A stretch of 64,000 bases of DNA, taken from Streptacidiphilus neutrinimicus (GTDB lineage: Bacteria; Actinomycetota; Actinomycetes; Streptomycetales; Streptomycetaceae). The stretch spans positions 1 through 64,000 of the forward strand of contig NZ_BBPO01000035.1 of NCBI RefSeq assembly GCF_000787815.1, in the 5' to 3' direction. Positions 1 to 64,000 of the stretch are shown here, piece after piece; within the stretch, counting starts at the first letter, position 1, and each line of letters starts with the position of its first letter. The translations under genes and the position numbers were made by a program. The notes under the pieces are model-generated. The model saw only the letters and a program-made list of their open reading frames with translations, was not told the DNA's origin and ran no database searches.

Positions 1-114
1 CGCCTGCGCGGGCGCGGCCGCGGCCGCCGGACCGGCCGCGACGGCGGCCGGGGTGAGCAACGCGGCGGTGACGAGCAGGCTCTTCCATCGTGATCGCTCG
101 GGTCTGATGGCCAC
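1..114 (-). CDS. Secreted protein, N-terminal part only (runs off the window)
   Basis: Reading leftwards from a GTG at 114, 38 codons remain open to the window edge. They encode a typical Sec signal peptide: basic start (VAIRPERSRWKS), hydrophobic core (LLVTAALLTPAAVAA) and Ala-rich exit. An AGGAGG ribosome site lies about 6 bases upstream. The mature protein lies outside the window, so its function cannot be read. It is divergent from the alpha-amylase gene and shares the 200-base control region with it, so a second starch-related exoenzyme is plausible but inferred only from position. Confidence 0.7.
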   Translation of the reverse strand, partial: MAIRPERSRWKSLLVTAALLTPAAVAAGPAAAAAPAQA

Positions 115-170
115 GCGTGTCCCTCCTGGGGGCGGCTCGTCGGTGAGGCGAGCCAGAACTTACTGGCGAC

Positions 171-255
171 CGCAAACTGCCGCAAGATGTTTCAGCAAGA
201 TGCTGAAAATGTTTCCACAGATGCCTTGACGCTCAGGATTTGAAAGGCGCACAGT
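171..255. promoter_or_regulatory. Divergent control region with MalR-like direct repeats and amylase promoter
   Basis: On the minus strand the octamer CATCTTGC occurs twice, 13 bases apart (about 181-206), followed by a TTTGCGG copy. This resembles the CTTGCnG direct repeats recognised by LacI-type MalR/Reg1 regulators in front of Streptomyces amylase genes. A candidate -35 TTGACG at 226-231 and a weak -10 CACAGT at 250-255 (18-base spacer) lie downstream of the repeats. Operator assignment is by resemblance to the known motif; the promoter is a guess. Confidence 0.5.
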
Positions 256-313
256 CTCTCGTCGGCACCATCTCCGCACCACCACCCCACCCAACTCCTT
301 TACGGAGACGCAG

Positions 314-2800
314 ATGCCGAGAGAAACCGGCCGATGGCGCGCCCTGCTCGCGTCCGGCGCCCTGCTCGCCGCCGGCACCCTCGTACCCCTCACGCTGACC
401 GCCGGCACGGCTCATGCCAGCGCTCCCGACGGCGGTGACGTGATCGCCAACCTGTTCATGTGGAACTGGCCCTCGGTGGCCTCGGAGTGCACGAACGTCC
501 TCGGGCCCAAGGGCTACGGCGCGGTCCAGGTGGCCCCGCCCCAGGACTCGATCCGCCTCTCCGGCTCCCACCCGTGGTGGGAGATCTACCAGCCGGTCGG
601 CTACGACCTGAACAGCCGCATGGGCACCGAGGCGCAGTTCCAGGCGATGGTGACGGCCTGCCACAACGCGGGAGTCAAGGTCTACGTGGACGCAGTGATC
701 AACCACATGTCCGGCACCGACCAGACCAGCACCGACTCCTACGGCGGCGACAGCTTCAACGTCTCCTCCCGCAGCTACGGCGAGGTCCCGTACACCTCGG
801 CCGACTTCCACACCTCACCCGCCGACTGCCCGAACGCGGACCTGTCGATCCAGGACTGGAACAGCCAGACCCAGGTCCAGGAGTGCGACCTGGAGAACCT
901 GGCCGACCTGCACACCGAGACCGACGACGTCCGGTCGAAGATCGCGGGCTACCTCGACAAGCTGATCGGCTACGGCGTCGACGGCTTCCGCGTCGACTCG
1001 GCCAAGCACATCAACCAGTCCGACATGGCCAACATCGAGTCGCGGCTGAACAACACGCAGTGGGGGCAGCGCCCCTACGTGCTCCAGGAGGTCTACCCCG
1101 GCGGCAGCGGCAACCTCGCGCCCTCGGCCTTCGAGAGCAACGGCAGCGTCATCGGCTTCGACTACGCCGACAACCTGAAGAACCAGTTCACCGGCAGCAT
1201 CGCCAACCTCAGGACCTTCGGCCAGTCCTGGGGCCTGGAGCCGGGCGCCGCCGACGGCGCGATGGTGGCCAACCACGACACCGAGCGCAACGGCAGTACC
1301 CTCAGCTACAAGAACGGCGCCACCTTCACCCTGGCCAACGAGTTCATGCTCGCCTGGGGCTACGGCGTCCAGCCCTCGGTCTACTCCGGCTTCACCTGGA
1401 ACAGCACCGACGACTCGCCGCCCGCCGACGGCAGCGGCTACGTCACCGCCACCGACTGCTCGAACGGGTGGTATTGCACCGACCGGATCCAGGGCGTCGC
1501 GAACATGGTCGGCTGGCACAACGCGGCCCAGGGCGCCGCGGTGGCCAACTGGTACGACGACGGCTCCAACCTGATCGCCTTCTCACGCGGCGACAAGGCG
1601 TGGATCACCCTCAACAACGAGAACGCCACGCAGACCCGGACCTTCCAGACCGGCCTGCCGGCGGGCGCCTACTGCGACGTCATCCACGGGAACTACACCG
1701 CCGCAACGGGCGCCTGCTCCGGTCCGACCGTCGCCGTGGACGCCAGTGGCGACGCGACTGTCTCGGTCGCGGCCAAGGACGCGGTCGCGCTCTACGCGAT
1801 CTCGTCCTCGACGTCCACCGGCACGCCGACCCCGACGGCCTCCGCCTCGGCTTCGGCGTCCGCGTCTCCCACGGCCTCCCCCTCGGCCACCGCCACCGCC
1901 ACCGCGCCGGCCGGGACCGTCGCGGAGACCTTCACCGTCAGCGGCGCTCCGAGCAGCGCCCCGATGTACCTGGTGGGCTCCATCGCCGGCCTGGGCGGCT
2001 GGGCGCCCGCCTCGGCGCTGCCGATGACGCAGTCCGGCTCGACCTGGACCGTCACGGCGGTCCTGCCGCAGTCCACGGCGATCCAGTACAAGTACGTCGA
2101 GAGGGACTCCTCGGGGAACGTCACGTGGGAGCCTGGCGCCAACCACGCCGCCACCACCGGCGCGGGCGCCACCGCGGCGCTGACGGACAGCTACAACGGC
2201 TCCGTCGCGGCCGTCGGCGAGACCTTCGACGCAAACGCGAGCACCTGGTACGGCCAGAACGTCTACGTGGTGGGCTCGCTCCCCGCCCTCGGCGACTGGA
2301 ACACCGCGAACGCCGTGCCGCTCTCCTCGGCCGCATACCCGGTCTGGTCCGCCACGGTCTCCCTGCCGGCCGACACCGCGTTCCAGTACAAGTACATCAA
2401 GAAGGACCCCGACGGAACGGTGGAGTGGGAGTCGAGCGGCAACCGCAACGCCACCACGGGCACGAGCGGCGCCACACTCACCGACACCTGGAACACCCCG
2501 GCGACCAGCCCCGTGGGAGTGAGTTTCGACGAGACCAGGACGACCGTCACGGGTCAGCACGTCTATGTCGTCGGCAGCGTCGGCGCGCTCGGCTTCTGGG
2601 ACCCGACCAAGGCGGTCCCGCTCTCCTCCGCGAATTACCCCGTTTGGTCTACGACCCTGAGCATCTCCCCGAACACGAACTTCCAGTACAAGTACATCGT
2701 GATCGACTCCGCCGGGAACGTCACCTGGGAGTCCGGTGCCAACCGGACCTACACGACCGGTTCCTCCGGCGCGGTCACCCTCGACGACAGCTGGAAATAA
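314..2800 (+). CDS. amy: Secreted alpha-amylase (GH13) with three C-terminal starch-binding CBM20 domains
   Basis: Hydrolyses internal alpha-1,4 bonds of starch outside the cell. The 828-residue protein starts with a Sec signal peptide (cleavage near AHA, residues 33-35). The GH13 barrel shows all four conserved regions: D126-x-x-x-N130-H131, R226-x-D228 (nucleophile), E259 (acid/base, LQEVY) and H321-D322 (VANHDTE). A C-terminal beta domain ends near residue 495, then a Ser/Thr/Ala/Pro linker (about 497-535) leads to three successive CBM20-like repeats (about 540-640, 641-738, 739-828), each with an FQYKYI or IQYKYV core and a WE-G motif. Most Streptomyces amylases carry one CBM20. The start has GGAG about 9 bases upstream. 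A hairpin at 2818-2849 ends the unit. Confidence 0.96.
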   Translation: MPRETGRWRALLASGALLAAGTLVPLTLTAGTAHASAPDGGDVIANLFMWNWPSVASECTNVLGPKGYGAVQVAPPQDSIRLSGSHPWWEIYQPVGYDLNSRMGTEAQFQAMVTACHNAGVKVYVDAVINHMSGTDQTSTDSYGGDSFNVSSRSYGEVPYTSADFHTSPADCPNADLSIQDWNSQTQVQECDLENLADLHTETDDVRSKIAGYLDKLIGYGVDGFRVDSAKHINQSDMANIESRLNNTQWGQRPYVLQEVYPGGSGNLAPSAFESNGSVIGFDYADNLKNQFTGSIANLRTFGQSWGLEPGAADGAMVANHDTERNGSTLSYKNGATFTLANEFMLAWGYGVQPSVYSGFTWNSTDDSPPADGSGYVTATDCSNGWYCTDRIQGVANMVGWHNAAQGAAVANWYDDGSNLIAFSRGDKAWITLNNENATQTRTFQTGLPAGAYCDVIHGNYTAATGACSGPTVAVDASGDATVSVAAKDAVALYAISSSTSTGTPTPTASASASASASPTASPSATATATAPAGTVAETFTVSGAPSSAPMYLVGSIAGLGGWAPASALPMTQSGSTWTVTAVLPQSTAIQYKYVERDSSGNVTWEPGANHAATTGAGATAALTDSYNGSVAAVGETFDANASTWYGQNVYVVGSLPALGDWNTANAVPLSSAAYPVWSATVSLPADTAFQYKYIKKDPDGTVEWESSGNRNATTGTSGATLTDTWNTPATSPVGVSFDETRTTVTGQHVYVVGSVGALGFWDPTKAVPLSSANYPVWSTTLSISPNTNFQYKYIVIDSAGNVTWESGANRTYTTGSSGAVTLDDSWK

Positions 2801-2817
2801 CGCAACGTGACCGGCGC

Positions 2818-2849
2818 GGGAGCCGTCGCCCCGAGGGGCGACGGCTCCC
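2818..2849 (+). terminator. Rho-independent-type hairpin after alpha-amylase
   Basis: A perfect 15-bp stem (arms 2818-2832 and 2835-2849) with a 2-base spacer starts 18 bases after the amylase stop codon. No strong U tract follows, as is usual in this GC-rich group. Confidence 0.75.
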
Positions 2850-2930
2850 GGTATTTGGTCCACTAAGACCTGAGGGGTATTTCGGTCGACGAATCCCCGA
2901 CCAGAGGGTGATCAGGAGACCCCAGGCCGC

Positions 2931-3803
2931 ATGGCAGACTACTCACCCATGGGGAAGGCAACAGGAGCACGCACCAGCAACAGGAGGCCCGTGGGCAACC
3001 TGCTCTGGTCGGTGCGCGGCCACTTCCATTCACCGGGCCGCCCCCGCCTCTGGATCGAGCTGCTGCTGATCGCCGTGAGCTACTGGATCTACTCCATGGT
3101 CCGCAACGCGGTCCCGGAGATGGAGGCCCGCGCGCAGCGGAATGCCCACGACATCTGGTCACTCGAACAGATGCTTCACATCGATGTGGAGCGTTCCATC
3201 AACCACGGCCTCGACTCCGTCACATGGTTGATCACGGGCCTGGACTACGACTACGCGACCCTCCACTTCATCGTCACAATCGCGGTTCTGGTGTGGTTGT
3301 TCCGGGCCCATTCCGGGCGCTATGCGGCCGCCCGTCTCTCACTTTTCGTGACCACCGGCTTCGCGCTGTTCGGCTACTACTTCTATCCGCTCGCGCCACC
3401 CCGCCTGATGACCGACGGCGGATTCGTCGACACCGTCGAGAAGCACCACACCTGGGGCTCGATGGCCTCCGGCGACATGGCCCACGTCTCGAACCAGTTC
3501 GCGGCGATGCCGTCCATGCACATCGGCTGGTCCCTCTGGTGCGGCGTCACCATCTTCTTCCTGGCGAAGCGCACGTGGGTGCGGGCGCTCGGCGTCATCT
3601 ACCCGCTGACGACGCTGATCGTCATCGTGGGGACGGCGAACCACTTCTTCATGGACGCGATCGCGGGCGCGTGCTGCACGTTCATCGGCCTCGGCACCTC
3701 CCGCCTGGTCTACCGCCGCTGGCCCTACAGCTTCCCGAAGGCCGCCCCCGCGCCCGTCCCCCAACCCGAATCCGAGCCCCAGCCGGTCGGCGCGACGCGC
3801 TGA
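2931..3803 (+). CDS. PAP2-superfamily membrane protein (phosphatase / inositolphosphotransferase-like)
   Basis: A 290-residue polytopic membrane protein of the PAP2 (phosphatidic acid phosphatase type 2) superfamily, subfamily resembling AUR1/inositol phosphorylceramide synthase-like proteins of actinomycetes. Visible motifs are YPLAPPRL, P194-S195-M196-H197 (C2 motif with catalytic-pocket His) and GTANH238xxxD242 (C3 His/Asp). Around five or six hydrophobic helices lie between residues 40 and 265. The C-terminal tail is Pro/Glu-rich and likely cytoplasmic. Expected role is a lipid phosphate hydrolase or head-group transferase; the substrate cannot be told. A later in-frame ATG at codon 7 is an alternative start. 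The gene is a single unit, convergent with glnE. Confidence 0.85.
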   Translation: MADYSPMGKATGARTSNRRPVGNLLWSVRGHFHSPGRPRLWIELLLIAVSYWIYSMVRNAVPEMEARAQRNAHDIWSLEQMLHIDVERSINHGLDSVTWLITGLDYDYATLHFIVTIAVLVWLFRAHSGRYAAARLSLFVTTGFALFGYYFYPLAPPRLMTDGGFVDTVEKHHTWGSMASGDMAHVSNQFAAMPSMHIGWSLWCGVTIFFLAKRTWVRALGVIYPLTTLIVIVGTANHFFMDAIAGACCTFIGLGTSRLVYRRWPYSFPKAAPAPVPQPESEPQPVGATR

Positions 3804-3833
3804 GCTGGGCAACCACGCCCGGTTGCACTATCC

Positions 3834-4021
3834 AGGGGCGCGGGGCTCTGGATGTACGGCGCCGCCGCGTGGGCGCGACAGGGTCCGATTCGCTCTCCCA
3901 CACGATTGCACCCGTCCAGGGGCGCGAGGAACTGCGCGAGGAACCACTCGCGTGGGGATGTCCCCGCGCGTTCGGGGCTCTACCTGGGTGGGTGGCTTGT
4001 CACGCAGTTTCTCGCGGCCCT
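3834..4021. repeat. Dispersed intergenic palindromic repeat, copies 1a and 1b
   Basis: Two members of a repeat family fill the space between the convergent PAP2 and glnE genes. Copy 1a (3834-3917) begins AGGGGCGCGGGGCTCTG and carries GCCGCCGCGTGGGCGCGA. Copy 1b (3918-4021) has a left arm AGGGGCGCGAGGAACTGCGC and an imperfect complementary right arm at 4001-4021, so it can fold into a long hairpin. The same sequences recur near 31.05, 39.5 and 58.85 kb. It encodes nothing recognisable and may act as a terminator or 3'-end stabiliser. Confidence 0.8.
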
Positions 4022-4027
4022 GACGGG

Positions 4028-7000
4028 CTACTCGCCGTAGACGACGAGCTCCATCACCTCGCGGGCGCGCCGGGCCGTCCTGCGGTAGTCGTCGACCATC
4101 TCGCCCGCGTGGCCCTCGGCGTAGCCGAGGTAGCGGGCGACGCCCGCCAGCTCCCGCGGCTCCGCGGGGAAGCTGTCGCCCGCGCGACCCCGCACCAGCA
4201 TGACCGCGTTGCGCACCCGCGTCGCCTGCACCCACGCGGCGGCGAGCGCATCCGCCGCGTCCGCGTCCAGCAGCTCCGCCCCGACCGCCGCGCGCAGCGC
4301 CCGCAGCGTGCGCGTCGTACGCAGCTCCGGGACCGTGTGACCGTGCTGCAGTTGCAGCAGCTGCACCGTCCACTCCACGTCGGCGAGCCCGCCGCGCCCC
4401 AGCTTCGTGTGGGTGGTCGGATCCGCGCCGCGCGGCATCCGCTCGGCCTCCACCCGCGCCTTGATCCTGCGGATCTCCCGCCGCTCGTCGGCGTCCAGCC
4501 CCTTCGCCGGGTACCGCAGCGGGTCGATCAGGGCGACGAACTCCTGTCCCAGCCCGGTGTCGCCGGCGACCGGCTTGGCCCGCAGCAGGGCCTGGCTCTC
4601 CCAGGTGTGCGACCACCGTCGGTAGTAGGCCGCATAGGAGGCGATGGTGCGCACCAGCGGCCCCTGGCGGCCCTCCGGCCGCAGATCCGCGTCGATCTGC
4701 AGCGGCGGCTCCGTCGAAGGCAGCTGCAGCAACCGGCGGAGCTCCTCGAAGACCTGACGGGCGGCGTTGCTCGCCTTCGACTCGTCGGCGTCCGGCAGCG
4801 GGTCGTGGACGAACATGACGTCGGCGTCCGAGCCGTAGCCGAGCTCGTCGCCGCCGAAGCGGCCCATGGCGATGACGGCGAGGCGCGTCGGCAGGGGCTC
4901 GCCCGCGGCCGCCTCCGCCGCGGCGACGCACGCCGCCAGCGCGCCCGCGAGGGTGGCGCGGTTGAGGCCGGTCAGGGCCAGCCCGGCCGCCTCGACGGAC
5001 TCGGCCGGGGCGTCCCCCAGACGGCCCAGCACGTCGGCCGCCGCGGTGCGGAAGAGCTCCCGGCGGCGTACCGAGCGGGCCGCCGCGACCGCGGCGGGCG
5101 CGTCGTCGGCGCGGCCCACCGCGGAGGCGACCTCGCGGTCCAGCATCTGCGGGGAGCGCGGGTCCAGGCCGTCGGAGTCGCCGAGCAGCGCGACCGCCTC
5201 CGGCGCGCGCAGCAGCAGGTCCTGGGCGAGGCGGCCGGACGAGAGGATCCGGGCCAGGTTCTCGGCCGCGGCGCCCTCGTCGCGCAGCAGCCGCAGGTAC
5301 CAGGGGGTGGAGCCGAGGCTGTCGGAGACCTTGCGGAAGCCGAGCAGGCCCGCGTCGGGGTCGGCGGACTCCGCGAACCAGCCGAGCATCACCGGCAGCA
5401 GCGTCCGCTGCAGCGCGGCGCGGCGGCTGACGCCGGTGGCGAGCGCCTGCAGGTGCCGGAACGCGTCGACGGGCGCCCGGTAGCCGAGCGCGGCCAGGCG
5501 CGCCTGCGCGGCCTCCGCGCTGAGCGCGTTGCCGTCCAGGCGGGAGGTGAGGCCGACCTCGTCCAGGTCCAGATGGGCGACGGCGTCCAACAGCGGACGG
5601 TAGAAGAGCTTCTCGTGCAGGCGCCGCACCTCGCGCCCGTGGCGCTTCCACTCGGCGAGCAGCTCGGCGACCGGGTCGGCGCGCAGCCCGAGGGAACGGC
5701 CGAGGCGGCGCAGGTCCTGCTCGCCGGTCGGCACCAGGTGGGTGCGGCGCAGTTGGAACAGCTGGATGCGGTGTTCGAGGGTGCGCAGGAACCGGTAGGC
5801 GCTGTCGAGGGCGGCGGCGTCGGCGCGGCCGACGTACCCGCCGGCGGAGAGGTCGGCGAGAGCGGTGAGCGTGGTCGCGCTGCGCAGCGTTCCGTCGGTG
5901 CGTCCGTGGACGAGCTGTAGCAGCTGCACCGAGAACTCGACGTCGCGCAGCCCGCCGGGGCCGAGCTTGAGCTCGCGCTCGACCTCGCCGACCGGGATCG
6001 CCTCGACGACGCGGCGGCGCATCTGCTGCACGTCCTGCACGAAGTTCTCACGCTGGGAGGCCTGCCAGACCATCGGCGTGACAGCGTCGAGGTACTCCCG
6101 CCCGAGCTCGGCGTCGCCCGCGACAGGGCGGGCCTTGAGCAGGGCCTGGAACTCCCACGTCTTGGCCCAGCGCTGGTAGTAGGCGAGGTGGCTGGCGAGG
6201 GTGCGGACCAGCGGCCCGTTCTTGCCCTCCGGGCGCAGGTTCGCGTCGACCTGCCAGATCGTGCCCTCCCGGGTGCTGTCCGAGCAGAGCCGCATCATGC
6301 GCGAGGCCAGCCGGGTGGCGGCCTTCAGGGCCGCGTCGGAGTCGCCCGGCTCGTGGTCCGCGGTGTCGCGGGGCTCGGCGACGAAGACGACGTCCACGTC
6401 GGAGACGTAGTTGAGCTCCCGCCCGCCGCACTTGCCCATCGCGATCACGGCGAGCCGGCAGGCACGGGCGGCGTCCGGGTCCTCCTCGGCCGCGATGTCG
6501 AGGGCCGCCTGCAGCGTCGCCCCGGCGAGGTCGGCCAGCTCGGCGGCGGTCTGCCCGAGGTCGGCGGTGCCGGTGAGGTCCCGGGCGGCGATGCTGAGCA
6601 GCAGGCGACGGTAGCCGGTGCGCAGCGCGTCCGCGCGCGGGATGCCGGGCTGCTCCTCCCAGATGTGCTGGTAGAGCCGCCGAATGAACTCCTCCGGCCC
6701 AGGGTGGATGTCGTGCAGCTCGAAGGTGACCAGCTCGTGCCAGTCGTGAGGGTGCCGGGCGAGGTGCTCCCCCAGCGCGGCGCTGGCGCCGAGGACGCCG
6801 AGGAGGCGGTCGCGCAGCGGCTTGGCGGTGGTGAGCGTGTCGAGCAGGGCGTGCCGCTCGGCCTCGTCGCCGCAGGCCTCGACGAGCCCGGCGAGGCCCT
6901 TCAGCGCCTGGTCGGGATCGGCGGTGGCCGCGAGGGCGTCCAGCAGCACGCTGTCGGCGGCGTGCGCCGCCAGCGCCGGCTCGGCGAGCCGCGCCGCGGC

Positions 7001-7135
7001 GGTCTCGGGGTCGGTGAAGCCGCGCCGCACCAGCCTTCCGACCGGGCTGCTCCGCCGCGACCCGCCGCGCTCCGTCTCCAACGCCACTCGCCTCCGCGCC
7101 GCCGCAGTCCGCACCCTCGAGGATCTCCCGCACAC
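4028..7135 (-). CDS. glnE: Bifunctional glutamine synthetase adenylyltransferase/deadenylase
   Basis: Covalently modifies type I glutamine synthetase: adenylylation when nitrogen is plentiful, de-adenylylation when it is scarce. Up to 1035 residues, the family's usual length. Two homologous nucleotidyltransferase halves are visible, each with a GGxxLxxxSDxDVxF signature: GGRELNYVSDVDVVF (about 233-250) and GGDELGYGSDADVMF (about 759-775). Each is followed by an LRPEG(K/R)xGPLVRT block and a GLADVEW/GLRDVEF block. The listed GTG (7135) has GGGGAGG upstream. A GTG at 7087, also with GGAGG upstream, would give 1019 residues and fits better where homologues start (RRSSPVGRLVRRGFTDP). glnA2 lies just beyond a decayed gene, giving a nitrogen-metabolism neighbourhood. 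Confidence 0.96.
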   Translation of the reverse strand: MCGRSSRVRTAAARRRVALETERGGSRRSSPVGRLVRRGFTDPETAAARLAEPALAAHAADSVLLDALAATADPDQALKGLAGLVEACGDEAERHALLDTLTTAKPLRDRLLGVLGASAALGEHLARHPHDWHELVTFELHDIHPGPEEFIRRLYQHIWEEQPGIPRADALRTGYRRLLLSIAARDLTGTADLGQTAAELADLAGATLQAALDIAAEEDPDAARACRLAVIAMGKCGGRELNYVSDVDVVFVAEPRDTADHEPGDSDAALKAATRLASRMMRLCSDSTREGTIWQVDANLRPEGKNGPLVRTLASHLAYYQRWAKTWEFQALLKARPVAGDAELGREYLDAVTPMVWQASQRENFVQDVQQMRRRVVEAIPVGEVERELKLGPGGLRDVEFSVQLLQLVHGRTDGTLRSATTLTALADLSAGGYVGRADAAALDSAYRFLRTLEHRIQLFQLRRTHLVPTGEQDLRRLGRSLGLRADPVAELLAEWKRHGREVRRLHEKLFYRPLLDAVAHLDLDEVGLTSRLDGNALSAEAAQARLAALGYRAPVDAFRHLQALATGVSRRAALQRTLLPVMLGWFAESADPDAGLLGFRKVSDSLGSTPWYLRLLRDEGAAAENLARILSSGRLAQDLLLRAPEAVALLGDSDGLDPRSPQMLDREVASAVGRADDAPAAVAAARSVRRRELFRTAAADVLGRLGDAPAESVEAAGLALTGLNRATLAGALAACVAAAEAAAGEPLPTRLAVIAMGRFGGDELGYGSDADVMFVHDPLPDADESKASNAARQVFEELRRLLQLPSTEPPLQIDADLRPEGRQGPLVRTIASYAAYYRRWSHTWESQALLRAKPVAGDTGLGQEFVALIDPLRYPAKGLDADERREIRRIKARVEAERMPRGADPTTHTKLGRGGLADVEWTVQLLQLQHGHTVPELRTTRTLRALRAAVGAELLDADAADALAAAWVQATRVRNAVMLVRGRAGDSFPAEPRELAGVARYLGYAEGHAGEMVDDYRRTARRAREVMELVVYGE

Positions 7136-7188
7136 GATCCTCCCCGACCCTACGTCCTTCGAACACCCGAACCGCGCCGGAGAAGGAC

Positions 7189-7515
7189 GTGAACTGCACC
7201 GCGGGCGTCTCCCGTCGTGGCCGCAGGACTACGAGGAGCGTCGCCAGCGGCCCGAGCACCAGTTCTTCGACCGCCCGGCGGCTGACGTCGCGTCCGCACT
7301 CGCGCCGTTCCCTGCCCTCCGCGACGGCATCACGTTCCTGCTCCCCACGCCCTCGACCGCAGCGGCGCCGACCTCGCCATCGCCTCCCGCGCGCGAGGTC
7401 ACCCTCGTCTACGCCGGGTACAGCGGGCTGCTGCGTCCTCGCCCCGTCCCTCCGCGGCCTCGAACTCTGCGCCGCTCCCGACCTGGTGTCGCTGCTGGCC
7501 GGGCCGTTCATCTGA
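7189..7515 (+). pseudogene. Decayed gene of unknown function with several frameshifts
   Basis: No single frame is intact, but coding-like stretches with GC-rich third positions follow one another in different frames: PQDYEERRQRPEHQFFDRPA to ITFLLPT (frame of position 7332), LDRSGADLAIASRAR (7352-7396), EVTLVYAGYSGLL (7395-7433), then VLAPSLRGLELCAAPDLVSL up to a TGA at 7513-7515. A GTG at 7189 has a good GGAGAAGGA site. This looks like one small gene of about 110 residues broken by at least three indels. I do not recognise the family. Confidence 0.5.
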
Positions 7516-7564
7516 GTTCCGGGTTCACGGCCCGCGGACGGCCCGGAGGTCGCGTGCAGGCCGA

Positions 7565-7611
7565 AACGGGCGGGTGCCCGGCGGACAACATCCGCCGGGC
7601 ACCCGCCCGTT
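7565..7611. terminator. Strong bidirectional hairpin between the decayed gene and glnA2
   Basis: A perfect 21-bp stem (arms 7565-7585 and 7591-7611) with the 5-base loop CAACA lies between the ends of two convergent genes. Being symmetrical it can end transcription from both sides. Confidence 0.85.
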
Positions 7612-7641
7612 GTACGGTCGTTCGAGGTTCTTGACGTGCCG

Positions 7642-9003
7642 TTACAGCACCGGGAGGCCGCGCCGCAGTTCGAACGGGGTGACCTCGGAGCGGTACTCCT
7701 CCCACTCCTGGCGCTTGTTGCGCAGGAAGAAGTCGAAGACGTGCTCGCCCAGGGTCTCGCGGACGAGTTCGCTGCGTTCCATCAGGTCGATGGCCTCGCC
7801 GAGGTTCTGCGGGAGGGGCTCGATGCCGAGGGCGCGGCGCTCCAGGGAGGTGAGGGCCCAGACGTCGTCGTCCGCGCCCGGAGGGAGTTCGTAGCCCTCG
7901 GCGATGCCCTTGAGGCCTGCGGCGAGGATGACGGAGTAGGCCAGGTAGGGGTTGCAGCCGGTGTCGAGGCTGCGGACCTCCACGCGGGTGGAGCCCTGCT
8001 TGCCCGGCTTGTACATGGGGACCCGGATGAGGGCCGAGCGGTTGTTGTGGCCCCAGCAGATGTAGGAGGGGGCCTCGCCGCCCGCGCCCGCGGCGCGCTG
8101 GCTGCCGCCCCAGATGCGCTTGTAGGAGTTGACCCACTGGTTGGTGATCGCGGAGGTCTCCGCCGCGTGGCGGAGGATGCCGGCGATGAAGGAGCGGCCG
8201 ATCTTGGAGAGCTGGTACTCCGCGCCCGCCTCGTGGAAGACGTTGCGGTCGCCCTCGAAGAGGGACAGGTGGGTGTGCATGCCCGAGCCCGGGTGCTGGG
8301 AGAAGGGCTTCGGCATGAACGTCGCGTGGACGCCCTGCTCGAGCGCGACCTCCTTCATGACCAGGCGGAAGGTCATGATGTTGTCGGCCGTGGAGAGCGC
8401 GTCGGCGTAGCGCAGGTCGATCTCCTGCTGGCCCGGGGCGCCCTCGTGGTGGCTGAACTCCACCGAGATGCCCATGGACTCCAGCATGGTGATGGCCTGG
8501 CGGCGGAAGTCGTGACCGACGCCGCGCGGGGTGTGGTCGAAGTAGCCCGACTGGTCCGCCGGCAGCGGCGGGGTGCCGTCGCCCGGGAGATTGTTGAGAA
8601 GGAAGAACTCGATCTCGGGGTGGGTGTAGAAGGTGAACCCGAGGCTGGAGGCCTTCTCCAGGGTGCGCTTGAGCACGTAGCGCGGGTCGGCGAAGGACGG
8701 GGAGCCGTCCGGCATGAGGATGTCGCAGAACATGCGGGCCGTGCCCGGGGCCTCCGAGCGCCACGGCAGTATCTGGAACGTGCCCGGGTCCGGCTTGGCC
8801 AGCATGTCGGACTCGTAGACGCGGGCGAAGCCCTCGATCGCGGAGCCGTCGAACCCGATGCCCTCCTCGAAGGCCTGGTCGAGCTCGGCCGGTGCAACCG
8901 CGACGGACTTGAGGAATCCGAGGACGTCGGTGAACCAGAGCCGGACGAAACGGATGTCTCGCTCTTCGAGAGTGCGGAGCACGAACTCCTGCTGCTTGCC
9001 CAT
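7642..9003 (-). CDS. glnA2: Glutamine synthetase-like enzyme, GlnA2 type (probable gamma-glutamylpolyamine synthetase)
   Basis: A 453-residue glutamine synthetase fold protein, starting MGKQQEFVLRTLEERDIRFV and closely resembling the Streptomyces coelicolor GlnA2 sequence as I remember it. That protein has been described as ATP-dependently joining glutamate to polyamines such as putrescine and spermidine, rather than mainly making glutamine. Visible catalytic-core segments include HPEIEFFLL (metal-ligand Glu pair), GQQEIDLRYADAL, MPKPFSQHPGSGMHTHLSL (metal His) and the ATP/Arg segment WGHNNRSALIRVP. The region where classical GSI carries the adenylylated NLYDLP tyrosine reads EPLPQNLGEAI, so GlnE probably does not modify it. 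An ATG at 9003 opens the gene; convergent with the decayed gene. Confidence 0.9.
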   Translation of the reverse strand: MGKQQEFVLRTLEERDIRFVRLWFTDVLGFLKSVAVAPAELDQAFEEGIGFDGSAIEGFARVYESDMLAKPDPGTFQILPWRSEAPGTARMFCDILMPDGSPSFADPRYVLKRTLEKASSLGFTFYTHPEIEFFLLNNLPGDGTPPLPADQSGYFDHTPRGVGHDFRRQAITMLESMGISVEFSHHEGAPGQQEIDLRYADALSTADNIMTFRLVMKEVALEQGVHATFMPKPFSQHPGSGMHTHLSLFEGDRNVFHEAGAEYQLSKIGRSFIAGILRHAAETSAITNQWVNSYKRIWGGSQRAAGAGGEAPSYICWGHNNRSALIRVPMYKPGKQGSTRVEVRSLDTGCNPYLAYSVILAAGLKGIAEGYELPPGADDDVWALTSLERRALGIEPLPQNLGEAIDLMERSELVRETLGEHVFDFFLRNKRQEWEEYRSEVTPFELRRGLPVL

Positions 9004-9165
9004 GGCTACAGTCTCACCTCTGCGGTTTACGGATGCGTTAAGCGCGGAAGCCCGAAGCGCACGCGTCGCCCGCCAGGCCCACTGTTCGCATCATCGCAGA
9101 TAAGTGCAGATTGTGGGCCTGCCGGGATGATCAGCTGACGAACGCCGCTCGCCCGGCGGAATCGC

Positions 9166-10098
9166 TCAGGAGACGCGGCCGAAGAAGTCCGGGTAGTAGC
9201 CGCTGGAAAGGACGGAGATCCGCACGTCCGCGCCTCGGTGCGGGGCCTCGATGTAGCGGCCGCCGCCCAGGTAGATCGCCACGTGGTGGATGCCGCTGGA
9301 GCGGCTGCTGGAGGACCAGAAGATGAGGTCGCCGCGGCGCAGCCGGCCGGGCGCGACGGGGGTGGTCGCCCGGTACTGGTCGGCGGCGACGCGCGGAAGC
9401 TTGATCCCGGCGCGGAAGAAGGCCTGCTGGACCAGGCCCGAGCAGTCGTAGCCGTAGGGGCCGTCGCCGCCCCAGACGTACGGCTTGCCGAGCTGCGCCT
9501 CGGCGAAGCCGATCGCCGCCTCGATGCCTGCCGTGACCGGTCCCGGCGTGGGTCCCGGCGTCGGCACCGGGCTCGGGTTCGGGGACGGGGACGGGTCGGG
9601 GTTCGGATCGCCCGGGCCGGGCCCCGGAACCGGGTGCCCGTGGCCCGCGTACTTCAGGTAGATCGCATAGTGCGTCGTCCAGCGCCACTCGCCGTTCTTG
9701 CGGAACCAGTACCGCTCGCCGTCCCAGCCCTGGCGTATGCCGCCGGTCGCGCTCGCTCCGCCGCTGTCGCCCCCGCTCCCGACGTGGCGCAGGTAGACGG
9801 CGTAGTGGGTGGTCCACCGCCACTCGCCCTCGGCGCGGAACCAGTAACGGTGTCCGTCCCAGCCCGCGTGCGCGAGCGCCGGTTCGGCGCTCGCTGCGGG
9901 CGCGGCTATCAGGGCCGCGCTTCCCCCGACCGCGAGCATCGCGGTGGTCGCGGCGGCGCGGAACAGCGGGCGGCCGGGGGCGCGCCGCTCACGGGCGGCG
10001 CCGCCCGGTGACGCGGCCTCAGTCGTACGGCGGCGGTCGCCGCAGTAGGCACAGGCGCAGACGGCTGTGTCCAGGTCGAGCTCGGCGAAGGCGGTCAT
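9166..10098 (-). CDS. Secreted NlpC/P60 endopeptidase with two tryptophan-rich repeats
   Basis: Probably cleaves peptide bonds in peptidoglycan stem peptides outside the membrane. The 310-residue protein has, in order: an unusual N-terminal Cys-rich tail (CACAYCG, residues 14-20), a hydrophobic signal/anchor helix (about 47-72), two copies of a 27-residue module containing W-D-G-x-R-Y-W-F-R and G-E-W-R-W-T-T-H-Y (79-105 and 124-150), a Pro/Gly/Asn/Asp linker (156-189) and an NlpC/P60 domain. The domain has catalytic C219 (DCSGL), H272 (HVAIYLG) and third polar residue H287. The duplicated module is likely a wall-binding or regulatory unit; I know no named family for it. A GGAG lies about 10 bases upstream of the ATG. 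Confidence 0.88.
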   Translation of the reverse strand: MTAFAELDLDTAVCACAYCGDRRRTTEAASPGGAARERRAPGRPLFRAAATTAMLAVGGSAALIAAPAASAEPALAHAGWDGHRYWFRAEGEWRWTTHYAVYLRHVGSGGDSGGASATGGIRQGWDGERYWFRKNGEWRWTTHYAIYLKYAGHGHPVPGPGPGDPNPDPSPSPNPSPVPTPGPTPGPVTAGIEAAIGFAEAQLGKPYVWGGDGPYGYDCSGLVQQAFFRAGIKLPRVAADQYRATTPVAPGRLRRGDLIFWSSSSRSSGIHHVAIYLGGGRYIEAPHRGADVRISVLSSGYYPDFFGRVS

Positions 10099-10167
10099 GG
10101 CGCACGGACTCCGTTTCTCGTTCCTCGGCGGCGGTTCGCGGTGGTTCGGAGGATGCGGCGGCAGGCG

Positions 10168-11646
10168 TCACGGAAGGTCTGCGACGGGCTCCGGACGCGG
10201 CGCGGGGGGCGCGGACCCCGCGGATGCCGCGGACGGCGCGGACGGCGCGGAAGGCGCGGACGGCGTCGCCGGGGAGCCGCCGGGCGCGGCCGGGGACGGT
10301 TCCGCGACGCGCGAGCGGCCGTCCGGCAGCAGGCGGCTACGGGAGGAGAGGGCGGTCGCCGAGCGGAGCAGGACGGGGTGCCGACCCGCCTCGTCCGCGC
10401 GTCCGGCGCCCGGGACCGCGGTCGCGGAGCCGGGAGCCGGACGGTCGGCGACCACGTGAGCGGGCGCGGGCCCGGAGCCGGGAGCCGGACGGTCGGCGAC
10501 CACGGGAGCGGGCGCGGGGGCCGGACGGTCGGCGACCACGGGAGCGGGCGCGGGCGCAGAGCCGGGAGCGGGGGTGCGGGCCGGATCGGAGACCGGGGAA
10601 GAACCGGCGCCCGCGTCGACCCTGCCGGTCCCGTCCCCTGCCGTTCCGGCGGTCTCCGCCGCCCGGGCGCCCGCCCCGTGGCCCGGCACCGGCACGGACA
10701 GGAAGGCCGTCACGAGGTCCCGCGTCAGCGCGGCGCGGAAGGTGTCGTCGAGCGCGATCCCCTGGGAGCACTCGAGTCGGCGCAGCGTCAGCGTCGCGGT
10801 CTCGACGGCGTCGCCGACGACGACCTCGCGGGTGCCCGCGTCCAGTTCGGCGAGCCTGCGGCGGCGCATGCTGTCGGCGAAGTCGGCGCGGTAGCCGAGG
10901 CCGACGGCCTGGACGGAGTAGACGGCGACGCCGACCGGGGCCATCTCCGCACCGAGCAGGCGGGTCAGCTCGCCGCCCAGCCACTGCCCGTCGCGCAGGG
11001 AGGGGCCGGGGCTGGCGAAGCTGTCGCAGGGCAGCGTCGAGGCCGTCCGGGCGAAGACCGACTCCGCACTCAGGGCCAGATGACGGCCATGGTCGTCGAC
11101 GGAGAAGCGGGCCCGGGCGGTGTCCCTGACCTGCCAGACGATGATCAGCTCGGCGGTGATCGGGGAGCCCTCGCGGTCGGTCGCGAAGATCGGCTCGCTG
11201 CGCCAGTGGCGGATCCGCACGTCGATCGGACGGCGCTTCAGCAGCGGGTTCACCCAGAGCAGCCCGGTGCGGCGCACCGTGCCGCGGTAGCCACCCCACC
11301 GGCTCAGCACCCGGGCCGTGCCCAGCGGGTTCGCCATCAGGCCGGAGACGGCGACCACCACGACCGCGCCGCAGAGCGCCAGCAGCGCCACGGCCGGGTG
11401 CTCCGGGACGACCGGGCCGGTGCCGTGCAGGGTCCGGCCGCCGGGGACCCAGGGCGGCAGCCCGGCGACACGCCGGGCCTGCACCAGCAGGGCGAGGACG
11501 ACGGCGGCGAGGGCCACGAGCAGAGCCGCCCAGCCGGGCAGCGCGGCGCGGGCCGGACGTTCCCTCAGATCCGCGTCGGAGCGGGGCGGTCGGCGCACCG
11601 CCCAAGGAGCGGTGTCCTGTCGCTCGGTCTGGTCCACGAGGTCCAT
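10168..11646 (-). CDS. SPFH (band 7/stomatin-like) domain membrane protein
   Basis: Probably organises a membrane microdomain or protein complex. From the ATG at 11646 (AGAGGGG directly upstream) the protein has 492 residues: a short cytoplasmic start, two transmembrane helices (WAALLVALAAVVLALLV and VALLALCGAVVVVAVSGLM), then an SPFH core (GTVRRTGLLWVNPLLKRRPIDVR, ITAELIIVWQVRDTARARFSVDD, with an RLAELDAGTREVVVGDAVETA coiled segment). The last 150 or so residues are low-complexity Pro/Ala with tandem APAPVVADRPAP units. An upstream GTG/ATG-extended frame reaches 11727 but crosses the likely promoter. Divergent from nadE. Confidence 0.85.
   Translation of the reverse strand: MDLVDQTERQDTAPWAVRRPPRSDADLRERPARAALPGWAALLVALAAVVLALLVQARRVAGLPPWVPGGRTLHGTGPVVPEHPAVALLALCGAVVVVAVSGLMANPLGTARVLSRWGGYRGTVRRTGLLWVNPLLKRRPIDVRIRHWRSEPIFATDREGSPITAELIIVWQVRDTARARFSVDDHGRHLALSAESVFARTASTLPCDSFASPGPSLRDGQWLGGELTRLLGAEMAPVGVAVYSVQAVGLGYRADFADSMRRRRLAELDAGTREVVVGDAVETATLTLRRLECSQGIALDDTFRAALTRDLVTAFLSVPVPGHGAGARAAETAGTAGDGTGRVDAGAGSSPVSDPARTPAPGSAPAPAPVVADRPAPAPAPVVADRPAPGSGPAPAHVVADRPAPGSATAVPGAGRADEAGRHPVLLRSATALSSRSRLLPDGRSRVAEPSPAAPGGSPATPSAPSAPSAPSAASAGSAPPAPRPEPVADLP
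10427..10558. repeat. Tandem coding repeats within the SPFH protein tail
   Basis: The DNA unit GCCGGACGGTCGGCGACCAC recurs three times (near 10436, 10485 and 10520), separated by GGGAGCGGGCGCGGG-like spacers. It encodes PVVADRPAPA repeats. Copies are nearly identical, suggesting recent slippage expansion. Confidence 0.8.
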
Positions 11647-11699
11647 CCCCTCTTGCGGGCTCTTTCGGGAGTTCGTACGTACTCGCACCCTCGCCCAGG

Positions 11700-11810
11700 A
11701 GCTCGAAAGTACCTTTATTTCGGACATACCGTCAATACATCTATATTCAGGTCATATCAGAGCATCTATCTCATCAGCCAACGGGTCACCGCACATCTCG
11801 TCGGAGAGAC
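11700..11810. promoter_or_regulatory. AT-rich divergent promoter region between the SPFH gene and nadE
   Basis: This stretch is markedly AT-richer than its surroundings and contains two CATCTAT copies (near 11739 and 11764) and several ATAT steps. On the minus strand a TTGACG (11735-11730) could be a -35 for the SPFH gene. A GGAGAG (11803-11808) serves nadE. The repeated CATCTAT may mark a regulator site; no family can be assigned. Confidence 0.4.
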
Positions 11811-11825
11811 GATTACTCTGTGGGT

Positions 11826-13583
11826 ATGCCAAGCCTGCGCCTCGCGTTGAACCAGATCGACAGCGTCGTCGGCGACATCGACGGCAACGCCGAGCTGATC
11901 GTCAGCTGGACCCGTCACGCCGTGGAGCAAGGCGCCCATCTGGTCGCTTTCCCCGAGCTCGCGCTCAACGGCTATCCCATCGAGGACCTGGCGCTGCGCC
12001 CGTCCTTCATCGAGGCGTCGCGCTCGGCGCTGGTCGCCCTGGCGACGCGGCTTAAGGCGGAGGGCCTGGGCGCGGTCCCGGTCGTCGTCGGCTATCTCGG
12101 CAAGTCCCTCCAGGACACCCCGCGGCTCGGCCTGCCCGCCGGCTCCCCGCAGAACTGCGCCGCCGTGCTCCACCAGGGTGAGGTCGTCACCCGGATGGCC
12201 AAGCACCACCTGCCCAACTACGGCACCTTCGACGAGTTCCGCTACTTCGTCCCCGGCGACACCCTCCCCGTCGTCCGCCTGCACGGCGTCGACGTCGCGC
12301 TGGCCATCTGCGAGGACATCTGGCAGGACGGCGGCCGGGTCCAGGCCGCGCGCCAGGCCGACGCCGGGCTGCTGCTGGTGATCAACGCCTCCCCCTACGA
12401 GGCGCGACGCGGCGAGGAGCGCCTGGCCCTGGTCCGCAGGCGCGCCGCCGAGGCCGGCTGCACGCTCGCCTACGTCAACCTGATCGGCGGCCAGGACGAG
12501 CTCGTCTTCGACGGCCAGTCCGTCGTCGTCGAGACCGACGGCACGGTGCTGGCGCGCGCCCCGCAGTTCGAGGAGGGGTGCCTGCTGATCGACCTCGACC
12601 TGCCCGCCGCCACCGCGGCGGTGGACGGCGCGACGCGGATCGTCGCCGACGGCCTGGAGATCAGGCGCTCCGTGCTGTCCGAGGAGCCGCTTCCCGCTCC
12701 CGAGGCGCCGGTCGTGCCCGGCGAGGCCGCGCCCCTGGCCGAGCTGGAGGAGGTCTACGCCGCACTGATCTGCGGCGTCCGCGCCTACGTGCGCAAGAAC
12801 GGCTTCAAGTCGGTGCTGATCGGCCTCTCCGGCGGCATCGACTCCGCGCTCGTCGCCGCGATCGCCGTGGACGCGATCGGCGCCGAGAACGTCTACGGCG
12901 TCTCCATGCCGAGCGCGTACTCCTCCGAGCACTCCCGGGACGACGCCGCGGAGCTGGCCCGCCGGACGGGCCTGAACTTCCGCACGGTCTCCATCGCGCC
13001 GATGTTCGACGCCTACATGGCTTCGCTGGGCCTCACCGGCCTCGCGGAGGAGAACCTCCAGTCGCGCCTGCGCGGCACGCTGCTGATGGCCCTCTCCAAC
13101 CAGGAGGGCCACATCGTCCTCGCCCCCGGCAACAAGAGCGAGCTGGCGGTCGGCTACTCCACCCTCTACGGCGACTCGGTCGGCGCGTTCGGCCCGATCA
13201 AGGACGTCTACAAGACGCTGATCTTCCGGCTCGCCCGGTGGCGCAACGAGATCGCCCGTGAGCGCGGCGAGACGCCGCCGATCCCGGAGAACACCATCTC
13301 CAAGCCCCCGTCCGCGGAGCTGCGCCCCGGCCAGGTCGACACGGACTCCCTGCCGGACTACGACACCCTGGACGCGATCCTGACGGCGTACGTGGAACGG
13401 GATCTGGGCCGCGCGCAGATCGTCGCCGAGGGCTACGACCCGCCGCTGGTCGAGCGGGTGATCCGGCTCGTGGACACGGCGGAGTACAAGCGCCGGCAGT
13501 ACCCGCCGGGCACGAAGATCAGCGTCAGGAACTTCGGCAGGGACCGCCGCCAGCCCATCACCAACCGCTGGCGCGAGCACTAG
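11826..13583 (+). CDS. nadE: Glutamine-dependent NAD+ synthetase
   Basis: Makes NAD+ from nicotinic acid adenine dinucleotide using ATP and the ammonia of glutamine, the last step of NAD biosynthesis. The 585-residue protein has an N-terminal nitrilase/amidase domain with the E44-K126-C162 triad (FPELAL, KHHLPNYG, AICEDIW) and a C-terminal synthetase domain with the PP-loop LSGGIDSALVAAI (S335 onward) and a KSELAVGYSTLYGD block. A GTG at 11820 is an alternative start; the ATG at 11826 matches homologues, which begin MPxLRLALNQID. A single gene, convergent with the EEP gene after 33 bases. Confidence 0.96.
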   Translation: MPSLRLALNQIDSVVGDIDGNAELIVSWTRHAVEQGAHLVAFPELALNGYPIEDLALRPSFIEASRSALVALATRLKAEGLGAVPVVVGYLGKSLQDTPRLGLPAGSPQNCAAVLHQGEVVTRMAKHHLPNYGTFDEFRYFVPGDTLPVVRLHGVDVALAICEDIWQDGGRVQAARQADAGLLLVINASPYEARRGEERLALVRRRAAEAGCTLAYVNLIGGQDELVFDGQSVVVETDGTVLARAPQFEEGCLLIDLDLPAATAAVDGATRIVADGLEIRRSVLSEEPLPAPEAPVVPGEAAPLAELEEVYAALICGVRAYVRKNGFKSVLIGLSGGIDSALVAAIAVDAIGAENVYGVSMPSAYSSEHSRDDAAELARRTGLNFRTVSIAPMFDAYMASLGLTGLAEENLQSRLRGTLLMALSNQEGHIVLAPGNKSELAVGYSTLYGDSVGAFGPIKDVYKTLIFRLARWRNEIARERGETPPIPENTISKPPSAELRPGQVDTDSLPDYDTLDAILTAYVERDLGRAQIVAEGYDPPLVERVIRLVDTAEYKRRQYPPGTKISVRNFGRDRRQPITNRWREH

Positions 13584-13616
13584 GCAGTCGAGGCAGCTGC
13601 AGCTACCTCAGGGTTC

Positions 13617-14591
13617 TCACAGCTCGAAGTGCGCGCCGATCGGCCGGTGGTCGCTGCCCGTCTGCGGGAGGGTCCACGCTGCCGTCGGGGTGATGCCGCG
13701 GGACATGATCTGGTCGATCCGGGCCGAGGGGAACGACGAGGGCCAGGAGAAGCCGAAGCCCGCGCCCGCGCTGCCCTGCGCGGAGCGCAGCTGCATGGTG
13801 ATGGGGGCCAGCGCGCGGTCGTTCATCGTGCCGTTCATGTCGCCCAGCAGCAACACCCGCGTGAGCGACTCGTGGCTTATCGCCTCGCCCAGCGCCTCCG
13901 CACTGCGGTTGCGCTGGTTGGCGGTGAAGCCGCCGTCGAAGTGGACGCGGACGGACGGCATGTGGGCGACGTAGACCGCCAGCTCCCCCTGCGGGGCGTG
14001 GACGGTCGCCCGCAGCGCCCGGGTCCAGCCGATCTTGATGTCGACGGGACCGGTGTCGGTCAGCGGGTACTTGGACCAGAGGCCGACCGTGCCCTCGACG
14101 ACGTGGTAGCGGTAGGTGCCGTCCAGCACCTGGCTGATCGTCGGAAGCGCGGGCCCGGTGATCTCCTCCAGGGAGATGACGTCCGGATCGGCCTGCATCA
14201 GCGTCCGCGTCGTGCTCGCGACGGACGTGTTGTTCGCGTCGATGTTGTGCTGGACGGCGGTGAAGTCGTAGGAGCCGCCGCTCTTGTCGGGCAGCAGCGG
14301 GGCGAAGAGGACCGACCAGATCACCACGGGCACCAGCAGAGCGACCAGCGCTGTCGCGGAGCGGCGCAGCAGCGCGAGGACCAGCAGGACCGGGACGGCC
14401 AGGCCGAACCACGGCAGGAAGGTCTCGATCAGGCTGCCGAAGTTCCCGAAGTCGTCCGGGATCTGCCGGTGGAAGGCGAGGACGCAGGCGAGCAGCAGTG
14501 CGAGCACGGCCAGGACCCAGCCGCGACGCCATGTGGAACGGCCCTTGCCGTCCCGGCCGCGCCAGTGGTTCCCCCGAAAACCGCGAAGCAT
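13617..14591 (-). CDS. Membrane-anchored endonuclease/exonuclease/phosphatase (EEP) family protein
   Basis: A 324-residue protein with three N-terminal transmembrane helices (about residues 23-100) and an extracytoplasmic EEP domain. Visible EEP motifs are QHNIDANN, ISLEEITG (metal Glu), LLLGDMNGT (Asp/Asn) and the terminal GSDHRPIGAHF (catalytic Asp-His). Similar actinomycete proteins are annotated as secreted phosphodiesterases or nucleases; the substrate is unknown. GAGGAA lies 8 bases before the ATG. Stands alone between nadE and the tetR/MFS pair. Confidence 0.85.
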   Translation of the reverse strand: MLRGFRGNHWRGRDGKGRSTWRRGWVLAVLALLLACVLAFHRQIPDDFGNFGSLIETFLPWFGLAVPVLLVLALLRRSATALVALLVPVVIWSVLFAPLLPDKSGGSYDFTAVQHNIDANNTSVASTTRTLMQADPDVISLEEITGPALPTISQVLDGTYRYHVVEGTVGLWSKYPLTDTGPVDIKIGWTRALRATVHAPQGELAVYVAHMPSVRVHFDGGFTANQRNRSAEALGEAISHESLTRVLLLGDMNGTMNDRALAPITMQLRSAQGSAGAGFGFSWPSSFPSARIDQIMSRGITPTAAWTLPQTGSDHRPIGAHFEL

Positions 14592-14672
14592 GTGCCGTTC
14601 CTCACCTTTGCCCGGATCGGTCCCGTTTGCCGGGACTCAGCCTATGGGTGAGGAGACGCGCCCCAGCAGACC

Positions 14673-15473
14673 TCAGGTTCCGTCGGCGTTGTCGTGAACC
14701 GGGTGAGTGTTCGATGAGACCTCGGGCTTGGTCGCGGGCTTGATCGCGACGCCCTCCAGCACCGCGTCGACGATCGTGGCCGCCAGCGTCGGGTCGTCGA
14801 TGGAGGCGTCCGGGTGCAGCACGGCGCGGGACAGCATCGGGCCGACGACCAGCTCACCGAGCAGGTCCGGGTCGATGTCGTCGCGCAGCTCGCCCCGCAG
14901 CTGGGCCGCGTGGACCAGCTCGCGCAGCGCCCTGCGGCGGGGCTCGATGACCGTCTCGTGGTACCGGCCGTAGAGGTCGGGGATGGCCCGGATCTCCGCG
15001 CCGATCATGGCGAGATCGCTGCCGGAGCGGCGGTTCACGGCGTTGAGCCGGATGCTGTCGACGGCCGCGATGAGCGTCTCGCGCAGCGTGGGGAGCTCGC
15101 AGATCGGGTCGATCTTGGACTCCAGCTGCGTCAGCAGGTGCAGCAGCAGGGCGTCCTTGTCGGACCAGCGGCGGTAGATCGTCGCCTTGCCGACGCCCGC
15201 CTCGGCGGCGATCGCCTCGACGGTGAGGCTGGCCAGGCTGGAACCCTTGGCCAGCAGGCGGAGCATGCCCTCGACGATCGAGGTCTCGACCGCCTCGCTG
15301 CGCGGCCGACCACGCTTGGCCGGCACCGGCACCGGCACCGGCGCAGGCACCGGTCGCGCGGCCGCGTCGGGGGCGGAGGGTGGGGCGGCGGGACGCCGGC
15401 GGCCGAGCTCGCGACCGATCAAGTCCTCGAACTCACTGTCCACGGCTTCGGCCTTGCCCGCGCTGCTGCTCAC
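14673..15473 (-). CDS. TetR-family transcriptional repressor
   Basis: Likely represses the MFS efflux gene directly upstream in the same operon. From a GTG at 15473 with GGGAGG about 8 bases upstream it has 266 residues. About 75 disordered Pro/Ala residues precede the TetR helix-turn-helix (TVEAIAAEAGVGKATIYRRWSDKDALL), and a TetR_C-type ligand domain follows. Only 14 bases separate it from the MFS stop codon. The palindrome at 17168-17190 is its probable operator. The long N-terminal tail is unusual for the family. Confidence 0.88.
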   Translation of the reverse strand: MSSSAGKAEAVDSEFEDLIGRELGRRRPAAPPSAPDAAARPVPAPVPVPVPAKRGRPRSEAVETSIVEGMLRLLAKGSSLASLTVEAIAAEAGVGKATIYRRWSDKDALLLHLLTQLESKIDPICELPTLRETLIAAVDSIRLNAVNRRSGSDLAMIGAEIRAIPDLYGRYHETVIEPRRRALRELVHAAQLRGELRDDIDPDLLGELVVGPMLSRAVLHPDASIDDPTLAATIVDAVLEGVAIKPATKPEVSSNTHPVHDNADGT

Positions 15474-15487
15474 CGCCCCATCCTCCC

Positions 15488-17164
15488 TCACTCGGCTTGA
15501 GCCCCGGTAGCGTCCGCGGCCGCCTGGGCCTTTGCCTCGGAGCCCGCAGGCTCGGAGGTGTCCGTGCCCGCCGCGCGCGGCGCCATCGCGCCGCCGTAGG
15601 ACGCGGCCTTGCCGGGCAGGAAGGCCACCGCGACGATCAGGCCGAGCACCGCCGCGACCGCCGCACCGAGCGCCGTGACGTGCATGGCGTGGACGAACGC
15701 GTCCTTGGCCGGGTCGACCAGGGCGGAGGCGTGGAGCTGCGGCTTCTCGGCGATGCCGAGCGTGCCCTCGATCGACTCGCCCGCCGGACCGCGCAGCGCG
15801 GGCGGCAGGGTGCTCAGGTGCCCGCTGATGCCGTTGCGGTACGAGGTCGACAGCAGCGCACCGAGCACCGCGACGCCGAGCGAGCCGCCCACCTGGCGGA
15901 AGGTGTTGTTGACGGCGGAACCCGAGCCCGCCTTCTCCCGGGGCAGGCTGGACATGATGGTGACCGACGCGGGCGGCATCACCAGCGCCATACCCGCGCC
16001 CTGCACGAAGGCGACGACCTCGAGCACCCATATGCCCGTCGTGCGGCCCAGCGTCATGAAGCCGACGAAGGCCGCCGCGATCAGGAACATGCCGAGCGCG
16101 ACGGTGATCCGCACGCCGAAGCGGTCCACGACGAACCGGGCCCGCGGCGAGAAGATCAGCTGGGCGATGGCCAGCGGAAGCAGCAGCAGGCCGGCCTGGA
16201 GCGGGCTGTAGCCGCGCACGCTCTGGATGTAGAAGACGCCGAAGAAGGTGACGCCCATCAGCGCGAAGAAGGCCAGGCCGATGGCGACGACCGAGGCGGA
16301 GAAGTGCCGGTTGCGGAACCAGGAGATGGTGAGCACCGGGTGCGCGGCGCGCTTCTGGTACAGCACGAAGGCCACCAGCACCAGCACACCGCCGACGATG
16401 GGCGCCCAGCTCTCGGTGGCGCCGAAGTCGGCGTCCTGGCCGCCCTTGATGATGCCGTAGATCAGCGCGACCAGGCCGACCATCGAGAGCAGCACGCCCA
16501 GCGGGTCGAGCTTGCCGGGCTTCGGGTCGCGCGAGTCCGGCACCAGCCAGACCATGCCGATCAGGGCGGCGACCACGATGGGCACGTTGACCAGGAAGAC
16601 CGAGCCCCACCAGAAGTGGGCCAGCAGCAGACCGCCCGCGATCGGGCCGATGGCGATGGCCAGACCGACCGCCCCGGACCAGATGCCAATGGCCTTCGGG
16701 TGCTCCTCGCGCTCGAAGACGTTCATGATGATGGCCAGCGTGGCCGGCAGCACGAAGGCGCCGCCGAAGCCCATGACGGCACGGAAGGCGATCAGCTCAG
16801 CCGGGCTGCTCGCCATCGAGCAGAGCAGCGAGCCCGCGCCGAAGATGACCATGCCGAAGAGCAGCACCTTCTTGCGGCCGAGCCGGTCGCCGAGAAGCCC
16901 GGCGGTGAACAGCAGGCCGACGAAGACCAGGGTGTACGAGTTGATCGCCCATTCCAGCTGGCTCTGGGTGGCGCCGATGCCGATGGGCTTCGGCGAGGCG
17001 ATCGTCTTCATCGCGACATTCAGGATGGAGTTGTCCAGCACCACAACGAGGAGGCTGAAAACCAGGACGGTGAGGATCGCCCAACGGCGCTTGTGTATCG
17101 CCTCGGGCACCCGCGGCGGGGCAACGGCAGGGGCAGTCGTCGTCATGGAGGTAGCGTAGCCCAT
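15488..17164 (-). CDS. MFS drug-efflux transporter, DHA2 (14-helix, EmrB/QacA-like) family
   Basis: Proton-coupled export of toxic compounds is the expected role. The protein has about 552-558 residues and 14 hydrophobic helices, with DHA2 signatures such as [17 protein letters not shown] in helix 1, [11 protein letters not shown] (motif A) and [19 protein letters not shown] (motif C, antiporter-type). The ATG at 17164 lies just inside the promoter/operator and lacks a ribosome site; the ATG at 17146 (MTTTAPAV) also lacks a good one, so the start is uncertain by six codons and leaderless translation is possible. Co-transcribed with the downstream tetR. Confidence 0.92.
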
Positions 17165-17167
17165 TTT

Positions 17168-17190
17168 CGATACGAGAACGTCTCGTATCG
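17168..17190. promoter_or_regulatory. TetR operator upstream of the MFS efflux gene
   Basis: Perfect inverted repeat with 10-base arms, CGATACGAGA (17168-17177) and TCTCGTATCG (17181-17190), around the spacer ACG. It ends three bases from the first MFS ATG and overlaps a possible minus-strand -10 TACGAT. Size and symmetry fit a TetR dimer pair site, so the downstream repressor would autoregulate the operon. Confidence 0.85.
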
Positions 17191-17346
17191 TAAATGAGAC
17201 CGGGAGGCTGCGGGGCTGGAGGAGTGACGCGCGCGACTCCGCCGCGCCGCGCGCTCCCCTTTCCCTCTCTCGCGCGGGCGTGCCAGCATGGACGTGATCC
17301 GGGGACGCCGTACGGCGCCACGAGACCACGACACAGGAGACACGTC

Positions 17347-18234
17347 ATGCAGAACGGTTCGCTTCCGCCTGCCCAGAAGAGCGCCCAGTCCCTGAAGAAA
17401 GACAGCACCCCCTCCCTCTACGGCGGCGTCACCTCGCGCCGCGTGACCGTGCGCGACCTGGCCGCCGCCAAGGCCCGTGGCGAGCGCTGGGCGATGCTGA
17501 CCGCCTACGACGCGATGACCGCCGGCGTCTTCGACGAGGCCGGCATCCCGGTGCTGCTCGTCGGCGACTCGATGGGCAACTGCCACCTCGGCTACGACAC
17601 GACCGTGCCGGTCACCATGGACGAGATCGCGATGCTGTCCGCCGCGGTCGTCCGCGGCACCCAGCGCGCGCTGGTCGTCGCCGACCTGCCGTTCGGCAGC
17701 TACCAGGAGTCCCCCGCGCAGGCGCTGCGCAACTCCGTACGGCTGATGAAGGAGGCCGGCGTCCATGCGGTGAAGCTGGAGGGCGGCGAGCGCTCCGCGC
17801 CGGCCATCGAGATGCTGGTGCAGGCCGGCGTCCCGGTCATGGCCCACCTGGGCCTGACCCCGCAGTCCGTGCACGCGCTCGGCGGCTACCCGGTCCAGGG
17901 CCGGGGCGACGAGGCGGCGCACCAGCTGCTGCGCGACGCGAAGACCGTCCAGTCCGCGGGCGCGTTCTCCGTGGTCCTGGAGGCGGTGCCGGCGGAGCTG
18001 GCCACCCAGGTCACCCACGAGCTGCACATCCCGACCGTCGGCATCGGCGCGGGCGTCGGCTGCGACGCCCAGGTGCTGGTGTGGACGGACATGGCCGGCA
18101 TGACGAGCGGCCGGGTGCCGAAGTTCGTCAAGAAGTACGCCGACCTCCGCACCGAGCTGGGCCGCGCGGCGACGGAGTACATGGACGAGGTCCGCGGCGG
18201 CTCCTTCCCCGCCGAGGAGCACAGCTTCCACTGA
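17347..18234 (+). CDS. panB: 3-Methyl-2-oxobutanoate hydroxymethyltransferase
   Basis: First step of pantothenate/CoA synthesis: transfers a hydroxymethyl group from methylene-tetrahydrofolate to alpha-ketoisovalerate, giving ketopantoate. 295 residues. Diagnostic segments are [25 protein letters not shown] (metal Asp), [40 protein letters not shown] and [29 protein letters not shown] lies 6 bases before the ATG. It has a roughly 30-residue N-terminal extension common in actinomycetes. Transcribed divergently from the efflux operon; no other pan gene is adjacent. Confidence 0.96.
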
Positions 18235-18281
18235 CGGAACATCCGGGGATCTTGAGGACCAACCCGTAGGTCACCACCGCT

Positions 18282-18400
18282 GTGCAGGTGCGCGGCCTGG
18301 CCGGGCACCACGGCGGGACCAAGGCCCTCGGCGGCGTCGACCTCGACGTCGCCGAGGCCACCGTCATGGGCGCGCTCGCCGAGGACGAGTGTGCTGCCGG
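18282..18400 (+). pseudogene. Remnant of an ABC transporter ATP-binding subunit (N-terminus only)
   Basis: The frame reads VQVRGLAGHHGGTKALGGVDLDVAEATVMGAL, which matches the start of DrrA-type multidrug ABC ATPases (xxVRGLxKxxGxxKALDGVDLDVxxGTVxGLLGPNGAGKTT). The Walker A motif that should follow is gone and the frame dissolves into unrelated sequence. The whole 18235-18608 gap holds no intact gene; the rest shows nothing recognisable. Confidence 0.6.
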
Positions 18401-18608
18401 GGATCCTCGTGATCAGGAACCGGATCCCCCCGGGGGCCGAGGCCCTCCTCGCCGCAGACCGCCCCGGAACCGGGCCGCGACCCCGCGCGTTGAGCCCAGC
18501 GGGGCGGAGGGTTTCGCGCCGGGCTTGGCGTGGACGGCGACGGCACGACATCATCGGCAGGCACTTCCGCCCGCCCGCCGCCGCCCCCCGACCGGAGCTC
18601 CGTCACCC

Positions 18609-19424
18609 ATGAGCGTGTTCTCCTCATCCCACTCGCACTCGGACCGCCGGATCAGCACCGTCTTCTGGGTCCTGCTCGCGGTCTTCGCCACCACCGGCTG
18701 GGCGCTGTGGGTCGGCTGGGGCAATGCCAGGCTCGGCGTCTTCCTCTTCGTCTGCGCGGGCTGGCTGATCTCGCTGTGCCTGCACGAGTTCGGCCACGCA
18801 CGGGCGGCGCTGCACGGCGGCGACATCACCGTCGGCGCCAAGGGCTACCTGACGCTGAACCCGCTGAAGTACACGCACCCGGTGTACAGCTTCCTGATGC
18901 CGCTGATCTTCATCATCCTCGGCGGCATCGCCCTGCCGGGCGGCGCGGTCTTCATCGAGCGCGGGCGCATCCGCAGCAAGGCGAAGAACGCCCTCGTCTC
19001 GGCCGCGGGCCCCGCGATCAACGCGGTGTTCGCCCTGGTCGTGCTCATCGTCCTGGCCGCCGGGGCACCGGCGTTCGACGGCACGACCGCGGTGCCGCAC
19101 CTGGAGTTCTACTCGGCGCTCGGCTACCTGGCGCTGCTCCAGGTGATGGCGACCCTGCTGAACCTGATCCCGATGCCCGGCCTGGACGGCTACGGCATCA
19201 TCGAGCCCTGGCTCTCCTACGAGACCCGCCGCTCGCTCGCGAACATCGCGCCCTACGGCATGATGATCGTCTTCCTGCTGCTGTGGAACCGCACCATCAA
19301 CGGCTGGTTCTTCAACAACCTGGTCGACCCGATCCTGGGCTGGTTCGGGGCCGACTGGTACGCCGCCTACGGCAACAACCTGTTCCACTTCTTCAGCCTG
19401 GGCTTCCCCGGCTTCGGCAGCTGA
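18609..19424 (+). CDS. Site-2-type intramembrane zinc protease (M50 family)
   Basis: Probably cleaves transmembrane substrates within the bilayer. The 271-residue protein has about six hydrophobic segments. It shows the zinc motif H59-E60-x-x-H63 in SLCLHEFGHARAA and the second motif NLIPMPGLD193G with the third metal ligand. GGAG lies 11 bases before the ATG. Frames extending upstream run through the ABC remnant and are not real. The partner substrate is unknown. It lies in the same direction as panB but a 374-base gap separates them. Confidence 0.9.
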   Translation: MSVFSSSHSHSDRRISTVFWVLLAVFATTGWALWVGWGNARLGVFLFVCAGWLISLCLHEFGHARAALHGGDITVGAKGYLTLNPLKYTHPVYSFLMPLIFIILGGIALPGGAVFIERGRIRSKAKNALVSAAGPAINAVFALVVLIVLAAGAPAFDGTTAVPHLEFYSALGYLALLQVMATLLNLIPMPGLDGYGIIEPWLSYETRRSLANIAPYGMMIVFLLLWNRTINGWFFNNLVDPILGWFGADWYAAYGNNLFHFFSLGFPGFGS

Positions 19425-19435
19425 GGCCTGGCAGA

Positions 19436-19471
19436 CCGGGATCAGCCGCCGATGCCGGAGGCCGATCCCGG
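19436..19471. terminator. Possible hairpin between convergent genes
   Basis: Arms CCGGGATC (19436-19443) and GATCCCGG (19464-19471) enclose 20 bases just after the protease stop codon and just before the end of the small membrane protein gene. The loop is long, so activity is uncertain. Confidence 0.4.
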
Positions 19472-19475
19472 AGGG

Positions 19476-19652
19476 TCAGGCGTCGGCGGCCGCGAGGCGG
19501 GCGCGGCGCCAGTGGACCCAGCCGACGTTGCTGGCCACGCCCGCGAGGAGGACGAAGGCCAGGCCCAGCCAGAACTGCGCCAGGACCGACACCACCGCGG
19601 CGACGACGGCCAGGACGGCGAGGGTGAAGGCGAACAGCGCGAAGCGGGGCAT
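19476..19652 (-). CDS. Small two-helix membrane protein of unknown function
   Basis: 58 residues from the ATG at 19652 (MPRFALFAFTLAV), with GGAG 7 bases upstream. Two hydrophobic helices (FALFAFTLAVLAVVAAVVSVL and FWLGLAFVLLAGVASNVGWV) are separated by a short turn, followed by a basic tail (HWRRARLAA). I do not recognise a named family. An upstream in-frame start at 19691 would add 13 residues but has poorer context. Confidence 0.7.
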   Translation of the reverse strand: MPRFALFAFTLAVLAVVAAVVSVLAQFWLGLAFVLLAGVASNVGWVHWRRARLAAADA

Positions 19653-19768
19653 CGGGGATCTCCCACGGACGGAAGCGGACGGGCCGGACAAGGATCCATT
19701 CTCCCTCTCCGGCCCCGGTGCTCCCGACGCGGGGTCCGCCGCGTCCCCGGCCCCGACGCGGGACAGGC

Positions 19769-20485
19769 TCAGACGTCCGTGATGCGCAGGCCCGCGTGGG
19801 CCTTGTAGCGGCGGTTGACCGAGATCAGGTTCGCGACCAGCGACTCGACCTGGTGGGCGTTGCGCAGCCGGCCCGCGAAGACGCCACGCATGCCCGGGAT
19901 GCGGTTGGCGAGCGCCTGGACGGTGTCCGTCGCGGCGCGCTCCTCGCCCAGGACCAGGACGTCGATGTCGATCTCCTCGACCTCGCGGTCCTCCAACAGC
20001 ACCGCCGAGAGGTGGTGGAACGCGGCCGTGACCCGCGACTCCGGCAGCAGCGCCGCGGCCTGCTGCGCCGCGCTGCCCTCCTCGGGCTTGAGCGCGTAGG
20101 CGCCCTGCTTGTCGAAGCCGAGTGGGTTGACGCAGTCGACGACGATCTTGCCCGCCAGCTCCGTACGCAGCGCGGCCAGCAGCTCGCCGTGGCCCTCCCA
20201 GGGGACGGCGACGATGACGACGTCCGCGCGCGCGGCGGTGCTCGCGTTGTCCGCGCCCTCCACGCCGTGGCCCAGCTCGGCCGCGGCCGCCGCGGCCCGC
20301 TCGGCGCTGCGCGAGCCGATGATCACCTGCTGGCCGGACTTGGCCAGCCGGTAGGCCAGGCCGCGGCCCTGCGGGCCGGTGCCGCCCAGCACGCCCACCA
20401 CCAGGCCGGAGACGTCGGGCAGGTCGAAGGGCGTCCGGGCGGGCGTGGCGCCGGCACCGGCCGACGCTGCATCAGGGGTACTCAT
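19769..20485 (-). CDS. npdG: F420-dependent NADP+ reductase (NADPH:F420 oxidoreductase)
   Basis: Moves hydride between NADPH and coenzyme F420, supplying F420H2 for actinomycete reductases. 238 residues. After a 28-residue leader comes the Rossmann signature VVGVLGGTGPQGRGLAYRLA, then the NADP-phosphate loop GSRSAERA, the VIVAVPWEGH strand and VVDCVNPLGFD. The C-terminal VTAAFHHLSAVLL segment is typical of NpdG. GGAGG lies 8 bases before the ATG. It is divergent from the hypothetical gene at 20.5 kb. Confidence 0.92.
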   Translation of the reverse strand: MSTPDAASAGAGATPARTPFDLPDVSGLVVGVLGGTGPQGRGLAYRLAKSGQQVIIGSRSAERAAAAAAELGHGVEGADNASTAARADVVIVAVPWEGHGELLAALRTELAGKIVVDCVNPLGFDKQGAYALKPEEGSAAQQAAALLPESRVTAAFHHLSAVLLEDREVEEIDIDVLVLGEERAATDTVQALANRIPGMRGVFAGRLRNAHQVESLVANLISVNRRYKAHAGLRITDV

Positions 20486-20532
20486 GACCCGATCCTCCCA
20501 TTCCGCCGTCCGCGTGGGGCAGCATGGCGTGC

Positions 20533-21132
20533 ATGGATGCGGTGAGGGTCACAATGCTGCGGGAACTGCTCGCGGACACCCCGTGGATCGGCCGCACCCG
20601 CGGCTTCGCGGGGACGCTGCGGGAGACGGCGCGCCCGGGCGGTCTGCTGCTGGTGGGCACGGAGGCCGATGAGCCCTGGCATCTGGCGGCGCACCTCTCC
20701 GACGGGGCCGCCTACGCGGACCTGCCGGAGCTCTCCCCGGTCCTGGTCCGGCACCACGTCCCGCCGGGCGCGCCCGCGCATCTCGCCGTACCACTCGCGC
20801 GCCTGGAGGAGGCGCGGCGCGGCGAGACGGTCTTCGTCGTCGCCCCGGACGCGGCGGGCGAAGGTCTGCTGGAACGCGTGCACGACGCGCGCCGGGTCGG
20901 CGCGACGGTGCTCGCGCTGGAGGCGGCCGACCCCGAGCTGCGCGGTCTGGCACACGAGGCGCTGACGGTCGCCCCGGATCCGGGCGCGCCCTCCTTCGAA
21001 CTGGTCCAGCACCTCGTCAGCGCGGCGGCGGGCGAACCCGCGACCCCCCGCCGTCGCGGCACCGCCCTCCGCGGCCGGCTGTCCCGCCTGATCGACCACC
21101 TGACCTCCCCGGCACCGCCGTTGGGTTGGTGA
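20533..21132 (+). CDS. Conserved actinomycete protein, possibly SIS-like fold, unknown function
   Basis: 199 residues starting MDAVRVTMLRELLADTPWIGRTRGFAGTLRETA, a start conserved in Streptomyces relatives as I recall them. An ATG nine bases earlier (20524) is an alternative. The middle (GETVFVVAPDAAGEGLLERVHDARRVGATVLALEAADPELRGLAHEALTV) alternates strands and helices as in SIS-type sugar isomerase folds, but no ligand motif is evident. It is usually found beside npdG and the site-2 protease, which suggests a conserved but uncharacterised cluster. Confidence 0.75.
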   Translation: MDAVRVTMLRELLADTPWIGRTRGFAGTLRETARPGGLLLVGTEADEPWHLAAHLSDGAAYADLPELSPVLVRHHVPPGAPAHLAVPLARLEEARRGETVFVVAPDAAGEGLLERVHDARRVGATVLALEAADPELRGLAHEALTVAPDPGAPSFELVQHLVSAAAGEPATPRRRGTALRGRLSRLIDHLTSPAPPLGW

Positions 21133-21195
21133 CCGCGCAGCCGCACGCCGGTGTGGGCTCCACTCCGGGCGGAGCTGCGCGCACCTCTGTCCCAC

Positions 21196-21227
21196 CTCGG
21201 ATGAGCGTGTCTCATCTCGGATGAGCG
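21196..21227. repeat. 20-base-spaced direct repeat upstream of the terpene synthase
   Basis: CTCGGATGAGCG occurs at 21196-21207 and 21216-21227, about two helical turns apart, roughly 120 bases before the terpene synthase start. The spacing fits tandem regulator binding; no regulator is known. Confidence 0.55.
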
Positions 21228-21343
21228 CGCGGGGCGCCTGGCCCTCGGCGGGGTCGCGTACGCCGGGTGGCGGAGTCCGGCGTGCCGTCAGGGCGGGGGC
21301 GTCGTTGGCTGAGCGTAGTGGACGGACGTGCGGGAGGTACGGG

Positions 21344-22426
21344 ATGAGTCGGGCCGCCACGAGCCCGCGGCAACGGGACGGGCAGGCCGTGGTCCTGGAC
21401 CTTGCACTGCCGCACGGCAGGCTGCGGGCGGCGTGGACGCATCCGGAGGCGGACACGATCCGCACCGCGCACGACGCGTGGTTCCGCGAGGCGCTCACGG
21501 GTCTGCGTCTGCCCGGCGCGGAGCGGCTGTTCGGGGAGTGCGAGGGCGTCAGCCTGATGTGCGCGGTGCTGCCGCAGGCGGACGGGGAGCGGCTGGTCGG
21601 GATCTGCGTGGCCGCGTCCGCGCTGTTCCTGCTGGACGACGTCGCGGACGACGAGGCGGGTGAGCGGGCCAGGGCCGCGGACTATCTGGCCGTGCTGCGC
21701 GGCGAGGGGCCGGTCCCGGCGGGCTCCGCGCCGCTCGGGCTGCTGGCCCGGACGCTGACGCGGGTGCGCGAGGGCGTGCCGGACCGGCTCTGGGCGCGGT
21801 TCGTGGCGGGGTTCTCCGAGGTGATCGCGGCCGGAGCGGGCAAGGAGCGGACCGCGCGCGAGGCGCTGCGCAACTACGACGCCTACCTCGCCGCCCGTTA
21901 CGCCGACTCCGCGTTCGACCTGGTCGGCGTCGCCGTAGAGCACGGCCTGGGGCTGGACATGACGGACACGCAGAAAGCCGCCGCCCCGGGCCTCTGGACG
22001 GAACTGCACCGGGCCTGCTTCGTGCACACGATCCTGGTCAACGACCTGCTCTCGTTCCGCAAGGAGTACTTCGCGGGCGAGCCGATGAACGCGCTGGCCG
22101 TGCTGCGCGACGCCGAAGGCCACAGCTTGCAGCAGGCCGCCGACACGGTCTGCGCCCGCATCGCCGCGGCTGAGGAGAACTTCCTCGCTGCGGCCTCCGG
22201 CCTGCGCCGCGACGCCGACGACCCCGCCCTGGAGCGGTACCTGACGGCGTGGGAGCTGATGCTCGTCGGCAACCTCAGCTGGTCGCTGGGCTGTTCGCGC
22301 TACCACGGGGCGGTGCAATCACCGTCGGCCGGATCCACGACGGCTGCGACGGCCGCAATGGCCGCGACGCCCAGGACGTTCCCGACGCGGATGACCCTGC
22401 ACCGGGACCGCACCGTCTTCGACTAG
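21344..22426 (+). CDS. Class I terpene synthase
   Basis: Cyclises a prenyl diphosphate into a terpene hydrocarbon or alcohol. 360 residues from an ATG with GGGAGG 6 bases upstream. The Asp-rich metal site is D98-D99-V-A-D102-D103-E104 and the NSE triad is N233-D-L-L-S237-F-R-K240-E241. A near-C-terminal WSLGCSRYHG carries the conserved Arg-Tyr pair that senses diphosphate. The last 45 residues are Thr/Ala-rich and probably disordered. Product and chain length cannot be read from sequence. No P450 or prenyltransferase is adjacent, so it appears to be a stand-alone terpene gene. Confidence 0.93.
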   Translation: MSRAATSPRQRDGQAVVLDLALPHGRLRAAWTHPEADTIRTAHDAWFREALTGLRLPGAERLFGECEGVSLMCAVLPQADGERLVGICVAASALFLLDDVADDEAGERARAADYLAVLRGEGPVPAGSAPLGLLARTLTRVREGVPDRLWARFVAGFSEVIAAGAGKERTAREALRNYDAYLAARYADSAFDLVGVAVEHGLGLDMTDTQKAAAPGLWTELHRACFVHTILVNDLLSFRKEYFAGEPMNALAVLRDAEGHSLQQAADTVCARIAAAEENFLAAASGLRRDADDPALERYLTAWELMLVGNLSWSLGCSRYHGAVQSPSAGSTTAATAAMAATPRTFPTRMTLHRDRTVFD

Positions 22427-22445
22427 AGGAGGCCCTCGAGCAGGC

Positions 22446-23075
22446 TCAAACCCGGCGGCGGCGTACGGACAGCGTCACGCCCACGCCCACCGCAAGCACC
22501 AGCGCCGCCGCGGTGGCCCGCGCCCAGGAGTCCGACGTGGCGACGGAGACCACCGCGCCGACCAGCACCAGACCTTGGGCCGCCACCGCGGCCACCAGCA
22601 GCGGCCAGTCCCGCAGTTGGGCCGCGCCGGGCGGGCCGGCCGCAGCCGCGTCGACGAAGAGCAGGTAGGCCAGGAGCAGCGCCGCGTCGCAGAACATCAT
22701 CCAGGTCGGCGGCGATCCGATCGCCACCACCACCACGAAGCCCACCGCCAGTACGGTGTTGCGGTGCCGGGAGAGCTTGGACGCCCAGCGGGGATCGCCG
22801 GTGACGGGCCGCGCCACGACCGGCGGCGCGGCGAACCAGGCGATCAGCACCATGACCGCGAGCAGGATCAGCCGGACGATGGAGGAGACCAGCAGGTAGC
22901 CCGCGTGCGCCAGGCCCGCTGGGTCGGCGGCGGCCAGGGCCAGCGCCGCGCCCAGGCCGCGCCCGGCCCACAGCTCGGACTCCCGCCGCGCGACCTCGGG
23001 GTGGACGGGCGTGGCGTCGTCGTCGGACGGCGACAGGACGGGTTGTGCGGCCATGTCGGCGGTGGCGTCGCTCAT
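22446..23075 (-). CDS. Integral membrane protein, last gene of the MoxR/DUF58 operon
   Basis: 209 residues. A polar N-terminal 60 residues is followed by four or five hydrophobic helices (LVSSIVRLILLAVMVLIAWFA, TVLAVGFVVVVAIGS, MMFCDAALLLAYLLFVDA, LLVAAVAAQGLVLVGAVV, ATAAALVLAVGVGVTLSV). Its ATG overlaps the DUF58 stop codon (ATGA), so translation is coupled. It is a conserved partner in this operon type; no function is known. Convergent with the terpene synthase, 19 bases apart. Confidence 0.8.
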   Translation of the reverse strand: MSDATADMAAQPVLSPSDDDATPVHPEVARRESELWAGRGLGAALALAAADPAGLAHAGYLLVSSIVRLILLAVMVLIAWFAAPPVVARPVTGDPRWASKLSRHRNTVLAVGFVVVVAIGSPPTWMMFCDAALLLAYLLFVDAAAAGPPGAAQLRDWPLLVAAVAAQGLVLVGAVVSVATSDSWARATAAALVLAVGVGVTLSVRRRRV

Positions 23076-24402
23076 CGCAGCCTCCCTTGGATCCGGGTGC
23101 GCAACAGCGGCGCGAAGGTGAGGTCGAGGGTGCCGCCCTCCCACGGGACGACCGGGATGCCCTTCTCGGCCAGGCTGAAGCGCAGCGCCTCGCGGTCCAG
23201 CCGCCACAGCCGCAGCGCCAACTCCTCGGTGTACTCGGCCTTGCTGATCCGCGGGTCGCCGATGGGGATCTCCACGACCACCACCGGGTTGCCGCGCTCG
23301 GCGAGGCCGCCCAGCACGCCCATCATCCGGTTGTCCGCCAGCGGGGTGACCGCGTGGACCAGCGCGCCGTGCGGCAGCGCGGGCGGGGGCAGCCGGTTCA
23401 GGTCGGGCGTCTGGTAGGCGAGATCGCGCCGGACGTCGAGGACCATCTGCACCAGCCGGTAGAAGTACTGCTCGCCCTGGCCGGGCTGGAGCCAGTGCAG
23501 CCGTCCGCCGACGGAGACCACGCCGACCCGGTCGTGGCTGCTCAGGTACGCGCGGACGATCCCGGCGGCCACGCGCAGCGACTCGTCCAGGCTGGAGCCG
23601 CCGGTGGCCGGATCGCGAAGGTCGGCGAAGGCGTCGAGGAGCACGACCACGTCGGCGGCGCGCTCGGAGGCGAACTGCTGGAGCTGGATGGCGCCGCGGC
23701 GGGTCGTGGCGGGCCAGTTGATCCGGCGCTGCCGCTCGCCCCAGACGAACGGGCGGGTGCCGACGACCTCGACGCCCTCGCCCTGCTGGCGCGAGGTGTG
23801 CTCGCCGAGGTTGCCGGGCAGCCGCACCGGAACCGGTGTGAGCCCGCCGTCGGCGGGGTTCGGGAAGACCTCGATCTCCCCCAGCTCCACGCGCAGCGTG
23901 CGGCGCAGCAGACCGCCGCGGTCGTGCACGTCCACGTCCGCGGTGCCCAGCGTCCAGCGGCCCCAACGCCGGGCCACGAAGCCGAAGGTGAGCTGGTTTC
24001 CCGCCGACTCGACCGAGACGAGCTCGCATCCGGCACCGACCACCACACCGGGGTCGAGCCAGTCAGCCGATCCCGCGAAGGCGACGCGGAACCGGACCGT
24101 GACCGGCTCGCCCTCGAAGACACGCAGGCTGGACCGCTGGACCCGGCCGTCCGCCGGCACCGGCTCCCCGACGACCCGGTGCAGGCTCAGGGCCGCGAAC
24201 AGCAGCAGGCACAGCGGCCCGACCGCCAGCGCGAGCAGCCACGCCTGGGCCGTGAGCAGCGCGAGCACCACCGCGGCGACGGAGACCGAGAGCAGCCGGA
24301 CGGCCCGCTCGGTCAGCCGGACGCCCGGCTCCGGCGCGCCGGGGATCTCCTCGTGCTCGGTGCCCTGCGCCTGGCCGCCGAGGACCCGGTCCAGCGAGTG
24401 GA

Positions 24403-24406
<4 letters not shown>
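23072..24406 (-). CDS. DUF58 domain protein (vWA-like), partner of MoxR ATPase
   Basis: 444 residues. Two transmembrane helices (about 40-85) precede a beta-rich domain and the DUF58 signature GERQRRINWPATTRRGAIQLQQFASERAADVVVLLDAFAD, where a von Willebrand A-like fold begins. The metal site is partly preserved (VVVLLDAFAD). DUF58 proteins act with MoxR AAA+ ATPases, probably in assembly or activation of membrane-associated complexes. Its ATG overlaps the MoxR stop codon. Confidence 0.9.
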
Positions 24407-25464
<1,058 letters not shown>

Positions 25465-25520
25465 GGTGCTCCTCGATGGCGATGCAGAGACGTCTCTGCT
25501 GTCACTACTGCTTCTGCCGG

Positions 25521-26420
25521 TCACAGGGTCTCCAGGCGCTCCACGAGCAGCTCCAGCAGCGCGGGAGGCAGTGGCCTGGGGTCGGGGACGTTGCGGTGGC
25601 CCGCCAGCCGGGCCGCGCGGATCGCGGCCGGGGTGCGCGGGCGGAACGGGTCGAGCCACGGCCACAGCTGCGGCCCGAGGATCGCCGCGGCCTGCTCGGG
25701 CTGCATCCGCAGCGAGACGCCGTGACGTTCCGCCAGCCGCACTTCGTACAGGCGCAGCAGCAGCGGGTACAGGTGCAGGGCGTAGCCCTCGGGGGTGCGG
25801 GCGGCGTCGGAGAGCGCGGCGTCCCAGTAGCGCAGCGTCGGTTCGCGGGTCCCGACGAGCCGGCTGCGACGCCGGAACCCGCTGTCCATCACGCCCGCGC
25901 CGGCGACCCACCGGGCCGCCCAGACGCCGGACGCGACGAGCGCGACAGCCCCGACGGAGAGCCCCGCGGCGCCGCCGACGGCCCACAGCGCGACAAGACA
26001 GACGATCCCGAAGCCCGCGAACGTGACCAGCGCGAGCCGGTCGGGGCCGAGCCTCGGCTCACGCTCGGGGGACGCCGCCGGCCCCCGGAGCGGCCCGCCC
26101 GCGGGCGGCCGCCCGTGGTCGTAGCCAGGGAAAGCGGAACGAAACGCCCCCGGCTCCTGCCGCTGCCGGCCCGGCGCCCAGATGTTGGCCTGCGGCTGAG
26201 CCGAAGACTGCGGCCAGGCCTGCGCTGGGGGTCGAGACCCAGCCTGCGCCTGGGGCTGCGTCGGGGGTTGAGACCAGGCCGGGGCCTGGGCCCGCGCGGA
26301 CGGCTGCGCCCCAACCGGGGCCTGGGCCTGGGCCGGCGGCTGCGCTGCGGCCGGGGTCTGCGCCTGCGGCGCTGGGTTGAGGCGGGGTCGGGGGTTCTGG
26401 GGGTTCGGCTGGACGGGCAT
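25521..26420 (-). CDS. Membrane protein with long disordered Pro/Gln/Ala N-terminus, unknown function
   Basis: 299 residues. The first 115 or so are a repetitive Pro-Gln-Ala tract, probably disordered. Two transmembrane helices follow (LALVTFAGFGIVCLVALWAV and GLSVGAVALVASGVWAARWV), then a cytoplasmic domain with YALHLYPLLLRLYEVRLAERHGV. Its ATG overlaps the stop codon of the DUF4129 gene (TGATG). Fifty-six bases separate it from moxR. Position suggests a structural subunit of the MoxR/DUF58 system. Confidence 0.8.
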   Translation of the reverse strand: MPVQPNPQNPRPRLNPAPQAQTPAAAQPPAQAQAPVGAQPSARAQAPAWSQPPTQPQAQAGSRPPAQAWPQSSAQPQANIWAPGRQRQEPGAFRSAFPGYDHGRPPAGGPLRGPAASPEREPRLGPDRLALVTFAGFGIVCLVALWAVGGAAGLSVGAVALVASGVWAARWVAGAGVMDSGFRRRSRLVGTREPTLRYWDAALSDAARTPEGYALHLYPLLLRLYEVRLAERHGVSLRMQPEQAAAILGPQLWPWLDPFRPRTPAAIRAARLAGHRNVPDPRPLPPALLELLVERLETL

Positions 26421-27412
26421 CAGATCTCCAGTTCCTCGCGGGCGCCGAAGCGGGCCGCCGAGGCGGCCGTGGCGGCGGCGAGGTGGGCGCCGATGGACTC
26501 CAAGGCGGCGCGCGCCTGGTCGCGTTGGTGCTCGCCCATCGGGTGGGTGGAGTAGCGCGCCTCGCCGAAGAGGTCGGTGAGGGTCTGCGCGGCGTGGCCC
26601 TGGACCAGGCCCGCGTCGGCCGCGCGCTGGAGCAGGTCGGTCGGGGTGTCCGCCTTGCGGCGGCTGACGCCGCCGTCGGCGAGGGACTTCTCCATCGCCG
26701 CGTAGCAGGCGATGATCGCCGTGCGCGGGTCCGGGTCGTCGGCGAGGGCCTCCCGCCCCGCCTGCACGGCGCCGGCCAGGGCCTCTCCCGTGCCGTCCTC
26801 GTCCAGGCCGCCGTCGACCGCGCCCTCCGCGGCCCCGCCGACCCGCCGCCGGGCGACAAGCCAGCGGGAGAGCACCACGACCAGCACGACGACGAGCGCG
26901 ACTCCGAGGAGGACCAGGAACCCGATCAGCAGGTCCTGGAAGTCGATCGGGCTGCTACTGCTGTTCGAGTTCGGCTGGTCGACCGATCCGGCGGACGGCA
27001 ACGCCGTGGGCGTCCGGCCCGCGCCGGTCGCGCGGTCCACCGCGACGCCCTGGTTGGGCTGCGGCATCGAGAACTGGACGCTGCGCGTGCCCAGGATCGT
27101 CACGCCGATGACGGTAGCCAGGGTCATGAGGATGAAGCCGGGCAGGACGAGCGAGGCGATCCGCGACTGGGTGGGCGTTCCGCCCGCGGCCAGCCGGTCC
27201 TGACGCCGCCGCACCTGGACGGCGAGCGTCCAGCCCACGACGACGACCCCGAGCGCGAGCAGCGCCCACATGCCCTTCGCCGGCCCGTCACCGGCCAGGG
27301 CGGTCCCTCGCGCGGCGTTCATCGCGACGGCGGCCATCCCCAGCACGACCGCGGCCCCGAGGGCCGCGGCGAGCCGCGCACCCAGGCGCGGATTGTCGTT
27401 GCCACGTGCCAC
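26420..27412 (-). CDS. DUF4129 membrane protein, first gene of the MoxR/DUF58 operon
   Basis: 330 residues from a GTG at 27412. Four transmembrane helices are visible (residues about 12-32, 48-66, 88-108 and 163-185). An extracytoplasmic loop rich in Ser/Asn lies between helices 3 and 4, and a cytoplasmic C-terminal DUF4129 domain (TAIIACYAAMEKSLADGGVSRRKADTPTDLLQRA) follows. DUF4129 domains accompany MoxR/DUF58/transglutaminase operons; here no transglutaminase is present. It heads a five-gene run transcribed leftwards with overlapping junctions. Confidence 0.88.
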   Translation of the reverse strand: MARGNDNPRLGARLAAALGAAVVLGMAAVAMNAARGTALAGDGPAKGMWALLALGVVVVGWTLAVQVRRRQDRLAAGGTPTQSRIASLVLPGFILMTLATVIGVTILGTRSVQFSMPQPNQGVAVDRATGAGRTPTALPSAGSVDQPNSNSSSSPIDFQDLLIGFLVLLGVALVVVLVVVLSRWLVARRRVGGAAEGAVDGGLDEDGTGEALAGAVQAGREALADDPDPRTAIIACYAAMEKSLADGGVSRRKADTPTDLLQRAADAGLVQGHAAQTLTDLFGEARYSTHPMGEHQRDQARAALESIGAHLAAATAASAARFGAREELEI

Positions 27413-27524
27413 CGGTGTCCCCCACAGTGCGAGTTGCTTCGGGACACCCTGCCACAGCCCTCCGCACCGCGTCAGGCGCCTGCCCGCCTTGTCGCACTTC
27501 GTACACGGTTTCAGGGACCTCGCC

Positions 27525-27590
27525 GCGGCCCCGCGCGTCGACCCCGCACGTCACAGGCGCACGTCGGCAGCACGCGGGGCCGCGGGCGCG
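27525..27590. terminator. Possible long-loop hairpin upstream of the DUF4129 operon
   Basis: CCGCGGCCCCGCG and its complement CGCGGGGCCGCGG form a 13-bp stem around roughly 40 bases, between the end of the SPOR-like gene and the DUF4129 start. It would end transcription of the SPOR-like gene. The loop is long, so this is tentative. Confidence 0.4.
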
Positions 27591-27593
27591 CGG

Positions 27594-27785
27594 TCACTCC
27601 CAGCGGGGGTCGTGGTCCCACTCGTCGTTGCGGGCCGCGACGCGCTCGAGCGCGTGGGAGGCGGCTTCGGCGGTCGGGTACGGGCCGAGCCTGTTGCGGG
27701 CCGGGCACTCCGGGCCCTCCTCGACCTTCTTGTGCTTGAGACAGTAGAACCACTCACCGGGCTTGCCCGGCTCCTGCTTGGCCAT
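27594..27785 (-). CDS. Small SPOR-like conserved protein
   Basis: 63 residues, [26 protein letters not shown], with GGAG 5-6 bases upstream of the ATG. The segment [20 protein letters not shown] resembles the YxxxxxA-A core of SPOR (peptidoglycan-binding) domains, and relatives in Streptomyces are annotated as SPOR domain-containing. Two Cys (C15, C27) could bind metal. No signal peptide is present, so any wall role is unproven. Divergent from map. Confidence 0.75.
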
Positions 27786-27829
27786 CGTCGCTCCTTCGGT
27801 CCGTACCGAGGGTCTACCCGCTGATTAGG

Positions 27830-28687
27830 ATGGCCACCATGGCACCCCTCGTCCCTGGAACGCTCTCCCCCACCCGCAGCGTGCCGGCGCACATCCCGCG
27901 CCCGGAGTACGTGGGCCGCAAGGCCCCCCGGCCCTACGACGGGCCGGAGGTGCAGACCGCCGAGACGATCGAGAAGATGCGGATCGCGGGCCGGATCGCC
28001 GCGCAGGCGATGGACGCCGCCGCCGCGGCGATCGAGCCGGGGGTGACCACGGACGAACTCGACCGCATCGCGCACACGTACATGTGCGACCACGACGCCT
28101 ACCCGTCCGACCTCGGCTACCGGGGTTTCCCGAAGTCCATCTGCACCTCCGTCAACGAGGTGATCTGCCACGGGATCCCGGACTCGACCGTGCTGCAGGA
28201 CGGCGACATCGTCAACCTGGACGTCACCGCCTTCATCCACGGTGTGCACGGCGACCTGAACGCCACCTACCTCGTCGGGAACGTGGACGAGGAGTCCAAG
28301 CTCCTGGTGGAGCGCACCCGCGAGGCGACCCGGCGCGGCATCGCCGCGGTCAAGCCCGGTCGCCAGATCAACGTGATCGGGCGGGTGATCGAGTCCTACG
28401 CCAAGCGCTTCGGCTACGGCGTCGTGCGGGACTTCACCGGCCACGGCATCAACACCGCGTTCCACTCGGGCCTGATCATCCCCCACTACGACAGCGAGTT
28501 CGCCACCACGGTGATGCAGCCGGGGATGACCTTCACCATCGAGCCGATGCTGACGCTCGGCGACTACCACCACGACATGTGGGCGGACGGCTGGACGGTG
28601 GTGACCAAGGACCGCAAGCGCACCGCGCAGTTCGAGCACACGCTCGTGGTCACCGAGGACGGCGCGGAGATCCTCACCCTGCCGTGA
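27830..28687 (+). CDS. map: Type I methionine aminopeptidase
   Basis: Removes the N-terminal methionine from new proteins. 285 residues, or 282 from the ATG at 27839, which sits about 9 bases after TTAGGA and may be the true start. An N-terminal linker precedes the pita-bread fold. Metal ligands are in [31 protein letters not shown] and QFEHTLVV; the substrate-side His is in AFHSG. Streptomycetes usually have more than one map gene; this is the longer-leader form. Ends in front of a heptamer repeat. Confidence 0.95.
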
Positions 28688-28708
28688 CGGCCTGACCGGC
28701 CGGCGGCC

Positions 28709-28799
28709 AGCGGGTGGTGGGTAGCGGGTAGCGGGCAGCGGGCAGCGGGCAGCGGGCAGCGGGCAGCGGGCAGCGGGCAGCGGGTGGTGGCTAGCGGAT
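28709..28799. repeat. Heptanucleotide tandem repeat
   Basis: Thirteen consecutive 7-base units based on AGCGGGC, of which seven (28730-28778) are identical. The flanking units are variants (AGCGGGT, GGTGGGT, GGTGGCT) arranged almost symmetrically. The array lies between the ends of map and the primase/polymerase-like gene and overlaps the last codons of the latter, so slippage could alter its C-terminus. Confidence 0.95.
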
Positions 28800-29507
28800 C
28801 AGCCACTGCTCGCCGAGCGCCGGCGCGCCGACCTCGGCGCAGGCGTCGGTGAGCACGTCCAGCAGCCGCAGCGGGTCCGGGAGGGGATGCTCGGGACCGC
28901 GGACCCAGGTGACCTCGGCGCCCTCGGCGAGGCGGGCCGGCGGCAGCAGCACGTAGCTGCCGCGGGTGTGCCAGCGCAGGCCGGGGTGCTCGTCCGCGTC
29001 CTCGTCGGGGTGGGAGTCGAGCTCGGAGGTCCACCACTCGTCCTCGTCGAGCGGGGAGCGGGTCGTGGTGAAGAAGAACCAGCGTTCCTCGCCGAGGGCG
29101 GCGACCGGACCGGCCACGACCCCGGACTCGGCGAGGCGCTCCAATGCGAGACGACCGGCCTCCGCCGGGACGTCGAGGACGTCGTGGACGCGGCCGGTCG
29201 GGGTGATCGCGTTGGCGTCCGGGTCCCGGGAGAGCCAGCGGGTGATCTGGTCGAAGTCGGTGGTGGCCTGGGACTGCCAGGCGAAGGAGAGCGGGTGCTG
29301 CGCGGGGGCCGGACAGCCGACCCGGTCGCAGGAACAGCGGAAGTCGACCGGGTGCGCCGCGGGCGCCAGGGGGAACCCCGCGCGGGCCGCGTCCAGCAGG
29401 ACGCGCAGGCGTCGGGCGCGCTCCGCGGCGACGTCGGTCTCGTCGACACGACCGCCCAGCCGGAGCCACCTGCGCCACCAGGCGCCGACCTTGCCCGCCG
29501 AATCCAC
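28791..29507 (-). CDS. Bifunctional DNA primase/polymerase N-terminal-domain-like protein
   Basis: 238 residues from a GTG at 29507 with AGGAAGGGG upstream; an earlier start at 29576 is less likely. The sequence FPLAPAAHPVDFRCSCDRVGCPAPAQHPLSFAWQ, with clustered Cys and His, and ITRWLSRDPDANAITPTGRVHDVLDVPAEAG match the prim-pol N-terminal family found in actinomycetes. No helicase domain is attached. Relatives sit beside map in Streptomyces; the function on the chromosome is unknown. The gene end overlaps the heptamer repeat. Confidence 0.82.
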   Translation of the reverse strand: MDSAGKVGAWWRRWLRLGGRVDETDVAAERARRLRVLLDAARAGFPLAPAAHPVDFRCSCDRVGCPAPAQHPLSFAWQSQATTDFDQITRWLSRDPDANAITPTGRVHDVLDVPAEAGRLALERLAESGVVAGPVAALGEERWFFFTTTRSPLDEDEWWTSELDSHPDEDADEHPGLRWHTRGSYVLLPPARLAEGAEVTWVRGPEHPLPDPLRLLDVLTDACAEVGAPALGEQWLIR

Positions 29508-29706
29508 TGGTGCCCCTTCCTGCCCGCTCCCGGGGTCACCGGGACGCGTACAGAGCAGGATACGGCCGCGCGGCATGTGGTGTGCGCCAGGGGTGACTTC
29601 CGGGGTGATTCAGTGGCGTTCCCGTGACATCCAGGCGACGCGCCGTGCTAAGCGGTGACGGGCGGGAAGGCCACCGGAACGGGGGCGCCCCGGAGCCGGA
29701 GCGGCC

Positions 29707-30315
29707 TCAGCTGTTGACCATCTGGGTCAGCTGGCTCGCGCTGGGGACCTGGTCGGTGACGGGAGCCCCTGCGGAGGCGCCCGCATTCTTGATGTTGTCG
29801 GTCACACTGCTGAACTGGTTGAAGTCCGCGTCCGAGGCGCTGCCGTTCCGGATCTTGCTGGGCAGGTTCTTCAGACCGTCCACCGCGTTCGACAGCGCGG
29901 TCGTGGCCTTGGACAGCGTCGGGTCGCCCTTCGCGTCGTTGAGCGCCGCCTTGGCGCGGTTGTAGGTGAAGGCCGCCGCCAGGGCGCCCTTGATCAGGCC
30001 GGCGGTGCGGCCCTTGGCGCCCTTCTTGAAGGTGCCGGCCTTGAACGGCTTGTAGATCCACTGGTAGGTCGCGCCCGCGGCCAGACCGGCGTTGAGCACG
30101 AACCTGGTCTTGGCCAGCTTGATCCGGTCCGCGCTGCCGGTCGGGCTCACCGCGGCCGCGGCCGCGGCCGCCGCCGCGCCGGTGACGTTGGCGCTCGCAC
30201 TGCTCGACTTGTTGGACGAGCAGGCGGGCAGCACGAGCAGGACGCCCGCCATGGTGGCGGCGACGACGGACGTGCGGATGCGGGCGCCGAGCGGGATCGG
30301 GCGGGCCAAGGACAC
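29707..30315 (-). CDS. Putative lipoprotein of unknown function
   Basis: 202 residues from a GTG at 30315 with GGAGG 5 bases upstream. The signal peptide ends in the lipobox LPAC32, so lipid attachment is expected. A Ser/Asn-rich and poly-Ala tether (nine Ala) follows. A helical, Lys-rich domain (TRFVLNAGLAAGATYQWIYKPFKAGTFKKGAKGRTAGLIKGAL) then leads to a polar end. I do not recognise the family. It stands alone between the prim-pol-like gene and the two-component remnant. Confidence 0.78.
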   Translation of the reverse strand: MSLARPIPLGARIRTSVVAATMAGVLLVLPACSSNKSSSASANVTGAAAAAAAAAVSPTGSADRIKLAKTRFVLNAGLAAGATYQWIYKPFKAGTFKKGAKGRTAGLIKGALAAAFTYNRAKAALNDAKGDPTLSKATTALSNAVDGLKNLPSKIRNGSASDADFNQFSSVTDNIKNAGASAGAPVTDQVPSASQLTQMVNS

Positions 30316-30497
30316 GGAAGCCTCCGGGCGGATCGGACATGTCAGTTGCGTCATGAACTTCGTCTCAGTCGCCCACGCTCACACGCACCCGTCCGGCGGG
30401 CGACCGCGCACACGCCGAAAGGGTGGGCAACCACCCGAAGGGCCGAGTTCCTTGGAATCTCAGGCGCAGTCCCGGCCCAGGCCGGATCGCGAGCCGG

Positions 30498-31010
30498 TCA
30501 GGCGCCCAGGTAGCGGAGCACGGCCAGCACCCGGCGGTGGTCTGCTGCGGAGACGGGGAGGTCCAGCTTGAGGATGTTGGCGACGTGCTTCTCCACCGCC
30601 CGCTCGGTGACCACGAGCTGCGCGGCGATCGCCGCGTTGGAGCGGCCCTCCGCCATCAGGGCCAGCACCTGGCCCTCACGCGGGCTGAGCGCGTCCACGG
30701 TGCCGCGAGCCGGGCTCGCCCCGACCAGCTGGGTGACCACCTCGGGGTCGAGCGCGGTCCCGCCGGCCGCGACCCGCTCCAACGCGTCGACGAAATCTTG
30801 GGTGTCCAGCACCCGCTCCTTCAGCAGGTAGCCGACGCCCGCCGAGCCTCCGGCCAGCAGGCGGGAGGCGTACTGCGGGCGGCGCGTCACGGCGACGCGG
30901 ACGGTGGTCGGCAACGGCGCCCGCGCGGCGAGCGTCGTGAGCGCGGCCTCCAGCCCGGAGTCGAGGGCGGGCGGATGGATGCCGGCGACGAGCTCACACA
31001 GCTCCTGCAC
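30498..31010 (-). pseudogene. Chimeric remnant: histidine kinase fragment fused to the end of a LuxR-type response regulator
   Basis: 170 codons. Residues 1-43 (QELCELVAGIHPPAL then GLEAALTTLAARAPLPTTVRV) match the HPxxL-GLxxAL region between the dimer and ATPase domains of NarX/DesK-type kinases. From residue 46 it matches a NarL-type regulator: GGSAGVGYLLKERVLDTQDFVDALERVAAGGTALDPEV and the LuxR helix-turn-helix (LSPREGQVLALMAEGRSNAAIAAQLVV). The kinase start and ATPase end, and the phosphate-receiving Asp of the regulator, are missing. The third helix also lacks about two residues (ANILKLDLPV). One internal deletion across adjacent kinase and regulator genes explains this. The DNA-binding part may still fold. 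Confidence 0.8.
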
Positions 31011-31049
31011 GATCTCCCACGGGTGGGGCCAGCACGAACGTCAGCGATG

Positions 31050-31122
31050 GGGGCGCGGGGAACTGCGCGAGAAGCCGCCCACGCGGCGGCGCCGCACATC
31101 GGCAGAGCCCCGCGCCCCTGGG
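31050..31122. repeat. Dispersed intergenic palindromic repeat, copy 2
   Basis: GGGGCGCGGGGAACTGCGCG (31050 on) is followed by GAGAAGCCGCCCACGCGGCG and a right arm CAGAGCCCCGCGCCCCT ending near 31120. The reverse complement matches copy 1a closely over most of its length. It lies directly after the stop codon of the APC permease (31131). Confidence 0.85.
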
Positions 31123-31130
31123 TGGTGCAG

Positions 31131-32606
31131 CTATTCGGCGAGCACGGGCTCCGGCTGATCCGTCTCCGCCGCCTGGCGGCCCAGGCGGGAGTGCTTGCGG
31201 CTGTAGCCGAAGTAGACGCCCAGGGCCAGCACCAGCCAGCATGCGAACAGCACGAAGGTGTCCGCCGGCAGGTTCCAGATCAGGTAGGCGCAGAAGACCA
31301 CCGACAGGGCCGGGACCACCGGGTAGCCCGGGACCTTGAAGCCGCGCTTCAGTCCGGGCTCGCGCACGCGCAGGACCACGACGCCGACCGAGACGACCGC
31401 GAAGGCGACCAGCGTGCCCATGGAGGTGAGGTTGGCCAGCCAGTCCAGCGGGACGAACGCGGCGAGCAGGGCGATGAACCCGCCGACGATCAGGGTGTTG
31501 CCCACGGGCACGCCGCTGCGCGGGCTCACCTTGCGGAAGACCGCCGGGAGCATGCCGTCGCGGCCCATGGAGTACAGAATGCGGGTCTGGCCGTAGATGA
31601 CGACCAGGGTGACGCTGACGATGGAGATGACCGCGCCCGCGGAGAGGATCGCCCCGGGCCAGGTCTCGCCGGTGACGCGCTGGAGGATCGCGGACAGGCC
31701 CGCGTCCTGGCCGTTGAAGAGGGTCCACTTCTGCGCCCCGACGCCGACGAAGGCGACGACGCAGTAGAAGGCGGTGACAACCAGCAGCGCGCCGATGACG
31801 GCTCGCGGCAGCGTCTTCTGCGGGTTCTTGACCTCCTCGCCCGCGGTGGAGACCGCGTCGAGGCCGATGAAGGAGAAGAAGACCGAGGAGGCGGCCGCGC
31901 TGATGCCGGCGAAGCCCATCGGGGCGAAGGGGTGCAGGTTGGCGCTGTGGAAGCCGGTGACGCCGATGACGACGAAGAGCGTCAGCACGGCCAGCTTGAT
32001 CAGCACCATGATGGTGTTGACCAGCGCGGACTCCTTGCTGCCGCGCATCAGCACCAGGCAGCACAGGACGACCAGGACCACGCCCGGCAGGTTGACGTAG
32101 CCGCCGTCGCCCGGCGGGGCCGAGATCACGGCGGGCATGGTGAAGCCGAAGAGGCGCTGGGTCAGGTCGTTGAGGTACTGGCCCCAGCTGACCGCGATGG
32201 CCGCGCCCGAGACGGCGTACTCCAGTAGCAGGCAGGAGCCGACGATCCAGGCCGCCAGCTCGCCGAGCGTCGCGTAGGCGTAGGAGTAGGACGAGCCGGA
32301 GACCGGCACGGCCGAGGTGAGCTCGGCGTAGCAGAGCGCGGTCAGCGCGGCCGTGACGGCGCCGATCACGAAGGAGAGGATCACCGCGGGCCCGGCCTCG
32401 GGGACGGCCGTGCTGAGGGTGAAGAAGATGCCCGTCCCGATGGTGGCTCCGACGCCGATCATCGTGAGCTGGAAGGTGCCCACGGTCCGGCGCAGCCCGC
32501 CGCCCTCATGGCCCTCGCCCTCGCCGTGGGCGGAGTCGGCCAGGAAGGCCGACACGGGCTTGCGGCGCAGCAGCTGCTGGCGGAGTCTCACATCGTTCGG
32601 GGGCAT
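31131..32606 (-). CDS. APC-family amino acid permease (cationic amino acid transporter-like)
   Basis: Probably imports amino acids with protons. 491 residues and about 12 hydrophobic helices. Characteristic segments are TMIGVGATIGTGIFFTLSTAV (unwound helix 1 with the GxG substrate loop), YAELTSAVPVSGSSYSYAY, SSVFFSFIGLDAVSTAGEEVKNPQKTLPRAVIGAL and QTRILYSMGRDGMLP. The length and PVSGSxYxYxYAxxGE motif fit the YfnA/CAT group. It lies 80 bases downstream of the LysA-like decarboxylase and likely shares its transcript, so lysine, ornithine or diaminopimelate are candidate substrates. Confidence 0.92.
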   Translation of the reverse strand: MPPNDVRLRQQLLRRKPVSAFLADSAHGEGEGHEGGGLRRTVGTFQLTMIGVGATIGTGIFFTLSTAVPEAGPAVILSFVIGAVTAALTALCYAELTSAVPVSGSSYSYAYATLGELAAWIVGSCLLLEYAVSGAAIAVSWGQYLNDLTQRLFGFTMPAVISAPPGDGGYVNLPGVVLVVLCCLVLMRGSKESALVNTIMVLIKLAVLTLFVVIGVTGFHSANLHPFAPMGFAGISAAASSVFFSFIGLDAVSTAGEEVKNPQKTLPRAVIGALLVVTAFYCVVAFVGVGAQKWTLFNGQDAGLSAILQRVTGETWPGAILSAGAVISIVSVTLVVIYGQTRILYSMGRDGMLPAVFRKVSPRSGVPVGNTLIVGGFIALLAAFVPLDWLANLTSMGTLVAFAVVSVGVVVLRVREPGLKRGFKVPGYPVVPALSVVFCAYLIWNLPADTFVLFACWLVLALGVYFGYSRKHSRLGRQAAETDQPEPVLAE

Positions 32607-32686
32607 GCGGGTGCCTTTCGCTGTTCAGGGCAGGTTGACCTCCCGCTCCGGACGTGAGGTACGGGGCGGGGAAGAACGGGGTGCCG

Positions 32687-33991
32687 TTACGGCAGGTCGC
32701 GGCGCATCAGGTCGGCGTAGGTCTCGCGCCGCACCACGGCGCGGTGCTCGCCGTCGCGGACGAAGACCACCGGGGGGCGGCGCGCGCCGTTGTAGTTGTT
32801 GCTGAGCGCGTAGGTGTAGGCGCCGGTGACCGGCACGGCGATCAGGTCGCCGACGCGCGGGTCCTCCAGCGGGACGGAGGCGCTGAGGGTGTCGCCGGAC
32901 TCGCAGTGGCGGCCGACCAGGCGGCAGAGCTCGCCCCCGCCGGTCGGGCGGGTGGCCACGGCGGCCTCGAAGCGCTGCTGGTAGAGGGAGACCTCGAGGT
33001 TGTCGCCCATGCCGCCGTCGACGGCGACGAAGGTGTGGCCTCCGCCGCGCTTGACGGAGACGACGCGGTAGAGCGAGACGCCCGACTCGGCGACCATCGA
33101 TCGGCCCGGCTCGATCAGGATCCGGGCATCCGCCGGCAGCAGGCGCTTGGCGACGTCGGTCACGGCGTCGAGGTACGCCTCCACCGTGGGCGGGTGGTCG
33201 GTGTAGGTGTACCGGGAGCCGAGGCCGCCGCCCAGGTCGTAGACGGCGAACTCGCCGAGCTCGGCGACGGCCTCGACGGCCTGCGCGAAGGGCTCGAGAT
33301 CGAGGATCTGCGAGCCGACGTGAACGTGGACGCCGTCCAGCCGCAGCCGGTCGCTGCCGCGCAGGCGGGCGATGGCCTCGCGGGCCTGCGGCAGGAGCAG
33401 GCCGAACTTGGAGCCGTTCTGGCCGGTGGAGATCGCCTCGTGGGTGTCGGGGCGGATGTCGGGGGTGACCCGGACCAGCACGCCCTGCTCGCCACCGGTC
33501 ACGCCGAGAATCTTCTCGAGCTTGTCGATGTCGTCGAAGTTGTCGACGACGATCGTCCCGGCGCCGGTCTCGACGGCGAGGCGCAGCTCCTCCTCGGTCT
33601 TGGCGTTGCCGTGCACGACCAGACCGGCCGGGTCCGCGCCCGCGGCGAGGGCGAGGGTCAGCTCGCCGCCGCCGGCGACGTCGATGCCGAGGCCCTCCTC
33701 GGCGAGCAGCCGGTAGACGGCGGTGCAGGGGAAGGCCTTGGAGGCGAAGGTGGCGCGGGAGTTCGGCCAGCGCGCGGCCAGGCCGTCGGCGTAGCGGCGG
33801 GCGCGGGCGCGGATCGAGGCCTCGTCGACGATCAGAGCGGGAGTGCCGTAGGTCTCGGCGAGCTCGGCGACCGGGACGCCGCCGAGCACCAGCGCGCCCG
33901 CCGCGTCCAGGGCGGTCCCGGGCGGGAACAGCCCGACAACTCCGGCGGAGCCGGCTGAGTCGACCGTCTCGGCTGCCTGCGTCGCCGCCAT
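32687..33991 (-). CDS. lysA: Diaminopimelate decarboxylase-like enzyme (LysA family)
   Basis: PLP-dependent decarboxylase with alanine-racemase fold; the family makes lysine from meso-diaminopimelate, and relatives act on ornithine, arginine or modified amino acids. 434 residues. The PLP lysine is K85 (FASKAFPC); HVHVGSQI, EPGRSMVAESG, CESGD and the final YALSNNYNGARRP block are all present. GGGAGC lies upstream of the ATG. Its position in an inducible-looking cluster (PucR regulator, permease, dehydrogenases) suggests a catabolic or accessory paralogue rather than the housekeeping lysA, which in Streptomyces lies by thrC/hom. Confidence 0.9.
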   Translation of the reverse strand: MAATQAAETVDSAGSAGVVGLFPPGTALDAAGALVLGGVPVAELAETYGTPALIVDEASIRARARRYADGLAARWPNSRATFASKAFPCTAVYRLLAEEGLGIDVAGGGELTLALAAGADPAGLVVHGNAKTEEELRLAVETGAGTIVVDNFDDIDKLEKILGVTGGEQGVLVRVTPDIRPDTHEAISTGQNGSKFGLLLPQAREAIARLRGSDRLRLDGVHVHVGSQILDLEPFAQAVEAVAELGEFAVYDLGGGLGSRYTYTDHPPTVEAYLDAVTDVAKRLLPADARILIEPGRSMVAESGVSLYRVVSVKRGGGHTFVAVDGGMGDNLEVSLYQQRFEAAVATRPTGGGELCRLVGRHCESGDTLSASVPLEDPRVGDLIAVPVTGAYTYALSNNYNGARRPPVVFVRDGEHRAVVRRETYADLMRRDLP

Positions 33992-34091
33992 CAGCGCTCC
34001 CTTTTCCTCGTGTTCGACCCCGTTGACACCGCTCTCCGACCCTCCCTCCGAAGTGCTCCCTTATGTTCAATCTCTTGTCACGTTCAGTCAT

Positions 34092-34108
34092 TGGCGATTT
34101 CGCCTAAG
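34092..34108. promoter_or_regulatory. Small inverted repeat in the lysA/pucR divergent promoter
   Basis: The core GGCGATTTCGCC is a perfect 12-base palindrome located a few bases before the PucR ATG, in a 125-base AT-richer divergent region. A candidate site for PucR autoregulation; evidence is symmetry and position only. Confidence 0.4.
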
Positions 34109-34116
34109 ATCGCATT

Positions 34117-35340
34117 ATGAAGATGGCGAATCTGCCGACCCATAGTGGGACAAGCGAGGAGTTGTACGCACTCGCCGACGCCATCGGGGCGGTGACCGGC
34201 GGAGCCGTGGCGATCGAGGACCTGGACCACCGGATCCTCGCCTACTCGACCCTGCCCGACCAGCGGATCGACGAGCACCGACGCCAGGGCATCCTGGAGC
34301 GCCGCGTCCCGCACCAGCCCGAGCAGCTGGCGCAGTACCGCGAGGTGCTCGCCGCAGCAGGCGTGGTCCGGCTGCCGGTGCTGGCCGAGGCCGAGCTGCC
34401 GCGCGCCGCCGTCGCCATCCGGGCGGGCCAGCGCCCGCTCGGCACGATCTGGGCCATCGAGGGCGAGCGGCCCATCGACGACGCGGGCGAGCGGGCGATG
34501 CTCGACGGCGCGCGGCTGGCCGCCCTGCACATGCTGCGCCGCCGCAGCGCCGCCGAGCTGGACCTGCAGGCCCGCGAGGACGCGCTGCGCGCGGCGCTGC
34601 GCGGCCGCCGGACCGCGCGCGAGGTCCGCTTCGAGCTCGGCCTGCCCGGCCAGCGCCCGCTCGCGCTGCTCGGCTTCGCGCCCGCGGCCGCGCCGACGGG
34701 TGCGGACGCGCCCGCCGACGACCTGCTGGTCCGCCTCGCCGCCGCGTCGACACGGCACTGGCCGGCCGTCCACGCGGAGGCCTCCGTCGCCACCGTCGGC
34801 CGCACCGTCTACGTGCTGCTGCCGCTGGACGACGCGCCCGCCGCGCTGGCGACCGCGCGCCGCCTCGGCGAGCAGGCGGCGGCGGTGCTGGACCGCAGCC
34901 TGGAGACGCCGCTGCGCGCCGCCTGCTCCCGGATCGCCGCCGGTCCCGAGGAGCTGCCCGAGCTTCGCGCCGAGGTCGACGACATCCTCCGCGTCACCAC
35001 CGCCGACCCGGACGCGCCCGGCTTCGCGACGCTGCGCGAGACCCACGCCCGCGTCCTGCTCGCGCACGTCGGCGACGAGCTGGCCCGCCGTCCGCGGCTG
35101 CGCCACCCCGGCATCGAGGCGATGCTGGAGCACGACCGCACCAAGGGCACCGCGTTCGGCGCGTCCGTCGCGGCGTGGCTCGACGCGGTCGGCAACATCG
35201 GCGAGGCGGCGGCCCGGCTGACCATCCACCCCAACACCCTCAAGTACCGCCTGCGGCGGGCAGGCGAGCTGTTCGGCATCGACTTGGACCACCCGGACGA
35301 CCGGCTCTCCTGCTGGCTCCAGCTGCGCATGGCCCGCTGA
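34117..35340 (+). CDS. PucR-family transcriptional regulator
   Basis: 407 residues. An N-terminal GAF-like sensor (GGAVAIEDLDHRILAYSTL, AIRAGQRPLGTIWAIEGE) is followed by a CdaR-like middle region and a C-terminal PucR helix-turn-helix (WLDAVGNIGEAAARLTIHPNTLKYRLRRAGELFGIDLDHPDDRL). Regulators of this family control amino acid, purine or GABA catabolism. It is divergent from the LysA-like/permease operon and followed by an FAD oxidoreductase, so these are its likely targets. Confidence 0.92.
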   Translation: MKMANLPTHSGTSEELYALADAIGAVTGGAVAIEDLDHRILAYSTLPDQRIDEHRRQGILERRVPHQPEQLAQYREVLAAAGVVRLPVLAEAELPRAAVAIRAGQRPLGTIWAIEGERPIDDAGERAMLDGARLAALHMLRRRSAAELDLQAREDALRAALRGRRTAREVRFELGLPGQRPLALLGFAPAAAPTGADAPADDLLVRLAAASTRHWPAVHAEASVATVGRTVYVLLPLDDAPAALATARRLGEQAAAVLDRSLETPLRAACSRIAAGPEELPELRAEVDDILRVTTADPDAPGFATLRETHARVLLAHVGDELARRPRLRHPGIEAMLEHDRTKGTAFGASVAAWLDAVGNIGEAAARLTIHPNTLKYRLRRAGELFGIDLDHPDDRLSCWLQLRMAR

Positions 35341-35436
35341 CGGCCCAGGACGGGCCCCGTCGACGGCCGCGACGGCCGCGACGGCCCGCTGAACGCGTCC
35401 TTCCGCCACGCGTGCGGTGCTGGTAGGACGGTGCGC

Positions 35437-36996
35437 ATGAACTCTGCTGCCTATGACGCCGTCGTCGTGGGCGGCGGCCACAACGGGCTGGTCGCCGCCG
35501 CCTACCTGGCTCGCGCCGGGCGGCGCGTCGCCGTGCTGGAACGCCAGGACCACACCGGCGGCGCGGCGGTCTCCGCGCAGGCCTTCGCGGGCGTGGACGC
35601 GCGGCTGTCGCGCTACTCGTACCTGGTCAGCCTGCTGCCGAAGAAGATCGTCTCGGACCTGGGCCTGCGGTTGGAGCTGCGTCGCAGGCGCTACTCCTCC
35701 TACACGCCCTACGGCGACGGCCGCGGTCTGCTCGTCGACAACGGGGACGACACGGCCACGGCCGCCGGGTTCCGCGCGCTGACCGGCGGCGACCGCGAGT
35801 TCGCGGCCTGGCAGGAGTTCTACGGGCGCACCCGCGCGGTCGCCGAGGCCGTCTTCCCCACCCTCACCGAGCCGCTGCCCGAGCGCGCGCAGCTGCGCAA
35901 GATCGTCGCGGACGCGGCGGGCGAGCAGACCTGGGAGGCGCTCTTCGAGCGGCCGATCGGCGAGGCTGTGGAGTCCGCATTCGCGGACGACGTGGTGCGC
36001 GGCATCGTGCTCACCGACGCCCTGATCGGCACCTTCGCCCACGCCCACGACCCGTCGCTGCGGCAGAACGCCTGCTTCCTCTACCACGTGATCGGCAACG
36101 GGACCGGCGACTGGGACGTCCCGGTCGGCGGCATGGGCGCGGTGTCCGGCGCACTGGAGCGGGCCGCGCGGGACGCGGGGGCCGAGGTCCTGACGGGCTG
36201 CGAGGTGACCTCCGTCCAGGCGGACGGCGTCTCGGCCGAGGTGGCCTTCACCGACGCGACGGGCGCCGAGCGCGTCGTCGGCGCCCGCTGGGTGCTGTGC
36301 AACGCGTCGCCGCGCGAACTCGCCCGCCTGGTGGGGGACGCCTCCGCGGCAGAGCCGGTGGAGGGGGCGCAGCTGAAGGTCAACATGCTGCTGACCCGCC
36401 TGCCCCGGCTGCGCGACCGCTCCGTCGACCCGCGCGCCGCCTTCGCGGGGACCTTCCACATCGCGGAGGGCTACGGCGAGTTGGAGACGGCCTACCGGCA
36501 GGCGGCGGCAGGGCGGTTGCCGAGCCCCGCTCCCTCGGAGATCTACTGCCACTCGCTGACCGACCCGAGCATCCTCTCCCCCGAGCTGCGGCAGCGCGGC
36601 TACCAGACGCTCACCCTCTTCGGCCTGCACCAGCCCGCACGCCTCTTCCCCTCCCACGACCGGGAGTCGGCGCTGCGGGCCGTCCTTGCCGCGTTGGACG
36701 CGGTGCTGGACGAGCCCGTGACGGACTGTCTGGCACGGGACGGTCAGGGAGAGTTGTGCGTCGAGGCGCGCACCCCGTCGGACCTGGAAGCCGACCTGGG
36801 CCTCCCGGGCGGCAACATCTTCCACCGCCCGCTGGTCTTCCCCTACGCGGAGGCGGCCGACCCGTCCGCCGGCCGTTGGGGCGTCGGCACGCCCTACGCC
36901 CCGAACCTCCTGCTCTGCGGCGCGGGCGCGCCGCGCGGCGGCGGCGTCAGCGGCATCCCCGGACACAACGCCGCGATGGCGGCGCTGGGTTCGTAG
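35437..36996 (+). CDS. FAD-dependent oxidoreductase, phytoene desaturase/PYROXD2-like
   Basis: 519 residues from the ATG at 35437, with AGGA 8 bases upstream (a GTG six bases earlier is too close to it). The N-terminal dinucleotide fold is VVVGGGHNGLVAAAYLARAGRRVAVLERQDHTGGAA. The C-terminal FAD site reads NLLLCGAGAPRGGGVSGIPGHNAAMAAL. This type is related to carotenoid desaturases but often oxidises amines or other substrates; no carotenoid genes are near. It follows the PucR gene by about 100 bases and may be co-regulated with it. Confidence 0.88.
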   Translation: MNSAAYDAVVVGGGHNGLVAAAYLARAGRRVAVLERQDHTGGAAVSAQAFAGVDARLSRYSYLVSLLPKKIVSDLGLRLELRRRRYSSYTPYGDGRGLLVDNGDDTATAAGFRALTGGDREFAAWQEFYGRTRAVAEAVFPTLTEPLPERAQLRKIVADAAGEQTWEALFERPIGEAVESAFADDVVRGIVLTDALIGTFAHAHDPSLRQNACFLYHVIGNGTGDWDVPVGGMGAVSGALERAARDAGAEVLTGCEVTSVQADGVSAEVAFTDATGAERVVGARWVLCNASPRELARLVGDASAAEPVEGAQLKVNMLLTRLPRLRDRSVDPRAAFAGTFHIAEGYGELETAYRQAAAGRLPSPAPSEIYCHSLTDPSILSPELRQRGYQTLTLFGLHQPARLFPSHDRESALRAVLAALDAVLDEPVTDCLARDGQGELCVEARTPSDLEADLGLPGGNIFHRPLVFPYAEAADPSAGRWGVGTPYAPNLLLCGAGAPRGGGVSGIPGHNAAMAALGS

Positions 36997-37010
36997 CACC
37001 CAGCGCCGCC
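36978..37010 (+). terminator. Hairpin enclosing the stop codon of the FAD oxidoreductase
   Basis: A perfect 13-bp stem (arms 36978-36990 and 36998-37010) whose 7-base loop contains the TAG stop (36994-36996). The coding end and the terminator are therefore the same sequence. Confidence 0.7.
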
Positions 37011-37014
37011 AGGC

Positions 37015-37119
37015 TCAGGGCTGGTGGACGTCGGCGGCGGTGATCACGCCGCCCGACACGGTGGAGGTGCCGCTGTAGTTCTGCACGGAGCCGTCGGTCT
37101 GGGTGGAGGCGGCGCGCCA
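37015..37119 (-). pseudogene. C-terminal fragment of a secreted-type protein
   Basis: On the minus strand 34 codons read WRAASTQTDGSVQNYSG then TSTVSGGVITAADVHQP and a TGA at 37015-37017. This resembles the last strands of small secreted actinomycete proteins ending in SGTYTVxxGVIxxADIxQ. Upstream of 37119 the frame changes and no start is found. Most likely the tail of a gene truncated by deletion. Confidence 0.45.
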
Positions 37120-37174
37120 ACAAGGGGGCCGGTATCAGGATGTTGTTCGTCCAAGCCCGGGGGCCGGACGGGCC

Positions 37175-37858
37175 TCAGCCGCCGTAGCGGGCGCCGCGCA
37201 GGCGGGGCTCCAGGCCGATCCAGATGACCGACATGAGGCGGCGGGCCGACTCCTCCGGCGGCTCGGGGCTGGCGTCGAGGACCCAGCCCGCCAGGGCGTC
37301 GGCCGCGCCGGTGATGATCGCGGCCATGGCCGCGGCCTCGCCGCGGTCCGGGCGTCCGTCGCCCGAGCGCGGGCCGGGGACGTCGTCGCGGGCGGCCTCG
37401 CGGACGGCACGCCGCAGCAGCGCGGTAACCGCGCTGCTGACCTCGGCCCGCGCCGCGGCGACCTCGGCGACGACCGGCTCGCCCTGCGCCCGCGCCTGCT
37501 GGTAGAGGACGATCCAGCTGTCCCGGTGCTCGGCGACGAACGCGAAGAACGCGGTCAGCCCGCGGAACAGTTGCTCGCCGGGGTCCATCGACGGGTCCGC
37601 CGCCTCCGCGAAGCGGGCGATCAGGCGGTCGGCCTCGCGGCGGATGCACGCCGCGAACAGCTCCTCCTTCGAACCGAGGTAGAGGTAGAGCATCGGCTTG
37701 GAGACCTCGCACTCCTCGGCGATCTCGTCCATCGACGCCGCGTGGTAGCCGGACCGCGAGAAGACCTTCACCGCCGCGTCCAGCATCTGCTGTTCACGCT
37801 GTGCCCTCGGCACGCGCTTCGCCTTCACAGGGGCCTCGTCCCGGGCTTCCGATCGCAC
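37175..37858 (-). CDS. TetR-family transcriptional regulator
   Basis: 227 residues from a GTG at 37858; a second GTG at 37828 with GAGG upstream gives 217. The DNA-binding domain reads VPRAQREQQMLDAAVKVFSRSGYHAASMDEIAEECEVSKPMLYLYLGSKEELF. A helical ligand domain with FAFVAEHRDSWIVLYQQARAQGEPVV follows. It is divergent from an aldehyde dehydrogenase, with an 11-base inverted repeat between them, and probably represses it. Confidence 0.9.
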   Translation of the reverse strand: MRSEARDEAPVKAKRVPRAQREQQMLDAAVKVFSRSGYHAASMDEIAEECEVSKPMLYLYLGSKEELFAACIRREADRLIARFAEAADPSMDPGEQLFRGLTAFFAFVAEHRDSWIVLYQQARAQGEPVVAEVAAARAEVSSAVTALLRRAVREAARDDVPGPRSGDGRPDRGEAAAMAAIITGAADALAGWVLDASPEPPEESARRLMSVIWIGLEPRLRGARYGG

Positions 37859-37893
37859 GCCCCCGAGTCTATGTGCTCCACGCCAGGAGCGAC

Positions 37894-37941
37894 GCCACAG
37901 GTCATGCACTCCTGATGACGCCACGCCACGTGACCTGTGGC
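37894..37941. promoter_or_regulatory. Inverted repeat between tetR and aldehyde dehydrogenase
   Basis: GCCACAGGTCA (37894-37904) and its exact complement TGACCTGTGGC (37931-37941) face each other across 26 bases. Each arm could be a separate half-operator for the adjacent TetR protein, with looping or cooperative binding controlling both divergent genes. Confidence 0.65.
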
Positions 37942-38027
37942 ACTCGGAAGGGGCCTTGCGCGCGGGCCCGGCCACGCCTTGACTAGCACTGCTAAGTTTT
38001 CGTCGCGCGCGGCCCGGAGGGACCAAG

Positions 38028-39446
38028 GTGGAGACCTACACCGACCAGTACATCGGCGGCGGCTGGCGTCCCTCGCTCGGCGAGGGGACGATCACCGTCC
38101 TCAACCCCGCCACCGAGGAGGCCCTCGCCGCCGTCGCCGCGGGCGACGCCGCCGACGTGGAGTCCGCCGTCGCCGCGGCCCGCGCCGCGCAGCGCGCGTG
38201 GGGCGCGAGCAGCAAGGAGACCCGGCTCGCCCACCTGACGGCGATCCGCGACGGCCTGGCCGCGCACCAGGAGGAGATCGCCGCCACGGTCACCGCCGAG
38301 CTCGGCGCGCCGATCGGCTTCTCCACCGCCGTCCACGCGGCGCTGCCGCTCGCGGTGGCCTCGGGCTACGTCGAGCTGCTGGCCGGCTTCGAGTTCACCG
38401 AGCGCGTCGGCAACTCCACCGTCTACCGCGAGCCCGCCGGCGTCGTCGGCGCGATCACGCCGTGGAACTACCCGCTGCACCAGATCGTCGCCAAGGTCGT
38501 CCCCGCCCTGGCGGCCGGCTGCACCGTCGTGCTCAAGCCCGCGGAGGACACCCCGCTGGTGGCGCGCCTGTTCGCGCGGATCGTCCACGAGGCCGGCCTG
38601 CCGGCGGGCGTCTTCAACCTCGTGACCGGCATCGGCTCGGTCGCGGGCGCCGCGCTGGCCGCGCACCCTGACGTGGAGCTGGTCTCCTTCACCGGCTCGA
38701 CCGCCGTCGGCCGCGCGATCGGCGAGCAGGCCGGGCGCGGCATCAAGCGCGTCGCGCTGGAGCTGGGCGGCAAGTCCGCCAACGTCGTCCTGCCGGGGGC
38801 GGACCTGGCCCGCGCGGTCAACGTCAACGTCGGCAACGTCTTCGCCAACTCCGGCCAGACGTGCAGCGCCTGGACCCGCCTGCTGGTGCACCAGGACCAG
38901 TACGAGGAGGCCGTCGCGATCGCGGCCAAGGCCGCGGCGAAGTACGTCCCCGGCGACCCGACCCGCCCCGAGACCCGCCTGGGCCCCGTCGTCAACGCCA
39001 AGCAGCGGGACCGTGTCCGCGGCTACATCCGGGCCGGCCTCGACGCGGGCGCCCGCCTGGTCGCGGGCGGCGTCGACGCCCCCGAGGGCGCGGAGCGCGG
39101 CTTCTTCGTCCGCCCGACGGTCCTGGCCGACGTGACGCCGGACATGACCGTGGCCCAGGAGGAGATCTTCGGCCCGGTCCTGTGCGTGCTGGCGTACCGC
39201 GACGAGGACCACGCGGTGGAGCTCGCCAACGGCACGGACTACGGCCTGGCCGGCGGCGTCTGGGCCGCGGACGAGGCGACTGCCGTCGCGTTCGCCCGCC
39301 GCATGGACACCGGCCAGGTGGACATCAACGGCGGCCGCTTCAACCCGCTGGCGCCGTTCGGCGGCTACAAGGGCTCCGGCGTCGGCCGCGAGCTCGGCCG
39401 CCACGGCCTCGAGGAGTTCCTCCGGACCAAGTCGCTGCAGTTCTAG
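38028..39446 (+). CDS. Aldehyde dehydrogenase (NAD(P)+-dependent)
   Basis: Oxidises an aldehyde to the acid. 472 residues from a GTG with GGAGGG upstream. The active-site Cys is C279 (SGQTCSAWTR) and the general base Glu is E245 (LELGGKSANVV). The coenzyme motif FTGSTAVGRAI and the WNYPLHQIVAKV segment are also present. Substrate is unknown. It is controlled by the divergent TetR and followed by an alcohol dehydrogenase in the same direction, separated by a repeat copy; together they could oxidise an alcohol through its aldehyde to an acid. Confidence 0.94.
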   Translation: METYTDQYIGGGWRPSLGEGTITVLNPATEEALAAVAAGDAADVESAVAAARAAQRAWGASSKETRLAHLTAIRDGLAAHQEEIAATVTAELGAPIGFSTAVHAALPLAVASGYVELLAGFEFTERVGNSTVYREPAGVVGAITPWNYPLHQIVAKVVPALAAGCTVVLKPAEDTPLVARLFARIVHEAGLPAGVFNLVTGIGSVAGAALAAHPDVELVSFTGSTAVGRAIGEQAGRGIKRVALELGGKSANVVLPGADLARAVNVNVGNVFANSGQTCSAWTRLLVHQDQYEEAVAIAAKAAAKYVPGDPTRPETRLGPVVNAKQRDRVRGYIRAGLDAGARLVAGGVDAPEGAERGFFVRPTVLADVTPDMTVAQEEIFGPVLCVLAYRDEDHAVELANGTDYGLAGGVWAADEATAVAFARRMDTGQVDINGGRFNPLAPFGGYKGSGVGRELGRHGLEEFLRTKSLQF

Positions 39447-39466
39447 ACCTGCAGGTGCATCTCCTC

Positions 39467-39596
39467 AGGGGCGCGAGGCTCTGCCGACATGCGGCTCCGC
39501 CGCGTGGGCGCGACACGGCACCCGCCCATGGAGAACACCGAACGCGCCGGGCCATCCGCGCAGGGTGGTTGCCCGCGCAGTTCCTCGCGCCCCCAA
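39467..39596. repeat. Dispersed intergenic palindromic repeat, copy 3
   Basis: Starts AGGGGCGCGAGGCTCTGCCG, then GCCGCGTGGGCGCGACACGG, and ends GCGCAGTTCCTCGCGCCCC. The left end matches copy 1a and the right end the inverted arm of copies 1b and 4. It fills the gap between the aldehyde and alcohol dehydrogenase genes, starting 20 bases after the stop codon. Confidence 0.85.
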
Positions 39597-39627
39597 GGGT
39601 TCCCCTCCATAGAAAGGCTCTCCCCTC

Positions 39628-40716
39628 GTGACGACGACGGTTCGTGCCGCGCTGCTCTCCTCCGTGGGCGCTCAGCTGGAGCTCACCGAGATCACCCTCC
39701 CCGACCCCGGCCCCGGACAGGTGCGGGTGAAGCTCGCCGCCGCGGGGGTGTGCCACTCCGACCTGTCGCTCTCGACGGGCGTGCTCCGCGCGGCGACGCC
39801 CGTCGTCCTCGGCCATGAGGGCGCAGGGACGGTCGTCGCCGTCGGGGAGGGGGTGACCAAGGTCGCCCCCGGCGACTCCGTCGTGCTGAACTGGGCGCCG
39901 GCCTGCGGGCACTGCCACCTGTGCGAGCTCGGCGAGCCGTGGCTGTGCGAGAACTCCTACGCCGCCTCCGTCGAGACGTACGCCGCGCTGGGGGACGGCA
40001 CCGGCGTCTACCCGGGCCTCGGTGTCGCCGCCTTCGCCGAGGAGACGGTCGTCTCCGAGCGCGCCGTGATCCCGCTGCCGCAGGGCGTCCCGCTGGACGC
40101 CGCCGCGCTGCTCGGCTGCGCGGTGCTGACCGGCTACGGCGCGGTCCACAACTCCGCGCGGGTGCGGGAGGGCGAGTCCGCGGTCGTCTTCGGGCTGGGC
40201 GGTGTGGGCCTGGCCGTGCTGCAGGGGCTGCGGATCGCCGGCGCGGGGCCGGTCGTCGCGGTGGACGTCACGCCGGAGAAGGAGGAGCTGGCGCGCCGCC
40301 ACGGCGCGACGGACTTCGTCCTGGCCGACGAGCAGACGGCCAAGACCGTCCGCAAGCTGACCGGCGGGCACGGCGCCGACCACGCCTTCGAGTGCGTGGG
40401 CCGCTCCGCCACCATCCGCGCCGCCTGGAACTCCACCCGCCGCGGCGGTCGCGCCACCGTGGTCGGCATCGGCTCCAAGGACGACCAGGTCTCCTTCAAC
40501 GCCCTGGAGATCTTCCACTTCGCCCGGACCCTGACCGCCTGCGTCTACGGCGACGGTGTCCCGGAGCGCGACCTCCCGATCCTCGCCGACCACGTCCGCG
40601 CGGGCCGCCTCGACCTCGACGCCCTCATCACGGACCGGATCACCCTCGACGACATCCCGGCCGCCTTCGACCGCATGCGCGAGGGCAAGGGCGGCCGCTC
40701 CTTGATCACCTTCTAG
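39628..40716 (+). CDS. Zinc-dependent alcohol dehydrogenase (MDR superfamily, class III-like)
   Basis: Interconverts alcohols and aldehydes with NAD. 362 residues from a GTG. Catalytic zinc ligands are C42 (GVCHSD) and H63-E64 (GHEG). The structural zinc lobe C93-x2-C96-x2-C99-x7-C107 is complete. The Rossmann motif is VVFGLGGVGLAVLQGL. Chain length and lobe pattern fit the class III/mycothiol-dependent group, but substrate is not certain. Likely works with the preceding aldehyde dehydrogenase. Confidence 0.93.
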   Translation: MTTTVRAALLSSVGAQLELTEITLPDPGPGQVRVKLAAAGVCHSDLSLSTGVLRAATPVVLGHEGAGTVVAVGEGVTKVAPGDSVVLNWAPACGHCHLCELGEPWLCENSYAASVETYAALGDGTGVYPGLGVAAFAEETVVSERAVIPLPQGVPLDAAALLGCAVLTGYGAVHNSARVREGESAVVFGLGGVGLAVLQGLRIAGAGPVVAVDVTPEKEELARRHGATDFVLADEQTAKTVRKLTGGHGADHAFECVGRSATIRAAWNSTRRGGRATVVGIGSKDDQVSFNALEIFHFARTLTACVYGDGVPERDLPILADHVRAGRLDLDALITDRITLDDIPAAFDRMREGKGGRSLITF

Positions 40717-40806
40717 GTCGCCCGCTCCGGCCCGGTAGAGTGGTGCGGTTGCCCGCAACGAACGCTGCGCCACAAGACCGACTGTGCGAAGGACCTGAGG
40801 AACGAC

Positions 40807-42420
40807 GTGAGCACCGACTCCCCCGCCACCGCTGCCCAGGTTCTGCAGGAGGCCTCGCGCCGCCGCACCTTCGCCGTCATCTCGCACCCCGACGCCGGTA
40901 AGTCGACGCTGACCGAGGCGCTCGCGCTGCACGCGCAGGCGATCACCTCGGCCGGCGCCGTGCACGGCAAGGGCGGGCGCAAGGGCGTCACGTCCGACTG
41001 GATGGAGCTGGAGCGGGACCGAGGGATCTCGGTGACCTCCGCCGCGCTGCAGTTCGGGCACCGCGACCACGTGATGAACCTGGTCGACACCCCCGGTCAC
41101 GCCGACTTCTCCGAGGACACCTACCGTGTCCTGTCCGCGGTCGACTGCGCGATCATGCTGGTGGACGCGGCCAAGGGCCTGGAGGAGCAGACCCGCAAGC
41201 TGTTCTCCGTCTGCCGCCACCGCGGCGTGCCGGTGATCACGTTCATCAACAAGTGGGACCGCCGTGGTCGCGAGGCGCTGGAGCTGCTGGACGACATCCA
41301 GAACATCCTGGAGATCACGCCCGTCCCGCAGGTCTGGCCGGTCGGCAACGCGGGCAACTTCCGCGGCCTGGTCGAGGCGGCGGACACCGAGCAGTTCCTG
41401 AAGTACACCCGCGTCCCCGGCGGCACCCACGAGGCCGAGGAGGAGCGGATGGACGCCGCCGCGGCCGAGGCCGTCGAGGGCGAGCTGTGGCCGACCGCGC
41501 TGGAGGAGCTGGAGCTCGCGCTCGACTCCGGGCCGGGCTGGGACCCGCAGGCCTTCCGCGAGGGCAAGATCACCCCGGTTTTCTTCGGCTCCGCGCTCAC
41601 CAACATCGGTGTCCGGCTGCTGCTCGACGCCGTCGTGGACCTGGCCCCGTCCCCCGACGCCCGCGAGATGGCGAACGGCGACCACCGCCCGGTGGAGGAG
41701 GACTTCTCCGGCGTGGTGTTCAAGATCCAGGCCAACATGGACCCGGCCCACCGCGACCGCATCGCGTTCATCCGCGTCTGCTCCGGCGTCTTCGAGCGCG
41801 GCATGAACGTCACCCGCGCGGCCTCCGGCCGCTCGCTGGCGACCAAGTACGCGCACACCGTCTTCGGCGCCGAGCGCACCGTCGCGGACATCTGCTACCC
41901 CGGCGACGTGGTCGGCCTGATCAACGCGACCGCGCTGCGCGTCGGCGACACGCTCTACGTGGGCAAGAAGGCCGAGTTCCCGCCGCTGCCGGCGTTCGCC
42001 CCCGAGCACTTCGCGGTGGCGCGGCCCAAGGACATCAGCCGCAGCAAGCAGTTCCGCAAGGGCATCTCGCAGCTGGACGAGGAAGGCGTGGTCCAGGTCC
42101 TCACCTCGGACCGCCGCGGTGACCAGGCCCCGGTGCTGGCCGCGGTCGGCCCGATGCAGTTCGACGTCGTGCTGCACCGCATGGAGCACGAGTTCTCCTC
42201 GCCGATCGTGCTGGAACGCCTGCCCTACTCGCTCGCTCGCGTCACCGACGCGGCCGGGGCGGAGGTGCTGAACCGCTCCCGCCTGGTCACCGGCGAGCCG
42301 CTGACCCGCCGCAGCGACAACGCGATGCTCGCGCTGTTCGGCGACAAGTGGCAGCTCAACAGCTTCGTCCGGGGCAACCCGGACGTGAAGCTGGAGACGC
42401 TGATCGCGACCGCGGACTGA
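40807..42420 (+). CDS. prfC: Peptide chain release factor 3
   Basis: GTPase that recycles release factors 1 and 2 from the ribosome after termination. 537 residues, the family's usual length. GTP-binding motifs are D29-A-G-K32-S-T (P-loop), D94-T-P-G-H (switch II) and N148-K-W-D. Other hallmarks are GRKGVTSDWMELERDRGISVTSA, PVFFGSALTNIGV and RPKDISRSKQFRKGISQLDEEG. The GTG start has GAGGAA upstream. Convergent with the sigma factor gene, with only 7 bases between. Confidence 0.97.
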   Translation: MSTDSPATAAQVLQEASRRRTFAVISHPDAGKSTLTEALALHAQAITSAGAVHGKGGRKGVTSDWMELERDRGISVTSAALQFGHRDHVMNLVDTPGHADFSEDTYRVLSAVDCAIMLVDAAKGLEEQTRKLFSVCRHRGVPVITFINKWDRRGREALELLDDIQNILEITPVPQVWPVGNAGNFRGLVEAADTEQFLKYTRVPGGTHEAEEERMDAAAAEAVEGELWPTALEELELALDSGPGWDPQAFREGKITPVFFGSALTNIGVRLLLDAVVDLAPSPDAREMANGDHRPVEEDFSGVVFKIQANMDPAHRDRIAFIRVCSGVFERGMNVTRAASGRSLATKYAHTVFGAERTVADICYPGDVVGLINATALRVGDTLYVGKKAEFPPLPAFAPEHFAVARPKDISRSKQFRKGISQLDEEGVVQVLTSDRRGDQAPVLAAVGPMQFDVVLHRMEHEFSSPIVLERLPYSLARVTDAAGAEVLNRSRLVTGEPLTRRSDNAMLALFGDKWQLNSFVRGNPDVKLETLIATAD

Positions 42421-42427
42421 CGCTCCC

Positions 42428-43351
42428 TCACCTCGCCTGGCGGCGGGCCTCCTTGAACGCGCGGGAGACCTCCCAGGCATCGGCGACCGGGCCCACGTGG
42501 CCCAGCTTGTCGGGGTTGAGCACGAGGCGGACGGCCTGGATCTCCCCGTCCAGGACGTCGAGTTCCAGGGTGTGCAGCACCTTGCCGTCGCGGTCGCGGA
42601 CGATCGCGCCCGGCTGGCCGTTGATCGCGTGGGGCTCGATCGTGAGCCCGAGGCGGACCAGGGCGGGGAAGACGGCGGCGAGCAGCCGGGCCACCTTGTC
42701 CGCGCCCGCGATCGCCCTCGCCAGCTGCGGGGCCTTGCCGCCGCCGTCGCCGACCATGGAGACGTCGGCGGCGAGCAGGTGCCGCAGGCCGTCGACGTCG
42801 CCCTCGCGCAGTGCGTCGAAGAACCGTGCGGCGAGCTCCTCGCGCTCCTTGCGGTCGGCCTCGAACCGGGGCCGACCGGCGTTCATGTGGCGCCTGGCCC
42901 GCACCACGAGCTGGCGGCAGGCCTCCTCGGAGCGTCCGACGGCCGAGGCGATCTCCGCGAAGCCGAAGTCGAAGACCTCGCGCAGCACGAAGACCGCGCG
43001 CTCCAGCGGGCTCAGCCGCTCCAGCAGCAACAGCGCCGCCGTGGACACGGAGTCGGCCAACTCGGCCGAGCGGGCCGGGTCCTGGTAGGGGTCGGCGAGC
43101 AGCGGCTCGGGGAACCACGGCCCGAGGTACTCCTCCCGCTGGACCCGGGCCGAGCGCAGCACGTCGATCGAGATCCGGGTGACCACGGCGGAGAGGAAGG
43201 ACTTGGTCGACCTCGGCTCGGTGTCGGTGGCCTCGAAGCGCAGCCAGGTCTCCTGGACCGCGTCCTCGGCCTCGCTGACGCTGCCCAGGACCCGGTACGC
43301 GATGGAGAACAGCAGCGGGCGCAGCTCCGCGAAGTCCTCGACCTTGCTCAT
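42428..43351 (-). CDS. sigJ: ECF41-type RNA polymerase sigma factor with SnoaL-like C-terminal domain (SigJ-like)
   Basis: 307 residues. The sigma-2 region has YRVLGSVSEAEDAVQETWLRF; sigma-4 has LSPLERAVFVLREVFDFGFAEIASAVGRSEEACRQLVVRARRHM. A SnoaL/NTF2-like C-terminal extension carries the ECF41 family motifs DGGGK and LNPDKL, which tune activity in place of an anti-sigma factor. The gene lies 46 bases after a carboxymuconolactone decarboxylase gene, the partner typical of ECF41, and a consensus-like ECF41 promoter precedes that gene. The inducing signal is unknown. Confidence 0.95.
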   Translation of the reverse strand: MSKVEDFAELRPLLFSIAYRVLGSVSEAEDAVQETWLRFEATDTEPRSTKSFLSAVVTRISIDVLRSARVQREEYLGPWFPEPLLADPYQDPARSAELADSVSTAALLLLERLSPLERAVFVLREVFDFGFAEIASAVGRSEEACRQLVVRARRHMNAGRPRFEADRKEREELAARFFDALREGDVDGLRHLLAADVSMVGDGGGKAPQLARAIAGADKVARLLAAVFPALVRLGLTIEPHAINGQPGAIVRDRDGKVLHTLELDVLDGEIQAVRLVLNPDKLGHVGPVADAWEVSRAFKEARRQAR

Positions 43352-43397
43352 CGTGCGATCCTTCCCCGTCCCCCGGTGGCCAACCGATCCGCCCGCG

Positions 43398-43874
43398 TCA
43401 GTGCAGCTGTCCGGCGGCGTAGTCGCCGGCGCAGGGCTGGCGGGTGATGATGTTCATCCGGTTCACCATGTTCATGAACCCGATGTGGATCACCAGCGCG
43501 GTGAGCTGGTCGCCGTCGTAATGCCGGGCGGCGTTCTCCCACACCGCGTCGCTGACCCCCTCCGCCGCGTCCGCCACCCGGGTCCCCTCCTCTGCGAGCG
43601 CGAGCGCGGCCCGCTCGGCCTCGGTGAACACGGTGGCCTCGCGCCACCCCGCCACCAGCGCGAGCCGCACGGGGCTCTCGCCCGCCGCGAGCGCCTCCTT
43701 GGCGTGCATGTCCAGGCAGACCGCGCACCCGTTGATCTGGCTCACCCGCGTCGACACCAGCTCCTGGGTGCTCACGGGCAGCCCCGCCTCCCTGATCGCC
43801 TTGCCCGCGGCCATGAAGTGCTTGAGCGCCTTGCCGGAGACGGGAGCGGCGAAGAAGTCGAGTCGCGCGTCCAT
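43398..43874 (-). CDS. Carboxymuconolactone decarboxylase/AhpD-like protein
   Basis: 158 residues from an ATG with GGAGGA upstream. The redox signature is C50-x-x-C53-x3-H57 (QINGCAVCLDMHAKEA), as in AhpD-type alkylhydroperoxidases. The family acts either as a ring-cleavage decarboxylase or a peroxidase-coupled disulfide enzyme; the CxxCxxxH favours the second. It is the genomic partner of ECF41 sigma factors and the likely output of this one. First gene of a two-gene operon. Confidence 0.92.
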   Translation of the reverse strand: MDARLDFFAAPVSGKALKHFMAAGKAIREAGLPVSTQELVSTRVSQINGCAVCLDMHAKEALAAGESPVRLALVAGWREATVFTEAERAALALAEEGTRVADAAEGVSDAVWENAARHYDGDQLTALVIHIGFMNMVNRMNIITRQPCAGDYAAGQLH

Positions 43875-43913
43875 GGTGTGTTCCTCCGTCGTCGTGAGTG
43901 CTGACACCCCCGA

Positions 43914-43940
43914 GACGAACGGACCCGCCCGCCCGTGACA
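43914..43940 (-). promoter_or_regulatory. ECF41-type promoter of the CMD-sigJ operon
   Basis: On the minus strand TGTCACG (43940-43934) and CGTC (43917-43914) are separated by exactly 16 bases. The published ECF41 consensus is TGTCACA-16-CGTC. It lies about 40 bases before the CMD start codon, so the sigma factor very probably drives its own operon. Confidence 0.85.
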
Positions 43941-44026
43941 CGGGTGGATGTGACCCGCGTCACGACGGATCCCCGGGTCCGGCCAGGTCCGCACCCCGGA
44001 GGGCCGACGGATCGCGACGGCTCGGC

Positions 44027-45283
44027 TCAGTCCCCGCCGTGGGCGAGGTAGGCGCGCTGGGTGGCGATGTGGTCGGCGATGTGGCGGGCGTCGTGCCAGA
44101 CGCCCCAGATGAAACTGGAGCCGCGGCGGGACTGCCAGGGGAGGCCGAGGAAGTAGACGCCCGGCTCGGCGGAGACGCCGCGGCGCTGGTGCGGACGGCC
44201 GCTCGGGTCGAAGGCGTCGACCTCGAGCCAGCCGAAGTCGGTGGCGTAGCCCGTCGCCCAGACGATCGAGGTGACGCCGGCCTCGGCCAGGTCGAGTTCC
44301 CGGCGCGGGTGCGCCACGCAGTCCGGTTCGGGGCCGAGGACGTGCGCCTGCGGCTCCTGCGGCAGGTCGAGGCCGTTGCGCTCGACGTACGCGTCGGCCG
44401 CGCGCAGGAGCGCGAGGTACTTGGCGTCGCCGGCTGCGATGTTGGCGGCGAGGTCGGGCGCGAAGCGCAGAACGCCGTCGGCGCAGGAGGCGGTCAGGCC
44501 GAGCAGTTCGATGCCGTCGGCGGCCAGTTCGCGGAAGTCCACGGTGTGACCCCCGCGGGCGCCGCTGACAGCGATGGTGACGTGTTCCGCGCCCTGCGGC
44601 GGCGTCTCCGCGTCCCACAGCCCGAGCACGCCGAGCCACCAGCAGAAGTCACGCCCGCGGTACTGGCGCGGCGGCCGGTCGTGCGGGCCCACGGAGAGGA
44701 ACACCCGGCGGCCGGACCGGCGCAGCTCGTCGGCGATCTGCACGCCCGAGGAGCCCGCGCCGACCACGAGCACCGCGCCCTCCGGCAGTTGGCCGGGGTT
44801 GCGGTAGGCGTGGGAGTGGATCTGCACGGGCACCGCGCCGTCCGGCACGATCGGCGGGATCAGCGGCCGCTGGAACGGGCCGGTCGCCGCCACGACGAAG
44901 CGCGCGTCGATCGGGCCCTGCGACGTCTCGACCCGGAAGCCGGGCCGGCCCGTGTGCCTGCGCACGGAGGTCACCTCGACGCCGCACCGGACCGGTGCGC
45001 CGATCTTCTGCGCGTACGCGACGAAGTAGTCCGCGACCTGCTCCTTGGAGGCGAAGGCGTCGGGGGCGACGCCCTCGAACTCCAGCCCGGGGAACCGGTC
45101 GTGCCACGCGGGCCCGTTGGCGACCAGGGAGTCCCACCGCGCCGTGCGCCACCGCTCGGCGATCCGGTCCCGCTCCAGGACGAGGTGCGGGATGCCATGG
45201 GCGCCCAGATGCTCGCTCATCGCCACGCCCGCCTGGCCCGCCCCGACGACGACCACGTCGACTTCGGTCACTTCACTCGGCAT
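44027..45283 (-). CDS. Flavin-containing monooxygenase (FAD/NADPH-dependent, CzcO-like)
   Basis: 418 residues from the ATG at 45283 with GGAGG upstream (an in-frame GTG at 45295 is less well placed). Motifs: FAD site VVVVGAGQAGVAMSEHL, NADPH site VLVVGAGSSGVQIADEL and the terminal VWATGYATDFGWLE ATG motif. Probably oxygenates a nitrogen, sulfur or ketone centre of a small molecule. It lies downstream of the LysR gene; the gap contains an ATCTGATT element also found in the LysR box, so it may be a LysR target. Confidence 0.9.
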   Translation of the reverse strand: MPSEVTEVDVVVVGAGQAGVAMSEHLGAHGIPHLVLERDRIAERWRTARWDSLVANGPAWHDRFPGLEFEGVAPDAFASKEQVADYFVAYAQKIGAPVRCGVEVTSVRRHTGRPGFRVETSQGPIDARFVVAATGPFQRPLIPPIVPDGAVPVQIHSHAYRNPGQLPEGAVLVVGAGSSGVQIADELRRSGRRVFLSVGPHDRPPRQYRGRDFCWWLGVLGLWDAETPPQGAEHVTIAVSGARGGHTVDFRELAADGIELLGLTASCADGVLRFAPDLAANIAAGDAKYLALLRAADAYVERNGLDLPQEPQAHVLGPEPDCVAHPRRELDLAEAGVTSIVWATGYATDFGWLEVDAFDPSGRPHQRRGVSAEPGVYFLGLPWQSRRGSSFIWGVWHDARHIADHIATQRAYLAHGGD

Positions 45284-45385
45284 TGCACCCTCCACTGCGG
45301 CGGTTGTCCGTCGGTGAAATCGTCAGGCGCTGCCTTGAGTTCTGTCTAATAGAAGTTTTCGTTGCGAGTGATCTGATTTAGTGAT

Positions 45386-46306
45386 TCATCGACGGGCGGG
45401 CGCGGCCAGCAGCTCGTGGGCGAGCTGCGCGACGGCCGCCGCCCGCCCGGTCTGGCGTACGCCGTCCATCCGGGCGAGGACCAGATCCAGCGGTGGGTGC
45501 TCGTTCGTGAGCGCGAGGACGGCCACCTTGGCGCCGCTGTAGGTGTCGTCGGTCGCGGGGCGCTGGTGCAGCACCGAGAAGCCGTGGCCGAGTGCCACGA
45601 GCGAGCGGACCGCCTCGTAGTTGTGCGAGCGGTGGCGGACCACGGGCGTGATGCCGGTCGCGGTGACGAGCGACCAGAAGTAGTCACGGCTGTGCGGCAG
45701 GTCGAGCAGGACGAACGGTTCGTCGGCCAGCTCGGCCAGGTCGACGGCGCCGCGACCGGCCAGCGGGTGGTCGGCCGCGACGAGCGCGTGGACCGGCAGG
45801 GAGGCGACGGTGTCGCGCGCGACGCCGGGCCCGAGGCCGAGGTCGTAGGTGAGGGCGAAGTCGATCCGGCCGGTGCGCAGCGCCCGGTCGAGCTCGTCCG
45901 CCTCGCCCTCGACGACGTCGATCCGGAGCCCGGGGTGGCGGTCCGCCGCCGCGACCAGCAGCCCCGGCAGGACGAAGGGGGCCAGGGTGACGAAGCAACC
46001 GAGCCGGACCGGCCCGCTCAGCCCGCCCTCGACGCCGCGCGCCTCGGCGGCCACGTCGAGCGCGTGCGTGAGGAGCTCGCGCGCCTGCAGCAGCAGCCGG
46101 TCCCCGGCGGGGGTGGTGACCAGGCCCTTGCCCTTGCGGCGGATGAACAGCTGGACGCCGAGCTCGTGCTCCAGGTTCGAGACCGCGGTGGACACCGCCG
46201 ACTGTGCGATCAGCAGCCGCTCGGCGGCCGCCGTCATGCTGCCGGCCTCGGCGGCCACGACGAAGTACCGCAGCTGCGCCAGCGTGAATCCGACCGCTTC
46301 CGTCAT
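45386..46306 (-). CDS. LysR-family transcriptional regulator
   Basis: 306 residues. The N-terminal winged helix reads FTLAQLRYFVVAAEAGSMTAAAERLLIAQSAVSTAVSNLEHELGVQLFIRRKGKGL. The C-terminal part is a periplasmic-binding-like co-inducer domain. It is divergent from the ridA operon, with a perfect LysR-type box in between, and most likely activates it in response to a substrate. Confidence 0.94.
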   Translation of the reverse strand: MTEAVGFTLAQLRYFVVAAEAGSMTAAAERLLIAQSAVSTAVSNLEHELGVQLFIRRKGKGLVTTPAGDRLLLQARELLTHALDVAAEARGVEGGLSGPVRLGCFVTLAPFVLPGLLVAAADRHPGLRIDVVEGEADELDRALRTGRIDFALTYDLGLGPGVARDTVASLPVHALVAADHPLAGRGAVDLAELADEPFVLLDLPHSRDYFWSLVTATGITPVVRHRSHNYEAVRSLVALGHGFSVLHQRPATDDTYSGAKVAVLALTNEHPPLDLVLARMDGVRQTGRAAAVAQLAHELLAAPARR

Positions 46307-46332
46307 GCCTCCGCACCCTCCGCATTCGCATG

Positions 46333-46373
46333 CATCTGATTCTCAGATGACCCAACACTAAAAGATCTGCTTT
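46333..46373. promoter_or_regulatory. LysR-type binding sites between lysR and ridA
   Basis: CATCTGA and TCAGATG form a perfect 7-3-7 palindrome at 46333-46349 that contains the T-N11-A signature of LysR recognition sites. A weaker inverted repeat, AAAG-ATCTG-CTTT (46361-46373), lies 11 bases further towards ridA and fits an activation site. Confidence 0.8.
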
Positions 46374-46467
46374 ACCGGCGATAGAGCCGCTCGCATAGTG
46401 GTGCTGCGGCCCCACCGGCCCAACCACGACGCCCACAAGCCCCACAAGCCCCGGGAGAGGTTTGCTG

Positions 46468-46941
46468 ATGGTGCATCACCGACTGCGGCGCTTCAACACC
46501 GCCGACACCTATCCCGAGCAGAACCTCGCCAACGACCTGGCCCAGGCCGTCGTCGCCGAGGGCACCGTCTACCTGCGCGGGCAGATCGGACAGGACCTGA
46601 CAACCCGCGAGAGCGTCGGCGTCGGCGACGTCGAGGCCCAGGCGGAACGGGCGATGGCCAACATCGCCATGCTGCTGGAGGAGTCCGGGAGTTCACTGGA
46701 CGAGATCGTGAAGGTGACGATCTACCTCACCGACGTGCGCTACCGCGAGACCGTCTACCGCGTCATGGGCCGCCGGCTCAAGGGCGTGCACTACGTCTCG
46801 ACGGGCCTGGTCGTCTCCGCGCTGGCCCGGCCGGAGTGGCTGGTGGAGATCGACGCCACCGCCGTCATCCCCGCCTCGCGCCGGGCCGAGGCGGCCGGGA
46901 TCCGGCATGCAAAGGCGGCCGAGCGAGGGGAACTGCTGTGA
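46468..46941 (+). CDS. RidA/YjgF/YER057c-family protein
   Basis: RidA proteins hydrolyse reactive enamine/imine intermediates of amino acid and amine breakdown; subfamilies act in specific catabolic pathways. 157 residues from an ATG with GAGAGG 7 bases upstream. The fold is recognisable from AEGTVYLRGQIGQDL, ERAMANIAMLLEESGSSLDEIVKVTIYLTDVRYRETVYRVM and EWLVEIDATAVIP. The archetypal catalytic Arg of RidA (in the R-P-x-R segment) is replaced around ALARPEWLVEI, so it belongs to a divergent Rid group. First gene of a three-gene coupled operon. Confidence 0.88.
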   Translation: MVHHRLRRFNTADTYPEQNLANDLAQAVVAEGTVYLRGQIGQDLTTRESVGVGDVEAQAERAMANIAMLLEESGSSLDEIVKVTIYLTDVRYRETVYRVMGRRLKGVHYVSTGLVVSALARPEWLVEIDATAVIPASRRAEAAGIRHAKAAERGELL

Positions 46942-47615
46942 CCTTCTCCCTTACGGCGCGGTGCACCCGGACCGGGCAGGTCGGGGCGGCCATCGCCTCC
47001 TCCAGCCCCGCCGTGGCCGCACGCTGCGCGTACGTGCGCGCCGGCGTCGGCGCGGCGTGCACGCAGAACGTGACCGATCCGCGGCTCGGGCCGTGGCTGC
47101 TGGACCTGCTGGCGGCCGGCGCGGGCGCGGCGGACGCGGTCGCGCACACCGTGGCCACCGAACCCCTGGTCGCCTGGCGGCAGTTGACGGCAGTCGGGGT
47201 GAGCGGCGCGCCCGCCGCGTACTCGGGCGAGCACGCGCTCGGCGCGCACGCGCAGGTCGTCGGCGCGGACTGCGTCGCGGCCGGGAACCTGCTCGCGCAC
47301 CCGGACGTGCCGCAGGCGATGGTCGACGCGTTCACGGCGCGCCCCGAACGGCCGCTCGCGCATCGGCTGTTGGACGGGCTGGCGGCGGCCCTCGCGGCAG
47401 GCGGCGAGGCGGGGCCGGTCCACTCGGCCGGACTCCTGCTCGCGGACGCGGCGCCCTGGCCGGTCACGGACCTCCGGGTGGACTGGACGGAGGGCGATCC
47501 GGTCGCGGAACTGGCTGCCCTGTGGCAGCTGTGGGAGCCGCAGCAGGACTCCTACCTCCAGCGAGCGCTCGCACCCGACCTGGCCCCCAGCTACGGCGTC
47601 CCGGGGGACCTGTGA
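46938..47615 (+). CDS. DUF1028 protein (putative Ntn-hydrolase fold)
   Basis: 225 residues from a GTG that overlaps the ridA stop codon (GTGA). The sequence begins VTFSLTARCTRTGQVGAAIASSSPAVAARCAYVRAGVGAACTQNVTDPRLG, as is standard for DUF1028, a family suspected to be amidohydrolases of the Ntn-hydrolase fold. The ending WEPQQDSYLQRALAPDLAPSYGVPGD is also typical. Commonly operonic with RidA and M20 peptidases, suggesting hydrolysis of an amide or opine-like compound. Confidence 0.85.
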   Translation: MTFSLTARCTRTGQVGAAIASSSPAVAARCAYVRAGVGAACTQNVTDPRLGPWLLDLLAAGAGAADAVAHTVATEPLVAWRQLTAVGVSGAPAAYSGEHALGAHAQVVGADCVAAGNLLAHPDVPQAMVDAFTARPERPLAHRLLDGLAAALAAGGEAGPVHSAGLLLADAAPWPVTDLRVDWTEGDPVAELAALWQLWEPQQDSYLQRALAPDLAPSYGVPGDL

Positions 47616-48919
47616 GCACCCCGGCCGCCGGCGGCGAGTCGGACGGCCGCGCTCCAGGCGCGGAATCGAGGGCGGAATCGAGGGCGGCAGCCACGCGCTT
47701 CGCTTCGGCGCCCGGAGGAACGGTCGGCCCACGGAGCGAGAGCACCGCTCTCGCGCAGGCGCCCGGGGTCGCGCGGACGGCGCTCCGCGACACGATCGGT
47801 GCTCTCGCGGGCCCGCTGACCGGGCTCTCGCGGCGCCTGCACGCCCATCCCGAGACCGCCTGGGAGGAAGAGAAGGCCGCGCGCTGGACCGCCTCGCTCC
47901 TCGACGACCTCGGCTACGCCGTGACCCCCGGCGTCTGCGACCTGCCCACCGCGTTCTCCGCCCGGATCGGCAGCGGCCCACTGCACGTCGCGCTCTGCGC
48001 CGAGTACGACGCGCTGCCCGGCCTCGGCCACGCCTGCGGCCACAATCTCATCGCCGCCTCCGCCGTCGGTGCGGCCGCCGGGCTGGCCCGGGTCGCCGAC
48101 GACCTCGGGCTCACCGTGACCGTCCTCGGCACCCCGGCCGAGGAGGGCGGCGGCGGGAAGATCCTGATGCTGGAGCGCGGCGCCTTCGACGGCGTCGACG
48201 TGGCGATGATGGTCCACCCCGGTCCCGTCGACGTCGCCGAGGCCGAGCCCTTCGCCGTCGCCCATCTGGGCGTCCGCTACACCGGACGGGCCGCGCACGC
48301 CGCCGCCTACCCCGAGCGCGGACGCAACGCCGCGGACGCGTTCACCGTCGCCCAGGTCGGCATCGGCCTGCTGCGGCAGCAGCTCCCGGCCGGCACCCGG
48401 GTGCACGGCCTGGTGACCCGCGGCGGCGAGGCGCCGAACGCCATCCCGGAACGGACGGAGGGGCGCTGGTACGTGCGCGCCGCCGACCTGGAGGAGCTGG
48501 AGCGGGTCCAATCCCGGGTCGAGGCCTGCTTCCGGGCCGGGGCGCTGGCCGCCGGCTGCGCCTTGGAGATCGAGCCGGAGAGCCCGCCGTACTCGGAGTT
48601 CCGGGGTGACCCGGAGCTGCTGGCCCGCTACCGCCGCAACGCCGAGGGCATCGGCCGCCGCTTCGCCGCGCCCGGCGATCCGGCCGCCCGGATGAACCGG
48701 GCGTCGACGGACATGGGCAACGTCTCGCGCGTCGTGCGCGCGCTGCACCCCTACATCGGCGTCGACTCGCTGCCGGCCGTCAACCACCAGCGCGAGTTCG
48801 CCGCCGCCTGCGCGACCCCGGCCGCCGACGCTGCCCTGCTGGACGGCGCGCTGGCCCTCGCGCTGACGGCGGCCGACCTGGCCGCGTCCGACGGCGCTAC
48901 AGCTCGGCGCACCCCGTGA
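47612..48919 (+). CDS. M20-family metallo-amidohydrolase
   Basis: 435 residues from a GTG overlapping the DUF1028 stop codon (GTGA). Preceded by a disordered 60-residue leader, the M20 core shows AEYDALPGLGHACGHN (metal His), TPAEEGGGGK (catalytic/metal Glu), MMVHPGP and the dimerisation domain with GRAAHAAAYPERGRNAADA. The type resembles p-aminobenzoyl-glutamate or N-acyl amino acid hydrolases. With RidA and DUF1028 it likely degrades an N-substituted amino acid. Its 3' end overlaps the convergent tetR gene by 23 bases. Confidence 0.9.
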   Translation: MSTPAAGGESDGRAPGAESRAESRAAATRFASAPGGTVGPRSESTALAQAPGVARTALRDTIGALAGPLTGLSRRLHAHPETAWEEEKAARWTASLLDDLGYAVTPGVCDLPTAFSARIGSGPLHVALCAEYDALPGLGHACGHNLIAASAVGAAAGLARVADDLGLTVTVLGTPAEEGGGGKILMLERGAFDGVDVAMMVHPGPVDVAEAEPFAVAHLGVRYTGRAAHAAAYPERGRNAADAFTVAQVGIGLLRQQLPAGTRVHGLVTRGGEAPNAIPERTEGRWYVRAADLEELERVQSRVEACFRAGALAAGCALEIEPESPPYSEFRGDPELLARYRRNAEGIGRRFAAPGDPAARMNRASTDMGNVSRVVRALHPYIGVDSLPAVNHQREFAAACATPAADAALLDGALALALTAADLAASDGATARRTP

Positions 48920-49502
48920 CAGCCCGCGCGTGCGCGGTCAGCAGGCCGAGCGCGGTGACCCGGTCCACGACCGGGTTGCGCGCGACGATGTGCAGGCCGT
49001 AGCCGTCCTCCAGGGCGACGAGGTTCCGCGCGGCGTCGGCGACGGGTGTGGCGAGCGTGAACACGCCTGCCACGGCGCCGACTTCGAGCAGCGTCGCGTA
49101 GAGCGCGACCTCGCGGGCGAAGAGCGAGCCCATCAGCGCGGCGTGCCCGGCACTGCGGTCGGCGAGGCCGTGCAGCTCGAAGAGCAACCGGTGCACCGGG
49201 TCACCCGGGCCCTCCGGCAGGCCGGAGGCTAGCGCGGCGCGCAGCCGGGCGGCCGGGCCCCCGCCGGGGTCCTCGGCCTTGGCCTGTCGCTGCGTCAGAT
49301 AGCGCTCGACGGCGTCCTGATGGACGGCCAGCACGAGGTCGTCCAGCTCCGGGTAGTAGTACAGGACCGACCCCGCCGAGACGCCGGCCTCGGCGGCGAT
49401 GTCCTTGATGCGCAGGCCGGCCATGCCCCGGTCCGCGATCGCCCGTCCGGCGGCGTCGATCAGCGCGTCGCGGCGGGCCCCTTGGTTCTTCGGTCGTGCC
49501 AT
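48897..49502 (-). CDS. TetR-family transcriptional regulator
   Basis: 201 residues from the ATG at 49502 (MARPKNQGARR); an ATG 9 bases earlier is an alternative. The helix-turn-helix is LRIKDIAAEAGVSAGSVLYYYPELDDLVLAVHQDAV, and the type resembles PuuR/BetI-like amine-responsive TetR proteins. Divergent from the aldehyde dehydrogenase operon, whose promoter carries a matching inverted repeat, so it most probably represses that operon. Confidence 0.9.
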   Translation of the reverse strand: MARPKNQGARRDALIDAAGRAIADRGMAGLRIKDIAAEAGVSAGSVLYYYPELDDLVLAVHQDAVERYLTQRQAKAEDPGGGPAARLRAALASGLPEGPGDPVHRLLFELHGLADRSAGHAALMGSLFAREVALYATLLEVGAVAGVFTLATPVADAARNLVALEDGYGLHIVARNPVVDRVTALGLLTAHARAVTGCAEL

Positions 49503-49558
49503 GCCACGCATTCTCTGACACGTGCATCAAAAAATCCACGACAATCGCGCTCCGGTCA

Positions 49559-49598
49559 TTGACGCGGGCTTCACCCATTGTTTGAATCTCGCATCAAA
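49559..49598 (+). promoter_or_regulatory. Promoter and probable TetR operator of the ALDH-aminotransferase-permease operon
   Basis: A -35 TTGACG (49559-49564) and a -10 TTGAAT (49582-49587) are separated by 17 bases. The -10 is embedded in an imperfect inverted repeat TTTGAATCTCGCATCAAA (49581-49598). GCATCAAA also occurs at 49524-49531 beside the tetR start. Repressor bound here would block both genes. Confidence 0.7.
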
Positions 49599-49629
49599 GA
49601 ACTCGCGAGGACACCAGAGGACCCCCTCC

Positions 49630-51141
49630 ATGAGTGACTCCACCCCCACCCCCACCCACGCCGACTGGCAGCGCCGGGCCGCCGCTCTCACCGCACAGAC
49701 CCGCGCCTTCGTCGGCGGCGACCAGCGCGACGCCCGCTCCGGCGCGACCTTCACCGACACCGACCCGGCCACCGGCAAGGCGCTCGCCGAGATCGCCGCC
49801 TGCGACGCGGCGGACGTGGACGTCGCCGTCCGCTCGGCCCGCGCCGCCTTCGCCGACGGCCGCTGGTCCGGCCTCGCGCCGGAGGCGCGCAAGAAGCGCC
49901 TGCTGCGCCTGGCCGAGCTGATCGAGCGGCACGGACCCGAGCTCGCCCTGTACGACTCGCTCGACGTGGGCAAGCCCGTCGCCGAGGCGCTGGCCGTCGA
50001 CGTGCCCGGCGCGGCCGGTTGCTTCGCCTGGCACGCCGAGGCCGCCGACAAGCTCTACGACGAGGTCGCCCCGGCCGCACCCGGCAACCTGGCGCTGGTC
50101 CGCCGCGTCCCGCTCGGCATCGTCGGCGCGGTCGTGCCGTGGAACTTCCCGCTCGACCTGGCTTCCTGGAAGCTCGCCCCCGCCCTCGCGGCCGGCAACA
50201 GCGTCGTCCTGAAGCCCGCCGAGCAGTCGCCGCAGTCGGCACTGCTGCTCGCCCGACTGGCGGTCGAGGCGGGCATCCCGGACGGCGTGCTGAACGTCGT
50301 CCCGGGCCTCGGCGAGACCGCCGGGCGCGCACTCGGCCTGCACCCGGACGTCGACGTGCTGGCGTTCACCGGCTCCACCACGGTCGGGCGGCTCTTCCTC
50401 TCCTACGCCGCGCAGTCGAACGGCAAGCAGGTCTGGCTGGAGGCGGGCGGCAAGAGCCCCAATCTCGTCTTCCCCGACGCCGATCTGGACGCCGCCGCCG
50501 AGCGCGCCGCCTTCGGCTTCTGCTTCAACGCCGGCCAGGTCTGCTCCGCCAACACCCGGCTGCTCGTCCACGCCGACATCGCCGAGGAGTTCACCGCCCG
50601 CGTCGCCGAGCACGCCGCCGCCTACGTGCCCGGCGACCCGCTCGACCCGGCCACCCGCCTCGGCCCGCTGGTCGACGAGGCCCAGGCGCGGCGCCTGCTC
50701 ACCGCCGTCGACGCGGCCCGCGCGCAGGGCGGCCGCGTCGTCCTCGGCGGCACCCGGCCGGACCGCGGTGACCTCGCCCTGGGCGCCTACCTGCACCCGA
50801 CGATCGTCACCGGCCTGCCCGAGGACGCGCCGCTCGCCCGCGAGGAGCTGTTCGGGCCGGTGCTGACGGTCCTTCCGTTCCGGGACGAGGCGGACGCGGT
50901 GCGGATCGCCAACGACTCCCCCTACGGGCTGGCCGCGTCCGTCTGGACCCGCGACCTGGCCCGCGCCCACCGCGTCGCCGAGGCGCTCCACGCCGGGACC
51001 GTCTCGGTCAACACCGTCGACGCGCTGAGCCCGACCACGCCGTTCGGCGGCTTCAAGCAGTCCGGCTACGGACGGGACCTCTCCCTGCACTCCTTCGAGA
51101 AGTACACCGGCCTGAAGACGACCTGGGTCTCCTTCGGCTGA
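49630..51141 (+). CDS. Aldehyde dehydrogenase (PuuC-like)
   Basis: 503 residues from an ATG with AGAGGA 8 bases upstream. Catalytic C305 ([14 protein letters not shown]) and base E271 ([14 protein letters not shown]) are present, as is [12 protein letters not shown]. The overall pattern resembles PuuC, which oxidises gamma-glutamyl-gamma-aminobutyraldehyde or aminoaldehydes in polyamine breakdown. The downstream aminotransferase and permease support an amine substrate. First gene of the operon. Confidence 0.93.
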
Positions 51142-51170
51142 GTCGCCCCACCCTCGTGAAAGGCAGCACC

Positions 51171-52541
51171 ATGAGCCGCACCCCCCTCACCCCCGAACAG
51201 CTGCGCGACGCGGACCGGGCCCGGATCATCCACCCCTACCTGCCCGGCTCCGTCTCCGAGCGCGTCGTGATGACCGAAGGCTCCGGCTGCCGCCTCACCG
51301 ACGCGGACGGCCGCTCCTACCTCGACGCCACCGGCGGCCTCTGGCTGGCCCAGATCGGCCACGGCCGCGAGGAAGTGGCCCGCGCCGCGTTCGAGCAGAT
51401 GCAGCAGCTGGAGTACTTCACCAGCTTCTGGGAGTTCTCCAACGAGCCCGCGATCCGGCTGGCCGGCAAGCTGACCGAGATCGCCCCCGAGGGCCTGGGC
51501 CATGTCTACTTCACCTCCGGCGGCTCGGAGGGCAACGAGGCCGCGATCAAGATGGCCCGCTACTACCACCACCGTCGCGGCGAGAGCTCCCGCACCTGGA
51601 TCCTGGCGCGGAACAAGGCGTACCACGGGATCGGCTACGGCGGCGGCTCAGCGACCGGCTTCCCGGTCTACCACGAGGGCTTCGCCCCGATGATGCCGCA
51701 CGTCTCGCACCTGACTCCGCCGTGGCCGTACCGCAGCGAGCTTTACGCCGGCGGGGCCGGAACACCCGAGGACCCCACCGACTTCCTCATCGCCGAGCTG
51801 GAGCAGCGGATCGCCGAGATCGGCCCGGGCAACATCGCCGCCATGATCGGCGAGCCGATCATGGGCGTGGGCGGCATGCTCGTCCCGCCGGCCGACTACT
51901 GGCCGCGGGTGCGGGAGGTGCTGGACCGCCACGGCATCCTGTTGATCCTCGACGAGGTCGTCACCGCCTACGGCCGCGTCGGAAAGTGGTTCGCCGCCCA
52001 GCACTTCGGCGTCCGGCCGGACATCGTCGTCACCGCCAAGGGCATCACCTCCGGCTACATCCCGCTGGGTGCGCTGCTGGTGGGCGACCACGTCGCCGAG
52101 GAGCTGCTCGCGGACCACGGCTTCCCGATGGGCTACACCTACAACGGCCACCCGGTCGCCGCCGCCGTCGCCCTGGCGAACCTGGAGATCATCGAGCGCG
52201 AGGGCCTGCTCGCCCGCGCCACCGAGATCGGCGGCTACCTGCACCGCGAGTTGGAGGCGCAGCTCGGCGACCTGCCCGTGGTCGGCGAGATCCGCTCGGT
52301 CGGCATGATGCTCGCGGTCGAGCTGGTCGCCGACCGGGCAACCCGCGAGCCGTTGCCGATGCTCCAGCCGCTGCTGCCCGACGTGATCCGCCGGGAGACC
52401 GGCGTCATCGTCCGCGACTGCGCGCACTCCCTGGTCCTGTCTCCGCCGCTGATCATGACGGAGACGGAGGCCAAGGAGACCGTCGCCGCCATGCGCCAGA
52501 TCCTGGAGCGGGTGACCCCCACCGGCGAGATCCACGCCTGA
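51171..52541 (+). CDS. Class III PLP-dependent aminotransferase (omega-amino acid/amine type)
   Basis: 456 residues from an ATG with GAAAGG upstream. The PLP lysine is K290 ([15 protein letters not shown]). PLP-binding landmarks [38 protein letters not shown] and the early [16 protein letters not shown] are all visible. The class moves terminal amino groups of putrescine, GABA, beta-alanine or similar to pyruvate or 2-oxoglutarate. Position between aldehyde dehydrogenase and permease makes it the amine-to-aldehyde step. Confidence 0.94.
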
Positions 52542-52579
52542 TCCGACTCCCCACTCCCCCACCCGTCCGAGGAGTTCCC

Positions 52580-54076
52580 GTGTCCACCACCCCCACATCG
52601 GACGCCCAGGCGGCCGCCACCGCCGAGGGAACCGACTCCGTCCCCCACCTGCACCGCAGCCTCGGCCGGGCCGACATCATGGCCCTCGGCGTCGCCGCGG
52701 TGATCTCGGCCGACGTGATCGGCCAGATCGCCACCGGCGGCGGCGAGGCCGTCACCTGGACCCTCGTCCTCGCGCTGTTCTTCCTCGTCCCCTACGCCCT
52801 GCTCTTCGCCGAGACCGGCGCCGCGTTCCCGCAGGAGGGCGGCCCCTACGTCTGGGTCAAGCTCGCCTACGGGCGCACGGCGTCGGCGCTGACCACGCTG
52901 CTGTACTGGGTCACCAACCCCGTCTGGCTGGGCGGTTCGCTCGTCTTCGCCGCCGCGCAGGCCTGGGACGGGCACGTGACCAAGCTGGGCAGCGGCACCC
53001 CCGCCGACTACACGTTCAAGCTGGTCTTCATCTGGATCTCCATCCTGTCCGCCGTCATCTCGCTGCGACGCGGCAAGTGGATCACCACCCTCGGCGCCCT
53101 CGCCAAGGTCGCGCTGATGCTCGTGATCACCACGAGCGCGCTGGTCTACGGCCTCCAGCACGGCTTCGCGGGCCTGCACAGCACCACCTTCTCCCCCACC
53201 GCCGGCGGCTTTCTCGCGCTGGTGCCGATCCTGCTCTTCGCCTACGTCGGCTTCGAGGCCCCGAACGCGGCGGGCGAGGAGATGCGCAACGCCAAGCGGG
53301 ACGTGCCGATCTCCATCGGCGTCTCGGGCACGGTCGCGGCCTGCTGCTACCTGCTGCCGGTGCTGGCGATCCTGGCCGTCGTCCCGGCCCAGCAGATCAC
53401 CGGCGTCGCCGGGTTCCTGGACGCGGCGTCCCTGGTCTTCGGCAGTTACGGCAGCGCGGGCGGAGCGCTGCTGACGGCCACGAGCGTGCTGTTCGTGCTG
53501 GTGCTGATGACCCAGGGCAGCGCCTGGATGATCGTCAGCGACCGGATGCAGGCCATGGCCGCGGCCGACGGCGGCTTCTTCAGCCGCGCCCTCGGCGCGT
53601 TCCACCCGCGACTGGGCACGCCGGTGCGGATGAACCTGCTCTCCGGCGTCACCGCGACCTCCTTCATGCTGGCGGCGACGCTGCTGGTGAACGGCAGCAC
53701 GGCGGCGGTCTTCAAGGTCGTGCTCACCGTGGCCGTCACCACGCTGCTGCTGTCCTACCTGGTCGTCATCCCCGCGCTGGGCACGCTGCGCCGCCGCCAC
53801 GCGGAGGTCCCGCGCCCATACCGGGTGCCGGGCGGCGCCTGGGGCTTCCGGATCAGCCTCGGGCTGGTCTACCTGTGGATCGTCCTGGGCTCCTGGGTCG
53901 CGCTCTTCCCCGGCGTGCTGGAGCGCCTGCTGGGCGTGCCGTACGACTTCACCGGCACGTGGGGCGTCTCGCGCTCGGTCTTCGAGGCCTTCACCCTCGG
54001 CACGGTCGCCGTGCTGCTCGCCGTCGGCGTCCTCGGCCGCCTCGTCGCCGCCCGGCTCGACCAGCCCCGGGGGTAG
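52580..54076 (+). CDS. APC-family amino acid/amine permease
   Basis: 498 residues from a GTG with GAGGAG 7 bases upstream. About 12 helices; characteristic segments are IMALGVAAVISADVIGQIATGGGEAVTW, ETGAAFPQEGGPYVWVKLAYGR and PILLFAYVGFEAPNAAGEEMRNAKRDVP. The EGGPYVWVKLA motif occurs in GABA/glutamate or polyamine (PuuP-like) antiporter groups. Likely imports the substrate of the two upstream enzymes. Ends the operon. Confidence 0.92.
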   Translation: MSTTPTSDAQAAATAEGTDSVPHLHRSLGRADIMALGVAAVISADVIGQIATGGGEAVTWTLVLALFFLVPYALLFAETGAAFPQEGGPYVWVKLAYGRTASALTTLLYWVTNPVWLGGSLVFAAAQAWDGHVTKLGSGTPADYTFKLVFIWISILSAVISLRRGKWITTLGALAKVALMLVITTSALVYGLQHGFAGLHSTTFSPTAGGFLALVPILLFAYVGFEAPNAAGEEMRNAKRDVPISIGVSGTVAACCYLLPVLAILAVVPAQQITGVAGFLDAASLVFGSYGSAGGALLTATSVLFVLVLMTQGSAWMIVSDRMQAMAAADGGFFSRALGAFHPRLGTPVRMNLLSGVTATSFMLAATLLVNGSTAAVFKVVLTVAVTTLLLSYLVVIPALGTLRRRHAEVPRPYRVPGGAWGFRISLGLVYLWIVLGSWVALFPGVLERLLGVPYDFTGTWGVSRSVFEAFTLGTVAVLLAVGVLGRLVAARLDQPRG

Positions 54077-54220
54077 CCCGGCCGAGACCGTCGGAACCAC
54101 GCCGTCTGGCCGCGGAGCAACCGTCACGCGGCCGGCTGCGTCAGGGCCGTTGAGCGGTCGTTCGGCGCGGCAGCCGGGCGGGCTCACGTTCCGATCACCG
54201 GCCCGACCCTGGGGGGAAAC

Positions 54221-55105
54221 ATGTCTTCGTCCGAACCGTCCGACAGAGTGCGGCAGTCCGGGAGCGGCAAGCGCCGTCGGCGCTCGGCGCTGGCGGCGCT
54301 CACCGCGACCGGCGGCTTCCTGGCGGCTTCGGCCGTGTTCGCGCCCGCCGCGCACGCCGGCCTCGACGCGCCCATGTCCACCTACTTCGACCAGCACTGC
54401 ACCACCGTCGGCGGGGTTCCGACCGACGAGATCACGGTCAACGTGGAGAACCTGGGGCCGCAGAACGGCCTCACCTCGACCGGCGTGATCGTCGCGTACA
54501 GCACGGTCTCGGCCGGAAACGTCGTCAGCCACACCGGCAACTCCTGGCAGGGCTTCGACGCGAGCCGTCACAACGCCACGTTCACCTTCGCCGTCCCCGC
54601 CCCGAGCGCCGCCGACACCCTCAGCCTCAAGGTGACCGGCTTCTGGAGCTCCCCGACGGAGCCGTCGGACACCGACACCCTCACGGCGCCGGTGACGGGC
54701 TGCGGGACCGGCTCGTCGACGAACCCGAGCGCGTTCTCGGCCACCTCCTGGCCGTTCTCGTCGGCCTCGGCCACCGCGACCTGCGGCGTCCGCTACATCT
54801 ACGTCCTGCACGGCGGCATCCTCCGCATCCCCTGGGAGACGGTCACCGTGCACGCCGGCCCGGACTACAAGAACCTCACGGGCGCCGCGTACGCGGGCAT
54901 GCCCGCCTGGGTGGACTACTGGACCGACGGCGGCGGCACCGGCTACACCCAGGGCCAGACCGGCTCGTTCGACTCGACCGGCAACGCGACCCTCAGCTTC
55001 ACCATCACCCCCGCCGCGGGAACCGAGCTGGACCTCATGGTGAGCTCGCGGACCAGCGACGGCCGCACCTACCCGCAGCACCTCTGGGCCCCCTCCTGCT
55101 CCTAG
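54221..55105 (+). CDS. Secreted protein of unknown function
   Basis: 294 residues. A basic start, hydrophobic core and AHA (44-46) cleavage site make a Sec signal peptide; GGGGGGAAAC precedes the ATG. The mature part is rich in Ser/Thr/Gly with predicted beta structure and about five Cys (C60, two around the CGTG segment, one in TATCGVRY and one at the end), probably disulfide-bonded. Two similar halves may exist, split around residue 165. I do not recognise a family. Stands alone. Confidence 0.75.
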   Translation: MSSSEPSDRVRQSGSGKRRRRSALAALTATGGFLAASAVFAPAAHAGLDAPMSTYFDQHCTTVGGVPTDEITVNVENLGPQNGLTSTGVIVAYSTVSAGNVVSHTGNSWQGFDASRHNATFTFAVPAPSAADTLSLKVTGFWSSPTEPSDTDTLTAPVTGCGTGSSTNPSAFSATSWPFSSASATATCGVRYIYVLHGGILRIPWETVTVHAGPDYKNLTGAAYAGMPAWVDYWTDGGGTGYTQGQTGSFDSTGNATLSFTITPAAGTELDLMVSSRTSDGRTYPQHLWAPSCS

Positions 55106-55117
55106 GGCCCGAGGCGG

Positions 55118-55489
55118 TCAGGACGTCGGCAGCACCTTGGCGAGCTGCTCCTCGGTGCGGCCGACGACCGTCGTGCCGTCGTCGGCGGTGATGATCGGAC
55201 GCTGGATCAGCACCGGGTGCTCCGCCAGCGCGGCGATCCACCGCCCCCGCGCCGAGGCGTCACGCGGCCAGGCCTCGCGGTCCTTCATCCCGAGGTCCTC
55301 GGCCGCCTGCTCGTCGGTGCGGGTGATGTCCCAGGGCTCCAGGCCCAGCCGCTCCAGCACCGCCTCCAACTCGGCGACGCTCGGCGGCTCCTCGAGGTAC
55401 CGGCGCACGGTGTACTCCGCACCCGCGGCGTCCAGCTCACCGATGGCGACCCGGCACTTCGAGCAGCGGGGGTTGATCCAGATCTCCAT
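55118..55489 (-). CDS. ArsC/Spx-type thioredoxin-fold protein (arsenate reductase family)
   Basis: 123 residues from the ATG at 55489. MEIWINPRCSKCRVAIGELDAAGAEYTVRRYLEEPPS gives the CxxC (C9, C12) and the family's second strand, and IQRPIITADDGTTVVGR is the conserved Arg-Pro loop. The family includes arsenate reductases using glutaredoxin as well as regulators of unknown role. No ars genes are adjacent, so arsenate activity is not assured. Confidence 0.85.
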   Translation of the reverse strand: MEIWINPRCSKCRVAIGELDAAGAEYTVRRYLEEPPSVAELEAVLERLGLEPWDITRTDEQAAEDLGMKDREAWPRDASARGRWIAALAEHPVLIQRPIITADDGTTVVGRTEEQLAKVLPTS

Positions 55490-55623
55490 GCACGTCAGCC
55501 TACGCGCGCGCTCCACGGGGATTGCGCACGGTGATCGCCTCCACGTCGGGAACACAGCCGGAGTGGGCCTGGTTGGCCCCGACAGGAACGCAGGAGCCGG
55601 CCGCAACCGAAGGAGAACCGCCG

Positions 55624-55938
55624 ATGTCCGTCGTCGTCACCGCCGTGGTGCACCCGAAGCCCGGCAAAGTGGAGGAGGCGCTGGCCGCCTACGCCCGGCA
55701 CATCGACGCCGTGCACGCCGAGCCCGGGTGCGAGCTGTACGCGCTGCACACCGACGGCGCCTCGATCGTCGTGATAGAGAAGTGGGCCTCGCGGGCCGAT
55801 CTCGACGCGCACGCGAAGGGCGAGGTGCTGGCGCGGCTCGGGCCGGAGCTGGACGCGTTGCGGGAGCGGCCCGCGGACGTCACCGTGCTGGAGCAGCGCC
55901 CGGCCGGGTCGGACGCGGCGGGCAAGGGTTCGCTGTAG
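55624..55938 (+). CDS. Antibiotic biosynthesis monooxygenase (ABM)-domain protein, quinol monooxygenase-like
   Basis: 104 residues from an ATG with AAGGAGA 8 bases upstream. The pattern VVTAVVHPKPGKVEEALAAYARHIDAVHAEPGCELYALHTDGASIVVIEKWASRADLDAHAKG is that of YgiN-type small dimeric ABM proteins, which oxidise quinols without cofactor. A single gene ending at a strong terminator. Confidence 0.88.
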   Translation: MSVVVTAVVHPKPGKVEEALAAYARHIDAVHAEPGCELYALHTDGASIVVIEKWASRADLDAHAKGEVLARLGPELDALRERPADVTVLEQRPAGSDAAGKGSL

Positions 55939-55998
55939 CGAACGAAATGGTTCGCGCACTCACCTGTTCGGGTGAGCACGAGGGCGAGGCTGGAAACG

Positions 55999-56036
55999 CG
56001 GATCCCCCGGCTCCGCCGCCGGAGCCGGGGGATCCG
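55999..56036. terminator. Strong bidirectional hairpin between ABM and SixA genes
   Basis: Perfect 16-bp arms (55999-56014 and 56021-56036) with the loop GCCGCC, in the gap between two convergent genes. Confidence 0.85.
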
Positions 56037-56060
56037 GGCCGTATCGGCCCGGGGGTCGCG

Positions 56061-56579
56061 TCAGTCGACCGGCGCGTGGAAGGCGCGGAGGCGGCCGACG
56101 CCCGGCTCGAGGGTCTTCCACGGGCCGGGGACGTCGATCACGGCGACCCCGGCGGTCGGGAAGCCGGTGGCGCGCAGGCGGGTCAGGGAGTCGTCGTCGA
56201 ACTCGCCGGAGAGGATCTCCGCCAGGCCCTGAACGCCGGGGTTGTGCCCGACGAGCAGGACCGTGTGCACGTCCTCGGGCAGCTCCTGGAGGACTTCGAT
56301 GAGCAGGCCCGGAGCGGCCTCGTAGAGCCGGTCGTCGTAGACGGTGCGCGGGCGCTGCGGCAGCTCGTGGGCGAAGAGCTTCCAGGTCTCCCGGGTGCGC
56401 GTGGCCGTCGAGCAGAGGGCCAGGTCGGGCGTGATGCCCGCGACCGCCAGCCACTGGCCGGCGGTCGGGGCGTCCTTGCGGCCGCGGTCGGCCAGCGGCC
56501 GCTCGTGGTCGGGCACGGCAGGCCAGTCGGCCTTCGCGTGCCGGAGGACGATGATCGTGCGGGTCGTATCGACGCTCAT
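56061..56579 (-). CDS. Histidine phosphatase, SixA-like
   Basis: 172 residues. The RHG-type motif is LR13H14AKADWP; the second Arg lies in CSTATRTRETW, and VGHNPGVQGL gives the second His. SixA-type enzymes dephosphorylate phosphohistidine of phosphorelay proteins, but small-molecule substrates are possible. Upstream of it, and in the same direction, lies the exporter pair. Confidence 0.9.
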   Translation of the reverse strand: MSVDTTRTIIVLRHAKADWPAVPDHERPLADRGRKDAPTAGQWLAVAGITPDLALCSTATRTRETWKLFAHELPQRPRTVYDDRLYEAAPGLLIEVLQELPEDVHTVLLVGHNPGVQGLAEILSGEFDDDSLTRLRATGFPTAGVAVIDVPGPWKTLEPGVGRLRAFHAPVD

Positions 56580-56619
56580 GACTGCCAGCTTCCCAGAATC
56601 AGGACGAACCGGCAGGGGC

Positions 56620-56742
56620 TCACCCCATGTTGGACGCGATCGTCGCGATGATGCCGATGGCCACGAGGATCGCGCCGATCAGCGCGAACATCTGGAGCAG
56701 CTTCTTGTTGCCGCCGGTGGGGTTCGGTTCGAGAACTGGCAT
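56620..56742 (-). CDS. 40-residue single-helix protein, SGM_5486 family (transporter-associated)
   Basis: MPVLEPNPTGGNKKLLQMFA followed by LIGAILVAIGIIATIASNMG: one transmembrane helix with a short polar head. It starts 17 bases after the exporter stop codon, so it is the second gene of that operon. The MPVLxPNPxxGxKKLLxxxG pattern recurs downstream of the same exporter in streptomycetes, which supports a real protein, perhaps a transporter accessory subunit. Confidence 0.82.
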   Translation of the reverse strand: MPVLEPNPTGGNKKLLQMFALIGAILVAIGIIATIASNMG

Positions 56743-56759
56743 GACGACGAGTGTGCCAC

Positions 56760-58025
56760 TCACACCTCGTCCTCGATCTGCCGGGGGCGCCCGGCGCGCA
56801 GGCCGAGCACGAGCTGGACGGCCATCAGCAACGCGAGCAGCGCCAGCGGGCCGTGCCAGCCGTGCTCGCGCTGGTACAGCACGCCGATCAGGACCGGGCC
56901 GGGGACGGAGATCAGATAGCCGACGCCCTGCACGAACGCCGAGAGCTTGGCGACGCCCTCCGAGGTGCGCGAACGCAGCCCGATCATGGTGAGCACGAGC
57001 GGGAAAGCGCAGTTCGCGACGCCCAGCAGCAGCGCCCACACCCACGGTGCGGCCGCGGGGGCGAAGGCCAGCCCGGCGTAGGAGGCGAGGCCGCAGGCCG
57101 CGAGCACGGCCGCGACCGGCCCCTGGTGCGGCAGTCGCGCGGCGAGCGAGGGGATCAGGAAGGACAGCGGGGCGCCGACGGCCATGGTGACGGCGAGCAG
57201 CAGGCCGGACTCGGTGGCGGAGATGCCGGAGTCCTGGAAGATCTGGGGCAGCCAGCCCATGGTGGCGTAGGCGGCGGTGGCCTGGAGGCCGAAGAAGACG
57301 CCGAGCAGCCAGGCGGTGGGGCTGCGGGTGATCCGGATCCGCGGCGCGTGGGCGCTCGGCGTCCCGGCGCCGTCGCGGCCCAGCATCGCCGCCTGCGCCA
57401 GCCACAGCGCCAGCGCGACGGCGCCCGCGCCCGCCCAGACCCCGAGCCCGACCCGCCAGCCGCCGCCCAGCGCGCTGGTCAGCGGCACCGCGACGGCCGC
57501 GGCCACGGAGGTGCCGAGCGCCAGCGACATCGAGTACAGGCCGGTGATCGGGCCGATCCGGTCCGGGAAGTAGCGCTTGACCAGCACCGGCATCAGCACG
57601 TTGGACACCGCGATGCCCGCCAGCGCGAGCGCGCTGAGAAGCAGGAAGACCGCGCTGTTCGGGGCGAACGAGCGGGCGGCGATCCCGAGCGTGATCGCGC
57701 CCATGCCGAGGCAGACGGTGACGGCGGGCCCGAGGCGCCGGGCGACGCGCGGGGCGGCGAGGCCGACGAGCGCGAAGCAGAGCGAGGGCAGCGCGGTCAG
57801 CAGGCCGGCCACGCCCGCGTTCATGTGCAGGCTGCCGCGCACCTGGTCCAGCTGCGGCCCGAGTGCCGCCACGGCGGGCCGCAGGTTGAACGCGGCGACG
57901 GCAAGCGCGAGCGCGAGCAGCCAGCGGGCGCGGACCTTGGCGGCGGGCGAAGGCGCGGTGCTGGTAGGGGAAGCGGGGCTCTTCCCGGCTGATGCGGCGG
58001 GCACGGTGGACGACTCGACAGGCAT
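56760..58025 (-). CDS. MFS transporter, CynX/NimT family
   Basis: 421 residues from the ATG at 58025. Twelve hydrophobic helices are visible, with the CynX-typical AFNLRPAVAALGPQLDQVRGSLHMNAGVAGLLTALPSLCFALVG opening and KRYFPDRIGPITGLYSMSLALGTSVAAAVAVPLTSALGGGWR. Members export or import small anions such as cyanate or nitroimidazoles. A -10-like TATGAT (58037-58032) ends six bases before the ATG, so the mRNA is probably leaderless. An in-frame TTG at 58040 is unlikely. Divergent from a FadR-type repressor. Confidence 0.9.
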   Translation of the reverse strand: MPVESSTVPAASAGKSPASPTSTAPSPAAKVRARWLLALALAVAAFNLRPAVAALGPQLDQVRGSLHMNAGVAGLLTALPSLCFALVGLAAPRVARRLGPAVTVCLGMGAITLGIAARSFAPNSAVFLLLSALALAGIAVSNVLMPVLVKRYFPDRIGPITGLYSMSLALGTSVAAAVAVPLTSALGGGWRVGLGVWAGAGAVALALWLAQAAMLGRDGAGTPSAHAPRIRITRSPTAWLLGVFFGLQATAAYATMGWLPQIFQDSGISATESGLLLAVTMAVGAPLSFLIPSLAARLPHQGPVAAVLAACGLASYAGLAFAPAAAPWVWALLLGVANCAFPLVLTMIGLRSRTSEGVAKLSAFVQGVGYLISVPGPVLIGVLYQREHGWHGPLALLALLMAVQLVLGLRAGRPRQIEDEV

Positions 58026-58031
58026 GAGGGG

Positions 58032-58044
58032 ATCATACAATCAT
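58032..58044. promoter_or_regulatory. Exporter promoter and likely FadR-type operator
   Basis: ATCATACAATCAT contains the minus-strand -10 TATGAT and the TTGTAT half motif common in GntR/FadR operators, with ATCAT at both ends. Placed between the exporter and the divergent GntR gene, it could control both. Confidence 0.55.
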
Positions 58045-58128
58045 GGGATGAATTAGGGGAACGGTTTGCCCGACCCGAGCGGAGCGGGATGATGTCCCAT
58101 GAGCGGAACCGAACGGATCAGGAGTGAC

Positions 58129-58794
58129 ATGGCCCTCACGACGCCCCGGCGCGAGCCGCTGGCCGATCAGGTGATCGCGCAGCTGCGCGCCCAGATCACC
58201 TCGGGCGAGTGGCCCGTCGGCTCCCGCATCCCCACCGAGGCGGAGCTCGTCGAGCAGCTCGGCGTCGCCCGCAACACAGTCCGCGAGGCGGTGCGGGCGC
58301 TCGCCCACAACGGCCTGCTCGACATCCGCCAGGGCTCCGGCACCTACGTCCTCGCCACCAGCGAGCTGGCGGGCGTGATGCACCGCCGCTTCGCGGAGGC
58401 GGAGAAGTCCGAGGTGACCGAACTCCGCCTGGCGCTGGAGGCCGCCGCCGCCCGACTCGCGGCCACCCGCCGCACCGCGCAGGACCTCCGGCTGCTCCAG
58501 ACGGCGCTGAACCGCCGCGAGCAGGCCTGGAGTTCAGGCGACGCGGAGGCCTTCGTCCTCAACGACGCGGCCTTCCACCAGGCCGTCATGGCCGCCTCCC
58601 ACAACCGCGTCCTCGCCGACCTCTACGCCGACCTCGGCGAGGTCCTGCGCGAGGAGCTCCGCGAGACCGTCGGCCCGGTCCTGGAGGCCCACCGCTACGT
58701 CAGCCACGACGGCATCCTCGACGCCATCCGCGACACCGACCCCGAACGCGCCGCCGCCGAGGCGGCGAACGCCCTGCAGGGCTGCCGCAGCTGA
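58129..58794 (+). CDS. FadR-subfamily GntR transcriptional regulator
   Basis: 221 residues from the ATG at 58129 with AGGAG close upstream; a leaderless start at 58099 (GATGAT five bases ahead) would add ten. The N-terminal winged helix is PLADQVIAQLRAQITSGEWPVGSRIPTEAELVEQLGVARNTVREAVRALAHNGLLDIRQGSGTYV. An FCD-type helical ligand domain follows, with metal-site-like HQAV and H. In streptomycetes this regulator sits beside the CynX-type exporter and probably represses it. Confidence 0.92.
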   Translation: MALTTPRREPLADQVIAQLRAQITSGEWPVGSRIPTEAELVEQLGVARNTVREAVRALAHNGLLDIRQGSGTYVLATSELAGVMHRRFAEAEKSEVTELRLALEAAAARLAATRRTAQDLRLLQTALNRREQAWSSGDAEAFVLNDAAFHQAVMAASHNRVLADLYADLGEVLREELRETVGPVLEAHRYVSHDGILDAIRDTDPERAAAEAANALQGCRS

Positions 58795-58800
58795 ACGAGA

Positions 58801-58903
58801 AGGGGCGCGAGGAACTGCGCGAGCAACCACCCGGTGAGGATGGCCCTGCTCGCTGAGCGACTCACCACACTGGGCGGCTCGTCGCGCAGTTCCTCGCGCC
58901 CCT
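58801..58903. repeat. Dispersed intergenic palindromic repeat, copy 4 (most perfect)
   Basis: The 22-base left arm (58801-58822, starting AGGGGCGCGAGGAACTGCGC) is exactly complementary to the right arm (58882-58903), giving a perfect 22-bp stem around 59 bases. It lies between the convergent gntR and fabI genes, starting 6 bases after the gntR stop codon. Confidence 0.9.
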
Positions 58904-58909
58904 GGAAGA

Positions 58910-59680
58910 TCAGGCGCCGATCGCGTGCAGGCCGCCGTCGACGTGGACCATCTCGCCCGTCGTCTTCGGGAACCAGTCCGAGAGCAGGGCGACGACGCCG
59001 CGGGCGGCCGGCTCCGGGTCCGTGACGTCCCACTCCAGCGGGGAGCGGTGGTTCCAGGTGTCCGCGAGCTGGTCGAAGCCCGGGATGGACTTCGCGGCCA
59101 TGGACTTGATCGGGCCGGCGGAGACCAGGTTGCAGCGCACGTGTCGCGCGCCGAGGTCGCGGGCGAGGTACCGGGAGGTGGCCTCCAGGGCGGCCTTCGC
59201 CGGGCCCATCCAGTCGTACTGCGGCCAGGCCACCGTCGCGTCGAAGGTCAGGCCCACGATGGAGCCGCCCTCGGCCGGCATCAGCGGGAGGCAGGCCATG
59301 GCGAGCGACTTCAGCGAGAAGGCGCTGACGTGCATGGCCGTGCCGACCGACTCCCACGGGGTGTTGAGGAAGTTGCCGCCCAGCGCGTCCTGCGGTGCGA
59401 AACCGATCGAGTGGACGACGCCGTCGAGACCGCCCAGCTCGGCGCGCACCGCGTCCTCGACGGAGGCCAGGTGCTCGGCGTTGGTGACGTCCAGCTCCAG
59501 CACCTTGGTGGGCTTCGGCAGCTTCTTGGCGATGCGCTCGGTCAGGCTCGGGCGCGGGAACGCGGTCAGGATGACCTCGGCGCCCTGCTCCTGGGCCAGC
59601 TTGGCGACCTGGAAGGCGATGGAGGACTCCATCAGCACGCCGGTGACCAGGACGCGCTTTCCGTCGAGGATTCCACTCAT
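58910..59680 (-). CDS. fabI: Enoyl-[acyl-carrier-protein] reductase (NADH)
   Basis: Last reductive step of fatty acid elongation. 256 residues from an ATG at 59680. The SDR coenzyme segment is GKRVLVTGVLMESSIAFQVAKLAQEQGAEVILTAF, with the LDVTNAEHL and SIGFAPQDALGG blocks. The catalytic Tyr-x6-Lys is in PQYDWMGPAKAALE. The pattern is InhA/FabI-like. Five bases separate it from fabG upstream, so both are one operon. Confidence 0.96.
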   Translation of the reverse strand: MSGILDGKRVLVTGVLMESSIAFQVAKLAQEQGAEVILTAFPRPSLTERIAKKLPKPTKVLELDVTNAEHLASVEDAVRAELGGLDGVVHSIGFAPQDALGGNFLNTPWESVGTAMHVSAFSLKSLAMACLPLMPAEGGSIVGLTFDATVAWPQYDWMGPAKAALEATSRYLARDLGARHVRCNLVSAGPIKSMAAKSIPGFDQLADTWNHRSPLEWDVTDPEPAARGVVALLSDWFPKTTGEMVHVDGGLHAIGA

Positions 59681-59685
59681 GGTGA

Positions 59686-60396
59686 TCAGTGACCCATTCC
59701 CAATCCGCCGTCCACGGGGATGACGGCTCCGGTGATGTATGCGGCCTCGTCCGAGGAGAGGAAGCGGACGGCCGAGGCGATCTCGGCCGGGGACGCGTAG
59801 CGGCCCAGCGGGACCTGCGAGACGATCTCGGCGCGGCGGTCCTCGCTCAGCACCGCGGTCATGTCGGTGTCGACGAAGCCGGGGGCGACGACGTTGCAGG
59901 TGATGTTGCGGGAGCCCAGCTCGCGCGCCACCGAGCGGGCGAAGCCGACCAGGCCGGCCTTGGAGGCCGCGTAGTTGGCCTGACCCGCGGAGCCCAGCAG
60001 ACCGACCACGGACGAGATGAGCACGACGCGGCCCTTGCGGGCGCGCAGCATGCCCTTGGTCGCGCGCTTGACGACGCGGAAGGTGCCGGTGAGGTTGGTG
60101 TCGAGGACGGAGCTGAAGTCCTCCTCGGACATCCGCAGCAGCAGGGTGTCGCGGGTGATGCCGGCGTTGGCGACCAGCACCTCGACGGGGCCCTGTGCGG
60201 CCTCGATCTCCTTGAAGGCCTGCTCGACCTGCTCGGAGTCGGTGATGTCGCACTTGACGCCCAGCAGCCCCTCCGGCGGCTCACCGGAGCGGTAGGTGAC
60301 GGCGACCCTGTCGCCCGCCTCGGCGAAGGCGCGGGCGATGGCGAGGCCGATGCCCCGGTTGCCTCCGGTGACCAGAACCGACCGGCTCACAGGCAT
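59686..60396 (-). CDS. fabG: 3-Oxoacyl-[acyl-carrier-protein] reductase
   Basis: NADPH-dependent reductive step of fatty acid synthesis. 236 residues. Motifs are the TGGNRGIGLAIARAFAEAG coenzyme loop, NAGITRD, the Ser of VLISSVVGLLG, and YAASK. It forms a two-gene operon with fabI (gap 5 bases), the arrangement seen in actinomycetes as mabA-inhA. Divergent from the tldD-tldE pair. The ribosome site is weak. Confidence 0.96.
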   Translation of the reverse strand: MPVSRSVLVTGGNRGIGLAIARAFAEAGDRVAVTYRSGEPPEGLLGVKCDITDSEQVEQAFKEIEAAQGPVEVLVANAGITRDTLLLRMSEEDFSSVLDTNLTGTFRVVKRATKGMLRARKGRVVLISSVVGLLGSAGQANYAASKAGLVGFARSVARELGSRNITCNVVAPGFVDTDMTAVLSEDRRAEIVSQVPLGRYASPAEIASAVRFLSSDEAAYITGAVIPVDGGLGMGH

Positions 60397-60587
60397 ACCT
60401 CTCTCACGTGCAGCGATCTCGCGGACATGGCGACGCTATCCGCTCACCGACGGCGTGGGCGAATCGACCCTCCACAGCGCGGCGCGGTGGTATCTGTCGG
60501 CTTCTGACAGTCGCGCGCACGCCGGGCCGCGGTTCGGGGCAGGATGCGTACCAGCAAATCTTCCCTCGATCCCTACAGAGGAGACCG

Positions 60588-62104
<1,517 letters not shown>

Positions 62105-62105
<1 letters not shown>

Positions 62106-63526
62106 TGACCGCACAGAACTCCGCCCAGAAGCCCACTCTGCCCCACGAGCTGGTCGAGCGCGCGCTGGAGCTGTCCCGCGCGGACGGCTGCGTCGTCATC
62201 GCCGACGAGGAGTCGACCGCCAACCTGCGCTGGGCGGGCAACAGCCTGACCACCAACGGCGTCACCCGGGGCCGGACCCTCACCGTCGTCGCCACCGTCG
62301 ACGGGCAGGAGGGCACCGCCTCCGGCGTGGTCTCTCGCGAGGCCGTCACCAAGGACGACCTGGAGGGGCTCGTGCGCGCCGCCGAGGCGGCCGCGCGAGC
62401 GGCCGGCCCGGCCGAGGACGCGCAGCCGCTGCTCCCCGCGAGCGGTCGGGCGTCGGCGGACTTCACCGAGGCGCCGGCCGAGACCACCGCCGACGTCTTC
62501 GCCGCGTTCGCCCCGGCGCTCGGCGAGGCCTTCGCGCTGGCGCGCAAGAGCGGCCGCCTGCTCTACGGCTTCGCGAACCACATGGTCACCTCGACCTACC
62601 TGGGCACCTCCACCGGCATCCGGCTCCGGCACGACCAGCCGACCGGCACGCTGGAGCTCAACGCCAAGACCGCCGACCTGTCCGCCTCCGCCTGGGCGGG
62701 CGCGGCCACCCGCGACTTCCGCGACGTGGACGTGGAGGCCCTGGAGGTGCAGCTCGCGCAGCGCCTGGCCTGGGCCGAGCGGAAGGTGGACCTGCCCGCG
62801 GGCCGCTACGAGACCCTGCTGCCGCCCTCGGCGCTGGCCGACCTGATGATCTACATGAGCTGGTCGGCGGGCGGCCGCGACGCCAAGGAGGGCCGCACGG
62901 TCTTCTCCAAGGCGGGCGGGCAGACGCGGGTGGGCGAGAAGCTGGCCGCCCTGCCGCTGACGCTGCGCAGCGACCCGGCCTACCCGGGCCTGGAGGCCTC
63001 GCCGTTCGTCGTCGCGCACGCCTCCGGTGGCGACAGCTCGGTCTTCGACAACGGCCTGCCGCTGGCGCCGACGGACTGGATCCGCGACGGCGAGCTGGCC
63101 AACCTGCTGACCACGCGTCACTCGGCCGGCCTGACCGGCCTGCCGGTCCGCCCGGCCATCGACAACCTTGTCCTCGAGGGCGCGGACCCGCAGACGGGCC
63201 CGACGCTCTCGGAGATGGTCGCCCGGACCGAGCGCGGCCTGCTGTTGACGTGCCTGTGGTACATCCGCGAGGTGGATCCGGCGACGCTGCTCTTGACGGG
63301 CCTCACCCGTGACGGCGTCTACCTGGTCGAGAACGGGGAGGTGACCGGCGCGGTGAACAACTTCCGGTTCAACGAGTCCCCCGTCGACCTGCTCGGCCGG
63401 ATCACCGAGGTCGGGCGCACCGAGCCGTGCCTGCCGCGCGAGTGGGGCGACTGGTTCACCCGGGCCGCGATGCCGCCGGTGCGGGTCGCGGACTTCCACA
63501 TGAGCTCGGTGAGCCAGGCGTCGTGA
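62105..63526 (+). CDS. tldE: TldE/PmbA-family protein, partner of TldD
   Basis: 473 residues. The ATG overlaps the tldD stop codon (TGATG). Homologous to TldD but without the HExxxH zinc motif (the corresponding position has a Ser/Ala-rich VFSKAGGQTRVG region). The STGIRLRHDQPTGTLELNAK segment and the NNFRFNESPVDLLGRITEVG end are typical. It is the non-catalytic half of the heterodimeric protease. Confidence 0.94.
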
Positions 63527-63574
63527 CGCCGGACTGACCACCGCCGCGGCGCGTTCCACCGCTCTCCGGCATGT

Positions 63575-63611
63575 CGCGGGCACCCCCCCTCTCCTCGGGC
63601 GGGTGCCCGCG
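63575..63611 (+). terminator. Hairpin after tldE
   Basis: Arms CGCGGGCACCC (63575-63585) and GGGTGCCCGCG (63601-63611) form an 11-bp stem with a 15-base loop, 49 bases past the stop codon. Confidence 0.65.
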
Positions 63612-63671
63612 GCGTACGGTGGAGCGACGGGGAGCGAGCCCGACAGAGCGCTGAGGGGCGGTGCGGCAGGG

Positions 63672-64000
63672 ATGAGCAAGGCGAAGGCGATCCGGATCAC
63701 CGGCGCGCGGTCGAGCCTGACCGACGACGTGCGCGCGCGGCAGCGGCGCTACATGTTCTCCATGCTGGTCCGCACGGTGTGCGTGATCCTGGCCGTGGTG
63801 CTCTGGCAGGAGTCGCGGATCGCGGCGATCGTCGCCCTGGTCGGCGGCACGATCATCCCGTACTTCGCCGTCGTCGTCGCCAACGCGGGCCGCGAGGGCG
63901 CGCCGAAGCAGCCGGATTCCTTCGCCGTCGACTTCCGCCCGCCGCCCGCGCTCGCCCCCGGTACCGGGGCTGGCGCGAGCGAAGGCGAGTCGAGCACCGA
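63672..64000 (+). CDS. DUF3099-like small membrane protein (truncated by window end)
   Basis: An ATG at 63672 with GCAGGG just upstream opens 109 codons to the edge. MSKAKAIRITGARSSLTDDVRARQRRYMFSMLVRTVCVILAVVLW is the classical DUF3099 start, with two hydrophobic helices (about 30-45 and 50-72) and a polar Pro-rich tail. Function of the family is unknown. Confidence 0.88.
   Translation, partial: MSKAKAIRITGARSSLTDDVRARQRRYMFSMLVRTVCVILAVVLWQESRIAAIVALVGGTIIPYFAVVVANAGREGAPKQPDSFAVDFRPPPALAPGTGAGASEGESST

Follow-up and report, generated by a model that had tools for sequence, protein, structure and literature searches.

The gene cluster described here is probably the actinobacterial version of the hin system for histamine catabolism, with its genes brought together at one place and leading from histamine to aspartate. 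It lies in a stretch of 64,000 nucleotides of Streptacidiphilus neutrinimicus DNA (contig NZ_BBPO01000035.1), hereafter the window. Comparison with the Pseudomonas genes reveals homology and synteny, together with a predicted Ntn fold, a conserved Thr2 and a missing Rid arginine. Likewise, the M20 enzyme and, in some relatives, the monooxygenase have been swapped.

Core genes and their control region

The core comprises three genes on the plus strand, encoding a HinL-type (RidA-like) Rid protein (46468-46941; ATG start, 157 aa), a HinH-type DUF1028 protein (46938-47615; GTG start, 225 aa) and, in the HinG position, an M20 amidohydrolase of the TIGR01891 / Xaa-Arg dipeptidase branch (47612-48919; GTG start, 435 aa). 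Profile searches assign them to PF01042 (75.6 bits, cut-off 27.3), PF06267 (206.7 bits, cut-off 26.2) and PF01546 (37.6 bits, cut-off 24.6), respectively, and the M20 protein also to TIGR01891 (181.4 bits, cut-off 153.75). Successive genes overlap at GTGA, at 46938-46941 (Rid/DUF1028) and 47612-47615 (DUF1028/M20), so that coordinates, starts and family matches bear out the three genes with overlapping junctions described in a sequence-only reading of this DNA. The three genes are contiguous in 19/19 Streptomycetaceae loci fetched. They form a conserved catabolic operon, which the same reading had rightly grouped with a nearby monooxygenase and an amine operon.

The Rid/DUF1028 junction is a 4-bp overlap in 18 of the 19 measurable loci among 20 from Streptomycetaceae, window counted; L044, for which there was no scripted measurement, was left out, and the sole exception is L043, whose frame apparently shifts late in the Rid gene. 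The same overlap occurs in 6/7 other actinobacterial loci, against 7/35 measured loci of the Pseudomonadota survey. Start refinement for these gene distances looked for Thr2 and was applied to distances alone. The DUF1028/M20 junction is variable: by gene calls, 6 of 19 relatives have a 4-bp overlap and the remaining 13 span -8 to +77 bp. The first junction is conserved and the second is not; coupled translation may give a fixed ratio of products.

Four of the components that define a hin core are encoded in the window, namely a HinF-type FAD monooxygenase, a HinL-type Rid, a HinH and, nearby, a HinK-type LysR whose regulatory role is predicted only. The FAD-dependent monooxygenase gene (44027..45283, minus strand; PF13738), an imidazoleacetate monooxygenase by homology, encodes a protein identical at 301/411 residues (73%) to the hinF-position protein of Pseudomonas aeruginosa PA7. 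Its match to TIGR04046 (MSMEG_0569 flavoproteins) had suggested an MSMEG_0569-type flavoprotein cluster, an idea dropped because the score of 355.2 bits is below the cut-off of 498.35. Certain relatives, L042 and L043 among them, have an HpaB/flavin-reductase pair, unrelated to the FAD monooxygenase, in its place.

The fifth component, a HinG orthologue (ArgE-type M20), is missing, and the window system is thus a variant and not hinFLHG itself. BLASTP detected no similarity between the window M20 protein and PA7 HinG (E 0.10); HinG passes TIGR01892 and NF005710, the window protein TIGR01891. The best PDB match of the latter is 7yh4 (E 2.1e-68), and its closest solved structures are Xaa-Arg dipeptidases. 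A PM20D2-type M20 stands in for the ArgE-type HinG. The M20 proteins of 18/19 relatives measure 371-399 aa (that of L045 is split) against 435 aa in the window, and the start of the window gene is therefore uncertain.

Divergent from the operon lies the HinK-like LysR gene (45386..46306, minus strand). Its best match in the PA7 genome is the LysR beside the hinD-type aldehyde dehydrogenase (ALDH) in a group of hinD-A-C-like genes (41% identity, 40-41% across comparisons), and its best solved-structure matches are 6m5f and 3fzv. Between LysR and operon, the inverted repeat CATCTGA-TTC-TCAGATG (46333..46349), with perfect 7-bp arms, is a putative LysR operator of the T-N11-A form; aligned relatives carry a related, less perfect sequence. 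The block CTAAAAGATCTGCTTTACC (46358..46376, plus strand) is identical in 10/10 aligned loci, window counted, and matches once in the window against zero times in shuffles; it would hold a LysR activation site and the -35 region. One mismatch separates it from its counterpart in L042, ahead of the HpaB pair, and it was not found (at least four mismatches) in L043, L045-L052, L054, L055, L058 and L220. TTTACC-N17-CATAGT (46371..46399, plus strand) is a candidate promoter, with CATAGT kept in the 10 aligned loci. Near the PA7 hin genes, block and repeat are absent at up to five mismatches, in 13-base and longer forms, bar weak five-mismatch matches. A TetR/BetI-like regulator gene (48897..49502, minus strand; PF00440, PF13977) overlaps the 3' end of the M20 gene, and 9 of 13 TetR-ALDH gaps, that of the window among them, contain no inverted repeats.

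The hydrolytic steps and the proteins that may carry them out

In the proposed route, histamine would be taken up by an APC permease and converted by an aminotransferase and then an ALDH to imidazole-4-acetaldehyde and imidazole-4-acetate, which the FAD monooxygenase would hydroxylate to imidazolone-acetate. HinL, DUF1028 (HinH, as an N-terminal-threonine hydrolase) and M20 would process this product in three hydrolytic steps: its ring would be opened to give N-formimidoyl-aspartate, which would be deiminated to N-formyl-aspartate and then deformylated to aspartate, from which aspartase would yield fumarate. The HinK-like LysR would probably activate the operon upon imidazole-acetate. The chemistry of each step is deduced, as is the protein assigned to each hydrolytic one; we prefer ring opening by HinL, deimination by DUF1028 and deformylation by M20, with the chances about evenly balanced that the first two are reversed.

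The window DUF1028 protein shares 118/224 residues (53%) with the PA7 hinH-position protein, and we take it to be HinH because the operon and its neighbours match the Pseudomonas histamine pathway. Its structure model (pLDDT 91.3) aligns with 2imh (Z 32.1, 216 residues, 29% identity), with circularly permuted taspase-1 (Z 18.0, 192 residues, rmsd 3.0) and with HslV and proteasome beta (Z about 12). The alignment starts at residue 2 of the model, which in many rows for proteasome beta and HslV pairs with residue 1. The protein is thus predicted to have an Ntn-hydrolase fold and to be an N-terminal-threonine hydrolase, with the initiator Met presumably removed to expose Thr2. Scripted projection from 167 loci gave 154 DUF1028 sequences, of which 146 have a start codon followed by Thr; in the degenerate L221 Thr is present and the start codon is missing, and the other 7, mis-projected or split, show start-Thr on a re-reading that in part used a pattern itself requiring Thr. 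A list of conserved HinH residues was built on Thr2-filtered sequences and was excluded as evidence on Thr2. A second DUF1028 gene of the same genome (C178, 38% identity) was rejected as a pathway member, having no Rid or M20 gene nearby and missing several HinH-specific residues.

The sequence-only reading had called DUF1028 a family with no assigned reaction. This holds insofar as the exact step is not stated in the available portions of two papers; it fails in that HinH is counted among the proteins needed for histamine degradation in one (PMC8231116) and labelled 'amidase' in the other (PMC6467879). Our searches of openly licensed PMC literature, which leave printed work elsewhere possible, returned nothing on DUF1028, COG3342 or PF06267, nothing joining RidA, Ntn-hydrolase and M20, nothing relevant on imidazoleacetate monooxygenase and nothing uniting three or more of the four subjects histamine, imidazole acetic acid, Streptomyces and hinF.

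The window Rid protein is identical to the PA7 hinL-position protein at 83/133 residues (62%). It lacks the conserved Arg105 of the RidA imine deaminases (RidA, Rid1-3) and has Thr instead: in two printed alignments its Thr112 stands against the Arg of 2b33 and of 3mqw. Thr occupies this position in all 147 HinL sequences scored (at least 150 bits), within STG in 144 and FTG or CTG in 3, which makes the earlier description of an enamine-handling RidA doubtful.

The strongest alternative, at somewhat less than an even chance, reverses the division of labour: acting as an Ntn amidohydrolase, DUF1028 would open the lactam ring of the imidazolone, and Rid would remove the formimino ammonia. Ntn hydrolases cleave amide bonds, which favours this assignment, and so does the release of ammonia from imines by Arg-bearing Rid proteins, described in the accessible parts of PMC4433059 and PMC5619798. 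However, Thr replaces Arg105 in HinL, and loss of the Arg is tied to loss of imine hydrolysis in what is available of PMC4433059. Moreover, some loci that lack DUF1028 have an arginase-family gene near Rid, accompanied on two Azospirillum plasmids by HutF, which scores over its curated cut-off and lies close to a Rid of this type. This points to the formimino step, although these loci show no monooxygenase. We suggest, tentatively and with rather less confidence than doubt, that HinH-type DUF1028 has a new, propeptide-less Ntn activity on N-formimidoyl-aspartate or imidazolone-acetate and that the arginine-less HinL catalyzes imidazolone ring opening.

The source of imidazole-4-acetate

Downstream of the TetR gene, on the plus strand, lie genes for a HinD-like ALDH (49630..51141), a class III aminotransferase (51171..52541; PF00202), the proposed histamine aminotransferase, and an APC-family permease (52580..54076; PF13520), the proposed histamine importer. 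The best match of the ALDH in the PA7 genome is the HinD-position protein, beside the HinK-like gene, at 62.5% identity. The aminotransferase is 36% identical to the HinC-position protein, with other PA7 proteins closer, and the permease 23% to the HinA-position protein. By these identities the two seem to be members of the same families rather than clear orthologues of HinC and HinA, and the starting amine could therefore be a different one.

Accordingly, the core might degrade imidazole-4-acetate derived from imidazole-ethanol, imidazole-lactate or another histidine product, while the ALDH, aminotransferase and permease handle a different amine, for example a polyamine. We consider this unlikely. 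The distance of aminotransferase and permease from HinC and HinA is consistent with it, as are the best NCBIfam match of the ALDH, PuuC, which is under cut-off, and a GMC oxidoreductase found with the module on a Klebsiella plasmid (L064) and an Acetobacter plasmid (L060). Against it stand the close relation of the ALDH to a HinD-position protein that itself adjoins a HinK-like LysR, and the recurrence of these genes beside the module: fetched Streptomycetaceae stretches, several of which end at contig ends, contain the ALDH in 13/19 and the aminotransferase in 12/19 cases, and in a distant actinobacterium (L223) aminotransferase (72%), APC (47%) and ALDH (57%) all adjoin it. Histamine is the starting substrate that we infer for the window organism. 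Amine oxidase genes lie beside the module in L054 and L222, that of L054 having phenylethylamine oxidases as its closest solved structures.

That the operon breaks down an opine-like compound or an N-acyl amino acid (N-substituted in the wording of the sequence-only reading, which proposed this route) is highly improbable: M20 enzymes commonly hydrolyze N-acyl amino acids, those solved closest to this one are Xaa-Arg dipeptidases, and a flavin enzyme and amine genes lie nearby, but three of four genes are homologous to hinFLHG, the Rid-DUF1028-M20 order is identical and aspartase and hut-type genes accompany the module. We abandoned that route on the synteny with hinFLHG, which in Pseudomonas breaks down histamine via imidazole-4-acetate, as given in the accessible text of PMC8231116.

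Distribution and comparison with known histamine systems

With HinL alone as bait, 398 Pseudomonadota genomes (the phylum to which PA7 belongs) yielded 41 places in 37 genomes. DUF1028 was inside the fetched stretch at 36 of the 41, in 35 of these at most 200 bp away and on the same strand. FMO was present at 29 places (with the terminal part of an HpaB-like gene ~5 kb off at one of them, L196), HpaB without FMO at 6, and neither at 6, where no monooxygenase was recognised within about 7 kb. Because of these 6, two of which carry an arginase-family gene but not DUF1028, it is possible that the module acts on several substrates. In Leisingera it lies ~6 kb from hut genes. Aspartase is encoded in the fetched stretch of 8/19 Streptomycetaceae loci; the window genome encodes it elsewhere, outside the cluster. 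Aspartase and amine oxidase neighbours fit a path from amine to aspartate to fumarate.

If the tentative suggestion of a new Ntn activity for DUF1028 and a catalytic HinL holds, DUF1028 and a Rid group of no known function would each gain their first reaction, in a pathway whose monooxygenase, deacylase, amine-oxidising and hydrolase slots have each been filled by unrelated enzymes. DUF1028 and the arginine-less Rid would be placed in a pathway with named intermediates and would therefore be directly assayable. Histamine breakdown, earlier described in Pseudomonas and putatively in Brevibacterium, would extend to Streptomycetaceae. Enzymes of unrelated families have taken over single steps: HpaB/flavin reductase replaces the FAD monooxygenase, PM20D2-type M20 replaces HinG and, at some loci, an amine oxidase is found where the aminotransferase would be expected, so that searches using Pseudomonas genes alone would overlook or wrongly assign some of the pathway.

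SPO2555 of Silicibacter pomeroyi (PDB 2imh), a DUF1028 protein deposited as hypothetical, shares the predicted fold of the window protein. In Brevibacterium, a gene adjoining HinH may encode the same M20 as that of the window. The putative hin genes of this actinobacterium encode homologues of HinA, D, F, G, H, I and L, with the HinG homologue apart from the cluster, judged by locus tag, and the initial step has been ascribed to a proposed histamine oxidase (available part of PMC6467879). In Gram-positive bacteria no histamine breakdown was initially found, as related in the portion of PMC8231116 at hand.

The PA7 genome contains an FMO-Rid-DUF1028-M20 order (L148), that of hinFLHG, flanked by cardiolipin synthase and choline/carnitine-type genes. 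These flanks fit PA5394 and the carnitine cluster, and we therefore take the four genes to be PA5393-PA5390. A table of PMC8231116 lists PA5393-PA5390 as hinFLHG and PA0218-PA0222 as hinK-D-A-C-SBP. A second PA7 region (L229, at 314-320 kb) matches the latter order, with LysR, ALDH, APC, aminotransferase and solute-binding protein genes, and homologues of its first four genes are present in the window. Compared with PA0218-PA0221 (hinK-hinD-hinA-hinC), the window retains LysR, ALDH, a class III aminotransferase and an APC permease, the last two more distant, but has the order ALDH-AT-APC instead of ALDH-APC-AT and an extra TetR regulator. Compared with hinFLHG (hin2) of Pseudomonas, known also from P. 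putida U, it shares the monooxygenase, Rid and DUF1028 and likewise has an M20 gene last, whereas this M20 belongs to another subfamily, the monooxygenase gene lies on the opposite strand past the LysR gene, and the hinK-, hinD-, hinC- and hinA-type genes, which in Pseudomonas occupy a separate region, stand at the same locus.

Gene layout and conservation of the operon

The RidA-like gene (46468-46941, +), the DUF1028 gene (46938-47615, +) and the M20 gene (47612-48919, +) are joined by two 4-base overlaps, each GTGA. Pfam and NCBIfam both place the first and third; NCBIfam has no model for DUF1028, so that family placement comes from Pfam alone. Gene coordinates and family matches thus bear out the three-gene operon proposed in the sequence-only reading. 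Upstream and divergent from the RidA-like gene lie a LysR regulator gene (45386-46306) and a FAD monooxygenase gene (44027-45283). A TetR regulator on the opposite strand follows the M20 gene, and then an aldehyde dehydrogenase (ALDH), a class III aminotransferase and an APC permease. A carboxymuconolactone decarboxylase-family gene (PF02627; 43398-43874, -) adjoins a SigJ-type sigma factor (42428-43351).

DUF1028 matches occur in 51 of 297 genomes of the window's family, at 48% identity or more in 20 of these (the window's own counted). We fetched one locus from each of the other 19, as stretches of up to 19.9 kb, several ended by a contig edge. All 19 have Rid, DUF1028 and M20 side by side, with DUF1028 split in locus L044 and M20 in L045. 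Of stretches so limited, 13 have ALDH, 12 the aminotransferase, 10 the APC permease, 8 aspartase and 16 FAD monooxygenase; a 17th locus has it ~1 kb outside. In L044 (G182:C1:643600-663500) DUF1028, permease and aspartase (the last by gene call) each fall into separate pieces, because of either sequencing error or decay. Genome G003 gives equal-score DUF1028 matches for three copies, on contigs C2, C3 and C6.

Monooxygenase exchange and the LysR-Rid gap

In family loci L042 and L043 the Rid gene is directly preceded by genes for a flavin reductase and an HpaB-type monooxygenase (L042:10412-12426; L043:6877-8894), with no FAD monooxygenase in the stretch. No FAD-monooxygenase homologue was found in their genomes at E ≤ 1e-20, save a 34% partial match in G230, nor at that threshold in two further actinobacterial genomes, G345 and G652. 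In G652 HpaB adjoins the Rid-DUF1028 gene set; in G345 flavin reductase is the one part recognised. HpaB-type genes also lie near DUF1028 and HinL, the Rid of Pseudomonas histamine catabolism (hin), in L062, L159, L160, L161, L178, L184, L198, L211, L215, L218 and L223. The exchange thus spans Actinomycetota and Pseudomonadota, mostly with flavin reductase.

The LysR-Rid gap contains an inverted repeat (46333-46349) and a 19-base block (46358-46376), and reads TTTACC, 17 bases, then CATAGT. Block and CATAGT are identical in all ten aligned loci, the window among them. L043 and the more remote family loci L045-L052 gave no match to the block, nor did four further actinobacterial loci examined or the hin genes of P. 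aeruginosa PA7. The block recurs with one mismatch before the HpaB pair of L042, which, at the level of sequence, ties that form to what is probably the same regulator as the window operon.

We surveyed genomes with HinL as the only bait (alignment A3, E ≤ 1e-40). Of 398 genomes from PA7's phylum, 37 contain it, at 41 places in all; from the window's phylum 6 of 396 do, the window's own among them, with one place per genome. The 41 stretches are mostly ~14.5 kb long, and genes in them were recognised by identity and coverage thresholds that we set. Of these stretches 36 have DUF1028, 35 with it ≤200 bp away on the same strand. FAD monooxygenase is found in 29, six have HpaB but no FAD monooxygenase, and six have neither; ArgE-type M20 is found in 28, and M20 of the window's type in none of the 41. 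In L196, one of the 29, the end of an HpaB-like gene lies ~5 kb away on the opposite strand, cut by the stretch edge. DUF1028 is missing from L180, L192, L201, L204 and L208, two of which have an arginase-family gene instead. At the five other actinobacterial places, Rid and DUF1028 are adjacent in four and window-type M20 is present in three; the fifth, L221, is degenerate.

Proposed steps of the pathway

Thr112 of the window Rid occupies the canonical RidA Arg105 position, and T-G stands there in 147 of 147 HinL scored. PMC4433059 describes Rid groups lacking this Arg as apparently inactive in imine hydrolysis and still with no function assigned; HinL would be a Rid protein with Thr for the catalytic Arg105 and a place in a defined pathway.

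A DUF1028 structure model built from 43 sequences (pLDDT 91.3) matches 2imh (Z 32.1) in a structure search, and also the Ntn hydrolases taspase-1, HslV and proteasome beta. In many rows the alignment opens with model residue 2 against residue 1 of the HslV or proteasome chain. By projection, 146 of 154 DUF1028 sequences have Thr after the start codon; on re-reading, so do seven of the other eight, the last being degenerate L221. Because Thr2 aligns with that residue and is conserved, the model fits a threonine nucleophile exposed by Met loss. A second DUF1028 gene of the window's genome (G000 C178:155329-155901; L003:9830-10567) lacks HinH-specific residues, has no Rid or M20 nearby and precedes an 815-aa gene, a putative Lon protease.

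In three Azospirillum plasmids (L063, L156, L157) an arginase-family gene and ArgE come after a HinL-type Rid, and L063 and L156 have an additional gene annotated formimidoylglutamate deiminase (HutF); that of L063, the one tested, scores above its curated cut-offs. An arginase-family gene likewise lies near Rid-ArgE on an Ewingella plasmid (L056). Since DUF1028 is absent near the HinL-type Rid and arginase-family gene in these four loci and in L180 and L201, they suggest that DUF1028 may perform the formimino step. However, none has a monooxygenase nearby, and they may serve another substrate; we keep both assignments, this step and the opening of the imidazolone ring. The window M20, of the Xaa-Arg dipeptidase branch, is by position only a candidate formyl-aspartate deformylase. 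Its N-terminal stretch (47612-47780) has a repeated GCGGAATCGAGG unit. Its start codon is uncertain because the relatives' proteins are shorter.

PMC8231116 counts six steps from histamine to aspartate. With the order taken from homology, histamine would pass through imidazole-acetaldehyde and imidazole-acetate to imidazolone-acetate, and three hydrolytic steps would then yield aspartate, on which aspartase would act. Names of intermediates downstream of imidazole-acetate are general background. The nearest aspartase homologue in the window's genome is on C139 (72% identity). Step assignments and starting amine are proposed from sequence.

This pathway is least secure at its amine end: the window aminotransferase and permease are distantly related to HinC and HinA. 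Amine oxidase genes accompany the Rid-DUF1028 set in L054 and L222; the closest solved structures to that of L054 are phenylethylamine oxidases, so it gives no specific indication of histamine. In L222 (9883-12921), from a distant actinobacterium, HinL, DUF1028 and amine oxidase overlap in one operon, the oxidase being 43% identical to the Arthrobacter one. Klebsiella plasmids also carry DUF1028 homologues (105 Klebsiella records). In K. pneumoniae plasmid pSJ25_1 (L064), a GMC oxidoreductase, an ALDH and a cytosine permease adjoin a full hinFLHG-type operon, which suggests that an alcohol, for instance imidazole-ethanol, is the entry compound.

Comparison with the Pseudomonas hin genes

The Pseudomonas histamine genes listed in PMC8231116 are hinF (PA5393), hinL (PA5392), hinH (PA5391) and hinG (PA5390), and hinK (PA0218), hinD (PA0219), hinA (PA0220) and hinC (PA0221). 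PMC6467879 gives HinF as an FAD-monooxygenase (EC 1.14.13.5), HinG as an amidase (EC 3.5.1.8) and HinI as aspartate ammonia-lyase, and labels HinL enamine deaminase and HinH amidase.

We searched contigs of relatives with a monooxygenase profile from a seven-sequence alignment. Of at least 547 matches we took the best 80, all Pseudomonadota by name; each has the monooxygenase because the search selected for it. In 79 of these loci we recognised Rid and DUF1028, and in 77 an ArgE-type M20; window-type M20 and HpaB were found in none of the 80. The PA7 locus (L148) is flanked by cardiolipin synthase and choline/carnitine-type genes, which we take to be the PA5390-PA5394 setting. Window and PA7 proteins share 73% (monooxygenase), 62% (Rid) and 53% (DUF1028) identity; between their M20 proteins no similarity was found.

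The best PA7 matches of the window LysR and ALDH adjoin each other. Genes for APC permease, aminotransferase and a solute-binding-type protein come next, which gives the order of PA0218-PA0222. With homologues of both PA7 gene sets present, the window brings together counterparts of genes that lie in two separate regions in Pseudomonas. The sequence-only reading of a degradation route was thus partly right; its substrate, an N-substituted amino acid or opine-like compound, was wrong, as synteny and homology point to the hin system. Because HinG is replaced, the window locus is a variant that very probably works like the hin system, not hinFLHG itself.
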